In this document: positions 1 through 64,000 of the stretch, piece by piece
How positions within the stretch are numbered: the stretch's first letter is position 1
How the letters are laid out: every line of letters starts with the position of its first letter
Origin: Aureliella helgolandensis
GTDB lineage: Bacteria; Planctomycetota; Planctomycetia; Pirellulales; Pirellulaceae
Direction of reading: 5' to 3'
Length of the DNA: 64,000 nucleotides
Assembly (NCBI RefSeq): GCF_007752135.1
Contig: NZ_CP036298.1
Span: forward strand, 7,432,501 to 7,496,500
The notes under the pieces: generated by a model
What the model was told of the DNA's origin: nothing
Database searches by the model: none
The model's input: only the letters and a program-made list of their open reading frames with translations
Made by a program: the position numbers and the translations under genes

Positions 1-284
1 CGGAACCCTAGACGATCACAACCACATCCTGAGTTGTGTCGGAAACGGGATTAAGACCCAAGACCGCCAAATCGATAGTCGAGCCACTAGCGATCATCTT
101 GAATCACGAAACGGCTGCTTAGTGAGTACGTTTCCGAGAGTTACTATCGGCGTGAAAATTACCGCAAATTCATCGGTTCCTTCGAATCTCCCATTCGTCG
201 GATTGTTAGAGTCATACGAATCCCACCGAGTTTAACGGTTGCGCAAGCCCCGCGGCCCCCCAACTGGCAAACCGTAAGAAATCC
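1..284. other. Intergenic region at window start
   Basis: This stretch lies downstream of ftsY, which is read on the minus strand and ends at 285. I see no convincing reading frame, tRNA or terminator hairpin in it. A neighbouring gene may begin outside the window. Confidence 0.5.
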
Positions 285-1277
285 TTAGTCTCGCCAATCG
301 AGTAGCGCTGTGGCAAACGCCTGCGGATCGAAGACTGCCAGGTCTTCCAGTTTTTCTCCTAGCCCAACCAATTTGACCGGCAAATCAAACTCTTGACGGA
401 TGGGGATAATCACGCCCCCTTTCGCAGACCCATCAATCTTGGCTAAGACGATTCCGGTACAACCTGCCGCAGCCGAGAAACCGCGCGCCTGACTGATCGC
501 ATTCTGCCCGGCAGTTGCGTCCAACACGAGCAGCACTTCATGCGGCGCTTCGGGAATATGCTTGGCAATCACGCGGCGAATCTTATCGAGTTCCTGCATG
601 AGATTGCTCTGCGTCTGCAACCGCCCGGCAGTATCGATAATGCACACATCGTAGTTTTCATCGCGTGCTTTCAGAGAAGCTTGGAAAGCAACGGTGCCAG
701 GATCCGCCCCCTGCTGTCCCTTGACGATATCGCATCCAATACGCTCCGACCAAACCGTTAGTTGTTCGACAGCTGCGGCGCGGAACGTATCCCCCGCCCC
801 CAACAGCACGCGGTGGCCTTCCTGGGTGAACTTGTAAGCCAACTTGGCGATTGACGTAGTTTTCCCGGAGCCGTTAACCCCCACCACCAAAATCACCGTC
901 GGCCCAGACTCCGCCAACTGGATGGCCGTCCCCCCTTGCTCCAGGGTCGTTTGAATTTCCTCCGAAATGGTTTGCAATACTTCCGCAAATTGGACTTTGC
1001 GAGCTCTGAAGTCGGCACCGATGCGATCGCGGATTTGCGTCGCCATCTTCCCCCCCATATCACTCTTCACCAATACGGCGAAGAGCTTCTTGAGGAATTC
1101 GTCGTTGACGAGTTCTCCGTCGCTCTTCCACAAATCGCGAATATCAGTGTTGAGAGCACGGCTGGTTTTCTCAAGCGCCGAACGGATGCTCCCCAAAATC
1201 CCGCCGCTGCCGGTCTCGCTAACGCCGTCCGCTTCTGAAGCACCGTCTCGCTTGTTCTTCTTATTCCAAAATGCCAT
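285..1277 (-). CDS. ftsY: Signal recognition particle receptor FtsY (SRP GTPase)
   Basis: FtsY is the membrane-associated GTPase that docks SRP-ribosome complexes at the translocon during co-translational insertion of membrane proteins. The 330-residue product has a short, charged N-terminal A region (residues 1-30), a helical N domain, and a G domain with the P-loop GVNGSGKTT at 133-141, the DTFRAAA segment near 162-168, DTAGR at 215-219 and AKIDGSAKGG at 279-288. The C-terminal GLGEKLEDL segment is typical of the family. The long acidic A domain of the E. coli protein is absent, as in many non-proteobacteria. ATG at 1277 is the natural start because the N-terminus MAFWNKK is FtsY-like. It stands alone on its strand, divergent from the miaE-like gene. 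Confidence 0.97.
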   Translation of the reverse strand: MAFWNKKNKRDGASEADGVSETGSGGILGSIRSALEKTSRALNTDIRDLWKSDGELVNDEFLKKLFAVLVKSDMGGKMATQIRDRIGADFRARKVQFAEVLQTISEEIQTTLEQGGTAIQLAESGPTVILVVGVNGSGKTTSIAKLAYKFTQEGHRVLLGAGDTFRAAAVEQLTVWSERIGCDIVKGQQGADPGTVAFQASLKARDENYDVCIIDTAGRLQTQSNLMQELDKIRRVIAKHIPEAPHEVLLVLDATAGQNAISQARGFSAAAGCTGIVLAKIDGSAKGGVIIPIRQEFDLPVKLVGLGEKLEDLAVFDPQAFATALLDWRD

Positions 1278-1516
1278 TAATTCAACTCACACGCTTCTTC
1301 ATAGTGTTCATCAGAAACCAGCCATACTTTACCATCAAACCACCATCCCGCCCCCTCCAACGGCTGAAGCCACCTAGGTTCCTGCGGGTTGTGCGATTCG
1401 ACGATGTCATTCTAGACCGCAACTCCAATGCATCGAGGGGGCCGGAGTCCTCCATCCCGACTTACACGGGATTGCAGAAAGCGGTTTAATAGGTGCCAAC
1501 CAGGAGCAGCCGTCCC

Positions 1517-2140
1517 ATGGCTCGCTTTTCCACACCTGTTTCCCTCCGTAATTCCGCGCGTTCCATGCTCAATTTACAAAGCACCTCCAGCTCCCGCTGG
1601 CTGGACCAAGTCGATTCCAGTCTGGAAGAAATCTTGATCGACCACGCGCATTGCGAGCACAAAGCGGCCGCTACCGCGATGAGCTTGATGGGAGGCTATA
1701 TTGAGAATCAAGAATTATGCCGCGAAATGACGCTGATCGTGGAAGAGGAATTGGAGCACTTCCATCTCGTTATCCAGCTTCTTAAGAAACGCGGGATTGC
1801 ATTCCAGCGGCAGCAGCCGGGCAACTACGGAAAGTCCCTGAAAGCCCTAGTCCGTCCCAACGAACCGCAGCGAGTGGTCGACCGCTTGCTGGTCGCTGGC
1901 ATTATTGAAGCGCGCAGCTGCGAACGATTCAACCTCCTGGCCGAACACGTCCAAGATGCGGAATTGGCAGAATTCTATCGCTCGCTATTCGAATCCGAAG
2001 CGCGACATCACACCACCTACGTGCGACTTGCGAAACAGTTCGCGGACGACGCCACCGTCAAGCAACGGCTGCGCGAGCTCGCCTCTCAAGAAGCAGAGAT
2101 CATCGCGCAGGGTAGCCCCCTACCTCGCATGCACAGTTAG
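1517..2140 (+). CDS. miaE: tRNA-(ms2io6A37) hydroxylase MiaE-like
   Basis: The product matches the MiaE family of ferritin-like di-iron enzymes, which hydroxylate the isopentenyl group of 2-methylthio-N6-isopentenyladenosine at tRNA position 37. The four-helix bundle carries the expected carboxylate/histidine pairs: DHAHCEHKAA in the first helix, EEELEHFH in the second, IIEARSCERFNLL in the third, and FESEARHHTTYV in the fourth. I chose ATG at 1517, giving 207 residues, because AGGAG lies at 1502-1506; an upstream GTG at 1493 in the same frame has no such signal. The stop lies 24 bases before mtnB, so the two genes may be cotranscribed. Whether this organism makes the ms2i6A substrate cannot be told from the window. 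Confidence 0.9.
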   Translation: MARFSTPVSLRNSARSMLNLQSTSSSRWLDQVDSSLEEILIDHAHCEHKAAATAMSLMGGYIENQELCREMTLIVEEELEHFHLVIQLLKKRGIAFQRQQPGNYGKSLKALVRPNEPQRVVDRLLVAGIIEARSCERFNLLAEHVQDAELAEFYRSLFESEARHHTTYVRLAKQFADDATVKQRLRELASQEAEIIAQGSPLPRMHS

Positions 2141-2164
2141 CCATTTTTCTACAAGATCATTACG

Positions 2165-2827
2165 ATGAGCATTTCTACTGAATCTGACTTTCCCGCCCAC
2201 TTGCAACCCTATGCTGAACAGATCGACGGGCTACGTGAAGTGGGGCGTGTATTCTGGGAGCGTGGCTGGAGTGTAGGCACCAGCAGCAACTACAGCGTCG
2301 TCGTCGATCGCAATCCGACCAAGATACTGGTTACCGCCAGCGGCAAGCATAAGGGGCGGTTGAGCCGCGCCGATTTCGTGCTTGTGGACAGCCACGGAGA
2401 GCCAATCCAAGCGGAGCAACCCAAGTCATCCGCCGAGACACTCCTACACTGCGTGGCCGCCGAGGACTCCAGTGTTGGGGCCATTCTGCACACCCACAGC
2501 GTCTGGTCCACCGTCCTCTCCGATCGCTTCTCGGCCCAGGGCGGCATCCTGCTCGAAGGCTATGAAATGCTCAAAGGACTCAGCGGTGTCACGACACACG
2601 AACATGCCGAATGGCTCCCCATCTTTGAGAACACCCAGCATATCCCAGACTTGGCTGCCAAGGTGAAAGCGGCCATGCAATCCCCCGAGCAACCACTAAC
2701 ACATGGTTACATCATACGCAAACATGGAATCTACACTTGGGGCCAAGATCTCGATGAGGCCTTCCGACAAATTGAGATCCTAGAATTCCTACTAGAGTGC
2801 GTGGCCCGCACCGGCGCCCTCTCTTAA
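2165..2827 (+). CDS. mtnB: Methylthioribulose-1-phosphate dehydratase MtnB
   Basis: MtnB is a class II aldolase-fold zinc enzyme that dehydrates 5-methylthioribulose-1-phosphate to the diketone in the methionine salvage pathway. The 220-residue product has the family features: GTSSNYS near residues 38-44, ASGKHKG at 58-64, the zinc ligand pair HTH at 109-111, the EGYEMLKG segment with the likely catalytic glutamate at 134, and the third histidine in RKHGIYTWG at 187. It follows the miaE-like gene by 24 bases. The next two salvage enzymes, MtnC and MtnD, are encoded together about 14 kb away, so the pathway is split over two loci. Related aldolases such as fuculose-phosphate aldolase are less likely given the KHKGRL and RKHGIYTWG signatures. 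Confidence 0.94.
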   Translation: MSISTESDFPAHLQPYAEQIDGLREVGRVFWERGWSVGTSSNYSVVVDRNPTKILVTASGKHKGRLSRADFVLVDSHGEPIQAEQPKSSAETLLHCVAAEDSSVGAILHTHSVWSTVLSDRFSAQGGILLEGYEMLKGLSGVTTHEHAEWLPIFENTQHIPDLAAKVKAAMQSPEQPLTHGYIIRKHGIYTWGQDLDEAFRQIEILEFLLECVARTGALS

Positions 2828-2852
2828 ACGCAAGCCGTCGCGAAACCATTCC

Positions 2853-2894
2853 TGGAAGTGTGATTCACGCAGCCAACGCAAGGTCACACTTCCA
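2853..2894. terminator. Candidate bidirectional terminator hairpin
   Basis: An 11-bp perfect inverted repeat, TGGAAGTGTGA at 2853-2863 and its complement at 2884-2894, separates mtnB from the convergent PEP-CTERM gene. The loop is 20 bases and there is no strong T-run, so the call rests on position and stem. Confidence 0.45.
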
Positions 2895-2940
2895 AGGATA
2901 TCTCGATTCTCTTTTGAATCCCTAGTGAGACACCCCTCGA

Positions 2941-3570
2941 CTAGGAGCGGCGACGACGCAGGAATCCACCACCTAGCAAAGCTGTCAGCAAAGTTAGGGA
3001 AGCTGGCTCTGGTACCGCCGTGACGGTGAGCAATCCAGATCTCGACGTAAGTTCAATCGCAGTATTATCCGGTCCCAGCAGGACCGAAAAGTGCTGGTTA
3101 CCGACGATGAAATCAGGATTCAGCAAAATCGTGTCCCCTGCCACCTTGCTGGAAATATCCAGCGTCAAAAAGACGGCGACTCCATTGGCAGAGACCGACG
3201 TAGATGGCGTGACACCAGGCAGATTCAAGATGGTTGCTCCGTTGGGAAACGGAACTGAGGCTGAAGCACTGGCGAGGGCAGGTGTGACCACGGTACCTAA
3301 ACTGGTATCGGTATCCCAGATCGTCTGATCTAAACTGAAACCGGTAATCAGCGCCGTCTCAGTTCCTCCCACGATTGTTCCTCCATCGTTAAGTCCGAAA
3401 CCCAACGTCATGCCATTGAGCGCATCGGTGCCCGCAATGTTGAGCCCAATGACAATTTCTTGAGTCCCCTCACTTACAAAGATATCTTCGGTCGAAAGCG
3501 TGAGCGCCGCGGATGCGACTGACGTCAACGCAGTAGAAATCAGTACGCCTAGTGCAAGTACTCGTAACAT
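2941..3570 (-). CDS. PEP-CTERM sorting-domain exported protein
   Basis: This is a 209-residue exported protein. It has a signal peptide (LRVLALGVLISTALTSVASA) and ends with the PEP-CTERM sorting signal: the VPEPAS motif, a hydrophobic stretch, and a terminal RRRR cluster. Exosortase systems recognise such tails and move the protein to the cell surface or extracellular matrix. The body is a beta-rich, Asp/Asn/Gly/Thr-containing domain resembling the cohesin-like or adhesin-like bodies of other PEP-CTERM proteins, but I cannot assign a function. I chose ATG at 3570 rather than TTG at 3576, because AGGAG precedes it by seven bases. No exosortase gene lies in the window. The gene converges on mtnB and lies 195 bases downstream of the giant surface-protein gene. 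Confidence 0.88.
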   Translation of the reverse strand: MLRVLALGVLISTALTSVASAALTLSTEDIFVSEGTQEIVIGLNIAGTDALNGMTLGFGLNDGGTIVGGTETALITGFSLDQTIWDTDTSLGTVVTPALASASASVPFPNGATILNLPGVTPSTSVSANGVAVFLTLDISSKVAGDTILLNPDFIVGNQHFSVLLGPDNTAIELTSRSGLLTVTAVPEPASLTLLTALLGGGFLRRRRS

Positions 3571-3764
3571 GATCAAACTCCTAGTTATTTAGTTAGTAAA
3601 CAATTTAGTACGCGAAAACTTGGTAAGAAAACCGTGGATGCAGGCCCTTAAGCCCTGCCTCCAACTCCCCTCCCAAGCAGGCACACCAACAGCGATGCAG
3701 ATGCTTTGAGAGGAGAGCCAGGGACGTGCAATGACAGGACGCACCAGCAAAGAGAGAGGAGGTG

Positions 3765-6700
3765 TTAAGCAAGTCCATCCCGTTCGAGTTCGGCGAAAAT
3801 GCTGTCGACGTTGGACTCATGTTGCTGGTCAGAATCCGAGTCTTCTTCTTCGGTTAGCTGTTGCGGGCCAACCATCACCCACATCTCTGCGGCGTCAACA
3901 CCGCTCTGAGTCTGGGAGTCTCCAACCGGAGCTCCAGTCGCAAGTGCATGAGCTGAAGAACAACTCTTCCCCACAAACTCAGGTTCTGAGGAAGGCGATT
4001 CTGTAGGTAAAGAGTTTGACTCGCCATCTACGGAGGGCACCCAACCGGCGACCAATGCGGACGTGGAAGCATCCGACACCGCAGGGGCAGCCGCGACAGG
4101 TGTTGCCGCACTACCAGCAGCAGTCGCTGCAATGTCGAGTAGCACCAACGATGTAAAGCCGGTGTAATGCCCCTGCGACAATCCGTAATCCACTACGTTC
4201 ACGGCGCGGTCGTGATTGAGATCGAATTTATTCTCGATGGCAGCTGGCACGAAGCCGGTAAAATTAACGCCAATCAATGCAGTGTCTTCCACGTTGACCG
4301 CAGTGCTACCGGATTGATTCCCCATCTCACCAATTTGATTGCCCCAGTAGTAGACCTTATCGGCAGACAACCCTGTATTGGGAGTTGCCAACAACGTCAC
4401 TTCCAGCCACTGGTTCTGAATGGCGTTATTGGGCCATACAATCCGCAGTCGATCCGAACCGTCCACTCCAGCTCCCGCCTGAACTTCGATGGAAGTGGGA
4501 ATCGGTGCCTCGGCCCAAGACGCAAGCGATTGATTGTTGCCGACGTGGAAGGAGAAATCGGCCACAGTCGGCGTACCGGCCAAGTTCGCAACATCCACGA
4601 TGACACCGTTAAGACCTCGGCTGTAGTTGGTATAGTTCGCGTATGTCGCGACTCCATCTCCAGGCTGGTAGGGCTGCTTATCCGGCGCGATTGCCTCAGT
4701 TCCGCTGTAGCTCGAGTCGTTGTAGAAGACGCTCGACCCCACGGCCTCAGCCGCAGTGGCATCTGCGGGAATGTAGTAAATTTCAAGTCGCGGTCGTTCC
4801 ACCAACAGCGGTGTTTCCGACGAACGAATTGCCCAACCATCGGTACCACTGGCCCAAGGCAAAATTGCCCAGCCATGGTTCTCCTTCTGGCCGGCAACCC
4901 ATTCGGTCACATCGGAGGTGACGTCAAACGTGTTGAAGCCGCCCAACACGTTGGGGTTTCGGCTGGAATTCCCAGCTACCGTGGACGGATTGAGCGCGGC
5001 TTCGACCCCATCGGGCGAGATGCCATCGACCAACGTATTCCATGTATCCGTGTCGGCCCATTCGGTTAGCATTGGGAAGAACTGACCACCGTCACCGGTC
5101 GCATTGCCGGAGGTGCTGCCCAGTGTCAAAACCGCAGTCACAATGGTCGACCCAGCGGGAATCCGCCCGATCGCGTTGCCGATAATATCGTCAAAACGGA
5201 GCAAGGTTTGCGTATCTGGGGATGGAGCATCGACAAACAGCGTCTCGACAGCCGATTTATCAGTATCGGCCTCCGCGTCGCGAAGCTCAGTATCGACGGT
5301 CGATTCGTAGCCGTCCACACCGTCTCGGAAGCTGGCCGACTGCATGCCCGCCGGTAGCCATTCGATTCGCAGCGTAGGACGCTGACTCGCGTCGCTGGCC
5401 TCCGAGGAACTAATTTGCCATCCATCCGTTCCGCCTTCCCATGGCAACAAGGCCCAGCCATGGTTGGCTTCTCCAGTCGCCCAAGCTCGCAGATCTTCGA
5501 GCACACTGATCGATCCGATTCCCGTACCCGAAGAACCGCTACCTGCTAATAGCCCAATCTGTGAATCGAACTCGGCTCGCGCTTCGACCCCATCAGCTTG
5601 AACACCATCTCCCGTGGAATTCCAAGTCGCGGCGTCCGCATCGAACGCACTTAGCAATCGATGCATCTGAGCCCCATCTCCCGAATTGGTCATGTTCAAG
5701 GAGAGCACTGCTGAGGTAATAATTGCACCGCTAGGGATCTGCCCAACCCCATCCCCGAAGATCTGGTCAAACCGCAGCAGGATTTGGCTATCATTGGTAG
5801 AGCCTTCATCATGCCAATCCACCCACAAATCGGTCGGCACAGGCGTGTCTGGAGTCGATTGCGACAATCGGATATCAGCCGCACCACTGTAGGCGCCATA
5901 GCCGTTGTCTAGACCTTGCCGGAGATCTCGAACTCGCACCAAGCCAAGTTCCAGCCCCTTGGTAGCAGGCCCCGAACTCTTGCCGTTTCCGTCCACCAGC
6001 TCGATATCAAAGGTCCGTGAACTCAGCGGAGTTGTCAGTTCATTGTTTGCGAAAGTGATCGCTCGCAAAACCGCCTGAGCTCCGCCCAGCGTCGCCTGCG
6101 CGTTGAAAGTCACGCCGAGCGGCCCGGCGGTTCCGTTTCCAGCCACGGTTCCAATGACCACCCCCTGAAAGCTCACTTCGTCCCCGCTAACAGTGACATC
6201 GGCTCCCGCAACCGAGCGAATTACCAGGAGGTCGGTTGCCAGACCTCCACCACTTTGGGTGACACTCAATACGGCACCATCTAAGAATGCAATTTCCCCA
6301 TCGCTAAGCACTCCAGCTGGATCAATGCTGACTGGAGTATCACCAAGTGCATAGTAGGTGGATCCACCGGATGCAATCACTGGCGTGGCCGCACCAGTGC
6401 CTGCAATGTTGAGTGTTACAGTCGCACTACTGGCCCCCCCGAACCCGTCTTCCATCGTGTAAGTGAAGGTGTCAACGACCGAATCTCCTGCATAGAGAGC
6501 GTCGAGTAGATTGCCTGGCGAGTAGACGATACTGCCGTCGGCGTTGACCGACAGACCAGCCCCCAAGGCACTCGTGACACTCGTTCCGGTCACTTTCAGA
6601 CCATCGGGAGTGGGCCGCCAAACCGGTTGCGAAGCACTATCAAACGGAACGAAGGTGAAACTGAAGGGAGTGTCTTGCAGTCCCATGCCAGGCTGATCAT

Positions 6701-9700
6701 GGGAACGAATCACAAACCCTCCCGCTCCATCGTCTTCGTAAGTAAGGTAGTTGTCTTCGACGTCTGCGTTGCCCTGAGTGGAAAGCAACAGAACGCCCGT
6801 GGCCGGGGACTGACCAGGAATGGTGAGGTTCCATTCATGGCCCCCGCTGACGACTTCCTGGCGCTGGAGCGTAAACTCCCCAACACCCAGAGTGACAGGA
6901 TTCACGGCGTCCGAAGTCGGGTCCACCACCGCGGCCACCAAATTCTCCGATTGTCGTGGCATATAAACGAAGGAGAAACCACCATCTTCGCTATCGGCAA
7001 AATCTTGTTGATTGTCCCGGACGGCTAATAGGTACCGATCCGTTCCAGCAATCGCTGATACCGAGATCACATTGTCGGCCTGCTCGTTGCCGATCGCCAA
7101 CAGAAACCCAGCGGTCGCCGAATCGGTAATCCCTGGGATAGTAATCTCATATCGGCCAACTGCCGTGCGAACCACATCGGTAGCCGCCAGCCCATTGCTG
7201 GCCAGCACGTTGCCGAGCGGGTCAACGTGACCTCCCGTCCAGTTGTCAGCAAAGCGGAAGTAGCTCAAACTCACACTTCCATCAGCAGCCGCATCGGCAC
7301 CGAATTGCCCGATCGCTAGCGACGTCCCACCAGTACCGTTTTCGAAGGCTTGCACCAATCGGAAATCGGTAGGTGTTCCTTCATCGTTCTGCGCGATGGT
7401 AGCCAATACGACTCCATCATTGCGGGAGATGGGAGTACTGCCATCGAGAAGCTCAACTTCGCCTAACCCGTTGCTACCCAAGGTAATTGAATTGGCACCC
7501 GTACCGGTTTGCGCAACGGACCAATTGCTCGAGCCATCCACCGAAAGGTTGGCTGACGCGATTCCGACTGGCACGCCATAGACGGCGGAAAAATCGGGGT
7601 CGGTGTCGTTGCCCAGAACCGTCAGCAACGCGTGGTTGGCATGGAACTCGTTCAGCCAGATCGTATCGTTGTTGGCGACGGGAGCTTGGTTCTCGCCGGT
7701 GACAGTCACCGTCACCGTTCCGGTGGTTGTCTGAGCCGGATTGCGATTATCCGAGAGCGTATAAGTGAAAACGTCTTCGATGGTTTGTCCCACTTCCAAT
7801 CCAGCAATTGCAGCTCCGCCGGTACTTGGGTTGTATCGGATGGTACCGTCGGCGTTGAGGCTGACCGTCGCTCCCAACGCGCTGGTTCCACTAACCGCTG
7901 AGACATCGAGATCGAGACCGGCCAAGCGTTCGAGCGGTTGATCAAAAGGCAGGAAGACGAAGTAGAAGTTCTCACTAGTCGCACCATATGCACCCGTGTT
8001 GAATGCTTCGATGCGGAATTGATCACCATCGGGAGTTGCCATAACCGCTTTCGGCGCGGGTACATCGGTAAACACGCCGGGAGGGTTTTGAACTTGAATT
8101 CCTTCGGCAGATATTGCAATCATGGCTCCGTCAGCTGGCGTATAGCCGGGCACGGTCAGCAGGGTGCCTCCGGCATTATCAACTGCAGTCACTCCTCCAT
8201 ACTGCTTTCCAAGTACAAAGCCCCCTGTCGCGTAGTGTCCGCCGATCAGATTGGGCGTATCCCCTGGGATATAGACGAAGCTCCAAGCTTGATCTTCTCC
8301 GCCATAGTTTCCACCGCCAGAGATATCGAGATCGCTGTCGACTTGCGCTACCAGCCATCCGCCGTTCACCCGAGGGCTGACCGACATAACGTTGTCATTG
8401 TTGGCGCCGCTCATCGCAAACAGCATGCCATCATCGAAGAAGGCTCCGTTGGAAGCCATGCCTGGCACCGTAATCTCCCACAACCCGGTCCCCAGCTTCG
8501 TAATGTTCGCTTGTGTAATGCCAACACCTCCCAGCAGCGTTCCATCGGCCGCCACGTGTCCGCTCGTCCATCCTTCCGCAAAGGGAAAGAAGCCGACACC
8601 TAAGGGAGAATTGCGTTCGCCGCCGGAGATCCCGGTATCGGTCGCAAAACCATAACTGCCGAATGCGTTGTAGGTATTTACGGTTTGATAGGGGCTCGTT
8701 CTATCCCGGACCGTGCCGAGAAAAACGCCTTCTGCCAAAGTCAAATCGGCTCCATCACGGCCAACTGCAACATCGCCCAGGTTGGCGGGACTCTGAATCG
8801 TCAAGGCACCTGGGGATGGTGAAGTCCCGACGACCGACCACAGCGTATCGCCATCGCCGGTTGCTGCAGCGTTTCCATCGATATTTGCCGCGGACACCGA
8901 GTATTCGGTCGTCTCTGGATGAAAATCGTTCTGACGCACTTCGATGTCAATTGAGGTCTGTTTATCCGTGACCGCTACATCGTCGACCGCTCGAGGCCCG
9001 TCATCTTGGGAGAAAACGGTTGCTCCAGCAGTGATCGAGGCGCTGGCTCCACTCCCATCGATCGCGGTAATCGTAAAGTAGGCAACGCCAAATCGATCGG
9101 GTGCAGGCCCCAGAGTCAGAGTCGTTCCCGCGATACTTCCCTCCAAGACTCCCCCTAATCCAGGATCAATCTGGTAGCTCAGCGTATCGCCGAGGTCCGC
9201 ATCCGCGAACAGACTCGCCAAATCGAAGGTGACCGCGGCATCGTCCTCGTTGAAGACTTGGGTTGCAATGGTTCCTTCGACTGTGGGCGCATCATTGGCC
9301 CCGACCCAGTTGACCGTTACCGTAGCGGTATTTGTCTCTGTTCCATCGGTAGCCGAATAGACAAAGGTATCGATGGCAGTCTGCCCTGCGCCCAATGCTT
9401 GGATGGCGCCAGCGGCATCGTAGTGGACCGTGCCATCTGCGTTCCAGGAAAGCGCTACACCTAGAGTGCTAACGCCACTGCTTGCATCTCCTGGAGCCCC
9501 CAGGTCGACGTGGCTCAGAGTCGAAGCGGGAGCTAACGCATTCTCAAATGGCACAAAGAGTACCGTAAAGTCATCATCGAGTGGATTGAGCGTATTGCCC
9601 TCCAACTGGCGGATTAGAAAGTCATCGCCATCGGCTTCGTAAGAAAAGTAGACATTCCCTGGTGCACCGCGCGTCGTATCCGCGGTCTCCATGATCAACA

Positions 9701-10751
9701 TGCCTGTTTCGGGGGAGTGTCCGTCGACAGTCATCCGCCACGTCCCGGTCGACTCTCGCTGAATCGAGAAGTCGCCAACGGAATACGAAAGTGAATTGGG
9801 AATACTCGACGCACCAACGACTTGTCCTCCAATCAGGCCTTGGCTATTTCGAGGTATATAGAGCACATTAAAATCACCATCCTCACCGCCACTGATGTTC
9901 GAGGAATTGTCGCGGCGGGCAAGGAGCCACTTGTCACCGCCGAGCGGGGTCGCGTGGGTGTAATTGTCCGAATTACCGCCAGCGATCGAAAATAGAAATC
10001 CGTCGGAATAGGAATCGGTTACGCCCTCGACCGCGATCTCATAGCGACCGGTGCCCACCTTAGTCACGGTAATGCCGGAGTTGACGGCGGCTTCATGCTC
10101 CACCCCGCTGCCGGAGAAAGCGCCGCCAAGCCAGCCATCCGCAAAGGGGAATAGAGCAGCACTCATTCTCCCCATCGACTCGCCGTCGTTTTGCGGTGCA
10201 GCCACAGTGGACAACCAGACGTTGCCGGTTCCGCCACTGTTGTAGTTGACCACGGAAAGATTGACGGAGCTGCTACCAGAGGCGGGAGCCATATTCTCGC
10301 GTAGCGTGGACAGGACGATTCCCGTCGTTCGGTCTAGAATGACATCGTCCGCCGCATCCACGGAACCATCAACATCCAACCACAAGTCAAGATCACCGAA
10401 GTTGAGTTGATCGGGCTCTTCCACCAGAGCACCAGGAATCACGCTTCGCTGAGGGACATCGCTGCCGGCTCGAGTCGGAATGAACCAATCGGCTTGATTC
10501 GTTCCTTTGTTGACGGAAGCTGGATCGTAGTCGAAATTCACCGCCGAAACCGTCTGGACTTCAGCTCCAGTGGTATCGTTCGCAAGAACATTGAGTGCCG
10601 CACCGGATGATAGGTTGAACGCGTCGTTCACTACATCTGCGGCCATTAACATTCGTTTGTCAAGTGATTCCAATTGTAATACGCGACGGAGTTGCTGACG
10701 CCTGCGCTGCAACTGGGATGCTTTCAACGATACGCGACCTTTGCTGTACAT
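3765..10751 (-). CDS. Giant extracellular protein with VCBS/cadherin-like, DNRLRE and dockerin-like domains
   Basis: The 2328-residue product begins with a basic segment followed by LESLDKRMLMAAD, a version of the LE.LE.R.ML.A motif at the N-terminus of many giant planctomycete surface proteins. Three copies of a several-hundred-residue module follow, anchored by F.FA(D/E).W near residues 200, 719 and 1163. They are linked by tandem-95/cadherin-like stretches (GANDAPTVEG near 485, GENQAPVANND near 1019). Two DNRLRE-type domains lie at about 1613-1800 and 1800-1995. A dockerin-like loop, DLNHDRAVNVVDYG, lies near 2175, and the C-terminus is acidic. ATG at 10751 is preferred over an upstream GTG because AGAGGGG lies just before it. 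The product is probably an adhesin or matrix protein; the ligand is unknown. Confidence 0.9.
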   Translation of the reverse strand: MYSKGRVSLKASQLQRRRQQLRRVLQLESLDKRMLMAADVVNDAFNLSSGAALNVLANDTTGAEVQTVSAVNFDYDPASVNKGTNQADWFIPTRAGSDVPQRSVIPGALVEEPDQLNFGDLDLWLDVDGSVDAADDVILDRTTGIVLSTLRENMAPASGSSSVNLSVVNYNSGGTGNVWLSTVAAPQNDGESMGRMSAALFPFADGWLGGAFSGSGVEHEAAVNSGITVTKVGTGRYEIAVEGVTDSYSDGFLFSIAGGNSDNYTHATPLGGDKWLLARRDNSSNISGGEDGDFNVLYIPRNSQGLIGGQVVGASSIPNSLSYSVGDFSIQRESTGTWRMTVDGHSPETGMLIMETADTTRGAPGNVYFSYEADGDDFLIRQLEGNTLNPLDDDFTVLFVPFENALAPASTLSHVDLGAPGDASSGVSTLGVALSWNADGTVHYDAAGAIQALGAGQTAIDTFVYSATDGTETNTATVTVNWVGANDAPTVEGTIATQVFNEDDAAVTFDLASLFADADLGDTLSYQIDPGLGGVLEGSIAGTTLTLGPAPDRFGVAYFTITAIDGSGASASITAGATVFSQDDGPRAVDDVAVTDKQTSIDIEVRQNDFHPETTEYSVSAANIDGNAAATGDGDTLWSVVGTSPSPGALTIQSPANLGDVAVGRDGADLTLAEGVFLGTVRDRTSPYQTVNTYNAFGSYGFATDTGISGGERNSPLGVGFFPFAEGWTSGHVAADGTLLGGVGITQANITKLGTGLWEITVPGMASNGAFFDDGMLFAMSGANNDNVMSVSPRVNGGWLVAQVDSDLDISGGGNYGGEDQAWSFVYIPGDTPNLIGGHYATGGFVLGKQYGGVTAVDNAGGTLLTVPGYTPADGAMIAISAEGIQVQNPPGVFTDVPAPKAVMATPDGDQFRIEAFNTGAYGATSENFYFVFLPFDQPLERLAGLDLDVSAVSGTSALGATVSLNADGTIRYNPSTGGAAIAGLEVGQTIEDVFTYTLSDNRNPAQTTTGTVTVTVTGENQAPVANNDTIWLNEFHANHALLTVLGNDTDPDFSAVYGVPVGIASANLSVDGSSNWSVAQTGTGANSITLGSNGLGEVELLDGSTPISRNDGVVLATIAQNDEGTPTDFRLVQAFENGTGGTSLAIGQFGADAAADGSVSLSYFRFADNWTGGHVDPLGNVLASNGLAATDVVRTAVGRYEITIPGITDSATAGFLLAIGNEQADNVISVSAIAGTDRYLLAVRDNQQDFADSEDGGFSFVYMPRQSENLVAAVVDPTSDAVNPVTLGVGEFTLQRQEVVSGGHEWNLTIPGQSPATGVLLLSTQGNADVEDNYLTYEDDGAGGFVIRSHDQPGMGLQDTPFSFTFVPFDSASQPVWRPTPDGLKVTGTSVTSALGAGLSVNADGSIVYSPGNLLDALYAGDSVVDTFTYTMEDGFGGASSATVTLNIAGTGAATPVIASGGSTYYALGDTPVSIDPAGVLSDGEIAFLDGAVLSVTQSGGGLATDLLVIRSVAGADVTVSGDEVSFQGVVIGTVAGNGTAGPLGVTFNAQATLGGAQAVLRAITFANNELTTPLSSRTFDIELVDGNGKSSGPATKGLELGLVRVRDLRQGLDNGYGAYSGAADIRLSQSTPDTPVPTDLWVDWHDEGSTNDSQILLRFDQIFGDGVGQIPSGAIITSAVLSLNMTNSGDGAQMHRLLSAFDADAATWNSTGDGVQADGVEARAEFDSQIGLLAGSGSSGTGIGSISVLEDLRAWATGEANHGWALLPWEGGTDGWQISSSEASDASQRPTLRIEWLPAGMQSASFRDGVDGYESTVDTELRDAEADTDKSAVETLFVDAPSPDTQTLLRFDDIIGNAIGRIPAGSTIVTAVLTLGSTSGNATGDGGQFFPMLTEWADTDTWNTLVDGISPDGVEAALNPSTVAGNSSRNPNVLGGFNTFDVTSDVTEWVAGQKENHGWAILPWASGTDGWAIRSSETPLLVERPRLEIYYIPADATAAEAVGSSVFYNDSSYSGTEAIAPDKQPYQPGDGVATYANYTNYSRGLNGVIVDVANLAGTPTVADFSFHVGNNQSLASWAEAPIPTSIEVQAGAGVDGSDRLRIVWPNNAIQNQWLEVTLLATPNTGLSADKVYYWGNQIGEMGNQSGSTAVNVEDTALIGVNFTGFVPAAIENKFDLNHDRAVNVVDYGLSQGHYTGFTSLVLLDIAATAAGSAATPVAAAPAVSDASTSALVAGWVPSVDGESNSLPTESPSSEPEFVGKSCSSAHALATGAPVGDSQTQSGVDAAEMWVMVGPQQLTEEEDSDSDQQHESNVDSIFAELERDGLA

Positions 10752-11382
10752 GGATGCCCCTCTAGACACAATTGAATAAATACCGGCTGGAGTTCAAAGG
10801 ATTGGCAATGATACTTGTGCGACGCGCAGCGACAATTGTTGATTTCGGTTAAGAAATTGCTGCTTGGGAAGCCCAACCTCTCTTCACAATTGCCTGCACA
10901 AGATCGCAAATCGCCTACAGCCCTAAAGTTACGTAAACGCTACAGTTGGTCATCCCAACTGGGCGCGTCCAGTCGCCTCCTGCCAAACTTCACATGTTCT
11001 TTGCACTACCTAAACAAACCCACGAGAGACGCTCGGGCCGGCTGGGCTGCAGGGAATCAAATTGCTAGGGAATGGCCCTACGTGAGAATGGCAGAGGGAG
11101 TCGCCAGCGCGCGACGAAAAGAAGTTCTGCGTGGTCGCGTGGAACGCGTCCCTGCAGTCAGTCGGTTGAAAATCTACATTCCCACGAGATCATGGGAGCA
11201 AAGGGCACCTAGGGCATTGTCAAGACTGAGAATTAGGGTTTAGCGATTGTTCGGAAAAAGGTGTCCGACACCAAAAGTGCAAAGCACCCGAAGGGCCGTT
11301 CCGGATTTTGGTGTCGGACACCTTTTTCCGGGCAACCCGAAAATTAAGCTTTGACAATGCACTAGGGCCCACGCGTTCCAGC
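10752..11382. other. 631-bp intergenic region with a palindromic element
   Basis: This gap separates the giant protein gene from the upstream flippase gene on the same strand. It should hold the promoter of the giant gene. The only structure I see is the long inverted repeat near its right end, listed separately. Reading frames in it look non-coding. Confidence 0.5.
11252..11330. repeat. Perfect 25-bp inverted repeat around a GGTGTCSGACACC core
   Basis: The arms 11252-11276 and 11306-11330 are exact reverse complements, separated by 29 bases. Each arm contains the near-palindromic core GGTGTCCGACACC (GGTGTCGGACACC in the other arm) flanked by A- and T-runs, so each arm can also fold on itself. 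It lies about 50 bases after the flippase stop codon and could act as a terminator. The structure also fits a REP- or MITE-like element. Confidence 0.85.
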
Positions 11383-12723
11383 CTAGGGCGTTTGGCGACG
11401 AAACTTGAGATACGCATAGGTGCGTAGAGGTAGGACGACCAGCGCGAGAGTCAAGGCATACCCCAAGACAATCCCAGTCGTTGAGAGAAAGTAGCCGCCC
11501 ACCCACACCGCAATGGCGGTCGATGAGAATCCCACCACCGAAGCGAAAACGAACGGCTTGCCTTTTCTCGACAAGACGTAGAATCCCTCGATCGCTAGAA
11601 AATGGTTTGCGACGCATCCGACGGAAAGAATCGCCAACTGCAGCGGGTCAATAAAACCGTCCTCCCAACCTCTACCAATCATGGGTAAAACGGAGATCAA
11701 CAGAATCAGCGATACGAGTGCCGCGATCAGCAGCGTGGTCGAGACAACGGCATTGCGTCGCCAGAGCGTCCCCGCCGTCTCGCGTTGCCCCACACCGTGC
11801 TGTGCCGACACCAAGGAGTATTTGGATTGCATCCAGGCGATCGCCAAAGATTGGATCGCGACCGTCACGGTCAGCGTCATGCCCAAACGGCCCGCCTCAG
11901 CTTGGTCAGCGTGGCAAGTCACGATGATTACAGGAAAAAACTGAGTCGCAAAATGATAAACCACACTGATCAGAGCTTGCCGCCACTGCATCGGTAGAAC
12001 TTCTTGCACCCATGAAAACCCGGTATCCACCGTCGTGACTGCTCTAGATGCAGGCTCATGGAGGCTCTTAAAAAATGGACGGTGCAGGCCATAGACCAGA
12101 TAGGCTGACCACAGCAATTGCACTGAGGCCGCCACCACCAGCGCCCACAGCTTGAAGCCCAAACTTAGCGTCAACCACACCAATAAACTTGCCGTGACAG
12201 CCTGCCACAACCGAACCTGGTAAACGTCGCGTCGAAACCCGGCCCCTTCTAGGATGGCTAGGGCTGGCGAAATGGCAATGGTTAGCGCCGACACAGTCGC
12301 CAAGACAATCAACGGTAGACGCCAACTCACCGAAATATCTTCGGCGGCGAATTCATACCACCCCACGGCTACTGCCGTACAAGCGAACGGGACACTGGCC
12401 CATCCAAACCAGCGTTGGGCTGCATCGAACAGAGCCCCCATGCGTCGTTTGCCTGGCTCGCTGTTGAGCCGTCCGGCCTCATGCCCAGCCTGACTCACCA
12501 AGATGTTCAGCAACCCCAGTTCGAAGAACATCTGGATGCCCAAGATGCTCCCGATCACATAGTAGATACCACGCTCGGAAGCGGTGAAGTATCGCATCAA
12601 TAGAACGATCGTAACTGGGCCAGCCAAAGCTTGCCAAACGCGAGCCGCCATGGCGTAACCCAGCGTTCCATCCAGTTGCAGAGCCGTGGTAATTCGTTTC
12701 AAGTCCATTGAGTCCACGAACAC
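11383..12723 (-). CDS. Polysaccharide/oligosaccharide flippase-like membrane protein
   Basis: This 446-residue protein has about twelve predicted membrane helices spread over its whole length and the layout of the polysaccharide transporter (Wzx/MATE-like) superfamily. Early helices carry GPVTIVLLMRYFTASERG, like the LxRxLxPxxxG pattern of O-antigen flippases. Such proteins move lipid-linked sugars across the inner membrane for surface polysaccharide assembly. No glycosyltransferase cluster adjoins it, so the substrate is unknown. GTG at 12723 follows GAGG by about ten bases; an ATG at 12708 is an alternative start. The gene lies 45 bases after the S41 protease gene on the same strand and may be cotranscribed with it. 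Confidence 0.75.
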   Translation of the reverse strand: MFVDSMDLKRITTALQLDGTLGYAMAARVWQALAGPVTIVLLMRYFTASERGIYYVIGSILGIQMFFELGLLNILVSQAGHEAGRLNSEPGKRRMGALFDAAQRWFGWASVPFACTAVAVGWYEFAAEDISVSWRLPLIVLATVSALTIAISPALAILEGAGFRRDVYQVRLWQAVTASLLVWLTLSLGFKLWALVVAASVQLLWSAYLVYGLHRPFFKSLHEPASRAVTTVDTGFSWVQEVLPMQWRQALISVVYHFATQFFPVIIVTCHADQAEAGRLGMTLTVTVAIQSLAIAWMQSKYSLVSAQHGVGQRETAGTLWRRNAVVSTTLLIAALVSLILLISVLPMIGRGWEDGFIDPLQLAILSVGCVANHFLAIEGFYVLSRKGKPFVFASVVGFSSTAIAVWVGGYFLSTTGIVLGYALTLALVVLPLRTYAYLKFRRQTP

Positions 12724-12768
12724 ATCGGTTCTGCCTCGCTAAAGAAAAGTTCTAGAAATTGAGGGCGA

Positions 12769-15700
12769 CTACTCGGCGGAGTCACGTTGTGAGGCATAGT
12801 TTAACTCGCGAGCTTCTTCCGCAGCGCCAACTTCAGCCAACAACAGCTCAACCCCCTGGACCAATTGACGATCCGTGCCTTGCGGCAATTCACCTGGAGC
12901 TGGCCAGAGTACTACATCGGGCTGACATCCATTCAACTCCATATCTTCGCCGCTTCCCAGCACGAACCAACCACGAAAGGGGACTCGAATCCGCCCTACA
13001 TCGTTGACCTGAGCCGAGCCGGTACTCACGACACCGCCTGCCGTCTGCACGCCAACCACTTTGCCGCGTCCCAATGTTTTTACCGCATGACTAAATATCT
13101 CAGCATTGCTGTAACTGTTCTGATTGCAGAGCACTAGAATCGGCTTGCTCCAATAGGCGTAGACCGCGCGATCATGTGGATACCCCTGCCCTCCCCCACG
13201 CGGCACTGTAATTGCATGCCGCGGCTGCGTCAAAGCCGTCAACAGCAAGTCGGTCGTTGAGCCACCGCCATTGTCACGAACGTCAATCACCAATCCCTCA
13301 CGCCCGTATCCAACATTGTAGAGCTGCCGTTCGAATTCAAAGAAGCTCGACATATCCATGGCTCGAATGTGCAGATATCCAAGCTTGCCAGCGCTAGCCT
13401 TCTCAACTGCCTGGCGATTGTGTTCGATCCATGCGTCGTAGAGTAGCGACCGGACTCGCGAGTAGCTGGTGGGACGCACGGAGATGCTCAATTCACGCTC
13501 TTCCATGGGCACGTTCTCCTCCTCTACTTCCTGAAGAACAGCTTCGCCCTGCGGCTTCTCGGCCTGGGCGGATAAGTCCGGTTGGCGGCGGATTCGTAGT
13601 TGAATGTCTCGATCCATCCGACCGTTGAGCAGTTGCGTTAAATCGAGCGCGGGATCGACGGGCGTTCCATCGATCGACAACAGAATATCACCGGCCCGCA
13701 GTTGACTGTCTTCCCTGTCCGTGGGACCTCCTGGAATCACATCGCGCACCAGTAGTCCCGGGCCCGCATAGTCTTCCACAAATCGGATGCCGAGGTGGGC
13801 GGTCTCATCACGCCAGCCTTCAACGGAGGGGCGGTTGGAAACGCCACTGGGATAGAACCCCAGGTGAGAACCATTCAATTCACCCAGCATCAACTCAACA
13901 ACATTGGCGAGTCCAGCGGTATCGGAAGCCTCCGCCGCCACTTGGCTGTATTTGCGTCGCACTTCATCCCAATTGCGATTTGCGAAACGCTCGTCATACC
14001 AAGCTTCTCGCATCGTCAGCCAAGCTTTCTCGAACCCTGCCCTGAGCCAGCCGCTTCGAGAAATGGTTTGAGCGACCTTGAATCGGTAGGTTTCGAGCTT
14101 GCCGTTCGACTCTAGCTTTGCCGGACTGCCTCCCTGGAGATACAAAATCCCCTTGGCTTCCTCGGACCAAACCGCACGCGTGCCCATCGAGGTACTTAGC
14201 AGTTTGGGAGTTAAATCCGTAGGGAATTCGACGGTGTACCATCCTCGGACTCCTTTAACAGTGGCGTTGAAGAGGAGCTTCTTGCCATCCGGCGAAAAGA
14301 GCAGATCCGATTCATGACTATCGGGAATCGATATTTTCCGCAAGCGTTCGTGAATATCTTCCCAGTCAATCGTGACCTGCACCGGTGCATCGGAGTCCTC
14401 CTGCTGAGCCGGTTTGGTATCCTGCGAATTTGCAGCTGTCTCCGATTTGGAATCTGAGCTCTCCTCAGACGGTTGCTCAGCGGTAGTTTTGCGTTCCTTG
14501 CGCATCAACTCCAAGGCCTCTTCGATGCGACGTTGACGCGAGGTCTGCTGGTCATCGGCTTGGTTCAAATAGACGTAGTACACATCTCGCTCGTCATCCG
14601 AGCGGCGTCCAGTGAATGCCAGTATCTTTCCGTCCGGCGAGAACTTGGGAGAACCTTCGTTGTCGGGATGCCGAGAGACGTTGACCGCTCGCGATTCCCC
14701 CGAGATCGACGTTATCCAGATCTCGCTATTGAAATCGTTATCTTGCTGGGAGTAGGCAACCCATTGACCATCGGGAGAAACATCAAAATCGAGAGAACTA
14801 AAACCGCGGACCAGAGTCCGTTTTTGGTTGGTCTCAAGATCCAAAACGACGAGATCGCCGCGTCCCTGCTGCAATAGCAAGCTTTTACCATCGGGGGTGA
14901 AGGTCAATCGACTTTCCACATGGGAGTCTTGCGTCATTTGCTCGAGCGTGAACTCTCGGTTCTCCCACCAAAACTGCGTTCCAACCTTGCGACTCGCCCG
15001 CCACAGGTCAACTTGCCCCGCATCGGTGGCGGTAAACCAAATCGAATTTCCATCTGGCGCAAACAGGACACTTGCTTCATAACCAGCGGTGTGGGTCACG
15101 CGTTGAGGTTCACGAAGTACCGTATCCATGACCCACACATCTCCGCCGGCGATGAAGGCGATCTCTAAACCGTCGGCAGTGAAACTTACATCCTCTGCAG
15201 ATGAGATTTCGCGTCGCAATTCAGGATTCGGGAGGTGAACATCGCCCGCAACGCTCAAATCGATTCGTTGGGGTTGCTCCCCCTTCCCGACTCGCAGACG
15301 GTACAGATCGAATAAATGCCTAAATACCAGCACACTTCCATCGCGAGCAATGGCGGGGAAGACGATTGAATCCTCCGGAAAATTGGCGATGCTCTTCTGT
15401 TTTGCTGGCTTGGAATTCTGCTTGGGAAATCGATACCGCCAGAGATCAAACCCCTGCTCATCCCCTTTCGTAAAATAGAAGCCCTTGCCATCTGGCATCC
15501 ACAGGGGCCACATGCATTCGACGCCCTCGTGCAAGAGCTCGGTGAACTCCCCCGACTTCAAATCGAGTTGCCAAATTTGCGACGCGCGCTCCCCTTGGTA
15601 GCCCTTCCTCCACCACCTTTCCCCTTCGCGAGTGAACAACACGCGCTGGCCATCCGGAGAAAGTTTCGGATCTTCGACCATTGCATCCACCAAAACCTTG

Positions 15701-16200
15701 TCAGCCCGCCGCTGCGTGAGATCAACTTGCAATAGGCGATTCGCATCTCGGTGAAAATGGTCGCGAGAGCCGGTTGCCAAAAGCGACTTTCCATCCGGAA
15801 ACCAATCTTCCAGCGAATATCCCTCCGAGTGGTAGCTCACCTGCCGCAGAGAGCTTCCGTCGGTGGCCATCACAAACAACTGAGACGTTCCCGTTCGATT
15901 GCTTACGAAGGCCAGCGATTTCCCATCAGGAGAAAACAACGGCTGATCATCAACCGCCTCATTATTCGTCAGTCGAGTAAGCTGAGTTCCATCCAACTGG
16001 GACGTCCAAATCTCTCCCCTCCATGAAAATGCCAGCAAGCTTCCATCGGGAGCCAATGCGGGGTGATTCGCGAGACGAATCGTACGGGACTCCAACTCGC
16101 TAGCGGCAATTTGCGGCAGACCGAGAGTCACCAGCAAACCAAGCCTCAATACTTCCAAGAAACATCGGTGGACAATTGCGGTAAAACGGGGAGCATTCAT
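12769..16200 (-). CDS. Tricorn-like S41 peptidase with WD40-like (PD40) propeller and PDZ domain
   Basis: The 1143-residue product has a signal peptide (to about residue 34) and a long run of PD40/TolB-type beta-propeller repeats with recurring LAPDGS.LAF and FSPDGKSL motifs (about 40-650). A helical section, a PDZ domain (GIRFVEDYAGPGLLVRDVIP, near 800-880) and a C-terminal S41 serine peptidase follow. The catalytic part includes IDVRDNGGGSTTD and NQNSYSNAEIF, whose Ser at about 1031 matches the tricorn nucleophile; VQTAGGVVSTG follows. Tricorn proteases degrade peptides. The signal peptide places this one in the periplasm or outside the cell rather than the cytosol. A Lys/Glu/Ser-rich low-complexity insert lies near 560-600. 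It is divergent from mtnD. Confidence 0.9.
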   Translation of the reverse strand: MNAPRFTAIVHRCFLEVLRLGLLVTLGLPQIAASELESRTIRLANHPALAPDGSLLAFSWRGEIWTSQLDGTQLTRLTNNEAVDDQPLFSPDGKSLAFVSNRTGTSQLFVMATDGSSLRQVSYHSEGYSLEDWFPDGKSLLATGSRDHFHRDANRLLQVDLTQRRADKVLVDAMVEDPKLSPDGQRVLFTREGERWWRKGYQGERASQIWQLDLKSGEFTELLHEGVECMWPLWMPDGKGFYFTKGDEQGFDLWRYRFPKQNSKPAKQKSIANFPEDSIVFPAIARDGSVLVFRHLFDLYRLRVGKGEQPQRIDLSVAGDVHLPNPELRREISSAEDVSFTADGLEIAFIAGGDVWVMDTVLREPQRVTHTAGYEASVLFAPDGNSIWFTATDAGQVDLWRASRKVGTQFWWENREFTLEQMTQDSHVESRLTFTPDGKSLLLQQGRGDLVVLDLETNQKRTLVRGFSSLDFDVSPDGQWVAYSQQDNDFNSEIWITSISGESRAVNVSRHPDNEGSPKFSPDGKILAFTGRRSDDERDVYYVYLNQADDQQTSRQRRIEEALELMRKERKTTAEQPSEESSDSKSETAANSQDTKPAQQEDSDAPVQVTIDWEDIHERLRKISIPDSHESDLLFSPDGKKLLFNATVKGVRGWYTVEFPTDLTPKLLSTSMGTRAVWSEEAKGILYLQGGSPAKLESNGKLETYRFKVAQTISRSGWLRAGFEKAWLTMREAWYDERFANRNWDEVRRKYSQVAAEASDTAGLANVVELMLGELNGSHLGFYPSGVSNRPSVEGWRDETAHLGIRFVEDYAGPGLLVRDVIPGGPTDREDSQLRAGDILLSIDGTPVDPALDLTQLLNGRMDRDIQLRIRRQPDLSAQAEKPQGEAVLQEVEEENVPMEERELSISVRPTSYSRVRSLLYDAWIEHNRQAVEKASAGKLGYLHIRAMDMSSFFEFERQLYNVGYGREGLVIDVRDNGGGSTTDLLLTALTQPRHAITVPRGGGQGYPHDRAVYAYWSKPILVLCNQNSYSNAEIFSHAVKTLGRGKVVGVQTAGGVVSTGSAQVNDVGRIRVPFRGWFVLGSGEDMELNGCQPDVVLWPAPGELPQGTDRQLVQGVELLLAEVGAAEEARELNYASQRDSAE

Positions 16201-16410
16201 TGGGCAGGACAGTTATTGCGATTGCGGCTATTAAAGTGGGCTGGGGTGTAACAAGAATGCCCCAGACAGGCGGTAAACAACCGATCATGACCCGAAAAAG
16301 CTTGCATTTCAATCGTTTTTGGTCGGTTGCTCAGATGCTTATCCCGGTTTACCTTAATATCCTATTGGAGCTTGCGTCAGATCCCCTAGTTTTCCGGAAG
16401 GTTACACCCC

Positions 16411-16992
16411 ATGGCTCGCGTCATTATTCAAGACGAAAATCGGACAATCACCGATATCCCTGAGATTCGAAGCTTCCTAGAACCCTTCGGAATTTGGTAC
16501 GAGAACTGGCCCGTTGAAGAGCGATTGCAGGCCGACGCGACCAACGAAGAAATTTTGGCCGAATTCGCGCCCGAAATCGAATCCCTCAAGCAGCGCGGTG
16601 CCTTTGTGACCGCCGACGTGATCAACGTCAATCGCGACACACCCAACCTCGACGCCATGCTGGCGAAGTTCGACAAAGAGCATACTCACTCGGAAGACGA
16701 AGTGCGATTTACCGTAGCGGGGCGGGGCCTGTTCCACATCCATCCCGAAAACGGCCCAGTGTTCGCCGTCGAAGTTTCCTCTGGCGATTTGATCAATGTT
16801 CCATGCGGTATGAAACACTGGTTCAACCTATGTGACGAGCGCGCAATTCGATGCATCCGATTGTTCGAAGACATGTCCGGTTGGACTCCCGAGTACATCG
16901 AAGAGGGTGTGCATAGTAAGTATCAACCACTCTGCTTTGGCCCCAATTACGTGCCCTCGGATGTCTCGATCGAGCCTAACATCAAGCTCTAG
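16411..16992 (+). CDS. mtnD: Acireductone dioxygenase MtnD
   Basis: MtnD oxidises acireductone (1,2-dihydroxy-3-keto-5-methylthiopentene) with oxygen in methionine salvage, giving the keto acid precursor of methionine when iron is bound. The 193-residue cupin carries the metal ligands of the family: H91 and H93 in EHTHSEDEVRF, E97, and H136 in GMKHWFNL. GRGLFHIHPE lies between them. ATG at 16411 follows GGAAGG at 16396-16401. It is the first gene of a three-gene plus-strand group, 60 bases before mtnC. The 210-base region shared with the divergent protease gene should hold both promoters; I see no recognisable SAM riboswitch there. Confidence 0.96.
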   Translation: MARVIIQDENRTITDIPEIRSFLEPFGIWYENWPVEERLQADATNEEILAEFAPEIESLKQRGAFVTADVINVNRDTPNLDAMLAKFDKEHTHSEDEVRFTVAGRGLFHIHPENGPVFAVEVSSGDLINVPCGMKHWFNLCDERAIRCIRLFEDMSGWTPEYIEEGVHSKYQPLCFGPNYVPSDVSIEPNIKL

Positions 16993-17051
16993 CTTCGAAC
17001 CGTTTCCCGCTCCACAGCGCGCCCCTTTCTCTCGTTCATTGCCGGTCCGAA

Positions 17052-17813
17052 ATGCCTACTAGCCCTACCAACGTCACTGGCGTCCTGCTCGATATCGAAG
17101 GGACAACTTCCAGCATTTCGTTTGTGCATGATGTCATGTTTCCCTTTGTACTGGATCGGCTAGACACCTTTTTGGCCGAACACTTTACGCGAGGCGACGT
17201 CCAAGCAGCCTGCGAGACCATTGCCCAAGATGCAGGGCATGCATCCCTGGCGGCTTGGCAGGCGGCTCAAAGCACTGTGTCCGCTCAAGCCACTGTGTCC
17301 GCTCAGGAGCTGGTGGCCCAAGAAGTGCGCAAGTTGATGGCCAACGATGTCAAAGCCACAGGCCTCAAAGCCCTTCAGGGCTTAATTTGGCAAGTCGGTT
17401 TCCAGGCGGGAGAGCTGACCGCGCACGTTTATCCAGATGTGCTTCCCGCCATTGAGACCTGGCGAGCTGGCGGGCTGGATGTGCGCATCTACTCTTCGGG
17501 CAGCATCGCCGCTCAGAAGCTTTTCTTTGGACACCTTGAGGACGCGGGAAATTGCTTGCATTTGTTTTCAGGCCATTATGACACTACCTTTGGAGGGAAG
17601 AAAGAAGCGGACAGCTACCGTCGTATTGCCGCAGACTGGGGCAAGCCACTTGAGGAGATACTGTTCGTGACAGACATTGCTGAGGAAGCTACCGCAGCGA
17701 TAGCGGCAGGTGCTCAAGTCGCGGCCAGCGTGCGGCCCGGCAACGCATCGCTCCCCCCCGATTTGAATGTCCCTCTGATTACATCCTTCGCTGAACTGTC
17801 ACTCTTGACCTAA
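17052..17813 (+). CDS. mtnC: Acireductone synthase (enolase-phosphatase) MtnC
   Basis: MtnC is a HAD-superfamily enzyme that enolises and then dephosphorylates 2,3-diketo-5-methylthiopentyl-1-phosphate, supplying the substrate of MtnD next door. The 253-residue product shows the family motifs: DIEGTT with Asp14 and Glu16, IYSSGSIAAQKLFF (motif II serine), GGKKEADSY (motif III lysine), and LFVTDIAEEA (motif IV). A cap-domain segment at about residues 74-86 contains an 18-bp in-frame tandem duplication (17271-17288 and 17289-17306) that repeats STVSAQ as ATVSAQ. The gene sits between mtnD and a lipoprotein gene in a tight plus-strand group. Confidence 0.95.
   Translation: MPTSPTNVTGVLLDIEGTTSSISFVHDVMFPFVLDRLDTFLAEHFTRGDVQAACETIAQDAGHASLAAWQAAQSTVSAQATVSAQELVAQEVRKLMANDVKATGLKALQGLIWQVGFQAGELTAHVYPDVLPAIETWRAGGLDVRIYSSGSIAAQKLFFGHLEDAGNCLHLFSGHYDTTFGGKKEADSYRRIAADWGKPLEEILFVTDIAEEATAAIAAGAQVAASVRPGNASLPPDLNVPLITSFAELSLLT
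17271..17306 (+). repeat. 18-bp in-frame tandem duplication inside mtnC
   Basis: Two adjacent 18-base units share the 15-base core CACTGTGTCCGCTCA. They differ at three of 18 positions and add one six-residue copy to the protein without shifting the frame. Confidence 0.9.
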
Positions 17814-17840
17814 AGCGACCGCATCGGTTACAGGGAGTGC

Positions 17841-18521
17841 ATGGTTCGCATTCCCCCACTCTTGGTACGCCTCTTCGCTTCTCTGCTGTTGCTGAGTTCT
17901 GTCGGCTGCGCGAATCTCTTGAAGAGTCGCTACGCCATGGACGATCCGGTTTATGCTGCAAAATACGAAGTAGGTGCAGAAAAAACGGATGTACCCGGCA
18001 AAGTCAAACAAGCCATCGACGCGCGGTTTGTGGAAGGGCTCAACGGCAAGTATTTGGCCGGCGGCAGCCAATGGCGCAATGCCACCCAAGGCCTGCTGAC
18101 GGGAGCCGAATGGGGTTACGAATACTACCCAACCAGCTGGTACAGCTCGCGTGTGGGGCTGGCGGGCTACCTGGGCCCCGATGATTGGTACGCCGGCTTA
18201 GACACCGGTGCTCGCATTCAATTACCCACGCGTCTCACTCCCTTTGCTGGCGTAGGCATGTTCAACGGCCTCTCCACCGTGCGAGCCGATGCCAGCGACG
18301 ACCGCAAGGACAACGACGAGGATGGAAGCATCGACGAATTTGACGAGATGGAGACGAACGTTGATGGTTGGTTGAGTACGGTGTACCCGGAACTGGGGGT
18401 CCACTGGTGGCCTGTAGGACAAGCCCGCATCACTGCGTACGCTCGCTATCTGATCTCTTCCGAAGGTCGGGCACTCGACGACTGGTTGGCCGGTGTTCAA
18501 TTCACCGCTTTTGATCGCTAG
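17841..18521 (+). CDS. Putative outer-membrane lipoprotein of unknown function
   Basis: The 226-residue product starts with a lipoprotein signal peptide: positive residues, a hydrophobic core and the lipobox LSSVGC with Cys near residue 23. The mature part is rich in aromatic residues and alternating strands (WGYEYYPTSWYSSRVGLAGY, PFAGVGMFNGLS, YPELGVHWWPVG), which suggests a small membrane or surface beta-barrel. An acidic DDRKDNDEDGSIDEFDEM stretch resembles a calcium-binding loop. GGGAG precedes the ATG closely. It follows mtnC by 27 bases and is probably cotranscribed with the salvage genes, though no functional link is evident. I do not recognise a named family. Confidence 0.7.
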   Translation: MVRIPPLLVRLFASLLLLSSVGCANLLKSRYAMDDPVYAAKYEVGAEKTDVPGKVKQAIDARFVEGLNGKYLAGGSQWRNATQGLLTGAEWGYEYYPTSWYSSRVGLAGYLGPDDWYAGLDTGARIQLPTRLTPFAGVGMFNGLSTVRADASDDRKDNDEDGSIDEFDEMETNVDGWLSTVYPELGVHWWPVGQARITAYARYLISSEGRALDDWLAGVQFTAFDR

Positions 18522-18562
18522 CACGTGGCTTGCTACCAGCATCGGGAACGCCACTTCTCCGA

Positions 18563-19699
18563 TTACTGGGCCGCTACCATGTCGCTTGCGGCCCGATGAG
18601 AAATAGCAACGTGATCACCATAGGCTGGCGAACCGTAGGCTTTCGGGAACGCAAGCTGCACGAGTTGCTCTCGCTGGTCCCAATAGTCCAATACGGCAAC
18701 TCGCAAATCGACTGGCAAACGATTCGTCGCGGGGTTATCTCGATATCGATTGCGAGCCCCGAAGATCACTTGCGTGAGGTAGTCTTCAGGAATTCGCGGC
18801 TGCACCATGTCGAGGGCTGCTCCCATCTTATGCCACATGGTGGGCAACGATTTTTCCTGCACTTGAGACTGGCTGGCGGCGGCCAGCGAACGCAGCGAAC
18901 GCTCCTGGGTCACGTAGCGTTTAGCTTGCGCCGCGGCCGGCCAATCTCCCTCCCGGTGTGTGGTCATCCACATTCGTGTATGGCCCAGGGAGTGAATGCG
19001 ACTCGAGCCAGCCTGCTCGGTTCCCATCGCTTGCATCGAAACCTGCAACATATCGGCTCGCCAGCCAGGGGGCACTTCCACTAGAATTGCGATTTCTCGC
19101 ACCCCCTCCAGCACCGGCAAGGGACCAGGACGAAACTTGAAAAACACTCCGTAGCCTCGCCGAATCGTACCGCTCGAACTCAAGACCTGCATCGGAGGCT
19201 TGCGTTGAAAACTCTCTTTGGTGCTATCCTTGTGTGCAAAGTCCCCTTGCCCAGTTGCTCGCCCAATCGGCTCATAGGCGGCCGAAACATTGAATCCCAA
19301 CTTACTGTCTTGTTGGCGGGTCGTTTCAACGGCGACATTGCCTTCGACCGAAGTGTAGACCTCGCTCTTGGGCCAGAAATCAATCACGCGTAACGTTTGA
19401 TAGGTGCTCTCCAGTTCGACGGCATACTCGGTAACCACTCCCCGAAACTCGGGATTCACATAGGTCGAAACCGGAATGCGCAGCCGCATTAGCTGTCCAC
19501 CAGTGGTGGGTGCATCGACCAGAGTCGAATCCACCTCTTGCGCCACCGTCACTGCAGGTGCGTCGAAGGCGACCGGTAGAACCTCCGCACCCCAAACAAA
19601 CGATGCGGTCGACGATACATTTACGGTTAGCAATAACGCGCTAAGCAGGAACAACCGTCCGCGAAAAGCGATGCGGGACGCAGTGGCTAGAATATTCAT
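18563..19699 (-). CDS. Hypothetical exported protein
   Basis: This 378-residue protein has an N-terminal signal peptide or anchor (RLFLLSALLLTVNVSSTASFVWGA) and a soluble body that I cannot assign to a family. The body contains a beta-rich half (about 60-230, with YAVELESTYQTLRVIDFWP and IAILVEVPPGWRADML) and a helical, Gln/Arg-rich half (about 240-350). It looks like a periplasmic protein that may be lineage-specific. It is convergent with the lipoprotein gene, with only about 40 bases between the stop codons. Upstream of it lies a 700-base gap. Confidence 0.65.
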   Translation of the reverse strand: MNILATASRIAFRGRLFLLSALLLTVNVSSTASFVWGAEVLPVAFDAPAVTVAQEVDSTLVDAPTTGGQLMRLRIPVSTYVNPEFRGVVTEYAVELESTYQTLRVIDFWPKSEVYTSVEGNVAVETTRQQDSKLGFNVSAAYEPIGRATGQGDFAHKDSTKESFQRKPPMQVLSSSGTIRRGYGVFFKFRPGPLPVLEGVREIAILVEVPPGWRADMLQVSMQAMGTEQAGSSRIHSLGHTRMWMTTHREGDWPAAAQAKRYVTQERSLRSLAAASQSQVQEKSLPTMWHKMGAALDMVQPRIPEDYLTQVIFGARNRYRDNPATNRLPVDLRVAVLDYWDQREQLVQLAFPKAYGSPAYGDHVAISHRAASDMVAAQ

Positions 19700-20396
19700 G
19701 ACAGGGCCCCCGAAGAATCATCTGGGCTTCGCTTTCCCCCTTGCAGCCGAGTTGGGAGTGACCCAAAAATCGAAAAGGCAAAGTGGATGCGAAGAGTACA
19801 AGTACACCTATTGTGGTCCTCTTGCCTTCCCTGCTGCCGATCGCTTGACTATCTCATCTCTATCTCTGACGAGCAGTCCTCAATGCTTCGCGGCCTGAAG
19901 ACTCCTGAATTGCTGGTGCTAGCATTTAGCATTGCAATATGGCCGCGAACGCAAGTATTTAGCGAATCGAATTTCATCCTGAATTGAAACAGCATAGCTT
20001 GAGCTAAGGAGATCCTAGCGCAGAATCGTCGGGAGTCAAATAGAAAACAGAACATCTCCACCCCAACTTCGCGGCGAATGCCTCCGACCACCCAACGACG
20101 ATCACGGGAAAGCCAGGGACAGAACGCTCTCCGATTCACTTGCATGGGAATTCCCTCTTTGTAGACCGTCGGCATCAGCCAGCGTTGCGACGTAAGGCGG
20201 GGCTAGGGTAGCTGCGGACCGATTGGCAGGAAAATCCCAGAAATAAAATCTTCCTGCCAACATCTTCCTGCCAGCAATGGGAGCATCCTTGGGACAGCAC
20301 TGTGGACTTCCCGGGGAAAGCACGGGAGGTGGTATCTCAGCACGCATGCAGCAATCCGCTTAGCCGAGCTAGACGAACATCAGCAACGGCGTGGAC
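19700..20396. other. 697-bp intergenic region with short repeats
   Basis: Apart from the repeat and hairpin near 20224-20273, listed separately, I see no supported gene here. Short reading frames exist on both strands but lack start signals and recognisable composition. The region should hold the promoter of the exported protein gene that begins at 19699. Confidence 0.45.
20224..20273. repeat. Direct and inverted repeats of ATCTTCCTGCCA, possible terminator
   Basis: ATCTTCCTGCCA occurs at 20248-20259 and again at 20262-20273. A near-complement, TTGGCAGGAAAAT, lies at 20224-20236. On the minus strand this forms a GGCAGGAA/TTCCTGCC hairpin downstream of the DUF456-like gene that ends at 20397, so it may terminate that transcript. 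Confidence 0.55.
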
Positions 20397-20939
20397 TTAC
20401 CACCACAGGGCGATCAAGAACAAACCGCAGGCGATGGTCCCACACAGAGCCTTGCCGACTGTGCCTAGTAGGCGTCCCCAGAAAGCAGCACTGCCGATAT
20501 TGAGGCTGCTTTCCCAATCCTTGCCGGCCCATCGTTCCCCGGCGGCCGCCCCCACGAACGAACCGCTGGCGCCGAGCAAGAGAGAAACCAGAACACTCCC
20601 AAGAATCGGTGGCGGCACCAGAGCGCCCAGGAACAAGCCTCCCACGGCCCCGGCCAATGAGCCTACTAAAGCCAGCGCCGCACCGCGTTTGGAACCTCCT
20701 AAGCGACTCGCTCCCAAAGCACTAGCTGCGAATTCGAGCAGCTCGCCGAGGAGTGCGGCAGCGACGATTCCGAGCAACGCCAACAGTCCCACATAGCCGC
20801 GATACTCCTGGGGGAAAAAGAACCAGCAAGCTAGGGCCATCAATACGATTCCCCAGTTGCCCGGCATCCCTAGTCCACCTATCGCCCAAGCAACGATTGC
20901 CAGCAGAGTCAGCAACACCATTAGACTAAATAAAAACAT
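20397..20939 (-). CDS. DUF456-like integral membrane protein
   Basis: This 180-residue protein has about five hydrophobic segments and the Gly-rich pattern of the DUF456 family: GLGMPGNWG near residue 25, LLGELLEFAASALGASRLGGSKRG in the middle, and repeated GxxxG runs (GSLAGAVGGLFLGALV, GASGSFVGAAAGE). The function of the family is unknown; the glycines suggest tightly packed helices. The gene begins 27 bases after the stop of the TPR glycosyltransferase-like gene on the same strand, so the two are probably cotranscribed. Topology and family are seen directly; the role is not. Confidence 0.82.
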   Translation of the reverse strand: MFLFSLMVLLTLLAIVAWAIGGLGMPGNWGIVLMALACWFFFPQEYRGYVGLLALLGIVAAALLGELLEFAASALGASRLGGSKRGAALALVGSLAGAVGGLFLGALVPPPILGSVLVSLLLGASGSFVGAAAGERWAGKDWESSLNIGSAAFWGRLLGTVGKALCGTIACGLFLIALWW

Positions 20940-20966
20940 GATGCCTGACGCTCATCTCTTTCACGA

Positions 20967-22346
20967 TCAAGTCCCCCTGGAAACCACGATCCGCTTCACT
21001 TCGCTAGCCATGCGTTCGAACACCGTCTGCCAATCCCCAATCTTTGCCTGTCGGAACAAGCGAATGCTTGGATACCAGGGAGAGTCCTCTCGCGCTAGCA
21101 TCCACCGCCAATCGGGTACAAAGCCCAAAGCGATCCAGGTCGGCACATTGAGCCCTCCGGCTAGGTGCGCGATGGAAGTATCACTACTGATGACCAAATC
21201 GAGTGTCTCCATGATGGCTGCTGTATCCATGAAAGCACCTCCGGTTTGGTCAATCTGAGGCCCCAAGGACAAGACCGCTGATGAACCCTGCCACTGCTGC
21301 AATTGTTCGGTCCCCTGCCCCGTCTGAAAACTGACCAGCTCCACTTCGGGAATTTGGCTGAGGCACTCGAACTCTTTTAAGGGTACGCTGCGAAACAGGT
21401 CTGCTTGATGATCGGGATTGCCTTGCCAGGCAATGCCTATTCGAAACTTCCCCGGTGATCTTGGCAGCCGCCCCGCCCAGTAAGACCTAAGATGCTCCGA
21501 TGCGTGCAGATAGGGCAGTGTTGCGGGAACGTTGTCTGCACGAATTTGGAGAACGTCGGCCACATCGAGAAGCGAGCATTGAAAATCAAATCTTCCCTCT
21601 GGCTGCAGACTATTGGGAAAGACGGGGCCCAATTCGGCCGATTGCTGCAACAGGGCGACCAAGGGTGCCTGGCAATAAATCAATGTCTGCGCTCCATGCT
21701 GTCTGAGCAGGTTGGCCATGCGGACGAAGTGGAGTGTATCCCCCAGTCCCTGTTCGGCAGTGAGCAGGATCGACTTGCCACGGAGATCTTGGCCGTTCCA
21801 GACCGGAGCAGCTATTTGCGGCCGATGCAGATCCCCAACTTTCCAACGCCATCGATACTCGGCCCAACCTTCGGCAAAGCGGCCTTGCAATAGGTAGATA
21901 ACCCCTAAGTTCCGGTGCAATTCAGCGTCATTGGGATTCAACTCCAGAGCTTGCTGGTAGTACAGCAGGCCCTTGTCGAGCTGGCCGGTCCACACATGCA
22001 GAGTGCCACGATTCTTGTAGGCGTTGAAATAGTCTGGTTTGAGATCGATTGCATGTTGAAACGATCGATCGGACTCTTCGAATTCCCCAACGTAGCGGAG
22101 CGAGTTGCCGAGGTTATTCAGCGCGATAGGAAACTCGGGATGCAACTGCAGGGCCTGCCGGTAGGCCGCGACCGCTGCAGGATAATCGCGTTGATCATGC
22201 AAGGCGATACCGAGGTAGCACCATGCATTGGCGTTCTGGGAATCCTCTTGCAGCACGGCGCGATAGATGCGTTCAGCGTGCGCAAAATGCTTTTGCTGGT
22301 GAAATTGCCAGCCCCGTTGCAGCGCGTTTTGGTGGGAGGTGTTCAT
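20967..22346 (-). CDS. TPR protein with C-terminal glycosyltransferase-like domain
   Basis: The 459-residue product has about four to five tetratricopeptide repeats in its first 170 residues (motifs such as NANAWCYLGIALHDQRDYPAA and YFNAYKNRGTLHVWTGQ). A C-terminal domain follows, resembling GT-B glycosyltransferases that occur behind TPRs, with LLTAEQGLGDTLHFVRMA near 200 and SDTSIAHLAGGLNVPTW near 395. Such proteins may glycosylate proteins or surface sugars; the donor is not evident. I chose ATG at 22346, preceded by GAGG; a TTG at 22370 lies inside the rpoD terminator. It is followed closely by the DUF456-like gene. Confidence 0.82.
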   Translation of the reverse strand: MNTSHQNALQRGWQFHQQKHFAHAERIYRAVLQEDSQNANAWCYLGIALHDQRDYPAAVAAYRQALQLHPEFPIALNNLGNSLRYVGEFEESDRSFQHAIDLKPDYFNAYKNRGTLHVWTGQLDKGLLYYQQALELNPNDAELHRNLGVIYLLQGRFAEGWAEYRWRWKVGDLHRPQIAAPVWNGQDLRGKSILLTAEQGLGDTLHFVRMANLLRQHGAQTLIYCQAPLVALLQQSAELGPVFPNSLQPEGRFDFQCSLLDVADVLQIRADNVPATLPYLHASEHLRSYWAGRLPRSPGKFRIGIAWQGNPDHQADLFRSVPLKEFECLSQIPEVELVSFQTGQGTEQLQQWQGSSAVLSLGPQIDQTGGAFMDTAAIMETLDLVISSDTSIAHLAGGLNVPTWIALGFVPDWRWMLAREDSPWYPSIRLFRQAKIGDWQTVFERMASEVKRIVVSRGT

Positions 22347-22368
22347 GCAGCCTCGAGTTGGAGCGAAC

Positions 22369-22412
22369 AAAAAACCTCAAGTCAAAACGATTATTGTTTT
22401 GACTTGAGGTTT
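22369..22412 (-). terminator. Rho-independent terminator of the primary sigma factor gene
   Basis: A 17-bp perfect stem (arms 22372-22388 and 22396-22412) with a seven-base loop ends in a run of T on the minus strand, at 22374-22369. It lies 51 bases after the rpoD stop. The downstream TPR gene begins right after it, so that gene must have its own promoter or rely on read-through. Confidence 0.93.
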
Positions 22413-22462
22413 GCAATTTTTCGGCCCTGCAGGCAGTCCCAGAAGATTCTGCCAGCGATGGC

Positions 22463-24037
22463 TTAGTCGAGGAAGCCAACCAAGTCTTGACTGCGACTTG
22501 GCTGTTGCAACTTGCGTACAGCCTTGGCTTCAATCTGCCGAATCCGCTCACGTGTCACCTTGAAGATATGCCCGACTTCTTCGAGAGTGTAGCTATAGCC
22601 ATCTCCCAAGCCGTAACGCAATTTAATGATCTCGCGTTCGCGGTAGCTCAAGGTTTTCAGGACGTGGTTGATACGATCTCGCAGCATCTCCTGCCCGGCG
22701 CCAATGGCGGGACTCTCGGCGGTTCCGTCTGGCAATAGGTCACCAAACTGACTGTCTTCGCTGTTCCCCACCGGCCGATCAAGGCTGATTGGATAGCGGC
22801 TCATAGCGAGGACGCGTCGAGCTTCTTCGATCGTAGTTTCAGCGCGTCGCGCGGTTTCTTCGAGGGTTGGTTCCCTGCCGAGTTCCTGCAACAGCTGACG
22901 CGACACATTGCGGACCCGCGACATGGTTTCGACCATGTGAACGGGAATGCGAATCGTGCGACTTTGGTCCGCCACAGCCCGGGTAATGGCTTGGCGAATC
23001 CACCAGGTAGCGTAAGTACAGAACTTGAAGCCACGGCGATATTCGAACTTATCGACGGCACGCATGAGGCCCGCGTTCCCCTCTTGGATTAAATCCAGGA
23101 AGCTCAGGCCCCGATTACGATACTTCTTGGCGATGGAAACCACCAACCGCAAGTTACCTTCGGACAGTTGTTTCTTCGCTTTTTGGTACTCGTTAAATAC
23201 ACCACGCACCATGGCTACGCGATTGCGGAGGCTGGAGGGGGTTTCTTGCGTCGCGACCAACAGCTCACGGTACTCACGCAACAATTCGGCTCGCTGAGCC
23301 GCTGAAGCGCGATCCCCTTCTAAGCGATCGATCTCGGCGCGTAGGTCATCGATCCGACGACTGAATTTCATCAGGTCGATGATGCGCGGCTCGAGGCGTT
23401 GGGTCCGTAGTCCCAGCTCTTCAACCAAGCGTACCGCCTTGCGGCGGCGGCGAGCGAGTGCAGCCCACGCCTCTTGGCGGCGCTCATCGGTCTGCGCCAT
23501 ACTCAGCGAAATTCGGTAATCGCGAGCATTGCGTTTGAGCAGTACGTCGAGCGTCTTTAGGTTATGTGGTAAGCGTCCGAGAATCTGCTCTTTCTCAAGG
23601 CGGTCGGTCACCGAGACCTGAACGGTACGATCGAAGGGCAATTCACCAGTGTGGACTCGTTTCAGAATCTTATAGGCAAATTGCATTACATAATCGCACT
23701 CCAGAAGCTTGGTACGAAATCGTCGCCGCGTGACTTCAATAGCTTTCGCAAGGCGGATCTCTTCCTCTCGAGTTAAGAGAGGGATCTCGCCCATTTGCGT
23801 CAAATACATGCGGACCGGATCATCGGACCATGTTTCCGCTTCGTCTTCTGCGGCGGCCAACAGCTCCTCGTCGCTTTCCAGCTGAACTTCACCCTCTGCG
23901 GCCAAGCCATCGTCGTCTGAAATAGCTTCCGTAGAGCTCTCGTCATCTTCGAGAGGCAACTTCTGAAAACTATCTAAGTCGTCGTCGGCGGCGCGTGGGG
24001 TGTCGTCATCGAATTCGTCCAGCAATACGTCGAACAA
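22463..24037 (-). CDS. rpoD: RNA polymerase primary sigma factor RpoD/SigA
   Basis: This is the housekeeping sigma-70 factor. With a TTG start at 24037 it has 524 residues: an acidic N-terminus, region 1.2 ([21 protein letters not shown], about 73-93), a long basic helical spacer, region 2 ([18 protein letters not shown] through [18 protein letters not shown], about 293-357), region 3, and region 4 with the helix-turn-helix [20 protein letters not shown] near 484-503. I prefer TTG at 24037 because AGGAG lies seven bases upstream (24045-24049). The frame stays open to a TTG at 24103 that lacks a ribosome site. A strong terminator follows the gene. Confidence 0.95.
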
Positions 24038-24935
24038 GGCGATACTCCTAAGTTTGCCAAAATGACCAAGTGCGTCGTCTACTGGAAGACCCAAGCGCTT
24101 CAAGGAAGACAGAAATGAATTCGGCGGTCAGTACGAATCACTCTGAAGTCTAGCACCTACTGCGGGTTCTACAGAAACGTCGCGGCAATTTGTAAAAGGT
24201 TGTGATTAGGCAAGGTAAACCAGCAGCAAACTACCACCAACTTCACTCGTCGAGGTCCAACGAAGCAAGTTCCCCAAGAAGCAAGTGCGAAACAACGCGT
24301 TTGAGCAAAATTTACGACAATCGCAAATTACCCAGACAACATCGCTAGCAGTGACCAAAAGAGGTAGTTGATTTCAGGCAGCTGACCGGTCTCATCGGTC
24401 GAGAAACCATTGAGGGCGGCGGCCGAGGCTCCAACTCCGGAGTCCCCCATGGCAATCAGCACGATCCACTCTACAGTTCTCAACGTAAAACCCTATGACT
24501 TGTCTACCATCGTAGTTCGTATATCTCCGGCAAGCAGTGACCGAATTGCGAATTACGTGGTTTTGATAGCAAGGCTTAATCCCATCCCTTATGGAGCGGA
24601 TACGACGCTGAAAACGCCATTACCTAGGAACGCAGCCTGTGGTGAATTATCACCTCTACCGTCATTGTGTGACCGGTCATGCCCTGGCTGCCTCTATTAT
24701 TCCTCAACTCCACCCACAGTCCACTAATTGAGCCAGCAACCTGTGGGTGCCAAACTCCGTAATTAGACTGGTGACTATCGATCCAAGCCGCCCGTTTCCA
24801 TCCACGCGGAGGGTCGCAAGTCGAATTCGTTGGTACGATTTCGGCTCGTTAATCTAATTTTAACTAGGCGGCTTGGCCGGTCCAGCCTGAAAGAGACAAT
24901 AGTTGAGTTTCCATTCCTCAAATTTAGAGCTTATC
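24038..24935. other. About 900-bp region upstream of rpoD with no supported gene
   Basis: This gap separates the divergent rpoD and zinc-ribbon protein genes and must contain both promoters. A 40-codon frame on the minus strand (24328-24450) has a plausible hydrophobic C-terminus but no ribosome site. A 105-codon plus-strand frame overlapping it looks non-coding. Confidence 0.4.
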
Positions 24936-25496
24936 ATGGACTACCTGTTAACCTGTGACTGTGGGAGAAAGCATACCGTCTCCCGCAAGCAAGCCGACCA
25001 GTTGATCGAATGCTCCTGCGGACAATCGCTCCGCGTCCCCACGCTCCGAGGGCTGGCCAAACTGCCTCCAGCAACGGAGGGCGCCGACTCCCCCCCCGGT
25101 GACACCGCCGCCTCGACCATCTCCAAGAACGGGGAAAACCCCTGGAGTGGCTGGAGAGGCCCCTGCATGGCTGCCGCCTGCGGTGGCTTGATTGTGTCGC
25201 TCGCCTTTGCAAGTTGGTACCTGCTGCAACGCGTCAGCATCGACACCTCCTACACTACGGAGATGGAAATTGCCGAGGGAAATAAGATTTTCGACCTCTA
25301 CACCCCGGAAGACATGAGCCTCGTTTGGCACAGCTTTGAGTCGCTGGGAATCGGCGCCAAAGAGCCACCATTGTTTATACGCTGGAATCGCTACGCCGAA
25401 GACCGGGCCCGGCGGGCTTCCATCGCCGGGGGAATCGCGGCCGCTTGTGGAATCGCAGCCGCCGGGATTTGGCTCTCTAGCCGACGACGCGTTTGA
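24936..25496 (+). CDS. Zinc-ribbon membrane protein of unknown function
   Basis: The 186-residue product starts with CDCGRKHTVSRKQADQLIEC.CG, two CxC-type cysteine pairs that probably bind zinc, followed by a basic linker and Pro/Ser-rich segment. One membrane helix follows near residues 83-103 (MAAACGGLIVSLAFASWYL) and a second at the extreme C-terminus (GGIAAACGIAAAGIWL). The N-terminal ribbon is common in planctomycete proteins of unknown role. I chose ATG at 24936 because the ribbon starts right after it; a TTG at 24903 would add eleven residues. The next gene converges on it. Confidence 0.72.
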   Translation: MDYLLTCDCGRKHTVSRKQADQLIECSCGQSLRVPTLRGLAKLPPATEGADSPPGDTAASTISKNGENPWSGWRGPCMAAACGGLIVSLAFASWYLLQRVSIDTSYTTEMEIAEGNKIFDLYTPEDMSLVWHSFESLGIGAKEPPLFIRWNRYAEDRARRASIAGGIAAACGIAAAGIWLSSRRRV

Positions 25497-25529
25497 GGAA
25501 CCAAGCCGCAATTTTTCAGCGCCCCGAAC

Positions 25530-26309
25530 CTAGGCTTTCCTCTTGAGGATCACCAAGACGTCCTCGGTCGCCGAGTTGAGCAAAATGGGATGCTCAATCT
25601 CGTATGCAAAGTCGTAAAAATCCATGACCTCCCAATTGGACACTGAGGCTAACAAGCTCTGAAATTGCTTGACGTTATACGATCGCAGCTCCAAGACATC
25701 TTCGATCCGCATCGTTTCAGTCGGCTTGAAAACATCAAAGCGAATCCCGAATCGCTCGATCCGTTTTTTGGGATTTTTTTCGATGGGCCACATCGAAGTA
25801 TTAATGGACAGTTGCCCACGCCGCGCCGACCAGGCCTCTTCATCCGTCGCTTCGCCGCGCGGCGTGAGGTGCAAGCCCAGGACATAGATCCCCCCCGGGC
25901 GAACCGCTTGAGCCACGCATTCCAAATGCGCTACCGCCAACTCTTCAGTCTGCAAATGGCGAAAACTGTTGATCGTGTTGAAGGCTGCGTCAAAGGGTTT
26001 GGGGACTTCGAAATCCGCCATGTCCCCCAACAGCACCCTTCCCTTGAGGCCCAGCCGCTCGAGACGCTTGTTGCAGTACTCAACAGCCAAGGGATTCAAA
26101 TCGATGCCACCGACCCCAAAGCCCTTTTGGCCCATGCGATAGAGCAGGCGGCCGGTCCCACACGCAGGCTCAAAGACCTGGCGCACGGGCCCGTCGACGT
26201 ACCGCGTAAAGGCCTGCTGAAGGAATCGCATCTCCGCTGCGGTATCGCTGCCAAAGACAAGATCGTAGTATGTGGGGAAGTCATAAATGCTAGCTTTAGT
26301 TTTTCGCAT
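25530..26309 (-). CDS. Class I SAM-dependent methyltransferase
   Basis: The 259-residue product has the Rossmann-fold methyltransferase signature: motif I EPACGTGRLLYRM with acidic motif II GIDLNPLAV, then LLGDMADFEVP (motif III) and a post-motif VRPGGIYVLGLHL strand. The substrate cannot be told from the sequence. The N-terminus YDFPTYYDLVFG is typical of small-molecule methyltransferases. ATG at 26309 is the most likely start, since upstream residues up to 26387 look non-coding. The gene is divergent from the first DinB-fold gene. Confidence 0.85.
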   Translation of the reverse strand: MRKTKASIYDFPTYYDLVFGSDTAAEMRFLQQAFTRYVDGPVRQVFEPACGTGRLLYRMGQKGFGVGGIDLNPLAVEYCNKRLERLGLKGRVLLGDMADFEVPKPFDAAFNTINSFRHLQTEELAVAHLECVAQAVRPGGIYVLGLHLTPRGEATDEEAWSARRGQLSINTSMWPIEKNPKKRIERFGIRFDVFKPTETMRIEDVLELRSYNVKQFQSLLASVSNWEVMDFYDFAYEIEHPILLNSATEDVLVILKRKA

Positions 26310-26504
26310 CCGAGCATCGTCCGGTGAAATTTGCCCCTCGTCAAGTAGCAGTGGTCGACAGATCGTCGCTGACGACCGAAAATGCACTCATCCAAGCTAC
26401 GGGCAATCCTCCCTTCCCATCACCGCGCTCCCATCCAGTCGCCGAATCGAGACGAACTGGCCCCATTCGTCCCAACCCCGACTCCGCTGAAGGCCTGAGA
26501 ATCC

Positions 26505-27056
26505 ATGGAAGCTTTTGCTACCGCTGATCCAGCTAATTTGTCGACGCACGACCTACTCCGCGGTCGCGATCAGGTGCTGGAACAAATGGCTTGGGTTCGA
26601 CAATATTCACTGCAGCTGATCGAATCTATCCCTGACGAGCTGTGGTATGTCGCCCCTGCAACCGCTCCAATCCACCTTGCGTGGCAAGTTGGCCACCTAG
26701 CTGTCTCCCAGTACGGGTTAATGCTCTTTCGACAGCGTGGCCGGCTCCCCGGTGACCTGGAGCTGATGCCGGGCTGGCTTCGCAAACAGTTCGGGCGTGG
26801 AAGCACACCAGCCCTCAGCAGACAAGGCATGCCCGCTCCAGCCGAGCTGCTCGAAAAACTCAACACCATCCACCATCGCGCCCTCTCGGAGGTCGCTGAA
26901 TTATCAGCCGCGACCCTCGCTCAACCTACCGACATGCCTTACACGGGCTACCCAATCCAATTGGGAGCCCTCATGTTTTGCCCAATCCACGAATCGCTTC
27001 ACGCCGGACAAATTGGACTCCTCCGCCGACTCCACGGCTTCGATCCAGTGCGCTAA
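26505..27056 (+). CDS. DinB-like four-helix-bundle protein
   Basis: This 183-residue protein matches the DinB/YfiT superfamily, whose members bind a metal through three histidines and include thiol-dependent transferases. Likely ligands are the histidine in HLAWQVGHLAVSQ (about residue 66) and the pair in HESLHAGQIGLLRRLHG (near 165-169). It starts with ATG at 26505. A second DinB-fold gene lies 1.7 kb downstream on the same strand, and a LapA-like gene follows within 75 bases. The specific reaction is unknown. Confidence 0.8.
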   Translation: MEAFATADPANLSTHDLLRGRDQVLEQMAWVRQYSLQLIESIPDELWYVAPATAPIHLAWQVGHLAVSQYGLMLFRQRGRLPGDLELMPGWLRKQFGRGSTPALSRQGMPAPAELLEKLNTIHHRALSEVAELSAATLAQPTDMPYTGYPIQLGALMFCPIHESLHAGQIGLLRRLHGFDPVR

Positions 27057-27128
27057 CCATGAACGATAAATGGGAGTTAGGCTCCTGAACTATTGGATCA
27101 CCCCTCTTCAACTTACGAGCCAAATAAA

Positions 27129-27401
27129 ATGACCAAATTCAAATGGATTGTCATTGGATTGCTTGCCTGCCTGTCGTTGATCATCGTCTTCCAAAACTTG
27201 GAACCGATCAACGTGCAGCTCCTATTCGTCAAAGTCAGCATGCCCCTAGCAGCCATGCTAACCATTACCTTGGTAGTCGGTTTTGTCTTGGGGCTGTTCG
27301 CCAGTGCGATATGGCGCATGCAATCCTGGCGGGCGCGTAGCAAGAAGGATGCAGCAACGCGGAAAGCCTCGGAAGGAAAGGCGTCTGAAGAAATGGTCTA
27401 G
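27129..27401 (+). CDS. LapA-like (DUF1049) inner-membrane protein
   Basis: The 90-residue product has two membrane helices, WIVIGLLACLSLIIVFQN and AAMLTITLVVGFVLGLFAS, separated by the NLEPINVQLLF segment typical of LapA/DUF1049 proteins, and a basic, charged tail. In enterobacteria LapA works with LapB in regulating lipopolysaccharide synthesis; here only the domain match is seen. I chose ATG at 27129; a TTG at 27093 in the same frame would add twelve residues unlike the family. Confidence 0.78.
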   Translation: MTKFKWIVIGLLACLSLIIVFQNLEPINVQLLFVKVSMPLAAMLTITLVVGFVLGLFASAIWRMQSWRARSKKDAATRKASEGKASEEMV

Positions 27402-27473
27402 CTCCAACTCACAGCGCAACCTGCGCAAACTCACCTCGTCCTGCCTGGAATGGCATGACTTTAAATAGCGGAA

Positions 27474-27576
27474 TAGCGTTAGCGGGACGGCTTCCTAGCA
27501 ACCCGCCTCGCGAGCCCCAGGCACAAGAGAAAATCACTCGCTTCCCTGCGGGTTACCGAACTCTCCGCTAACACTA
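27474..27576. repeat. Nested inverted-repeat element, possible REP-like hairpin
   Basis: TAGCGTTAGCGGGA at 27474-27487 pairs imperfectly with the segment at 27562-27576. Inside it AACCCGC (27500-27506) pairs with GCGGGTT (27548-27554). The region is about 100 bases long, lies between the LapA-like and exonuclease genes, and has no coding potential. Confidence 0.5.
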
Positions 27577-27654
27577 AAAGTGGTTCTATAGCTGCCCCGC
27601 AAGCGGCTCAACCACGTTGAAAATGTCCAATCATTGCGAAAGAGGACCTCCCTA

Positions 27655-28668
27655 ATGGATTTTGTGGCCGTCGATTTTGAAACAGCTAACAGTAACGCCA
27701 ACAGTGCCTGTCAGCTGGCTGCAGTCGTAGTACGTGATTCCCAAGTTGTTTTTGAACAGAGCTGGATGATCCGCCCTCCGCGGATGTATTTCTCCCCCTT
27801 CAATATCAAAGTCCATGGAATTACGCCGGAGGATGTACGTCACGCGCCAACCATGGATAAAGTGTGGAGCGAATTCCAGCCGCTGATTGACGGGCAAGTT
27901 CTCCTAGCCCACAACGCGAGATTCGACGTCGGCGTCCTGCTGGCTAGCTTGGCTGCCAAGGATATTGCTTGCCCACCACTCGAATTCATCTGCACTCGAC
28001 TGCTGGCCCGTCAAACCTGGCCCGGACGCACCAAATACGGCCTCAAGCCACTCTCCGATTGGCTGGGGATTGAGTTTAAGCACCACGACGCGCTGGAAGA
28101 CTCCAGAGCCTGCGCAACGATCGCTTTGGAAGCCGAACGCGTGCACCAAACCTCAGAATTGAGAGAGCTGGAGAAAATCCTCCGCATCAAACGGGGCAGC
28201 TACCAACAGGGACACGTCAAATCGCCACGGGCCGTCGGCAAGCGATCCAGCGCGAGGGCCTCCGGCAGCCGCACCACCAACGACAAATGGGGATTCCCCA
28301 GCCGCACCGCCAAAGTCGCTCGAAAACTCGACGCGCAAACGGTGCTGCAAGCCGCCGGGAATCAACCTCCACTGCAGGGCAAAAACATCGTCTTACTAGG
28401 CAACCTGGGCGGCATGAGCGAAGCGGAGTCGACTCAATTCCTCTCGGCACTGGGCGCAGCACGGCAGCCGACCATCGATGCGAGTACGCACTATGTCGTC
28501 ACCTGCCGAACCTCGGAAAACGCCACGGACCAAGCTCCACCGGCCCTCCCCGCACCCCATCTTCAATCCAGCTCATCAACGCGCGGAAGAACCAGTGGCG
28601 GAGTCCGGGTGCTGAGCGAACGCCAATTCCGTGCCATCCTGCCAGCAGGACGCGTTAGCCTCCCCTAA
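27655..28668 (+). CDS. DnaQ-like 3'-5' exonuclease fused to a BRCT-like domain
   Basis: The 337-residue product starts with a DEDDh exonuclease domain like the epsilon subunit of DNA polymerase III: VDFETANSN (Asp/Glu of Exo I), LLAHNARFDVGVL (Exo II) and HHDALEDSRACA (Exo III His and Asp near residues 143-149). A basic, low-complexity linker (about 180-235) leads to a C-terminal BRCT-like domain (PLQGKNIVLLGNLGGMS through STHYVVT). The architecture suggests DNA repair or proofreading. ATG at 27655 follows GAGGA at 27642-27646; an upstream TTG at 27634 is less likely. The linker carries many Arg/Ser residues. Confidence 0.85.
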   Translation: MDFVAVDFETANSNANSACQLAAVVVRDSQVVFEQSWMIRPPRMYFSPFNIKVHGITPEDVRHAPTMDKVWSEFQPLIDGQVLLAHNARFDVGVLLASLAAKDIACPPLEFICTRLLARQTWPGRTKYGLKPLSDWLGIEFKHHDALEDSRACATIALEAERVHQTSELRELEKILRIKRGSYQQGHVKSPRAVGKRSSARASGSRTTNDKWGFPSRTAKVARKLDAQTVLQAAGNQPPLQGKNIVLLGNLGGMSEAESTQFLSALGAARQPTIDASTHYVVTCRTSENATDQAPPALPAPHLQSSSSTRGRTSGGVRVLSERQFRAILPAGRVSLP

Positions 28669-28735
28669 CGGCCAACACCTCACCGCCGAAGTACTTCACC
28701 ACCAACAGCACTTCACTACCACCAGGAGTTTTACG

Positions 28736-29257
28736 ATGGGTCAATGCGGAAGCCTAATTGCAGACATTGCCGCGATTGGAATACGGAACGCCAATCGCTT
28801 GGTTGAGGGGATTCCTGCGGATCGCTTTGCACGCTTTGCGGCGCCCGGCAATGTGACGATTACCGCGAATCACCCCGCCTTCATCTTTGGCCACTTGTGC
28901 CTTTACCCAGCCAATGTGTTCAAGCTCATCGGGCAAGAGGGAATAGCCCAACCGCCCGCACACTACGATGCGTTATTCTCGAAAAATGCCACATGTGTCG
29001 ATGACCCTGACGGCAGCATCTACCCCACCGGCACCGAACTCAAAGCATTTTTCGACAGCAGCTACGCCACCGCCGTGGAGGCAATCCGCCAAGTCAGCGA
29101 CGAACAACTCGCTGCGCCGAACCCCGTCGATTCGCCATTGCAAGCTATCCTTCCCACCCTGGGCGCATTGATTGGACTCTATCTCACCAACCACGTAACG
29201 CTCCATCTGGGGCAACTCAGCACTTGGCGACGCATGGAAGGACTGCCGCCAGCGTAG
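28736..29257 (+). CDS. DinB-fold protein, second copy in the region
   Basis: The 173-residue product begins with GSLIADIAAIGIRNANRLVE and shows the DinB-superfamily helices. Candidate metal-binding histidines lie in HPAFIFGHLCLYPANV and in NHVTLHLGQLSTWRR near the C-terminus. ATG at 28736 follows AGGAG. It lies 67 bases after the exonuclease gene and may share its transcript. Together with the gene at 26505 it gives two DinB-fold proteins within 2.8 kb; they are not close paralogues by eye. Confidence 0.75.
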   Translation: MGQCGSLIADIAAIGIRNANRLVEGIPADRFARFAAPGNVTITANHPAFIFGHLCLYPANVFKLIGQEGIAQPPAHYDALFSKNATCVDDPDGSIYPTGTELKAFFDSSYATAVEAIRQVSDEQLAAPNPVDSPLQAILPTLGALIGLYLTNHVTLHLGQLSTWRRMEGLPPA

Positions 29258-29511
29258 CACTCACTCTGAGTGCAGCCAACAATGCGCAAATCCGAAGGGG
29301 AGCTAGAGTCAGCAACGCCACTCTCCCCCAGTATGCCAGCAGTGGCCCCGCACGCCTGCATACCCCTGCACGCCTGCAGTGGCCCGAGATGCAATCAGGG
29401 GCCACGTTCACTCTCCAGCGTTACCGTCGCGCTTGCAGGAATCGAAACAACTCCCCAGCACTCGTTTCCCGCCTGCGCGGGAACGATGGCAGGAACTGGC
29501 TGACCGGGCAA

Positions 29512-30873
29512 TTAATCGTCCACTTGAACTTCACTTCTGCCAGTGATGCTTACTGCCAGACCCGGTGATTTAGCGACATCATCTCGAATCAGGCAGCCCG
29601 ACACGCGACTGCGAGTAACATTGTCCAGCAATAGACCGACAGAGCCATAATCCAGGAGCGTCCAACCGGAGATGTTCATGCGCTCACAATTGCGCACGAC
29701 CACCGCCGCTTCACCGTCGACGCGTCCCGCCCCATGATTGCCACTCAGCGTACAGTCCGCTGAATTCGTGATTAACACACCCAGTTTGGCCTGCGCGCTA
29801 CCCCCGTACCCATAGCGAGGATTGCGGTCAAAGACGTTATTCGCCAAGACAATGTTGCGACAGTCCTCCAAGATCAAGTTCTTCTGATAGCCCTTCCAAA
29901 TCGTATTGCCGCTAATCGTCGCGCCCCGCACGTGGTGCAATTCAACGTTCACCTCCACATCCGACAGCACGTTATCCGCAATCGTAATGTTGCCATGCCG
30001 TGTCTCCTTGGTGAAAGCGACCTCGACCGACTGGCAATTGATACGAATATTGGCAGAGCCGCGTGCTTCATGAGAGTGCTGGATAGTGCACCCCACAATC
30101 GCTACTTCGCCAAGTGAGGAATTCGTCGCATCGAGCCAGATATTGGCGGTGGGAGGCGCATCACCCTCGGCCATATTGCCCTCGATATCGCAAGTGCCGA
30201 TCTGGAGGTTCCGAATCTCACTCTGCTTCGCCACGATCCCACCGCCTCGGTTGTAGCTTATATGGCAATTGGCAACATTGATCTGATGCAAGTTGAGTTG
30301 ATCGAGGAACAGCCCCACCCCCTGGTTTTCGTAGAGGTGACACTCTGAGAGCGTCACGTTGCGATTCCGCTGCGTTAAATGCACTGCGTGGAGAACCTTG
30401 CGAATCACGAGGCGGGTCAACGTTAACTGCAGCGTACCGCGAGCTCGAATGCCACATGCTTCCGGATGCCCTCCCACAATCTTCAACCCATCGACCATGG
30501 GAGAATCTTCGCGTTTCCAAACGTCAGCCTTAACCGTGCTTGGATCAGCAGTCCCGGCATGCGTACCTATAAATTCCAGCGCGGGCCCAGGGCCGGCCAT
30601 CAGAATCCGCGCCGCTCCGCCCCCGGAGATCGACGTGTGCCCCACTTTCGCCAAGTCGATTACGATTGGGCGCGTGATGCGATAGGTCCCAGCAGGCAAT
30701 TCCAGATTTCCCACTCCGGAATCGACGGCTCGCTGCAGTGACTGCGTGTCGTCCGCAACTCCATCGCCGACGCCAACGCGTTCCGCTCCGTCGACCGGCC
30801 TCAGCAGGCTCAAAAAACAAGAACAAGCCACTAAGAAATACAGGCGGCAACAGGGCTTCAGCATCGATTGCAT
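29512..30873 (-). CDS. Exported right-handed parallel beta-helix protein
   Basis: The 453-residue product has an N-terminal signal peptide (CRLYFLVACSCFLSLLRPVDG) and a pectate-lyase-superfamily opening: VGDGVADDTQSLQRAVDSG followed by LPAGTYRI. The remainder is a series of beta-helix rungs with repeated N and V/I patterns (CHLYENQGVGLFLDQL, TISGNTIWKGYQKNLILED, IVLANNVFDRNPRYG). Such proteins are often polysaccharide lyases or glycan-binding proteins; no catalytic residues can be assigned. ATG at 30873 was chosen, but ATG at 30864 and TTG at 30888 are also possible. It follows the zinc-ribbon gene by 135 bases on the same strand. Confidence 0.85.
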   Translation of the reverse strand: MQSMLKPCCRLYFLVACSCFLSLLRPVDGAERVGVGDGVADDTQSLQRAVDSGVGNLELPAGTYRITRPIVIDLAKVGHTSISGGGAARILMAGPGPALEFIGTHAGTADPSTVKADVWKREDSPMVDGLKIVGGHPEACGIRARGTLQLTLTRLVIRKVLHAVHLTQRNRNVTLSECHLYENQGVGLFLDQLNLHQINVANCHISYNRGGGIVAKQSEIRNLQIGTCDIEGNMAEGDAPPTANIWLDATNSSLGEVAIVGCTIQHSHEARGSANIRINCQSVEVAFTKETRHGNITIADNVLSDVEVNVELHHVRGATISGNTIWKGYQKNLILEDCRNIVLANNVFDRNPRYGYGGSAQAKLGVLITNSADCTLSGNHGAGRVDGEAAVVVRNCERMNISGWTLLDYGSVGLLLDNVTRSRVSGCLIRDDVAKSPGLAVSITGRSEVQVDD

Positions 30874-31008
30874 GTGAGAACTCGTCAAAAGTAGGCGGAA
30901 CGGATTGGGTTCGTCGTTTAGCCGACTTGCGTTGGGCGTTGTCTCTTGGCCGACTCCACGGAACGATCCATTTCAACGTTGGCCTCACACCGACACAGCG
31001 GTGCTTGC

Positions 31009-31455
31009 CTAGCAACCAGGCTTGGGATCGTCCTGGCCATAGGTCAAATCGGCATCGGGATCACTATCCCCTTGAGATACCAGCGGTTTCTTAGGTGGGC
31101 CCGCCGCGAGATTTTCCGGAGCCCCCCCCTCGACTCCCCCTTCATCATCCGCGGGATCATCAATCTGCACAGCAGCCGCCCAAGGCGTTCCCACGATTTC
31201 TTCCAGGGTAGCCCAGCCGGTCCCAGGACCATACAAGCTGGCCGCGCAAATTGGACACTGCGGTGCATCTAGGTTGGGAAACGACATGGCAGCATCGAGA
31301 TCGGGAGCCGTCCAGAGAGCTTCGCATTCATCACACATTGCAAACAAATGCTGTGCCGGAGTCCCACTTTGGCAAACCCGAATTCGCCGCAGCCCACCCT
31401 GGCAGAACGGACACTCACCTAGATGAATCCAAGGTTCAGATTGCTTGTCATGCAT
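31009..31455 (-). CDS. Small zinc-ribbon protein of unknown function
   Basis: The 148-residue product contains three CxxC knuckles: CPFC near residue 15, CDEC near 42 and CPIC near 67. The first two probably form one zinc ribbon. The C-terminal half is acidic and Pro-rich, with no recognisable domain. The gene starts 40 bases after the stop of the nuclease-like gene at 31496 on the same strand and probably belongs to that transcript. I do not recognise a named family. Confidence 0.65.
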   Translation of the reverse strand: MHDKQSEPWIHLGECPFCQGGLRRIRVCQSGTPAQHLFAMCDECEALWTAPDLDAAMSFPNLDAPQCPICAASLYGPGTGWATLEEIVGTPWAAAVQIDDPADDEGGVEGGAPENLAAGPPKKPLVSQGDSDPDADLTYGQDDPKPGC

Positions 31456-31495
31456 GGGGTCGGCGCCTAGCTTGAGTGAATCGATCGCAACAAGG

Positions 31496-32251
31496 TTAAA
31501 ACGGAAACGCCGTAATCACGCGTTGCCCCTCGAGCACCATCCGCAACTTGCGGGCAGCCGGATTGCCAGCCCGTTTGCCGTCCCGGCCTCCCACGTAGCC
31601 AATTGGCTTGCTAAAGGTCACTTCGTAGACATCGCGATCCCCTTGCGACTGGATGCGTGTCCCAGTCTCTTTGCCTCGAGACCGGGTGTAGGCTTCGTCG
31701 AGCCAACGTAAAACTTGCGGCATATCTCCATCGAACACGCCGTGTTTGCCAGGTCGAGTGGGCTGGTCCCGCAAGTGCCTCTCAATGTGCTCCAGGCGGT
31801 GTTTCTCGGGCCCACCCATCGGCGTGTAACGCAGGCCAGCCGGCGATAAATATTCGTCTCGCCCCAGTGACTTCAGCGATCCATACCGCAGGCCTTCGCC
31901 AGCGGAGGCATTCGACGCGGACTGGAGGGTGTCTGCTCCGCCTAACTCGGCGCTGCCGGGAGGCGTAGCAACTTCAAAACTCTGCGAACGATCCGCCGCT
32001 GGGCTTGTGGGCAGATCCTGGATATCGATCCAATCACCGCCGCGCGGCGACTCTCGCGTTTCCGCAGGCTGCTCATCCCCTGCCTGCCCACCCTCGCGCA
32101 AACTCTGCAGCGAAGGGAGGTTCCACCCCAGCCGCGCATTGGCAAGCGGTTGGAGTAGGGCATATGCGGCGATGGCAGCAAAAAAAAGAATCGCCCACTT
32201 GGTTGGCAGACGCGCCTTCGTGGAATTCTTCGAATTCAAATCAGCTCCCAT
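31496..32251 (-). CDS. Membrane-anchored protein with toxin-nuclease-like C-terminus
   Basis: The 251-residue product has an N-terminal membrane helix (WAILFFAAIAAYALLQ), a disordered Ser/Pro/Gly segment to about residue 140, and a conserved-looking C-terminal domain. That domain has HRLEHIERHLRD, HGVFDGDMPQVLRWLDEAY and a terminal GYVGGRDG...RKLRMVLEGQRVITAFPF. The end resembles the BECR-fold RNases found in contact-dependent and polymorphic toxins, which often finish with a VITAFP-like strand. No immunity gene is evident. It starts 30 bases after aceF and is probably cotranscribed with it. The fold assignment is an inference from motifs; a housekeeping role in planctomycetes is equally possible. 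Confidence 0.7.
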   Translation of the reverse strand: MGADLNSKNSTKARLPTKWAILFFAAIAAYALLQPLANARLGWNLPSLQSLREGGQAGDEQPAETRESPRGGDWIDIQDLPTSPAADRSQSFEVATPPGSAELGGADTLQSASNASAGEGLRYGSLKSLGRDEYLSPAGLRYTPMGGPEKHRLEHIERHLRDQPTRPGKHGVFDGDMPQVLRWLDEAYTRSRGKETGTRIQSQGDRDVYEVTFSKPIGYVGGRDGKRAGNPAARKLRMVLEGQRVITAFPF

Positions 32252-32281
32252 CCGGCTCCGACTAGCCTTAGAAATACCCGC

Positions 32282-33688
32282 CTAGTTGATCGCCAGCAGT
32301 AGACGACTCGGATTCTCCATGTAGTTGATCACGCTATTGAGGAACCGAGCTGCTGCTCCACCATCGACCATGCGGTGATCGTAGGACAGGCTAAAGGGCA
32401 TCATCAACCGCGCTTCAATCGAATCGTCCTTCATGACGATCGGCATTTTCCGCGAGCGGCCGACCAACAGGATCGCGACTTCGGGCACATTCACGATCGG
32501 AGTGCTGTAGGTACCACCGATCGCTCCCAAGTTGCTGATAGTAAACGTTCCGCCACGCAGTTCGTTCACACCAAAATCGCCATCGCGTACGCGTCCGGCC
32601 ATATCGGCCAGTGCGCGGGCGATCTCTGCAATGCTCAACGAATCGGCATGGCGGATATTGGGGACGACCAACCCACGTGGAGTGTCGACGGCGATTCCAA
32701 TGTTCACGTAATCGCGGTAGACGATCTGGTCGTTTTCCGTATCAATAACCGCATTCAGGGCGGAGTGTTGACGCAGGGCCGTAGCCACCGCCTTGATGAG
32801 GAAAGGCATGGTGGTCAGCTTGATGCCCTCGGCGGCGTAGTCCTCCTTGCTAGACTGGCGAAGCGCTTCGAGCGCGGTGACATCGGCGTCATCAAAATTG
32901 GTGACGCGTGGCACGGTGCTCCACGACTTGTGCATTTGAGCGGCAATCGTCTTGCGGATTTTGCTCAAGCGTTCGACTCGGACTGGTCCATAGTCATCTT
33001 GCCCTGGTTCGCCAGGCAAGGCCAACGCCTGCCCTCCAGCACTGCTTGGTTTGGACGACGCAGACCGCGGCGCCACCATGGCCGTGGAGGGGCCAGCGGG
33101 TGCTACTGCGTGAGCGGCACTGGTCTCGCGAACGGCTTTCAACACATCTTCTCGCGAGATGCGTCCCCCCTCTCCCGATCCAGTCACCTGGCTGAGGTCC
33201 ACGCCAACTTCGCGCGCAAAGCGTCGAACGGCTGGGCCAGCGGCCACGGAATCGCTTTCGCTAGGAACCGGAGCTGCTGGGGGCGGAGTGGGCGCTGTAA
33301 ATGTAGCCGGTGCTGGCGTCGCGGGTGGAGCTGCTGCAGGAGCAGCCGCTGCGGGCGGAGGTGTCGCTGCAGCGGGAGCTGGTGGTGGCTCTGGGGCAGG
33401 AGCTGGGGCTGCTGCTGGAGCTGGAGCTGAAGCCGCAGGTGCCGCAGACTCAGCACCCTCTAATTGCAAAATGACGCCGCCAATCGGTAGGGTGTCACCC
33501 GCCTTGACTAAAATCTTGCTGATTTTACCTGAGGCTGGCGAGGGGACCGTTACCGTCGCCTTGTCCGTCTCGATCTCCAATAATCCCTGCTCGCGCTCTA
33601 CCGAATCCCCTTCGCTTACAAAAAGCTCCAGGACATCACCCGATTCAATACCGTCGCCGAGTTCGGGAAGTTTAACGTCAATCGCCAT
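32282..33688 (-). CDS. aceF: Pyruvate dehydrogenase complex E2, dihydrolipoamide acetyltransferase
   Basis: E2 carries the acetyl group from E1 to CoA. The 468-residue protein has one N-terminal lipoyl domain with the modified lysine at 43 (IETDKATVTVPS). A very long Ala/Pro-rich flexible linker (about 80-145) follows, then a peripheral subunit-binding domain near 150-190 (RRFAREVGVDLSQVTGSGEGGRI). The catalytic acyltransferase core ends with SYDHRMVDGG near 440. A single lipoyl domain contrasts with the three of E. coli AceF. The gene lies 53 bases after aceE and is followed by the nuclease-like gene. Confidence 0.96.
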   Translation of the reverse strand: MAIDVKLPELGDGIESGDVLELFVSEGDSVEREQGLLEIETDKATVTVPSPASGKISKILVKAGDTLPIGGVILQLEGAESAAPAASAPAPAAAPAPAPEPPPAPAAATPPPAAAAPAAAPPATPAPATFTAPTPPPAAPVPSESDSVAAGPAVRRFAREVGVDLSQVTGSGEGGRISREDVLKAVRETSAAHAVAPAGPSTAMVAPRSASSKPSSAGGQALALPGEPGQDDYGPVRVERLSKIRKTIAAQMHKSWSTVPRVTNFDDADVTALEALRQSSKEDYAAEGIKLTTMPFLIKAVATALRQHSALNAVIDTENDQIVYRDYVNIGIAVDTPRGLVVPNIRHADSLSIAEIARALADMAGRVRDGDFGVNELRGGTFTISNLGAIGGTYSTPIVNVPEVAILLVGRSRKMPIVMKDDSIEARLMMPFSLSYDHRMVDGGAAARFLNSVINYMENPSRLLLAIN

Positions 33689-33741
33689 GAGGTTTCTCTA
33701 TTCCAGTGTACTACTTGCTACCGAATGCAATGCTGATGTGA

Positions 33742-36465
33742 TTAGGCGAACAGGGGGTTGGCTTTATCGGGATTGTAATCCAAATCCTTAATGGCCTTCG
33801 CCACGTCGGCCGCGGTGCCCACCCCTTGCTTGGTCAGTCGATAAAGTGCCGCCAAGGCAACCGACTCGGCATCCACTTCGAAGTGGCGACGCAAGGCTTC
33901 GCGCGTCTCGCTGCGTCCCATACCGTCGGTTCCCAGCACAAAGTAATCGCCGGGGATGTAACGCTGCAACTGCTCAGGCACGGCTCGCACATGGTCACTG
34001 GCGGCCACAAACGGCCCCTCAATGCCCTTGAGCGTTTTTTCGATGTAGCTCTGCTTAGGCTTTTCCGTGGGATGCAACATGTTCCAGCGTTCGCAACTCT
34101 GGGCATCGCGACGCAACTGGGTGTAACTCGTCACGCTCCAAACATCGCTTGCGATTTGATAGCGTTCAGCCAGCAACTCTTGAGCTTTGAGCACACTGCG
34201 CAGGATGGGCCCGGTACCAAAGAGTTGGACGCGCGCCTTGGCGTCTTTCACCTCTTGGCTCTTGAGCTTGTAGATCCCTTGAATAATCCCCTCTTCGACG
34301 CCTTCAGGCAGGCCGGGCATCTCGTAATTTTCATTCTCAACCGAGATGTAGTAGATGGCGGTCTCGCCCTCTTGGTAGAGGCGACGCAGGCCATCCATGA
34401 CGATCACGGTCGTCTCATAGGCGTAGGCCGGATCGTAGGCGCGAATGGCAGGGAATGCCATCGCATTCAATTGACTGTGACCGTCCTGGTGCTGCAGCCC
34501 CTCTCCATTGAGGGTGGTGCGCCCCGATGTCCCGCCAATTAAGAAGCCCTTGGCCCGCATATCGCTGGCAGCCCATATCAGATCGCCAACGCGTTGGAAG
34601 CCGAACATCGAGTAGTAGATATAGAACGGGATCATATTTACGCCGTGGGTAGCGTACGCCGTTCCTGCAGCATTGAAGCTCGACATGGACCCCGCTTCGG
34701 TGATCCCCTCTTCCAGGATCTGACCGTCACGCGCTTCCTTGTAGTAAGACAGGATGTTGGAATCGACTGGCTCATACAATTGGCCCGCGTGAGCATAGAT
34801 CCCCACTTCGCGAAACATCCCTTCCATACCGAAGGTCCGCGACTCGTCGGGCACGATGGGCACGATGTTCTTACCGATTTCCTTGTCTTTACAGAGACGC
34901 GAAAGCAGGCGCACGAAGCCCATGGTGGTGCTAACCTCTTTGCCGCCGCTATCCTTCACGAAAGAGGAGTAGTCCTCCAGGGTAGGCACCTTCACCGTCG
35001 GTATGGCGGACGGACGGCTGGGAACAGGGCCCCCCAGTTCATCGCGACGTTCTTTGAGGTACTTCATCTCCATGCTCGAAGCGGGCGGCTTGTAGAACGG
35101 CGCGCTAGCCACCTCTGCATCGCTAATCGGTATCCCAAACCGACTGCGGAATTCCAACAGTTCTTGCTCGTTAAGCTTCTTTTGATTGTGGGCGACCATC
35201 CGGCCTTCGCCAGCTTCTCCCAGTCCGTAACCCTTGATCGTCTTAGCCAGGATGACCGTGGGCTGCCCCTTGTGCTCAACCGCTGCCTTGTAAGCTGCGA
35301 AAACCTTCTCGGGATCGTGCCCGCCCCGCTTGAGCTTCTCCAATTTTTCGTCGGAGTAGTTGGCGACCAGCTCAGCCACCTCGGGATACTTCCCAAAGAA
35401 GTGCTCGCGGATGTAGGAACCGGGCATGCCGGTGTACTTCTGGTATTGGCCATCGACCACTTCGTTCATGCGCTGAACAAGATTTCCCGACTCATCTTTT
35501 TCAAGCAGCGAATCGAAATCCCCGCCCCACACGACTTTGATCACGTTCCAACCGGAACCACGGAAGACCGCTTCCAGCTCTTGAATGATCTTGCTGTTCC
35601 CGCGAACCGGACCGTCGAGCCGCTGGAGGTTGCAATTGACGACAAACGTCAAATTGTCGAGGCGTTCACGGGCTGCTAAGTGCAGTGCACCGAGCGTCTC
35701 TGGCTCATCGCACTCACCATCCCCAAGAAAGGCCCACACCCGTTGGTTGGACGTATCCTTGATGCCGCGATCCCGCAAATACTCGTTGAACCGAGCTTGA
35801 TAGATTGCCATGAGTGGCCCCAGCCCCATGGAAACCGTGGGGAACTCCCAAAACTCTGGCATTAGCCAAGGGTGTGGGTAGCTGGACAACCCCTTCTGTT
35901 CTCGCAACTCGCGACGGAAATGCTCTAAATTCTCGACCGACAAACGGCCTTCCATGAAGGCGCGTGAGTACATGCCCGGCGAAGCATGCCCCTGGAAATA
36001 GATAATGTCGCCATCGTAACCCGACTCGCCACGGCCACGGAAAAAGTGATTGAAGGCAACTTCGTAGAGCGTCGCACTCGAAGCAAACGTGCTAATGTGC
36101 CCCCCCAAACCATCGAACTTCTTATTGGCACGCTGCACCATGGCCATCGCATTCCAGCGAATCACACTCTTGATGCGGCGCTCCAGCTCGCGGTTTCCCG
36201 GGTAGGGCGGTTGCTTGTGAACCGGTATGGTGTTGATGTAGGGCGTATTGACCTCCAGCGGAACATCAACCCCTTCACTGCGTGCTCGAGTATCAAGCGA
36301 CTTAAGCAGGAACTTGACGCGGTCCGCCCCCTTACTCTTGAGGACGTACTCCAAAGAACTCAACCACTCTGCGGTCTCCGCAGGGTCGGTGTCTGGGGTA
36401 AGCGGAATTTGGCCATGGGCCATCACAGCGGCCTCTGCATCGCTCAACGTCTTCGCATCTGCCAT
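33742..36465 (-). CDS. aceE: Pyruvate dehydrogenase E1, homodimeric type
   Basis: This is the thiamine-diphosphate enzyme that decarboxylates pyruvate and acetylates the E2 lipoyl groups. The 907-residue length fits the single-chain (AceE) type rather than the alpha/beta type. Visible hallmarks are the N-terminal PYINTIPVHKQPPYPGN segment, FQGHASPGMY near 158-167, and the ThDP motif GDGECDEP from 248 with the closing NCNLQRLDG near 277-285. The C-terminal part carries the pyrimidine-binding domain. ATG at 36465 follows GAGAG. It sits between the alcohol dehydrogenase gene and aceF. Confidence 0.97.
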   Translation of the reverse strand: MADAKTLSDAEAAVMAHGQIPLTPDTDPAETAEWLSSLEYVLKSKGADRVKFLLKSLDTRARSEGVDVPLEVNTPYINTIPVHKQPPYPGNRELERRIKSVIRWNAMAMVQRANKKFDGLGGHISTFASSATLYEVAFNHFFRGRGESGYDGDIIYFQGHASPGMYSRAFMEGRLSVENLEHFRRELREQKGLSSYPHPWLMPEFWEFPTVSMGLGPLMAIYQARFNEYLRDRGIKDTSNQRVWAFLGDGECDEPETLGALHLAARERLDNLTFVVNCNLQRLDGPVRGNSKIIQELEAVFRGSGWNVIKVVWGGDFDSLLEKDESGNLVQRMNEVVDGQYQKYTGMPGSYIREHFFGKYPEVAELVANYSDEKLEKLKRGGHDPEKVFAAYKAAVEHKGQPTVILAKTIKGYGLGEAGEGRMVAHNQKKLNEQELLEFRSRFGIPISDAEVASAPFYKPPASSMEMKYLKERRDELGGPVPSRPSAIPTVKVPTLEDYSSFVKDSGGKEVSTTMGFVRLLSRLCKDKEIGKNIVPIVPDESRTFGMEGMFREVGIYAHAGQLYEPVDSNILSYYKEARDGQILEEGITEAGSMSSFNAAGTAYATHGVNMIPFYIYYSMFGFQRVGDLIWAASDMRAKGFLIGGTSGRTTLNGEGLQHQDGHSQLNAMAFPAIRAYDPAYAYETTVIVMDGLRRLYQEGETAIYYISVENENYEMPGLPEGVEEGIIQGIYKLKSQEVKDAKARVQLFGTGPILRSVLKAQELLAERYQIASDVWSVTSYTQLRRDAQSCERWNMLHPTEKPKQSYIEKTLKGIEGPFVAASDHVRAVPEQLQRYIPGDYFVLGTDGMGRSETREALRRHFEVDAESVALAALYRLTKQGVGTAADVAKAIKDLDYNPDKANPLFA

Positions 36466-36867
36466 CTATATAAACTCTCAAGCTAAGTGAACTTATTCCA
36501 AAGATGCTCAGTCTCTATCACCTGCTGCATGCCGCTTGCACCCAACGCGATCACATCAATCGGGTTCAATGCCGCCCATGCTGCTAACCTCCGGGGCCCG
36601 GTAATTCGACCAACGCATCAGGTCGGTAATCATCTGTATCTATTTTCGCGTACTTCGCGACGGATTGGCAAGTCGTCTGGCTGCCCCTATCGAATTGGAG
36701 CCAATCAGATTCTGAACTATCCAGCCAGACTCTCCAAGGGACGATTGCAGTCGAGCTGCCTTCCAAACCTAAAAAACCACCTATTCCATGCAGACTAGCA
36801 TGCGACAGTGCACATACGTACACGACTGCAATCTCAATTTCCAGCCTTCCGCCGAGCGAATGCCAGC
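36466..36867. other. 402-bp region upstream of aceE
   Basis: This gap lies between the alcohol dehydrogenase gene and aceE on the same strand and probably holds an aceE promoter. A short CGCG-TACTT-CGCG hairpin lies near 36648-36660. No gene or known riboswitch was recognised. Confidence 0.4.
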
Positions 36868-37905
36868 CTACCCCTGCGGTTGCAAGACAACTTTCATAGC
36901 CCCCGGCTCCCCAGCATAGAGCCTCGCGAACCACGCGGGCCCGTCCTCCAAGGTAGCAGTGGCAGTAATCAGCGGTTGAACCTTAATATCCCCGCGCCTC
37001 AGATACTCGATGCACTCCGGATACTCGCCATTCGAGGCACAACTCCCATAGATGGTCAACTCCCGCGTCACTACGGCTTGGAGCGGAAGTTCCACATTGG
37101 GAGCGAGATTCCCAACTAGAGTGATCGAGCCGCCTTTGCGCGTACTCTCGATGGCCGTTTTCACCGTCGGCGTTGCGCCCACCACTTCGAATGCAACGTC
37201 AGCCCCCTGCCCTCCAGTCAACTTCTTGACCTCGGCAACGACATCACAACTCTTGGGATTCAGCGTAAAATCGGCTCCTAGCGACTTGGCGATTTCCAGC
37301 TTACTGTCCTCCAAATCGACGGCGATTACTCGCGCGCACCCGGCCAAACGCACTGCTTGCACGACCAGCAAACCGATCATTCCACTGCCGACAACTACGG
37401 CGGTGTCCCCCAATTTGATCGCCGAACGGTTGGCGGCATGCACAGCAATGGAGACGGCTTCGATTAAAGCCGCATGTTCAAAGGGAAGATCCTTGGGCAG
37501 GGCATAACAAATATTTTGCGGAACCACGACGTACTCGGCAAAAGCTCCATGCCGACGAAATTCATCGCAAGAGACCCCGAGTACTTGGCGATTCTCGCAG
37601 AGATTGATCGAGCCCTTGCGGCAAGCGCCGCAGGTCCCGCAGGACACGGTCGAATCGAACGTCAGGTGATCTCCAACTTGAAAACCGGTTACCTGAGAGC
37701 CCACTTTCTCAACCACACCGGCCGCTTCGTGCCCCATAACCAGGGGCGGCACGCGCCGACCGGTCGAGCCATCCCAGCCATGGATATCGCTTCCACAGAT
37801 ACCGCACGCCCTCACCTTGATCAGCAACTCATTGTGCCCGATTTCAGGCTGAGGCATATCAACGATCTCGAGCTTTTTATACTCACTCAGCAGCATGGCC
37901 TTCAT
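36868..37905 (-). CDS. Zinc-dependent medium-chain alcohol dehydrogenase
   Basis: The 345-residue product belongs to the zinc-containing MDR family, close to sorbitol/threonine dehydrogenases. Catalytic-zinc residues are Cys37 in ACGICGSDIHG, then His59 and Glu60 in GHEAAG. The structural-zinc cluster is CGTCGACRKGSINLC near 90-105. The NAD-binding domain carries VVGSGMIGLLVVQ and acidic IAVDLEDSKLEIA, which favours NAD. The substrate is a polyol or hydroxy acid that cannot be specified. ATG at 37905 has GAGGTG just before it and lies 12 bases after the lpd stop, so it is almost certainly translated with lpd. Its place inside a pyruvate dehydrogenase cluster is unusual. Confidence 0.9.
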   Translation of the reverse strand: MKAMLLSEYKKLEIVDMPQPEIGHNELLIKVRACGICGSDIHGWDGSTGRRVPPLVMGHEAAGVVEKVGSQVTGFQVGDHLTFDSTVSCGTCGACRKGSINLCENRQVLGVSCDEFRRHGAFAEYVVVPQNICYALPKDLPFEHAALIEAVSIAVHAANRSAIKLGDTAVVVGSGMIGLLVVQAVRLAGCARVIAVDLEDSKLEIAKSLGADFTLNPKSCDVVAEVKKLTGGQGADVAFEVVGATPTVKTAIESTRKGGSITLVGNLAPNVELPLQAVVTRELTIYGSCASNGEYPECIEYLRRGDIKVQPLITATATLEDGPAWFARLYAGEPGAMKVVLQPQG

Positions 37906-37917
37906 CGCACACCTCAC

Positions 37918-39342
37918 CTATTTGCGTTTGGGTTTATAAATCTCGGTCGCCGTCCCCAAGTGGACCTCAGCTGCATTCATTAACGTTTCGCTCAACGTCG
38001 GGTGAGGATGAATCGACTCGGTGAGATCGCGCACTTCGCACCCCATCTCAATCGCCAAGACAGCCTCCGCAATCAACTCGCCCGCGCCAGCCCCCACGAT
38101 ACCGCACCCTAGAACGCGATGGGTTTCAGGGTCGACCAGCCACTTGGTAAACCCTTCGGTGCGCCCCAGCGCCTGCGCCCGCCCGCTGGCGGCCCAAGGG
38201 TAAACCTCGACATCAACCTTGCGACCGCTCTTCTTGGCATCCTCTTCCGTCATGCCTGCCCAAGCAATCTCCGGATCGGTGAAGACCACGGCTGGAATAG
38301 CCGCTTTATCAAACGTCACCGGTTCTCCGAGCAAGACCTCCACAGCGACCTTGGCTTCATGCGAGGCCTTATGGGCCAGCATGGGCTCTCCCGCCACATC
38401 ACCGATCGCAAAAATATGCGGATCGGCAGTACGCTGCTGTGCGTCGCAAACGGCGAAACCACGCTGATCCAACTCCACCTTCGTATTCTCAAGCCCCAGC
38501 CCACGACTCACCGGCCGGCGGCCGACACTCACCAACACGCGATCGAATCTCTCGTGCCCGTACTTGCCGGGGCCCTCGAAGGTGACTTCGATCTGATTGT
38601 CAACTTCGGCCATCGAGCCGACTTTGGTGTTCAGGAAAATCCGCTGTTCGAAAAGCTTCTCCAAACGTTTCTGCAGGGGTTTAACCAGATCCCGATCGGC
38701 TCCCATGAGCAAACCATCGAGCAATTCCACCACGCTGACTTTGGTGCCCAATCCCGCATAGACCGACCCCATCTCGAGACCGATGTAGCCGCCGCCCACC
38801 ACCAACAACGTTTCGGGAATATCCGCCAACTGCAACGCGCCGGTCGAATCCATCACCCGATCGCTACCAATCTGAAATCCCGGTGGCATGGCTGGCACAC
38901 TGCCGGTAGCCAGGATGCAATGCTTGAACGTCAACTGCCGCTCGGCCGGTATCGATTCATGCTCTCCTTCTAGACGCAGAGTGGTGCTATCCTCAAACAC
39001 CCCCTTGGCGGTAATCACCGTGACGTTGCGGCGTTTGGCCAACTGCCCCAGGCCACCGGTTAAAGTGGAGATCACCTTCTCCTTGCGCGCCCGCACTTGA
39101 TCGACATCGATCTGAGGAGCTTGGTACTTAACGCCCCAATCCTCGCGCAGCTCATTAACTTCCGAGATCACCCGGGCAACGTGCAACAACGCTTTGGAGG
39201 GAATACAGCCGCGCAACAGGCAGGTACCGCCGAGCCGTTTATCGGATTCGACAATAGTGACCTGCAAGCCTTCGTCAGCGGCTAAAAATGCGGCAGCGTA
39301 ACCACCAGGACCACCACCGAGGACAACTAAATCGCTGTGCAT
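37918..39342 (-). CDS. lpdA: Dihydrolipoyl dehydrogenase (E3)
   Basis: E3 reoxidises the lipoyl arms of 2-oxoacid dehydrogenase complexes and passes electrons to NAD. The 474-residue flavoprotein begins with [14 protein letters not shown] (FAD-binding), has the redox disulfide [13 protein letters not shown] with Cys41 and Cys46, an NAD motif [12 protein letters not shown] near 180, and the C-terminal IHPHPTLSE catalytic motif. I chose ATG at 39342, where the family's N-terminus starts; the frame is open 31 codons further upstream. The gene leads the transcript lpd, alcohol dehydrogenase, aceE, aceF. Confidence 0.96.
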
Positions 39343-39626
39343 AGAGAGAACCCAGATAGGCCGCAACTGACGCAGCGTCATCCACGGCAAATATTCGAAT
39401 AAAGGGGGCGCAAGCAATGGAAGGTAGACGCGCACAAGGCGTGTCTACCAGCAGCGATGGCTTTAACCGAGGACGCTCCCTCGATTCGGCCATCAACCAG
39501 CATCCATGGCACGGACCGGCACATTCGCAATGCGCCAACACCCAGCCCACCCACCTGATCGCCGCACCAGCGCTGCGCTGTGTACGGCTACCAACAAGAA
39601 TAACTGGAGCTTATCGCTGCGGGTGG

Positions 39627-40235
39627 TTAGCGCGACAAGAATTCGACCACGATGTTACCATCTACTGGCAGGCTGATATCGGTAGCCGTAGGCGCACTCA
39701 GGATTGTTGCCTTGAGCCCCTCGGAATCGAACGACAACCAATCGAGCGGTTGTGGGGAATTGTTAGCGATGACACCGCGGTAGAGATTCTTCAAATTCTC
39801 ACGACCACGCAACTCAATTTCATCCCCAGCACGCAGAATGTAGCCAGGCTTGTTGACTTTGACGCCATTGACTCGGAAGTGACCATGGACGATTCCCTGA
39901 CGGGCTTGTGGCCGCGTCTTCGTAAATCCAGCCCGACGCACCACATTATCTAGTCGACGCTCGCACATCAGCAACAGATTCTGAGCCGTATTCCCCTTGG
40001 CGCTGGTAGCGGCCGCGAAGTAACGGCGGAGCTGTCGCTCCCCTAGGCCATAGTAGTGCTTGATCTTCTGCTTCTCGGTCAAGGCGGTACCGTAGTTACT
40101 AGTACGGCGACCACGAGGGTGCATACCAGGCGGGCTGTCGCGACGCTGAGAGGCGCGCGTGGCACCCGCGCTCTCGTAAACCATGGTGCTCAAACGACGA
40201 TTGATGCGAGCTTTAGGACCTGTGTATCTGGCCAT
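39627..40235 (-). CDS. rpsD: 30S ribosomal protein S4
   Basis: S4 binds 16S rRNA early in small-subunit assembly. The 202-residue product has the S4 N-terminus (MARYTGPKARINRRL), the segment EKQKIKHYYGLGERQLRRYF and the S4 RNA-binding domain (RRLDNVVRRAGFTKTRPQARQ). It lacks the N-terminal zinc-binding cysteines, so it is the C-minus type. It is not in a ribosomal-protein operon here; it stands alone, divergent from typA. In many bacteria rpsD follows rpsK or rpoA, so its isolation is worth noting. Confidence 0.97.
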   Translation of the reverse strand: MARYTGPKARINRRLSTMVYESAGATRASQRRDSPPGMHPRGRRTSNYGTALTEKQKIKHYYGLGERQLRRYFAAATSAKGNTAQNLLLMCERRLDNVVRRAGFTKTRPQARQGIVHGHFRVNGVKVNKPGYILRAGDEIELRGRENLKNLYRGVIANNSPQPLDWLSFDSEGLKATILSAPTATDISLPVDGNIVVEFLSR

Positions 40236-40693
40236 AGCCGAGAATTCTCCAACAAAAAATCGAATCTACTAACAGTTTCCCTTTCGTCGCCATGCGACGG
40301 GCTCAATCCCTAAATCCAAAGCTGTCCGTCCCCTGTGGGGGGCCCGGCAAGCAACATCCGCTCGACAAGAGCGGGTGGGTTGAGCCAATTTCTTGGGGTG
40401 TGCGAGGAGGAAGAGTATCCCGCAAAAGGGATTTCTCAACAAGGGCTAAAGACAGCGGACGCCACCTCCCCACTAACGGCATCTACGGGCAACAGCCCCA
40501 CCGCTGCAGGAGTCCGAGCCATTCTGAGCAGCGAAACCCGGTCCGCGCCCCCTCGCCATAATGCGTTCGCAGTTTCACAATAGAGTGCAAGGCAAGCCCT
40601 GGCGATACGAGTAATTCAAAGTAAACCGCACCATTCTGGTGCATCGCCGACTCTTCATTGCCGAATCAGCAGAACCAATCGAGCACCCAATCA
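40236..40693. other. 458-bp divergent promoter region between rpsD and typA
   Basis: The region must carry the promoters of both flanking translation-related genes. I see no gene, no recognisable S4 autoregulatory structure and no repeat beyond scattered GC-rich runs. Confidence 0.4.
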
Positions 40694-42514
40694 ATGCGAC
40701 GTAGCGACCTGAGAAATATCGTCATCATAGCCCACGTTGACCACGGAAAAACGTCGCTCGTTGACTGCTTATTGAAACAAAGTGGACAATTCCGTGATTC
40801 GCAGCTGCAGGGCACTCAGATTCTCGACTCGAACGACATCGAGCGTGAGCGCGGCATCACGATCCTCAGCAAAAACATCGCCCTCCCCTACAAGGGGATT
40901 AAAATCAACATTATGGATACCCCCGGTCACGCTGACTTTGGGGGTGAAGTCGAGCGTGTCGTGCGAATGGCCGATGGTGCACTCGTGCTGATGGATGCCG
41001 CCGAAGGCCCCATGCCACAAACCCGCTTTGTACTCTCCAAAGCCCTGGAAGCGGGGGTCAAGCCGATTATTGTCATCAATAAGATCGACCGCCCCGACGC
41101 CCGTTCCTTGGAAGTCGTCGACGAAGCCCTCGAACTGCTGGTTGACCTCGGAGGCGAAGAGTACCTCGACCACTTCAACCACATCTTCACTTCAGCCAAA
41201 GAGGGCTACGCAACCCTCGATCCGGCCGTCCGCGGCGATTCCATGCAACCGCTGCTCGACATGGTACTCGAACAAATCCCAGGTCCCGAAGTCGAGCCGG
41301 ACGAACCGCTGCAATTGCTGGTCACCAATCTCGACTGGTCGGAGTACGTGGGGCGGATCGGCATTGGCCGCGTGCAAGCGGGGGTCCTGAAAAGCGGCCA
41401 ATCGGTTGAACTCTCTAAGAAGAACAACCAAATTGCCCCAGCCCAAATCGGCTCGATCTCGATCTTCGATAACCTGGGACGAACCGAAGTCGACGAGGCA
41501 AGTGCGGGTGAGATCGCTGCGATCGTCGGCATCGAAGATGTCGAAATTGGTGACACGATTTGCGCCAAAGGCCACATGCGAGCCCTGCCTCGGCTCGAAG
41601 TGGACGATCCAACTCTAGAAATGGTCTTCAGCGTCAATAGCTCCCCCTTTGCTGGGCGCGAGGGCAAGTATGTGACGACCCGGCAGCTACGAAGCCGCCT
41701 CGAAAAAGAGCTAGAGCGCAACGTGGCTCTAAGAATGGAGCCGGTCGAAGGGGCGGAAGCTTACGCTGTTCGCGGACGCGGCGTATTGCACTTGGCCGTG
41801 CTAATCGAGAACATGCGACGCGAAGGCTTTGAGCTGTCGGTCGGCAAGCCACGAGTAGTACAGCGTCAGGTGGACGGCAAGTGGCACGAACCCTTCGAAA
41901 CGCTGAACGTCGAAGTGCCTGAGGAAAAAGTAGGCCCCGTCATGGAGCTGGTGGGCTATCGCCGAGGCACCCTCGACGAAATGACCCCGCGCGGCTCTTA
42001 CTGCCTCATGCGGTTTGACATCCCAGCCCGCGGGTTGATCGGTCTCCGAACACGCCTGCTCAATGCCACCCAAGGCACCGCCATCATCCACCACCGTTTC
42101 AACGGCTACAAACTGGCCGAAGGTGACGTCCCCACGCGATCCAACGGCGTGCTGGTCTCCATGGTGGCTGGCAAAGCGATCCCCTTTGCCCTCTTCGGCC
42201 TCCAAGATCGCAGTGAACTGTTTGTTGCCCCCAGTGACGAGATCTACGAAGGCATGATCGTGGGCGAAAACGTCCGCGACAGTGACATGGTCGTGAACCC
42301 CTGCCGCGAAAAGAAGCTAACCAACATTCGTGCGGCGGGCTCCGACGACAATGTGATCCTCAAACCCCCACGCGCGCTGTTCCTAGAAGCCGCCTTGGAG
42401 TACATCGAGGAAGACGAACTGGTCGAGATCACGCCCAAAACCATTCGCTTGCGAAAGATCAGCTTGCGAGAGGCCGACCGCCGCCGGCAGGCACGTGGTG
42501 GCGCCCCACGCTAG
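40694..42514 (+). CDS. typA: Ribosome-associated GTPase TypA/BipA
   Basis: TypA/BipA is a translational GTPase of the EF-G group that acts on the ribosome under stress and in 50S assembly. The 606-residue product starts with the typical MRRSDLRNIVIIAHVDHGKT (P-loop). It shows the RGITI switch segment (ERERGITILSKNIAL), DTPGHADFGGE (G3), and NKIDRPDAR (G4). The family-specific C-terminal domain includes RSNGVLVSMVAGKAIPFAL. I chose ATG at 40694 because homologues begin there; an in-frame TTG at 40658 would add a Gln/Ser-rich stretch. Confidence 0.97.
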   Translation: MRRSDLRNIVIIAHVDHGKTSLVDCLLKQSGQFRDSQLQGTQILDSNDIERERGITILSKNIALPYKGIKINIMDTPGHADFGGEVERVVRMADGALVLMDAAEGPMPQTRFVLSKALEAGVKPIIVINKIDRPDARSLEVVDEALELLVDLGGEEYLDHFNHIFTSAKEGYATLDPAVRGDSMQPLLDMVLEQIPGPEVEPDEPLQLLVTNLDWSEYVGRIGIGRVQAGVLKSGQSVELSKKNNQIAPAQIGSISIFDNLGRTEVDEASAGEIAAIVGIEDVEIGDTICAKGHMRALPRLEVDDPTLEMVFSVNSSPFAGREGKYVTTRQLRSRLEKELERNVALRMEPVEGAEAYAVRGRGVLHLAVLIENMRREGFELSVGKPRVVQRQVDGKWHEPFETLNVEVPEEKVGPVMELVGYRRGTLDEMTPRGSYCLMRFDIPARGLIGLRTRLLNATQGTAIIHHRFNGYKLAEGDVPTRSNGVLVSMVAGKAIPFALFGLQDRSELFVAPSDEIYEGMIVGENVRDSDMVVNPCREKKLTNIRAAGSDDNVILKPPRALFLEAALEYIEEDELVEITPKTIRLRKISLREADRRRQARGGAPR

Positions 42515-42628
42515 CCGGTTGCCCGACACCTTTGGCGATGACGGGGTGAGCTGAGTAGAGTGGTACGGGAGGCGGTTTGTGCGATAATGGCACACTCGCC
42601 TCCCCCCATCGAATCGGAGCTCCCCGCC

Positions 42629-43492
42629 ATGACCGTCTCGCGTCGTTCGTTCAGCGTCTCTCTCGGAACCGCTGGTTTGGCTGCCACCATGCTGCCTGCT
42701 TTTGCGCAGGACGCAGTGCGCAGCTCACTCCGCGTGATCGCCTACAACATCTATGCCTGCAAAGGCTGGCCGAAAGATCGCACTCTGGCGAAAAAGGCGG
42801 TTCACAAGCAGCAAATGGCGGATCGCGCAGCTCTGGAACTCTCGCTCTACGATCCGGACATCATCAATTTCTCGGAATCTCCAAGCGAAGAAATCACGCT
42901 ACAGATCGCCGAAAAACTGGGAATGAATCACGTCCGCTTTCCTAGCGGCGGCAACTGGCCAGGAACGCTGCTCAGCCGGTTTGAAATTATCGAGAACGAG
43001 AATACTCCACTCGGCTACCAACGCCCGTCGAAGCTGTTCACTCGGCATTGGGGACGCGCTACCATCAAGCAGCCCAATGGAAGACTGCTGATCGTACACT
43101 CCGCCCATCTGTATCCCGGTGCCGATCCAACGATTCGCTTGCAGGAGATTCAAGCCATGCTGGCGTCGATGAAGAAGGACGTAGAAGCAGGGCATTCCAT
43201 GCTGCTGATCGGGGACTTGAACCACGGTCCAGATTCTGAGGAATACAAACTTTGGATCGATGCCGGGTGGATGGACACATTTGCCGAAGTTGGCTCGGGC
43301 GAGGGATGGACCATCAAAGCCGACTCACCCGATCGCCGGATCGACTATGTCATGGCAATCGGACCAATCGCCAATCACATTACCGAATCGCGTCCCTTGT
43401 TCGAAGGTGCATTTCGACTGAACCCCAGCGACGAACATTCCTTTGCACTCAGCGACCACTTGCCGCAAATGGCCCTGTTTGGAAAGCACTAA
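42629..43492 (+). CDS. Tat-exported endonuclease/exonuclease/phosphatase family protein
   Basis: The 287-residue product has a twin-arginine signal, SRRSFSVSLGTAGLAA, with an AFAQDA cleavage region, followed by a DNase-I-like EEP domain. The active-site pattern is visible as VIAYNIYACKG, PDIINFSESPSEE (metal-binding Glu), LIVHSAHLYPGAD (His), LLIGDLNHGPDS (Asp-Leu-Asn) and a final SFALSDHLPQMA (Asp-His). Substrates of the family range from DNA to phosphoinositides and sphingomyelin; this one acts outside the cytoplasm. ATG at 42629 has GGAG shortly upstream; the open frame begins at 42560. It lies 115 bases after typA. Confidence 0.85.
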   Translation: MTVSRRSFSVSLGTAGLAATMLPAFAQDAVRSSLRVIAYNIYACKGWPKDRTLAKKAVHKQQMADRAALELSLYDPDIINFSESPSEEITLQIAEKLGMNHVRFPSGGNWPGTLLSRFEIIENENTPLGYQRPSKLFTRHWGRATIKQPNGRLLIVHSAHLYPGADPTIRLQEIQAMLASMKKDVEAGHSMLLIGDLNHGPDSEEYKLWIDAGWMDTFAEVGSGEGWTIKADSPDRRIDYVMAIGPIANHITESRPLFEGAFRLNPSDEHSFALSDHLPQMALFGKH

Positions 43493-43593
43493 ACCGAGCA
43501 CCGGCAAGACTGCCGATTGAAGAGTGTGTGCAATCTCTCCGCGCAGGTAGCCCGCCCGATCGCTCATTGGCGGCAACCCGCCGCCCTGTTCAC

Positions 43594-43683
43594 CGGGCTG
43601 TTAATCTAAGAGCAAGTTGAATTTCAACGCGGAGGTAACGCCCTGAAATTCCCCTGCAGTAGTAACCACCTTCCCTTGCTCAT
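43594..43683 (+). repeat. Truncated copy of the 116-bp MITE-like repeat
   Basis: It begins with CGGGCTGTTAATCTAAGAGC and runs through GCGGAGGTAACG to CCCTTGCTCAT, following the same order of blocks as the full copies. It directly abuts the full copy at 43684 in the opposite orientation. It appears more decayed than the other two. Confidence 0.65.
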
Positions 43684-43799
43684 CGGGCTGTTGAAATAGT
43701 AACCCGCCGCGTGAGCAAGGAAAGATAACCTCCGCGACAAGTCAATTAAGGATGCTACCTCCGCATTAAAATTCAAATTGCGATTAAATCAACAGCCCG
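43684..43799 (-). repeat. 116-bp MITE-like element, copy 1
   Basis: Read on the minus strand it starts CGGGCTGTTGA and ends TCAACAGCCCG, giving 11-bp terminal inverted repeats. It aligns without gaps to 63661-63776 with 97 of 116 positions identical by hand count. It has no open frame and lies in an intergenic region between convergent genes. Confidence 0.85.
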
Positions 43800-43915
43800 T
43801 CTTGCAGCGGGTTACTATTTCGACAGCCCATCACGCGGCGGGACACTTATTTCAACAAGCCGTTACTATTTCTACGCGCCGCTCCCCCACGGTTAACAGC
43901 GGAGAACCCGCATCC

Positions 43916-45451
43916 TCAGCGCGGCCAAACGGAATCGATAGCGACCCCAAAGCGATTCAACTTTGGAATGAGCATTGCATCAATCTCCGCCCGGTCGTTG
44001 GCCGACAACAGCCACTCGGTTCGTCCAGCCAGAACCACCAGGATGGCAAAGGCCACCGATGCAACGATTGGTCCAGCCGGTACTACGGCAAGCGACATGC
44101 ACAGCACCAGCGTCCCCCGTGGCAGGTTGCATCCGAGCTTGCCCATTTGCCAAAAGAGCAATAACAAGGAGACCATGCCAGCGAGTGTCGTCGCCACCAC
44201 GGCTCCGCTGAGGCCGTATTGCAAGATAAGCCACCAGTTCAGTGCGAAATTCAACAGGAGCCCTACGAACAACAACACGACCAGTGTTCGCCCCCGCTCG
44301 GCGCACAGCAAGTAGGACTGCGCGATGAGAAAGAGCCCAACCCAACTCGCCTGCAGAAGTGAAATGGGCAGGATTGCGGCGGCAGCGTCATAGCGTGCAC
44401 CAAAGGCAATCGCAAACAACCATGGTGAAACCACCATGGCAGCGATCGACAATCCTAGAAACGCGATGCTTGCGGACTGCAACACCTGCCTCAAGCGGGC
44501 AGTCACCTTATGGTGCTGTTGAGCTTCCCAATCCGCGCTCAGGTAGGGCAGCATGATACTTCCCAAAGTCATGGCAACGCTCGTCAGCAAATTGGGGAGG
44601 ATTCGACCACAGTGATATTGACCAACTGCAGCTTGCCCCACGGTTTCGCCACCAGAGATCAGGTGCAACAGCATGTACCGATCGCTAACTTCAAATAAAT
44701 TACTCAGAAGGTTGATACCCCACAACATGGCTGCAAACGGCAAAATGCGCTGCCACAATTCAGAAGCGGCAAGCAGGCGCGACGCCTTGGGGCGGCTGAA
44801 CTCATCACCATGGTGCTGGCTGATCGCTAGCAGGCCCGGCACAAGTCCGATCAAGCTAGCGATGGCAAAGCAAGGCAAAAGGACGAACCAACTGCGGTAG
44901 AGTGCCAAGCCGACAAGCCCAAGCACGGCAAAGCCTAGACTCTGCGTAAATTGCATCGCGGAGACAGCCCGGACTTGTCGCAAGCCAGTCACCAGCTCGC
45001 TTACAAAGCTAAACAAAGTGACGCAGGCCAAGGTCAGCACGCACGCCGCTACCAACGAGAGCGCTTTCTCTTCCCCGAAGATGAACCAACTAAAGGAACC
45101 GGGGTACATGAAGATGACTAGACATACCGCACACAATCCCACGGCGCTCACCGCCCCCACGCGCCCCACGTAGATTCCGAGCTGCCCTCGGCGGCGAAAG
45201 TACTCTACGAACTTGCCGAAGCTACCGGGCAGTCCGAGCACCGCGATTGGAACAGCAATCGTGAAGAAGCTATTGGCCAAGGCCCACTGCCCCAACTCAA
45301 CATCCGAGAGAAAGTGGCAAAAGCCTAGACCACGAATTAAGCCAACGCAGCGTTGCAGCACGCTGACCACCAACATGACCAGCACGCCAATCGCAAAGGA
45401 ATCCCCAACACTCCTGGATGCTGGTTCTGTAGCGACGCTCGCAGAGCTCAT
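43916..45451 (-). CDS. Oligosaccharide flippase family membrane protein
   Basis: This 511-residue protein has about fourteen membrane helices across its length and the RCVGLIRGLGFCHFLSDVELG pattern near the N-terminus that marks the polysaccharide biosynthesis (Wzx-like) family. Such flippases move lipid-linked sugars across the inner membrane. It is the second flippase in the window, unlike the shorter one at 11383. No adjacent glycosyltransferase is present. It starts with ATG at 45451 and converges on the EEP gene. Confidence 0.8.
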   Translation of the reverse strand: MSSASVATEPASRSVGDSFAIGVLVMLVVSVLQRCVGLIRGLGFCHFLSDVELGQWALANSFFTIAVPIAVLGLPGSFGKFVEYFRRRGQLGIYVGRVGAVSAVGLCAVCLVIFMYPGSFSWFIFGEEKALSLVAACVLTLACVTLFSFVSELVTGLRQVRAVSAMQFTQSLGFAVLGLVGLALYRSWFVLLPCFAIASLIGLVPGLLAISQHHGDEFSRPKASRLLAASELWQRILPFAAMLWGINLLSNLFEVSDRYMLLHLISGGETVGQAAVGQYHCGRILPNLLTSVAMTLGSIMLPYLSADWEAQQHHKVTARLRQVLQSASIAFLGLSIAAMVVSPWLFAIAFGARYDAAAAILPISLLQASWVGLFLIAQSYLLCAERGRTLVVLLFVGLLLNFALNWWLILQYGLSGAVVATTLAGMVSLLLLFWQMGKLGCNLPRGTLVLCMSLAVVPAGPIVASVAFAILVVLAGRTEWLLSANDRAEIDAMLIPKLNRFGVAIDSVWPR

Positions 45452-45565
45452 AAAAGTACCGATTGTAGGAATTCCAATAGTGATGCACCCCTAACCGGCT
45501 TAGGTCGTGCGTCGAATCCCATAAATCTAGCTCACAATCCCTTCATGAGACGAGCATGTTAAATG

Positions 45566-47017
45566 CTACGGAAAGAGATACCGCATAAAGTTGCGAATCC
45601 CCTGCCCCGGCACGTAAGCGGTCGGCTGACCGATAATGCCTCTCCCTAGCGTCACATTGTAATTTTCTTGCCCCAGCGTGAACAACGGGCGAAATCCGCT
45701 GTTGTTGGGCGAGTAGACGCCAGGAGTCATGTTGGGAGTTAGTGTCGGAGGCGTGTAGTTCCCAGGCACGGCTCCTGGGGGAGGATAGGTTGGTCCGTAA
45801 CCTGCCGCAGGTTGGCATTGATAGGCAACGGGACTAACGCCTAGAGGCCGATAGGGGGCTTGCTGAAACTGCGATTGGACGGGCGCTGGCTGAGCGAATT
45901 GCTGCTGCGGAATCTGCTGTTGCTGTGCCGAATAGGCAGTTGGCGCTCCTGCGGTACTCGCCAACTGGGCCGAAGTCTCGGTGGAACTACGTTCTCCAGA
46001 GACCGGAACCCCAATGCGCTGGAATGCGGCATATTGGAACAAGCTCGGATCATAGGCGCGGGTGGGGAAATTACCCCTTCGATCCACCGGTGCGTTCCCT
46101 CCCGCTCCACCACCGGGTACTCCCCCCACAGAACGCAGGCCGTTAGGCACCGAGTTTGCAGTGGATACCGGATCTCCAGGAACAGACCTCGTATTGCTAC
46201 CGAGCTGAGAGGGAGGCAATACCAGCTGCCCATTGCCGTAGCTTGCAGGCTGGGCGACCACGTCGCGACCTACTGAGTTCGTATTGACCGAGTCGTTCCT
46301 TCCGTCCGAAACCGCACGGGCGGCTGAAGGAACACTTCCAGCCCCGTTTGCGGGTGGCCCGCCAGGAACGACCGACGTAAACGGCACATTCATTGCCGGA
46401 ACACCGACCGCTTGACCGCGGGCAGCGTCGTTCTGTCCCGTATTGCCTGCATAGCTAGGGGAGCCGCTGGCGCCAGCATTCGAAGTGCTGGGCGGCTGCG
46501 ATGAGTCGTCTGCCGAACGCGATTGAGGTACTGGAACGGGTTGCCTCGGTGAGGAGGAATCGCCAGTCATCCCAGGGGCCGGGTAGCGATCATCGGTTGC
46601 CTGGCCGCTTCTGCTGCGTGGAGCAGGATTGGACAAATCGCCCACAGCTCCCGGCATTCCCGGCAATCCCCCGCTGGGAGAACTATTGGGGAGCGCCGAG
46701 GGTAGCCCGGGCGGTGCATTTGTAGGAGAGGCCGCGGGTGCACTCGGCAAGCCACTCGGAAAACTCATTGCCGAGGGCGAAGCCGGCCCGGCTAGACTCG
46801 AAGGCAACGCAGGGAACGCGTCCTGCGAACTGGCAGGCGACTGAAATAGCACCTGATGCTTGGGGCTTTCCTCAGTGGTGGCCGACTCAGGTGCTGCCTC
46901 GCTGACCGCTACCGAAACGGCTGGATCCGCCGCGGGGACGAGTACATAGTACCCACCGCCGGCGGTCGCCGAACCAATGAGCACAAGGCGAAGCGGTCCA
47001 TTGAGCAGCCAATTCAT
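45566..47017 (-). CDS. Membrane-anchored low-complexity Pro/Ser/Gly/Gln-rich protein
   Basis: This 483-residue product has one N-terminal hydrophobic segment (LRLVLIGSATAGGGYYVLV) and then a very long disordered region dominated by Pro, Ser, Gly, Ala and Asn, with Gln-rich stretches (QQQQIPQQQFAQ near 365). The C-terminus carries more ordered aromatic-containing motifs (YNVTLGRGIIGQPTAYVPGQ, RNFMRYLFP). AGAGGGA precedes the ATG. I do not recognise a family; such proteins are often envelope-associated. It lies 115 bases before the flippase gene on the same strand. Confidence 0.65.
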   Translation of the reverse strand: MNWLLNGPLRLVLIGSATAGGGYYVLVPAADPAVSVAVSEAAPESATTEESPKHQVLFQSPASSQDAFPALPSSLAGPASPSAMSFPSGLPSAPAASPTNAPPGLPSALPNSSPSGGLPGMPGAVGDLSNPAPRSRSGQATDDRYPAPGMTGDSSSPRQPVPVPQSRSADDSSQPPSTSNAGASGSPSYAGNTGQNDAARGQAVGVPAMNVPFTSVVPGGPPANGAGSVPSAARAVSDGRNDSVNTNSVGRDVVAQPASYGNGQLVLPPSQLGSNTRSVPGDPVSTANSVPNGLRSVGGVPGGGAGGNAPVDRRGNFPTRAYDPSLFQYAAFQRIGVPVSGERSSTETSAQLASTAGAPTAYSAQQQQIPQQQFAQPAPVQSQFQQAPYRPLGVSPVAYQCQPAAGYGPTYPPPGAVPGNYTPPTLTPNMTPGVYSPNNSGFRPLFTLGQENYNVTLGRGIIGQPTAYVPGQGIRNFMRYLFP

Positions 47018-47239
47018 GGTGAATCCCTCTAGATAAGCCGACCCCGTATCCTTCGCTCCGCATCGGGCGGGCGTTGACGGTCCGTGGTTGACACTAGAAA
47101 AACTCGGCTCTCAAGTCCACACCAAAGCCTAGTACAGCTGGCACAAGACAAGAGATGACGCATGCAATGCATGCATGGCTTTGGGGAAGAGTTGCATCGC
47201 GTCTGCAAGTGCAGGATCTCAGGGCAGCGTTTACCCGCA

Positions 47240-47275
47240 AAACGCCAGCGGAGAGATTGGTCTCACACGCTGGCG
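47240..47275 (-). terminator. Candidate terminator after superoxide dismutase
   Basis: CGCCAGCG at 47243-47250 pairs with CGCTGGCG at 47268-47275, helped by an inner GAGA/TCTC pairing. On the minus strand the stem is followed by TTTT. It lies about 40 bases after the sodA stop codon. Confidence 0.5.
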
Positions 47276-47315
47276 ATCGGTGCTCGGCAGGTACCCAGGC
47301 TTAACCGGCCGGGTC

Positions 47316-47942
47316 CTAACCCTTGGCTTTCGCAAAGCGTTCGGCTACTGCATCCCAGTTGACCACGTTCCAGAAAGAGGCAATGTAATCGGGCCGACGA
47401 TTTTGATATTTGAGGTAGTAAGCGTGCTCCCAAACATCGAGCCCCAGAATAGGAGTGCCACCGATTCCGGCGAATTCTTCCCCCATCAAAGGACTGTCTT
47501 GATTGGCGGTTGAGCCGACGGCCAGCTTACCACCATCGACGTAGAGCCATGCCCAGCCGCTGCCGAACCGAGTCGCGCCTGCTGCGGCAAAGGCTTCCTT
47601 GAATTTCTCGAAAGATCCGCAAGCGGCATCGATGGCTGCTGCCAATTCTCCAGTAGGTGCGCCCCCTTTGCCTGGTCCGAGGATGGTCCAAAACAAGGAG
47701 TGATTGGCATGTCCGCCACCGTTGTTGCGAACAGCAGCACGCTTTTCAACAGGCACACCGGAGAGTCCTGAAATCAACTCCTCGACCGTTTTTACTTCCA
47801 ATCCTGTGCCAGCGATCGCATTGTTGACGTTATTGATGTACGCCTGATGATGCTTGGTATGGTGGATTTCCATCGTCTGGGCATCAAAATGTGGTTCGAG
47901 CGCGTCGTAAGCATACGGTAGTGCAGGCAGTTCGTAGACCAT
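47316..47942 (-). CDS. sodA: Superoxide dismutase, Mn/Fe family (Mn-type signature)
   Basis: The 208-residue enzyme dismutates superoxide. Metal ligands H27, H81, D169 and H173 are in place ([31 protein letters not shown]). Gly77 before the H-A-N-H segment and Gln148 in ANQDSPL follow the manganese-type pattern, although cambialistic use cannot be excluded. There is no signal peptide, so it acts in the cytoplasm. GGAG precedes ATG at 47942. Confidence 0.96.
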
Positions 47943-48147
47943 GTTCCATATTCTCCAACAAAGTTATGTTTTGTTCGACATTGGTGTCGTGCGGCAAATG
48001 GATGTCCGGTCCCAATGTTGGAACAACACCGCGAGGGCATCGCACAAGAGGTGCCTGCCACCATTTTACCGCTCATTGCACAGGCAATTCACCTATCTCT
48101 TGAACGATAGGCAAGTTCAACGAGCCTGGCAACCGGGGAGGGCAAGA

Positions 48148-50433
48148 TCAGCGTGATTCGAAAATATTTTCACGCACCGAATCGTCGATGACTTGTGCTA
48201 CCAAATACGAATTGAAGCTAGCCAGCAGCCGTGTCGCCTGAGATTCCAGGTTGGGTGCTCGACGGTCGCGGGGCCGGTAGGGAAGAATGATGACGTCCAA
48301 GCGGGTGCGACTTTGGTAGGTATTATTGCGAGAGGTGCGAAATTGCACGGCCACTACGGTTAGATTGAGAAGGAGCGTGCTAGTGCGTTCGGTGCTCCGT
48401 CGCTTGTCCGCCAAATTCTGCCCGTCAATCTTAAGGCACAAAAGCGTTCCGTCGGACTTGATAATCTCCGCCTGATGGTCGTGCACAAACCCGCTGAGCT
48501 TTTGAACAGCAATTTCGTAGGGGACCGATGCGAGTAGGCTGGTTTCCAACAAGGGCGGAAGACGTTGCGGGCGGAAGATGTGCCACCACGGACGTTTTTT
48601 AGGCTTCTCTGCTGGACTCTCTGTTGCAGCGGTTCCTGCCTCGTTCCCCTGACCGGCTCCCAGTTGCACCACGCGATTGCGGCCCGATTCCTTAGCGCTC
48701 AAGAGGGCCCGGTCGGCCCGCGCGAGCAGGGTCGACGGGCAATCGCCGGGTTGAATTTCGGTGACCCCGAAACTTGCCGTCACCGACGTATTCTTGAGGG
48801 AAGCAATGGGGGTACGCCCCACCGCCCGACGAATTTCCTCAGCCCGATGGGTCGCGGTTGAAATATTGCAGGCCGCGCACAAGAGAATGAACTCCTCACC
48901 TCCGAAGCGAGCTACCATGTCTCCTTCACGTGCTCCCTCACGCAGCACACCAGCGAACGTGACGAGAGCTTCATCTCCCGCTTGGTGGCCGAAGGTGTCA
49001 TTGATCTTCTTAAAATGGTCGATATCGCAGATCATCAGGCTGCCCGACTGGCCCGTTCCCAAATGCTCTTCCACGAATTTGGGGAGCTCGGTATCGAGCG
49101 CGGCTCGGTTGGAGACGCCCGTGAGCGCATCGCTGGTCGCAATGGTTTCCAACGACTCCACCCGCTGCTCCAAATTGGCTTGGGTCGACGTATCTCTGGC
49201 CACAAGGATGGCCCCTGCGTACTGTTTGCCAGCGGCAAAGACCGGCAATGCGGTGAACTGCACCTGCACCGCCCGACCGTCCGTGTGTTTGATTTGAAGG
49301 CGCTTGGTGACAACCACGTTGGCGGACAGCATCTGCACCAGTGGACAATCCTCGTTGCCCAGCTCTTTTCCGTCGGCCTCGTGCAACCCCATTAACTCTC
49401 GAGACCATTGGTGTTGGATCAATGAGCTGGCTTGCCGTCCCGTAATCCGCTCTGCCGCTCGATTCCAAATAAGGACTTGGCCATCCGCATCGAGGTAAAC
49501 GGCCGCATCGATGAGGGAGTCGAGCATTCGCCGATGGAACAGCGTATCGACCAAGGTCTGCATCGCTCCACAGGAGACCGGTACCTCCGATTCCCAGAAG
49601 CCAGGGGTTGGATCGGGAGCCAGTTCGTTGAGCCAACGATTTGCGACCGCAGCTTCCAGGTCTGGCCGCACCTCATCGATCAGCTTCGAAAACTCTTTCA
49701 CCAGTTCTGGATCAAATTGCGTGCCCGCATGCCCAAAGAGTTCATCCACGGCCCGTTCGCGACTTAGGGGACGCCGAAAAACCTGTTCCGCAGTCATCGA
49801 GTCAAAGGCGTCGACGATCGACAACATTCGCGCACCGAGGGAATAGTCGGAGACCTCCCCATGCGCGTTGGCATATTCGCCGCGGGCGTCCCTGACCAAC
49901 GAGATCAAACGCTCTCCGCCGCCGGCCCCACGCAACATTTCGGCTGCGGTGCCGTAGTTCATTTCCATCATCATCTGCTCGCGTCCGTCGAGCTGAGTTG
50001 GCTTTTGGAGCACACTATCGGGAACGCCGATTTTTCCAACATCGTGCAACAGCGCTGCAACTTCGAGCAAGCCCCGCTCGTCCTCGGACATTCCCCGCCA
50101 GCCAGCCCATTTCGAGCATCCCATCGCAACCCGCAAACCGTGTGCAGCAGTTGGCGGATGCTTTGCTCGCAACGCGAAGAACAACCCCGAGTAAATCCCC
50201 AGTCTGGCACGCACCAATTGATCAAGGCCGCTGGACTGTTGTGCTGCCAGCACTTGCCGCCGACTCTCCATTTGCAGCTTGTGCTCGATCTGCTCTGCTG
50301 TCTGCAATACTGTATTCCCCACTCCACTTACGCTTCCGCGGGCTGAGGCAGCAGCATCGCTAGTGGGAGAAACCTCGGGCGTCGTAGCCCCCTGAGCTTG
50401 ATTGGAGGGTGAAACATTAGGTTGGGCTGCCAT
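48148..50433 (-). CDS. HD-PAS-GGDEF signalling protein (diguanylate cyclase)
   Basis: The 761-residue cytoplasmic protein has an N-terminal HD domain (LLHDVGKIGVPDSVL, His130-Asp131), where the HHExxDGxGYP block of HD-GYP phosphodiesterases is not conserved. A PAS domain follows near 300-420 (VYLDADGQVLIWNRAAERITG). A GGDEF domain follows from about 430, with the active motif GGEEF at 511-515 and an inhibitory-site RxxD (R502, D505) five residues before it. The C-terminal 150 residues are of unknown fold. The protein probably makes cyclic di-GMP under feedback control and senses through PAS; the HD part is probably regulatory. It is divergent from the gene at 50782. Confidence 0.9.
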   Translation of the reverse strand: MAAQPNVSPSNQAQGATTPEVSPTSDAAASARGSVSGVGNTVLQTAEQIEHKLQMESRRQVLAAQQSSGLDQLVRARLGIYSGLFFALRAKHPPTAAHGLRVAMGCSKWAGWRGMSEDERGLLEVAALLHDVGKIGVPDSVLQKPTQLDGREQMMMEMNYGTAAEMLRGAGGGERLISLVRDARGEYANAHGEVSDYSLGARMLSIVDAFDSMTAEQVFRRPLSRERAVDELFGHAGTQFDPELVKEFSKLIDEVRPDLEAAVANRWLNELAPDPTPGFWESEVPVSCGAMQTLVDTLFHRRMLDSLIDAAVYLDADGQVLIWNRAAERITGRQASSLIQHQWSRELMGLHEADGKELGNEDCPLVQMLSANVVVTKRLQIKHTDGRAVQVQFTALPVFAAGKQYAGAILVARDTSTQANLEQRVESLETIATSDALTGVSNRAALDTELPKFVEEHLGTGQSGSLMICDIDHFKKINDTFGHQAGDEALVTFAGVLREGAREGDMVARFGGEEFILLCAACNISTATHRAEEIRRAVGRTPIASLKNTSVTASFGVTEIQPGDCPSTLLARADRALLSAKESGRNRVVQLGAGQGNEAGTAATESPAEKPKKRPWWHIFRPQRLPPLLETSLLASVPYEIAVQKLSGFVHDHQAEIIKSDGTLLCLKIDGQNLADKRRSTERTSTLLLNLTVVAVQFRTSRNNTYQSRTRLDVIILPYRPRDRRAPNLESQATRLLASFNSYLVAQVIDDSVRENIFESR

Positions 50434-50781
50434 ATGTGTCGATCTTGGTGAATTTCAGGGTGAACGCCAACGAATCCAGAGGGGCGTCTGGAACACGAAA
50501 AACTTAGGTTCGGTTAGGGGGTTGGTCAAAAGTTTAGAGCAGCGATTTTCCACCCTAACTGCTGAACTCCCAAGAAACACAAGCCCCTCCCAACCTCAAC
50601 CGGCACAACCGTCCCCATCGTTCATCCAGAATTGCGCTGGCAGCAACCGATTCGTCTTGACACCCTCAGCCTTTTTTTGCAACTCTCAAGGGCTGCTGGC
50701 CCCGCTTGCGGCCCCAAATGCTCGGTTGTGCACGTTCCCTTTCCATCCCATCGATCCAATTGCAATTGGAGCAATTGCCCC
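50434..50781. other. 348-bp divergent promoter region
   Basis: This is a plausible promoter region for the cyclic-di-GMP gene and the membrane-protein gene. GGAG at 50768-50771 is the likely ribosome site for ATG at 50782. Nothing else was recognised. Confidence 0.4.
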
Positions 50782-52770
50782 ATGCCCATCTCGCGGGATT
50801 CTCGAAACGATCGCCGCCGGCGTGTCCTTCGCGATCACCTCGAAGAAGGGCAAACTGGTAAAACGGGAAAGCCCCTGCGCGGGACTCCCGGGAGTGATCC
50901 CAACTTCGATCCCAGCGTGAAACGCAGTGCAGGTTACAGTCAGGACGTCCGCCGCGCCTGCAACCATCGTCTCGTACAACTCATTCCCGTTCGCCTGCGT
51001 AGCTTTCTGGCTGTTGTCTTGCTGAGCCTATTCCTACCGGGCTTGTTGCTGGCTGCGCATTATCTGATCTACGTCTCTGGACAACTTCCCTGGTACGGAC
51101 ATCCTCTCGCCATCGTGTTGGACGCTAGTCATCCACGCAGCATTGCCGCTTGGGTAACCAGCCAAATGTGGCTGTTATGCCTCGGGGCTACGATCCTCAC
51201 CTTCCAGCTTCGGCGCCACAAGCTCGATGATTACAATGGCGAATATCGACTCTGGTTCTGGCTCGTACTGACCTGCCTCTTTGGTAGCATTGAAGCTTCC
51301 ACTGGAATTGCAGGGCTCTTTGCGTCGGCCCTGGACGGCTGGAGTCAGAATGCCTTGGGCTGGAGTGGCCCTGCGGTGGTCAAGGCGACCACGGCGGTGC
51401 TCGTCGGCATGCTGGGACTGAGGCTCTGTAGCGAATTGAAAACCGTTCCCACCAGCGTTGTATTCGTTCTCGCTGGATTGGTTTGCTGGGCGGCAAGCGC
51501 TGCCCTCGGCCAACCCGAACTCAAGCTCGAAATGTCGCTCCAAATGCGGATTTGGTTGCGAGTCTCACTATGGTTGATTGGCCTGACGGGTGTTTGGTTA
51601 GCTGCCCTGTCCTATCTTCGCAACATCTACATCGATGCACAGCATCGCTTCCTGCTGCGTGGCAGCCTCGCCATAGCTGCGAACGCGGTCCCTCTGCGTG
51701 AACGCCTGCGTGCATCCCTGCCTGCCATGCGCCGGAATTCGGATGTCGCAGCAGCGGGCACCGACGATGCAGCAGGAACCGAAGAAACACGCGAAAGCCG
51801 GCGCTGGGGCCTCCCCTGGAAACGCAAGCCAGCCCTCGAGTCGACAGACGGCGCGACGGCGTCTCCTAAAGCTAGCCGCAAAAATGCCATCGGAGCGTCC
51901 TCAGCTCCCACCACGTCGCCGAGTAGAGCTTCCGCGAAATCCAGCACTCCGGATGCAGCGACCACCACCGGCAATCGGGGGAGTTCCCGCGCGACCTCCC
52001 CGTCCCAATCCGACACGAAACGCGAGCAGAGCCACGCGGACGAGGAACAGACAGCCCCAGCTCGCAAGGCGGGACTTGGGCGATTCTTCCGCCGCTCCCA
52101 CAAAGGCTCCGACGATTCGCAGACCTCCGCACTCCCCGCTTCTGCCGCGGCCAATGCAAAACCGTCGAGAGGTGCCTCCGCGCAGGCCGCCGACTCCTCC
52201 AGCCAGGGCCCCGCGTCCAACACAGACTCGTCAGCCACTCGCAGCGAGAAGAGTCCAGGACGCTTCACCAGCTGGCTTCGCAAGCCTAAAAACAACGACG
52301 ATGCGGATGAATTCAAAAAGGTCAGCTCGAGTGCAGCTCAATCGCGCTCCGCTACCGCAGGCGCCGCAAACTCCACCCAGAACTCTACCCCGGGGACATC
52401 CCAGCGGCCGACGAAGGGCAGCTCAGGGAAGTCAAACGGATCAAGTGCTGATGAATCCAGTCCACGCAAGTCCCGACTCCCGAAGCTTAGGGGTGTCAAA
52501 CTACCACGCCCCAAATTGGGACGCGTCATTTCGATGCTAAAGTCCATCAAGTTGCCCAAACTTCCCTCGCTGCGGCTGCAACCTCCCACCGACGATGAAC
52601 AAGCCGATTCGGTAGGGAGTGGCTCGCCGCAGAAAGTAAGCCATTCGAGGCCTCTACCTGGTACGACTCCCGCGCAAGCTGGCGTGGGCGATGGTCCCGA
52701 GCAACCTCTGAGCAAGGCCGAGAAAAAGCGACTCCGCCGGATGCAACAGCAGCAAAATCGCGCCGCCTAG
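50782..52770 (+). CDS. Membrane protein with long basic disordered C-terminus
   Basis: The 662-residue product has about six membrane helices in its first 300 residues (SFLAVVLLSLFLPGLLLAAHY, WLLCLGATILTFQLRR, LWFWLVLTCLFGSIEA and others). A tail of about 350 residues follows, rich in Ser, Ala, Lys, Arg and Pro with no repeats obvious by eye. The tail resembles disordered regions of planctomycete proteins and ends in KAEKKRLRRMQQQQNRAA. No domain could be assigned. I chose ATG at 50782; the frame is open from 50632. Confidence 0.65.
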   Translation: MPISRDSRNDRRRRVLRDHLEEGQTGKTGKPLRGTPGSDPNFDPSVKRSAGYSQDVRRACNHRLVQLIPVRLRSFLAVVLLSLFLPGLLLAAHYLIYVSGQLPWYGHPLAIVLDASHPRSIAAWVTSQMWLLCLGATILTFQLRRHKLDDYNGEYRLWFWLVLTCLFGSIEASTGIAGLFASALDGWSQNALGWSGPAVVKATTAVLVGMLGLRLCSELKTVPTSVVFVLAGLVCWAASAALGQPELKLEMSLQMRIWLRVSLWLIGLTGVWLAALSYLRNIYIDAQHRFLLRGSLAIAANAVPLRERLRASLPAMRRNSDVAAAGTDDAAGTEETRESRRWGLPWKRKPALESTDGATASPKASRKNAIGASSAPTTSPSRASAKSSTPDAATTTGNRGSSRATSPSQSDTKREQSHADEEQTAPARKAGLGRFFRRSHKGSDDSQTSALPASAAANAKPSRGASAQAADSSSQGPASNTDSSATRSEKSPGRFTSWLRKPKNNDDADEFKKVSSSAAQSRSATAGAANSTQNSTPGTSQRPTKGSSGKSNGSSADESSPRKSRLPKLRGVKLPRPKLGRVISMLKSIKLPKLPSLRLQPPTDDEQADSVGSGSPQKVSHSRPLPGTTPAQAGVGDGPEQPLSKAEKKRLRRMQQQQNRAA

Positions 52771-52946
52771 CGATCGTGAGCGGCCTTCTAAAAGTGGCGT
52801 GAAATCGCGGTACAACCCCAGCGTGGGCATTCCGGCCCGTCTCCCCGCAGTTCTCCCCCGTCCTCAAAGTGGATAAAATCGCTTAAGCTGCTGCGTTTCC
52901 ACCCGTAGGCACTCGCGCCCCAAAACGCCAACCAACGCATTCCAAG

Positions 52947-54530
52947 ATGACCATCCGCACACGCTTCGCTCCCAGTCCTACCGGCTACCTGCATATCGGC
53001 GGAGTTCGCACCGCTCTTTTCAACTGGATTTTGGCCAGGCAGGCAGGTGGACAATTCATCCTGCGCATCGACGACACCGACTCACAGCGCAATGTGAGCG
53101 AAGCACTCCAGCCGATTCTAGATGGCTTTCAGTGGCTGGGGATGGACTGGGATGAGGGCCCGACCGCAGATGGTACCGATTCGATCGGCCCCTACGGTCC
53201 CTATTTTCAGTCGCAGCGAATGGACTTGCACCAGGCTGCAGCTCAAAAACTACTGGAGGCCGGATTCGCCTATCGCGACTACGCCTACCCAGAAGAATTG
53301 CAGACGCAACGTGACGCAGCCGAGAAGAGTGGCAAGACCTTCGTTTATGACCGTGCTTGGATGGCCGAGTCCGACGCACAAGCGGCTGCCTACGAAGCCG
53401 AGGGACGCAAAGCGGTTGTCCGCTTGAAAATGCCGCGTGAGGGAAAATGCAGTTTCCACGATGAGGTCCGGGGGCAGGTCGAATTCAATTGGGCCGATGA
53501 ACAAGACCATGTCGTCCAGCGCGCCGATGGAACCTGCCTGTACCATTTGGCCAGTGTGGTAGACGACTATGCCATGAAAATCACGCACGTTGTCCGAGCT
53601 GTAGAGCATTTGAGCAACACGCCGCGACAGATTTTCATCGCTCAATCTTTGGGGTACGAATTGCCGGTCTACGCGCACTTGCCGTTTGTGGCCGAGCCAG
53701 GCGGCACAGCGAAACTAAGCAAACGCAAGCTCGAAAAGTATCTCAAGCAAAAAGATTTCGCGAAGCTGAGTGAACTCGGCAATCAGATTGCCACCCGCAC
53801 GGGCCTGCAGGCCAACCTCGAAACCTTCAATCCCGTCATCGTTGATTTCTACCGCTCCATAGGTTTCCTACCCGATTCCCTATTGAATTACCTCCTGCTG
53901 TTGGGATGGTCACTCGACGACAGCACCGAAGACTTTTCCCGAGCACAAATGCTCGAACACTTTTCGCTTGGCCGCGTCACCAAAGCGCCGGCTAGTTTTG
54001 ACCCTCAGAAACTTAACGCCTTCCAGGCCCGCTGGATGCACAAGCTCCCCATTGCGGACCGAGCAGCGATGTGCCAGCCCTACCTCGTCGCGGCGGGCTT
54101 AGTCCCCAGCGAGGCGCACGACGCCCCATCCCCGCGAGTCATTCAAGTGGTCGCTGCAGCCGACGATCGCATCAAAGTGGCCGGTGACATCCTCGATTTC
54201 GAAGGCTTTTTCACAGCCGACGACAGCTTGAAATACGACGAATCCGCCTTTGAAAAGCGACTTCGCAATGATGCTCCAGCCCAGGAGTTGTTGCAGAAAT
54301 TCCGAGGCGTGCTGGCAAACCTCGAGTCTTTCGATGCCGCGCACACCGAGGCGGCCTTGAAACAATTCGTCGAATCAGAAGGGATTAAATTTAATCAAAT
54401 TATCCATGCCTTGCGTCTATCCACCACCGGAACCCCCGTTGGCTTTGGCATGTTTGAATCGCTTGAGATACTGGGTCAAGCGAGTGTCTTAGCGAGAATC
54501 GACCGCGCTTTAACCTTAGCCGGCCAGTAG
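52947..54530 (+). CDS. gltX: Glutamyl-tRNA synthetase
   Basis: GltX charges tRNA-Glu. The 527-residue class I synthetase has the HIGH motif as PTGYLHIGG (11-19), [10 protein letters not shown] near 41-50, the KMSKS variant KLSKR at 256-260, and a C-terminal helical anticodon-binding region. The length is slightly above the usual 470-500. Whether it is discriminating, or also charges tRNA-Gln for the amidotransferase route, cannot be told here. A hairpin terminator follows. Confidence 0.95.
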
Positions 54531-54550
54531 GTGAATTTGGACGACCGTAG

Positions 54551-54588
54551 GCGGGGGAAGCATGGTCCCACGGACCTTCCCCCCTCGC
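54551..54588 (+). terminator. Candidate terminator after gltX
   Basis: GGGGGAAG plus GGTCC (54553-54568, with a short bulge) pairs with GGACC plus TTCCCCC (54572-54584). The stem is about 12 pairs and GC-rich, with only a weak T-run, so a Rho-independent role is likely but not certain. Confidence 0.45.
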
Positions 54589-54725
54589 GTTTCGTGCTCG
54601 CTCTGCCTTCCGACAGCCGGCCCCTGCTGCAAAACTCCCTGGATTGACGTAGAATTCGTGCATTCCATTAGCGACTTGGTCTGGCCAAAGTCGGCCCCTA
54701 ACTACTGCAACCGGAAAGCCGCAAA

Positions 54726-55982
54726 TTGACTACCGTCCTTGTTATTGATGATGACCGTAGCAGCCGGCATCTCATTAAATCGGGTTTGAATGGACACCTC
54801 GGACTTCAAGTGGTGGAGGCCGCTGACGGCGACGCAGGACTAGCTCTTTTGGAAGAAACTCGACCATCAGTCGTGCTGCTCGATGTCTATTTGCCAAACC
54901 ACAACGGTTTAGAGCTGTTCCGCAAGATCAAGGCGATCGATCACAAGGTGCCGATCATCTTCATCACCGGAGACACATCGAGCGAAACGGCCATCGAAGC
55001 GATGCGTTCTGGCGCTTTTGATTACCTCTCCAAGCCTCTGCATATCGACCAACTACGGAACCTGACCCAAAGCGCCGTTCGCGAGCGGCAGCTGATGGAC
55101 GAACCGGTTGCGTTATCCGTGGGGGACGCCGATTCAGGGGGCGAACGGTTTATCGGCAGCTCAAAACCGATGATCGAAATCTACAAACAGATCGGCCGCG
55201 TGACTTCCCAAAGCGTGACCGTTCTGATCCGTGGTGCGAGTGGTTGCGGCAAAGAGCTAGTGGCCAGAGCCATCGTCCAGCACGGTGATCGAGGTACTGC
55301 ACCGTTCATCGCTGTCAACTGTGCTGCAATCCCAGACAACCTTCTGGAAAGCGAGTTGTTTGGCCATGAAAAAGGGGCGTTCACGGGAGCCGAAAAACGT
55401 CGTCTCGGACGCTTCGAGCAATGCGATGGCGGAACGATTTTCCTCGACGAAATTGGTGACATGTCACCAATCATTCAAGGCAAAGTCTTGCGGCTACTGC
55501 AAGAACAGAAGTTTGAGCGCGTCGGGGGTACCGAGCTGATCACCACGAATGTGCGCATCATTGCAGCGACCAATCGTCCCTTGGAGCAAATGGTGGAACA
55601 AGGGGAGTTCCGCGAGGATCTACTCTACCGACTCAACGGGTTCACGATTTCCCTGCCCAACCTGACCGAGCGCCGCGAGGACATCCCACTCCTCCTAGAA
55701 TACTTTTTGAGGCGGGCCAAGGCCGACATGAACCGACCCGAGATGGTGGGAATTGCGCCAGCCGCTCTAGATTTGCTGTGCAAGTACGAATGGCCCGGGA
55801 ATATCCGCCAATTGCAATCGGTGGTGCGGCAGTCGCTGCTCAATACGACCGGCACCGTAATCGGCCCGGAAAATTTACCCGACTTTATTCGTTCGTCGAA
55901 ATTGGTCACATCGCCCGTAGCCTCCGAATCGAGCAAAGGCGACCAAGTCTCCCCGCCCGCGATTGACCCGCTTAGGCTGTGA
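54726..55982 (+). pseudogene. 5' part of NtrC-type sigma-54 response regulator, cut off by IS
   Basis: This is a two-component regulator of NtrC type, truncated at the 3' end by an insertion. The frame has a TTG start at 54726. It has a receiver domain with phospho-acceptor Asp53, a sigma-54 AAA+ domain with Walker A GASGCGKE at 170-177, GAFTGA at 217-222 and DEIGD at 241-245, and ends after a Pro/Ser linker. Codon 416 is interrupted: bases from 55973 belong to the IS, which supplies the last codons and stop. The missing Fis-type DNA-binding domain lies at 57505-57811. The remaining product may still be made but could not bind its enhancer. The gene follows gltX by 195 bases. Confidence 0.94.
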
Positions 55983-57504
55983 ATTTTTAGCCAAGTGGTT
56001 TGCAAATTAATTTTAGGCGCTACAACTATAGCATGAATACTCAAAAACCATCGCAGCTTGCTCGTGTTTCCCGCCCCCATCGTATTCAAGTGGAAATGCA
56101 CATGCTTTCACTTGAAGATATGCTTCCGCGCGACCATCGTGCTCGCATTGTCTGGTCGTTTGTCAAAACGTTGGACCTAGAACCTCTGTATGAAAAGATC
56201 GTTGTCACCAAGAGCACCGTTGGCCGCAATAGTATTGCGCCGGAGATACTGGTTTCACTGTGGCTTCTGGCAACCTTGGATGGCATCGGCACAGCCCGAG
56301 AACTTGGTCGCCGATGCGAGACGGACATAGCCTATTTATGGACGCTCGGAAATGTCACGGTCAATTATCACACGTTGAGCGACTTTCGAGTGGAGAACGG
56401 AGCATTCTTGGAGAAGACGCTCGTTGACACGGTTGCCTCGTTGGTCGCCCAAGGTCTGGTGCCCCTGGAGACCATTGCCCAAGACGGAATGCGCGTTCGG
56501 GCTAGTGCAGGCAGTAGTTCGTTTCGCCGCAAGCCGACGCTTGAGTCATTGCAGCAGCAGGCTCAGGCTCACGTAGATAGATTGAAGAAAGAATCCGAGA
56601 ACGAATCCGATCGTTCCGATGGAGACGCACGTCGCCAAGCGGCAGTCGAACGAGCATCGCGTGAGCGTCAAGAGCGATTAGATGAGGCTTTGCGACAGTT
56701 TGAGGAGCTTAGTAAGCAGCGCGAGTCTCGGAGAAAAGGTGACGGCGAAAAGACTCGCGTGAGCACTACGGACCCTGACGCCCGTAATATGAAGATGGCC
56801 AATGGTGGCTTCGATCCGGCCTTCAACGTCCAGTTCGCAACCGATGCTGACTCGCGAGTAATAGTCGCTGTCGATGTTATCAACTCGGGAACTGACAGTG
56901 GCCAAATGGCACCAATGCACGAGAAAGTGTGCTCAACTTACGACAAGACACCCAAGACGCAATTGGTCGATTCCGCTTACGCAACCAAGGGCGATGTTAA
57001 GACCGTGGAGTCTAAAGGGACCGAAGTCGTCTCCACGATCCCCCGTGGATCGGTATTGGAAAGCAAAGGCAAAGATCCTCACGCGCAGCAACCTGGCGAA
57101 AGCGACGAATACACAGCGTTTCGCGCGAGAATGGCCAAAGAGGAATACAAAGAGCTTTACAAGACGCGCCCGTCGGTTGCCGAATTTCCCAATGCGGACT
57201 GCCGCAATCGGAACCTTCGGCAATTCAAAGTTCGAGGACTGGTGAAGGTCAAAGCGGTAGCGCTATGGCATGCCGTGGCCTTTAACTTCACACGCATGGT
57301 AAACCTGGGGGCCTTGGCAAGCTAAGCAGTTGCAAGGCAACCGCTTGGTTGAGAAATAACACAACTCGAAGAGATGAGCATGATGGACACGAGCTAACTT
57401 GCTGGCCAACAATCCGACCAAGTAAGACTTTCAGCCGCCAATTCGAAAAAATTTCGTGGTTGGAATACCAAAAGAGTCCGTTGGTGAAAAAACTTCACAG
57501 CCTA
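55973..57504 (+). mobile_element. IS1182-like insertion sequence, 1532 bp
   Basis: The element carries one transposase gene and ends in imperfect inverted repeats that begin TAGGCTGTGAA (left 55973-55983, right complement ending at 57504). The first eleven bases match exactly, followed by a T-run. A direct repeat GCT flanks it (55970-55972 and 57505-57507), consistent with a 3-bp target duplication. Excision with one GCT restores the codon CTG and the frame of the interrupted regulator. The transposase is in the same orientation as the regulator. Confidence 0.94.
56033..57325 (+). CDS. IS1182-family transposase
   Basis: The 430-residue DDE transposase has an N-terminal domain typical of the family (LVSLWLLATLDGIGTARELG). 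The catalytic acid residues are likely in IAQDGMRVRAS, LVDSAYATKGD and the EEYKELYKTRPSVAEFPNAD segment. The C-terminus GLVKVKAVALWHAVAFNF is the conserved end of these proteins. A basic low-complexity stretch lies near 175-240. ATG at 56033 was chosen over an upstream TTG at 56000. The gene is intact, so the element may still be mobile. Confidence 0.93.
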   Translation: MNTQKPSQLARVSRPHRIQVEMHMLSLEDMLPRDHRARIVWSFVKTLDLEPLYEKIVVTKSTVGRNSIAPEILVSLWLLATLDGIGTARELGRRCETDIAYLWTLGNVTVNYHTLSDFRVENGAFLEKTLVDTVASLVAQGLVPLETIAQDGMRVRASAGSSSFRRKPTLESLQQQAQAHVDRLKKESENESDRSDGDARRQAAVERASRERQERLDEALRQFEELSKQRESRRKGDGEKTRVSTTDPDARNMKMANGGFDPAFNVQFATDADSRVIVAVDVINSGTDSGQMAPMHEKVCSTYDKTPKTQLVDSAYATKGDVKTVESKGTEVVSTIPRGSVLESKGKDPHAQQPGESDEYTAFRARMAKEEYKELYKTRPSVAEFPNADCRNRNLRQFKVRGLVKVKAVALWHAVAFNFTRMVNLGALAS

Positions 57505-57811
57505 GCTGGGAGGTTCGGAGGAGGAACCGCAGCCGATCGAGCCGGTAAAAAGTGGCGGGGACTCCACCTTCGCGTTGTCCGCATTCATTGCTCAACGACT
57601 GGCCGACAACACCGAAAATCTATACGACGAGGTGATTGAGCAAGTAGAGCGAGTGTTGATCACGAAAGTTCTGGACGTTACCGATGGAAATCAATCCAAG
57701 GCGGCGGACATACTGGGAATTACGCGAGGGAAGATTCGAGACAGAATCGCCACGTTCGATATCCGCCTCGAACGGAATGTAACCCTAGGACAAAACGAAT
57801 CAGCTGAGTAA
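57505..57811 (+). pseudogene. 3' part of the interrupted regulator: Fis-type DNA-binding domain
   Basis: In frame from 57509 this encodes about 100 residues: a Glu/Pro/Ser linker and a helix-turn-helix of the Fis (HTH_8) type, VLDVTDGNQSKAADILGITRGK. This is the C-terminal domain expected of an NtrC-family regulator. A TAG at 57503 blocks the frame from the IS side, so only an internal start such as TTG at 57575 could express it. Joined to the 5' part it gives about 516 residues, a usual length for the family. Confidence 0.93.
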
Positions 57812-57914
57812 AACGACGCTGCCACGCAATTGATTTCTTAGCTGTTTTTCGAATCCCACCAGTGCTACGGCGACGGTGCGCTGGGTAGTCGCGGGTTAGC
57901 AAACGCACCATTTC

Positions 57915-57943
57915 GGCCGCTTTCCAACAAGTGCCGAGCGGCC
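57915..57943. terminator. Weak hairpin between convergent genes
   Basis: GGCCGCT at 57915-57921 pairs with AGCGGCC at 57937-57943. It lies between the regulator remnant and the convergent AI-2E permease gene and may terminate one of them; the stem is short. Confidence 0.3.
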
Positions 57944-58056
57944 CATTGCGACCGATCCGCTGGCCGCATCGATTGCATTGCTGCCGAATTGCCTGCTGAA
58001 TTTGCCTGCTGGCAGGATTTCTTCCGCTCTTATGGAGACGTTGCTACCAGGCAATC

Positions 58057-59976
58057 TCAATGCTCCAACAACTCCGGTAAGTTGCGTTCGCTCGGAACCA
58101 CTGCTGGGGTAGACTGCTTAACAAGCGATTCAATCTTAGAGCGGGTCTGAGAAAAGGTGGTCGTTAGGCTGGTCGCGCCCGCTTTTCTGAATTTCACAAA
58201 AAGCTTGTCAAAGTTCTTGAACTTGCCCAAGCAGCAAACGATGATGGGCCCGCGATAGCCCGCGGTGCGAATCGACTTGCTGAAATAGCGTGCTTGCACG
58301 AACCCGCCTCTAGGAACTACGGTTAGGACCACTGCCACCGGATTGTGCTCCAACATGAACTGCCCCACCTCCTGCGGCAACATCGACTCTTCGATGCTAT
58401 CCAGCTCAAAGCATCCGCTACCGCTACTCCGTAGCAGCTTTAACACCAGCGATTCGCTAAAATGATGCGCGGTACAACCAACGACCAGTGGCAGGTTGGC
58501 AACTTCGTCAGGCTCGGTGGCTTGCTCGCTCAATTCCGCAATCAAACTATCCACCAAAGCAAACAGCCGGTCTGCGTCAGCATCGCTCAGATACTCCCCA
58601 TCGTGGTCCGATCGGATTTTTTTCAGGGTTGGAATCAGTATTTGATCGCATAGCACGTCGAAGCTGGAATCTTTGAGCTTCAGTTGCAGCATCTCCCGCG
58701 ACCGATGCAGATCATTGGCAAGCAATCTTTGGTAGAAGCGAATCGAGGGTTTGATCTCTACGGTTTCGCCCAGCAAGGTCGCAAGGAATTTGAAGCTTGG
58801 GACGTAGCGACCGAGTACGACTAGGCAAACGGTTAAGGGAGTGGAAAGCAGTAGGCCAACGGGTCCCCACAACCATCCCCAAAACACTGCCGCCATGATC
58901 ACCGCAACCGCTGAGATCCCACTACTGGTTCCATACAGCCACGGTTCAAGAACATTGTTGCTGAGCAGTTCCATAACGACAATCAAGGCCAACACGGCAA
59001 GAAAGACCGTATAGCCAGGAAAGACCGAAAGCGCGATCCCCAGAGGGAAGATAGCCGCCACCGTCGGGCCAACGTAGGGCACGAATCTCAGGCAAGTGGC
59101 CAACACGCCCCACAAGATGACATTGGGGAAGCCGCCACCCTCCGTCAAGGTTGCTCCAATCACCACCAACCCCACGATCAACACGATGCCGTAGGAAGCA
59201 TTAACGATCGTTTGAGCAATTAGATAGCGGCTGATGCGTGCGGCCGCTTCGTCGAGTGCCTCGGTAGTTGTGACGTAGTTTCCCTGGCTAATCACCGCAA
59301 TGATACGATCGCGCAGGTCCTCGCGATGCACGAGCATGAACAGGGCAAAGACACTCACTAAACCTGCCGTTGCGAGAGGCCCCAGGACCGTTCCCGCCGT
59401 AGACGCCCAGGAGACGAGCGGAATATCCCCCTGCACCTCTTGCACGTAGAGTGGCGCCTTCACGGAGGTGCCATCGTGAGGCAACTCCTCCTTGCTGGTC
59501 TTGGGAGCTGGAAAGATTTGATTGGTCCAGCGTTGGAGAACTGTTCGCTCGGCCTCCTCTTGGATGGTACCTTCACTTTCGGGATCCATCGCCTCGCTGA
59601 CTTCGGTGGCCAGCTCGTCCAGTGAGCCTCCCATGCCCGAAGTCATGCCTGAAACGCTGCGCGCTTTCGCAACCAACTCCCCCTTATGCCTCGGAAGATC
59701 ACCGAGGAGCGTTGTCAGTTCGCGTCCGAGCAGGGTAAAGCCAACCGCGAGCAGTACGAAGGCTAGTGCGGCGGTCGTTGCCACAGCCATAACGTTCGGA
59801 ATTCCGTGCCTCTGCAGCCGATTGACAATCGGACTCAATAGGAAAGACAGCAACAACCCCAGCGCCAGTGGAATGAACACGTCACGGGCAAAAAACAACG
59901 CGGCGACGGTCAGTATGGCGGCAAGCAAGCGGGCGACCATCGAAATCGTCGCCATGTCAGATTTTGGGGAGCCCAT
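58057..59976 (-). CDS. AI-2E/TqsA-family permease with C-terminal Rossmann-like domain
   Basis: The 639-residue product has about seven to eight membrane helices in its first 390 residues with the AI-2E family layout (FIPLALGLLLSFLLSPIVNRLQRHGIP, FVPYVGPTVAAIFPLGIALS, GPVGLLLSTPLTVCLVVLGRYV). Members export autoinducer-2 or act as Na+/H+ antiporters. The C-terminal 250 residues are soluble and carry LPLVVGCTAHHFSESLVLKLL and PIIVCCLGKFKNFDKLF, which resembles a B12-binding-like or other alpha/beta domain. Start ATG at 59976; ATG at 59955 is an alternative. Confidence 0.85.
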   Translation of the reverse strand: MGSPKSDMATISMVARLLAAILTVAALFFARDVFIPLALGLLLSFLLSPIVNRLQRHGIPNVMAVATTAALAFVLLAVGFTLLGRELTTLLGDLPRHKGELVAKARSVSGMTSGMGGSLDELATEVSEAMDPESEGTIQEEAERTVLQRWTNQIFPAPKTSKEELPHDGTSVKAPLYVQEVQGDIPLVSWASTAGTVLGPLATAGLVSVFALFMLVHREDLRDRIIAVISQGNYVTTTEALDEAAARISRYLIAQTIVNASYGIVLIVGLVVIGATLTEGGGFPNVILWGVLATCLRFVPYVGPTVAAIFPLGIALSVFPGYTVFLAVLALIVVMELLSNNVLEPWLYGTSSGISAVAVIMAAVFWGWLWGPVGLLLSTPLTVCLVVLGRYVPSFKFLATLLGETVEIKPSIRFYQRLLANDLHRSREMLQLKLKDSSFDVLCDQILIPTLKKIRSDHDGEYLSDADADRLFALVDSLIAELSEQATEPDEVANLPLVVGCTAHHFSESLVLKLLRSSGSGCFELDSIEESMLPQEVGQFMLEHNPVAVVLTVVPRGGFVQARYFSKSIRTAGYRGPIIVCCLGKFKNFDKLFVKFRKAGATSLTTTFSQTRSKIESLVKQSTPAVVPSERNLPELLEH

Positions 59977-60305
59977 TCAAGGTTCGGTTCTGAAAATAAG
60001 GATGATCGAACAACCGTCCCCTATCCTGCCGCCGCAGGGTACTGATTCAGTAACCATCGCGCAGCCCAAGAAAGTAGGTTGCCGCTACGGAGTGATTGGG
60101 GGGAAACTCTAGCAGCATGTTTGGAAATGCGATAACGCCAGTCGGCCGCTCGAATGGTAAACGCATCAAGTGGCCTCTGCGCGAGATCGGAAGGCTACAA
60201 CCTGCACGGGGCAAGGAAAGAACCTCCCGCTGAAAAAACCGTCGGAAGTATCGCAACCCGAACCGACCGGCTCTCGGCGACACTCCCCATCGCAGAACTT
60301 TGACT
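59977..60305. other. 329-bp intergenic region
   Basis: The region lies between the permease gene and the DUF2383 gene on the same strand and should hold the permease promoter. No gene, repeat or clear terminator was found. Confidence 0.4.
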
Positions 60306-60776
60306 TTACCGGTTCTTATAGGAGTCCCGGAGATCGCGAATGCGATCATGCCCTGCCTTAACCCCTCGATATTGCTCGGTGAGAAGATCATTCATGGCAC
60401 TGCCGGCCGTTTCCTTCAAAACATCCTCGTAGGCCGCCTTGATATGATCCTCGCCGCGTTCGGCCTCGATTAAAATCACGTAGGGATCGCCACCGTTAAT
60501 CTTGCTGCGAATATTGATCCAAATACGATGGGTCTTGGCTGCAACGCTACCATCGTCCTCAGCCTCTTCGCCATTGAGTTCCACATACTCTTGCAACTTG
60601 CTGGCCATGGCCGATCGTTGATCACCGATGTCCTTGAACAAGGTTTTCAGAGTCGCATCGTCGATCTCTTCTGCCGATTCGTGGAAGCCGTTGTAGGAGT
60701 CGATATTGGCTTGAATCAACTTCTGCAACTTATTAACAGTCGTTTCGTTCAGGTCGGTTTTAGTTTCGAGGCTCAT
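60306..60776 (-). CDS. DUF2383/PA2169-family four-helix protein
   Basis: The 156-residue acidic, helical protein matches the PA2169 family (DUF2383): NKLQKLIQANIDSYNGFHESAEEI, LFKDIGDQRSAMASKLQEYV, EAERGEDHIKAAYEDVLKE. The ferritin-like fold of the family suggests a stress-related role, but function is unknown. AGGAAA precedes ATG at 60776. Confidence 0.85.
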   Translation of the reverse strand: MSLETKTDLNETTVNKLQKLIQANIDSYNGFHESAEEIDDATLKTLFKDIGDQRSAMASKLQEYVELNGEEAEDDGSVAAKTHRIWINIRSKINGGDPYVILIEAERGEDHIKAAYEDVLKETAGSAMNDLLTEQYRGVKAGHDRIRDLRDSYKNR

Positions 60777-61169
60777 TGTGGTTTCCTTAATAAAAGGGAA
60801 TCAAGTTCTGAAGCAGCAGCAGTTTCTCGCCTGCTGATGCGTGTTGATAATTCTCGATAAGCAAACGTTGTGCCACAGCATCCACACGTCATACTGAGGC
60901 TGCGAGATGCGGCGTTCTCCGCAGAATCAACCCCGCGACGGGTCGGACAGCGACCGCACTGGTCGTTTGGCTCCCAACCGTAGCTAAGCTGTACGGCGAG
61001 AATGCCCCAGGCTGCTCCTCAGACAGGAGATGCGAGCCGCCGGGCCCGCTTCCGAGCTAAAGTGCGGCCCTACAAGGCGAGCGGCACAGGATGTGCCACA
61101 CAGTGTCGCGGCACCGAAGGCTGGAATCTGAGCATTGTCGATAGAAGGCATTGAGGAGCGGCAAACTGC
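60777..61169. other. 393-bp divergent promoter region
   Basis: This region separates the DUF2383 gene from the hybrid kinase gene. GAGGAG at 61153-61158 precedes the GTG start of the kinase at 61170. No other feature was recognised. Confidence 0.4.
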
Positions 61170-63569
61170 GTGAACACACTGCTAGAACCTGACCACCGTC
61201 GAGCGATTCGCCGTAGTATTATCGAGCCATTAGCGATGGCCGCAGTCATCATTGTTTTGGTGATTAGCGGTGTCGTAGCGCTGCGCAATTTCCGGGAACT
61301 CCAGCAGACGCGATTGAGAGTCAGTCATTCCAATCATGTCCTGGCAGGACTCCGGCTAGTGGAAGCAGCCGTGATGGACGCCGAGAGCGGGCAGCGCGGC
61401 TTCTTAATCACTGGGGATGAGGCATACCTGGAGCCGTTCGATGATGCGGTACGGCGCGTTCGCGCTTCTTTAAACTCGTTCGCTTCCTTGATCCAAGACA
61501 ATGCCACTCAACGGGCCGCAGTCCCGGAGCTGCGAGGCTTGGTGGAAGAACGGCTTGCGGAGCTGCAGCATGTTCTGGAGGTGCGAGAGCACGAGGGGCT
61601 TGCAGCGGCCCAGCAAACCGTTGCCTCAGCCACCGGGAAGCGAACCATGGACCGCATCCATGCCAAAGCTCAGTCGATTCGGGAGGTTGAGTACCAACTG
61701 CTCATGACCCGCGAAAACGCGGCCGCCCTTTCCTACCATAGCGGTATCTCCACCTCGATCCTCTCGACTCTAACTGGGCTACTGTTGGTGGGGGGAGTCC
61801 TTTACCTGCTAGAACACAATCGTCGCAAAGCCGAGCGATCTGCCCTTGATTTGCGGACCACGCGGGAACGACTCCAACTTGCGCTCGATGCGGCCGAAAT
61901 GGGCTCTTGGAATATCAACCCTGACACTCGGCAGCTCATCGCTGACGAACAATTTTGCAAGATTTTCGGTATCCCCCTTGGTGAAGCCAGCTACCAACGA
62001 GCGGTGGACGCACTCCACCCGGAAGACCGCAGCAGGGTCGAAGCGGCGATTGCGGCATCAACTCGAGCAGATAATCCTACGCCCTACTCCATCGAGTATC
62101 GAGTGGTCCACGCTGATGGTTCAGTGCATTGGGTGCTCGCCAAAGGCGCCGCTCATTTCACTCAAGAGCGTGAACATCGGACCATTGCGAGCTTTGACGG
62201 GACGATCACCGACATCACCGACCGCAAACGCCAAGAACGTCGACTGCTGGAGAGTGAACGCTCCGCTCTGGCCGCGAGCCGATCCAAAAGCGAGTTCCTG
62301 GCAAACATGAGCCACGAAATTCGTACGCCAATGGCTGCTATCTTGGGCTACGCAGATGTGCTGCTGGGACACCTAGCCGATCCCGACAATCGCAACTGTG
62401 TACTGGTCATCAAACGCAATGGCAAGCATCTCTTGGAATTGATCAACGATATCCTGGATCTGTCTAGAATTGAGGCTGGCAAACTGGACGTGGAGCTTGA
62501 AACGGTCTCGCTACCGCAACTGGTGGCCGAGGTGCAATCGCTCATGCACGTTCGCGCCACAGAGAAAAGGCTCGACTTCCGTACGGAATTCAACGGACAG
62601 GTCCCTGAGACGATTCAAACCGATCCGACACGATTGCGACAAATGCTGATCAATTTAATCGGGAATGCCATCAAGTTCACTGAGAAAGGAACGGTGACAC
62701 TGACGGTGAACTACGAAGAGGAACCCTCCTTAGAGTGCCATTCCTTATTGCCTTCCTCTAGCTCCCAACTCCCTTCCTCCACGTTGGGTTCCTCCCAGAG
62801 TTCCACACTTTCCTTCGCCATACGCGACACCGGCATTGGCATCAGTCCTGAACAGCAACAACGGTTATTTAAGCCCTTTTCGCAGGGCGACTCCTCCATT
62901 ACCCGCTCCTACGGCGGAAGTGGCCTCGGACTGGCCATTAGCCTCCGTTTGGCTGAAATGCTGGGCGGAGCAATTGCAGTGGAAAGTGCACTCGGAGTAG
63001 GCTCCACCTTTACGGTAACCTTGCCAATCGATTCCAGTAAAAGTGGGCAGCTAATCCCCCCGAGCGTTTTCGCGGTAGAGCAGGTTCACGACCATCAGCG
63101 CGTGGAAGATCCAACGCTAACATGTCGCGTTTTGGTAGTGGACGATCGTCGGGACGTAAGGCACATCAGTCAACACTTCCTCGAGAAGGCGGGCGCGGAA
63201 GTTCTCACGGCCGAAGATGGACGACAGGCTATCAACCTTGCGATCGAGGCACGCGACTCTGGCGAACCGTTTGACTTGATCGTGATGGACATGCAAATGC
63301 CGAATGTAGATGGCCTGCAAGCCACCGCTGAACTTCGGTCCGCAGGCATCCAGTGGCCCGTCATCGCCTTGACCGCCGATGCCATGAAGGGAGATCGCGA
63401 CCGTTTCCTCGATGGGGGCTGTGACGACTATTTATCCAAACCGATCGATCACCGGAAATTGGTGAACATGGTGGCGTTTTACACGCAAGACATCGAGCAG
63501 GAAGAATTGCAGGCGAAACGATTAGAACGCGCGGCGGCTTTACGAGCCAGCTTGGGGGAAAAACATTAG
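61170..63569 (+). CDS. Hybrid histidine kinase with CHASE3, PAS and receiver domains
   Basis: The 799-residue membrane sensor has two membrane helices (about 20-38 and 195-215) enclosing a CHASE3 sensor domain (ESGQRGFLITGDEAYLEPF is diagnostic). A PAS domain lies at about 235-350, and a HisKA domain has the phospho-accepting His382 in MSHEIRTPM. The ATPase domain has N, G1 (DTGIGIS) and G2 (GGSGLGLAI) boxes. A receiver domain with Asp707 is at the C-terminus. A Ser-rich insert (about 520-545) sits between the N and G1 boxes. A GTG at 61170 is the start. An HPt gene downstream could complete a phosphorelay. Confidence 0.95.
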   Translation: MNTLLEPDHRRAIRRSIIEPLAMAAVIIVLVISGVVALRNFRELQQTRLRVSHSNHVLAGLRLVEAAVMDAESGQRGFLITGDEAYLEPFDDAVRRVRASLNSFASLIQDNATQRAAVPELRGLVEERLAELQHVLEVREHEGLAAAQQTVASATGKRTMDRIHAKAQSIREVEYQLLMTRENAAALSYHSGISTSILSTLTGLLLVGGVLYLLEHNRRKAERSALDLRTTRERLQLALDAAEMGSWNINPDTRQLIADEQFCKIFGIPLGEASYQRAVDALHPEDRSRVEAAIAASTRADNPTPYSIEYRVVHADGSVHWVLAKGAAHFTQEREHRTIASFDGTITDITDRKRQERRLLESERSALAASRSKSEFLANMSHEIRTPMAAILGYADVLLGHLADPDNRNCVLVIKRNGKHLLELINDILDLSRIEAGKLDVELETVSLPQLVAEVQSLMHVRATEKRLDFRTEFNGQVPETIQTDPTRLRQMLINLIGNAIKFTEKGTVTLTVNYEEEPSLECHSLLPSSSSQLPSSTLGSSQSSTLSFAIRDTGIGISPEQQQRLFKPFSQGDSSITRSYGGSGLGLAISLRLAEMLGGAIAVESALGVGSTFTVTLPIDSSKSGQLIPPSVFAVEQVHDHQRVEDPTLTCRVLVVDDRRDVRHISQHFLEKAGAEVLTAEDGRQAINLAIEARDSGEPFDLIVMDMQMPNVDGLQATAELRSAGIQWPVIALTADAMKGDRDRFLDGGCDDYLSKPIDHRKLVNMVAFYTQDIEQEELQAKRLERAAALRASLGEKH

Positions 63570-63660
63570 CCACAGACCTCAAACGGTCCCGCGCTCAAGC
63601 TCATCTCTTTCTCGAACCCAACCGGCCCGCATCAGAGTTCATCAAAACCCCGTCCCTTAG

Positions 63661-63776
63661 CGGGCTGTTGACTTAATAGCAATTTGAATTTTAGCGTGGC
63701 GGTTGCGTCCCAAACTGCCTTGTAGCGGCAACTATCTTTCCTTGCTCACGCAGCGGGTTACTATTTCGACAGCCCG
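63661..63776 (+). repeat. 116-bp MITE-like element, copy 2
   Basis: It starts CGGGCTGTTGA and ends CGACAGCCCG, and aligns without gaps to the reverse complement of 43684-43799 with about 84 percent identity. A GCGGGTTACGATTGCAACAAG stretch at 63784-63804 follows it, resembling the submotif GCGGGTTACTATTTCGACAG. It lies between the kinase gene and the convergent HPt gene. Confidence 0.85.
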
Positions 63777-63807
63777 TCAGGCTGCGGGTTACGATTGCAA
63801 CAAGTCC

Positions 63808-64000
63808 CTAGGCGAGTTGCGAAATCAGCCCAAGTAAAACCACGATTTCAGGTTGGCTGCGAGTGTGCAACTGTTTTACCGACTCGGCATCTCCTCGTTT
63901 CGCGAACTGTTCCATCTCGTCGAGCATCGATGTGGGGGACTCGGTTTCGAACGTCGCCAACAATCCCTTGAGCTGGTGGGCCGTCGCTATAACCGCAGGC
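63808..64000 (-). CDS. HPt-domain protein, 3' end only
   Basis: The window edge cuts this gene; its last 63 codons and stop (TAG, bases 63810-63808) are present. The visible part has the phosphotransfer motif TAHQLKGLLATF, with the histidine expected to take phosphate from a receiver domain, followed by helices MLDEMEQFAKRGDAESVKQL and IVVLLGLISQLA. This is the HPt fold of multistep phosphorelays. The domains upstream are unknown. It converges on the hybrid kinase, so the two need not be one transcript. Confidence 0.75.
   Translation of the reverse strand, partial: PAVIATAHQLKGLLATFETESPTSMLDEMEQFAKRGDAESVKQLHTRSQPEIVVLLGLISQLA

Follow-up and report, generated by a model that had tools for sequence, protein, structure and literature searches.

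The IS1182-family insertion sequence (IS) that splits a sigma-54 regulator gene in the window, that is, in the whole 64,000-nucleotide stretch analyzed here (positions 7432501-7496500 of a single 8.44-Mb contig), is probably an active or recently active element that inserts at the centers of palindromes in the dispersed repeats of its host, and the copy in the window would be one that missed this target. This target preference, taken together with the off-target copy in the window, is the most informative point of the analysis and was missing from the initial annotation, which had been made from the letters of the DNA alone.

The left end of the IS, TAGGCTGTGAA, begins at position 55973 of the window and its inverted right end closes at 57504, with the following features between and around them:

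55970..55972, + strand: GCT, left copy of the 3-bp target duplication
55973..57504, + strand: the IS itself (IS1182 family, 1532 bp), a full copy like 16 others
55973..55988, + strand: left terminal inverted repeat of the IS
56000..57325, + strand: transposase, intact, IS1182, 441 aa, listed start TTG
57489..57504, - strand: right terminal inverted repeat of the IS
57505..57507, + strand: GCT, 3-bp target duplication, right copy

Each inverted repeat measures 16 nt, the two being 94% complementary, and they flank a single 441-aa ORF within 1532 bp, which is the architecture of an IS1182 element. The transposase scores 329.6 bits against the NCBIfam model of this family (NF033551, cut-off 270), and DDE_Tnp_1, DUF772, and DDE_Tnp_1_6 are above cut-off in it, in agreement with the earlier proposal that the gene is intact. 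A search of the window against Rfam gave no match at the gathering threshold.

The window chromosome carries 17 full copies of this element, each of 1532 bp and with an open transposase frame, and two short fragments. The full copies are 99-100% alike (0-10 mismatches with respect to the window copy), two of them being identical to the one in the window. Because all 17 begin and finish at the same bases, the borders are not a product of chance; the inverted ends and the GCT direct repeat lie exactly where the initial annotation had placed them, and copies with different borders, which would have spoken against it, were not found. The search for further copies and their 3-bp duplications, which it had recommended, shows an exact duplication in 15 of the 17, the triplets of L041 and L043 being off by one base, and the duplicated triplet differs between sites (GCT, GCC, or GGC). 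The fragments L048 (G000:C1:1359186-1359311; 82% identical, about 135 bp of the element) and L049 (G000:C1:1359609-1359698; 90% identical, about 88 bp of the element) in this genome (G000) are decayed pieces of a related IS, pointing to what may be an older IS wave.

Fourteen of the 17 copies share a single position within the dispersed repeat AACCC[GCY]GCGTSA, which varies slightly between sites; read in one orientation, their flanks are AACCC[GCY] and [GCY]GCGTSA. A fifteenth copy (L044) uses the same site reversed, and L035 is located in a degenerate reversed copy of the repeat with a 2-bp shift. By chance, 0.007 of 17 copies would be expected inside exact 14-bp motifs. With 15 of 17 copies at a fixed point of a dispersed host repeat, the element belongs to the functional class of REP-targeting ISs. 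Moreover, a C before and a G after the three-base center are found at 16 of the 17 copies (the exception being L042) and at all eight targets of relatives described below.

Uninterrupted exact matches to the repeat, AACCCGCYGCGTSA, number 238 in the window genome, against two for the backwards-read control. The corresponding number for any one of 59 relatives is 0 to 13, with eight exact copies in the congener G013. Two of the 238 matches lie in the window:

43701..43714, + strand: uninterrupted exact target repeat, AACCCGCYGCGTSA, with 2-mismatch inverted matches at 43800 and 43831
63746..63759, - strand: second uninterrupted exact target repeat

The stretches 43701-43844 and 63746-63790, composed of an exact repeat and its 2-mismatch neighbors, are free landing sites for the IS. 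Elsewhere in the genome, the repeat forms arrays, with at least six copies at a spacing of 202 bp in L218 (G000:C1:1887485-1888508) and at least five at 241 bp in L219 (G000:C1:2341077-2342054). Since an inverted pair 99 bp apart is the commonest neighbor spacing in the 30 loci read (eight pairs, the loci overlapping), the repeat resembles the terminus of a REPIN- or MITE-like element. It is not a REP in the strict sense of a 20-40 bp palindrome with a stable hairpin: its arms pair imperfectly, and three of its forms, folded as single strands, did no better than shuffles. Concerning an association with RAYT genes, none of the seven Y1_Tnp loci of the window genome has an exact repeat copy within about 1.5 kb, one of them (L233) containing two 2-mismatch matches. 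Also, no replication-strand bias is detected among the copies, the best of the origin/terminus layouts tried giving 12 of 17 and 60 strand shuffles on a coarser grid giving a mean of 12.6 and a maximum of 16, which does not favor single-stranded targets.

Of the 17 copies, that of the window alone lies outside any recognizable repeat. At its site, CCC[GCT]GGG, short palindromic arms surround a three-base center; the palindrome is kept, and most of the right half of the repeat is lost. A matrix built from 14 sites places it in the top 1.2% of positions, and the idea that the site is a clear copy of the repeat was rejected because its rank is only 56 of 5950 locally. A 3-bp palindrome like this one occurs by chance at about one position in 60, and the degree to which the site conforms to the palindrome and to the left part of the repeat is reached by chance about once per 60-90 positions; given this chance level, the insertion is best called an off-target hit on what would be a weak look-alike of the repeat. 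When folded as a single strand, the window site behaves no better than shuffles.

In G013, which belongs to the same genus, a different repeat is hit. Four contigs of this genome carry the left end of a related IS, with 80% identity over residues 3-27, and the outer ends can be aligned; the copies break at contig ends, and no full-length element was seen there, its middle not being found. All four left ends come directly after ATGTGGCYCGACGCTCC, which has 464 exact copies in G013, two in G010, and none in the window genome. Among 29 uninterrupted copies, 17 continue with GCCGTCG, eight with GCGTCG, and four with GTCGTCG. This repeat is a hairpin with TCC in the loop, perfect in eight of the 29 and bulged or variant in 21, and its stable hairpin and high copy number make it a REP in the strict sense. 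The form with the GCGTCG arm folds with -6.8 kcal/mol (z -2.4) and the commoner form with GCCGTCG with -6.0 kcal/mol (z -1.4). A duplication of TCC predicts a right junction made of the IS end, TCC, and the right arm of any of the three forms, and a search for this junction gives three hits in G013 and none in the window genome. All three have the perfectly paired arm GCGTCG (chance about 2%), which slightly hints that full arm pairing is preferred. With regard to RAYT genes, one of seven loci of G013 has the G013 repeat, which is about what its density there would lead to expect.

Among the loci of other relatives (L109-L147, 39 in total), 28 reached 39% identity, and both IS ends could be called in 15 of these and not in 13. 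After removing L134 (right flank lacking) and six duplicates of the same target, eight distinct targets remain. In six of the eight, the arms are complementary around three bases, to a degree found in at most 0.35% of the positions of the same locus, for example, GTTTCGC-GGA-GCGAAAC and CTCGACTC-TCC-GAGTCGAG. A simple palindrome is missing in the other two (L115 and L121), L115 becoming palindromic once a bulge is permitted. The triplet duplication is exact in four of the eight; two of three bases agree in L120, and the triplets on both sides differ in L112. In L113 and L131, the triplets that flank the IS are reverse complements (GGA/TCC and TGT/ACA), not copies, for which another joining mode or rearranged inverted repeats may be suggested.

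Two of these targets, that of L110/L122 and that of L115 and L116, are dispersed in the genomes G126 (16 exact copies), G224 (35), and G230 (134) and have no copy in the window genome or in G013. In G230 and G224, two species of one genus, the counts are those of the target hairpin CATCACGCGGAGCGATGATG (L269-L273), which there often forms inverted pairs with a spacing of about 133 bp, in a REPIN-like manner. On a smaller scale, CGTGGCAAC, an arm of L121, occurs three times in 80 kb of its host and its reversed control not once, the numbers being small, and GTAGGGTCCGC, an arm in L124 and L131, is absent from the 120 kb sampled of each host (G092 and G061), a small sample, these two loci not being counted as repeat-targeted. 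In the five genomes counted whole, dispersed host-specific repeats are the targets of these ISs.

The most likely mechanism would be one where the transposase selects short palindromic targets, with arms around a three-base center, which are mostly supplied by the host's own dispersed repeats, and where the three central bases are duplicated through a staggered cut on either side of them. For the window chromosome, the usual target would be AACCC[GCY]GCGTSA, and in the window, the weak look-alike CCC[GCT]GGG in the linker of the regulator would have been used, detaching the Fis DNA-binding domain. Such a cut could be made on a linear palindrome as well as on a hairpin or cruciform, so the duplication is compatible with each of them.

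What the transposase reads may be a hairpin or cruciform rather than plain sequence. The varied arm sequences with kept pairing across relatives favor a reading of shape of this kind, whereas the poor folding and tight conservation of the repeat in the window genome favor a reading of sequence. Indeed, the element could be an ordinary sequence-specific IS that reads the primary sequence around CCGCYGCG, palindromy being incidental in that host repeats are often palindromes anyway. The repeat of the window genome folds poorly and is near-invariant over 15 sites, and the right arm after the triplet is alike in the targets of the window genome (GCGTS) and G013 (GCGTC), as would be expected in that case. 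Nonetheless, the arms used in the relatives differ and the complementarity around the triplet is kept in six of eight, and the site in the window is palindromic though the right half of the sequence is mostly gone. For the element of the window genome, plain sequence recognition fits the data equally well; as a general account, it appears possible but somewhat doubtful.

The consequence of the insertion in the window is a regulator gene in two pieces:

54726..55982, + strand: 5' piece of the regulator, NtrC-type (REC, sigma-54 AAA+, and lid), with a TGA just inside the IS
57508..57811, + strand: 3' piece of the regulator, Fis-type helix-turn-helix and stop codon

The left piece contains the domains Response_reg, Sigma54_activat, and AAA_lid_14, and the right piece HTH_8 of the Fis family, so that REC, Sigma54_activat, and Fis helix-turn-helix follow each other over both pieces in the order of NtrC-type response regulators. 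Unlike these, the gene of the window is split by the IS between the lid and the helix-turn-helix, the insertion point being a long variable linker. When position 55972 is joined to 57508, the sequence reads CCG-CTG-GGA in a single frame of 516 residues and a stop codon, which bears out the restored codon CTG and the approximately 516 codons first calculated by hand; the separation of the Fis-type DNA-binding domain also stands, HTH_8 being on the right piece only. In the 10 related loci examined, the regulator is always one uninterrupted ORF, which measures 493-557 codons from stop to stop and to which each half of the window gene aligns, as opposed to two separate genes lacking the IS, the finding that would have contradicted a split. 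The assignment to the NtrC type (REC, sigma-54 AAA+, and Fis helix-turn-helix in one frame in relatives) draws on domains named on the window pieces only, the relatives being single ORFs matched by both halves. Seven of the 10 loci are congeneric, namely L206-L211 (from G013, G010 twice, G007, G003, and G004) and L011 (from G002), with which the left piece shares 55-76% and the right piece 46-59% identity.

The upstream neighbor of the regulator is a glutamyl-tRNA synthetase-like gene, and those downstream encode an AI-2E family transporter, a DUF2383 protein, and a CHASE3 hybrid histidine kinase, none of these neighbors identifying its regulon. In six congeneric stretches (3.9-18 kb), gltX is found in none and the AI-2E transporter in one (L211), and given this unconserved gene order, some of the congeneric loci may be paralogues rather than orthologues. 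In L211 (G004), the AI-2E family transporter comes after the regulator, is 40% identical to that of the window, and is on the strand of the regulator, the one in the window being on the opposite strand. The 5' piece, the part that was scanned, is below the cut-off of the 25 NCBIfam models listed (115 matched), and for this reason, no specific role is named for the regulator.

The insertion looks recent, as first proposed, because the IS has no mismatches with respect to two other copies and both gene halves are still open, without stop or frameshift, and continue to match the congeners. Loss of DNA-directed activation by the regulator is likely, synthesis of a truncated REC-AAA+ protein may continue, and the strain may have lost control over a regulon. 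As for a split regulator that still functions, either with the truncated REC-AAA+ protein activating sigma-54 from solution or with the pieces cooperating, both frames are open and activators that lack a DNA-binding domain can function when their concentration is high; the genome also has paralogues 49-51% identical. Against this, the 3' piece has no start codon at the IS border, and the C-terminal domain is kept in all 10 related loci examined. Retained function is regarded as unlikely, and the regulator would be without DNA-directed activity.

Regarding the origin of the distribution of copies, the preference would be caused by the transposase rather than by selection against other insertions. 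Spread of the copies by recombination or duplication of an IS-bearing repeat, instead of independent targeted transposition, might be considered, since flanking repeats on both sides could recombine and the copies are 99-100% alike. However, when the 1.5-kb flanks are compared between copies, the longest match covers 185 bp (76% identity), which is the repeat length, the duplicated triplet depends on the site, and the window copy and L035 have their own duplications outside intact repeats, all of which makes such a spread very improbable. Near-random insertion followed by purging of gene hits, with survivors gathering in intergenic repeats, is barely credible: dispersed repeats of this kind are mainly intergenic, and 16 of the 17 copies split no start-bearing frame longer than 186 codons (L039; in L041, the spanning frame has 182 codons, with 85 and 96 on either side), the window copy being the only one that splits a long frame, but purging cannot yield 14 of 17 copies at the same base of a repeat and one there reversed, against the chance expectation of 0.007 given above.

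Several known systems resemble parts of this scenario. IS1272 and TnSha1 from staphylococci, members of the IS1182 family like the window IS, hit hairpin or inverted-repeat targets according to PMC5678879 and PMC4923244, the latter describing a target that is entered in either orientation. As reported there, IS1272 removes the stem-loop sequence wholly or partly, without target duplication, and shows no preference for a primary sequence, whereas the window element hits one repeat family almost exclusively and duplicates the three central bases. Here, the duplication is exact in 15 of 17 copies and both sides of the repeat are retained, which differs from a hairpin-replacing mode such as that of IS1272. 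Duplication of the loop appears as one hypothetical pathway in the model figure of PMC5678879. Also, palindrome-hitting members of the IS1182 family are on record, Siguier and colleagues being cited in passages of PMC4923244 and PMC5678879.

Similarly, for ISPpu9, ISPpu10, ISPa11, ISRm22, and ISPsy8, every copy within a genome is inserted at a fixed point of a dispersed palindromic repeat of the host, according to passages of PMC1525189, where IS1397, ISKpn1, and IS621 are cited as REP-targeting and the families named for this behavior are IS3, IS110, IS4, IS256, and IS5; the term IS1182 is absent from the main text of that paper. By the same passages (PMC1525189), ISPpu9 and ISPpu10 use the junction of bases 9 and 10 in the REP as their insertion point and duplicate 2 bp, compared with 3 bp for the window element. 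The high-copy inverted pairs, at 99 bp in the window genome and about 133 bp in G230 and G224, resemble the inverted REP pairs called REPINs (PMC3116915); unlike these, the repeat of the window genome is a poor hairpin, and its link to a RAYT gene was not found at seven loci. PMC6209633 and PMC10433421 treat IS1182 and REP-like subjects, in the passages concerned, without connecting them. No report joining IS1182 elements with REP-like repeats and duplication of the central bases was found among the open-licence PMC texts listed, and this combination is therefore regarded as new, palindrome-hitting IS1182 members and REP-targeting ISs being already known.

A broader reading, quite possible and proposed tentatively, is that a branch of IS1182 transposases in planctomycetes reads DNA shape. 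An extruded palindrome would be recognized, with its three-base loop cut at the edges and duplicated, and each element would follow the high-copy palindrome of its host, so that the target would change between congeneric species, harm to genes arising where a chance palindrome has a three-base center. For DDE transposases, where they insert is mostly explained by a preference for certain sequences. Congeners with related IS1182 elements in unrelated repeats are a natural test of whether a transposase reads the loop of a hairpin. The same material would allow a test of how an IS stays harmless by parasitizing another repeat, and the split gene of the window would be the price of a missed target.
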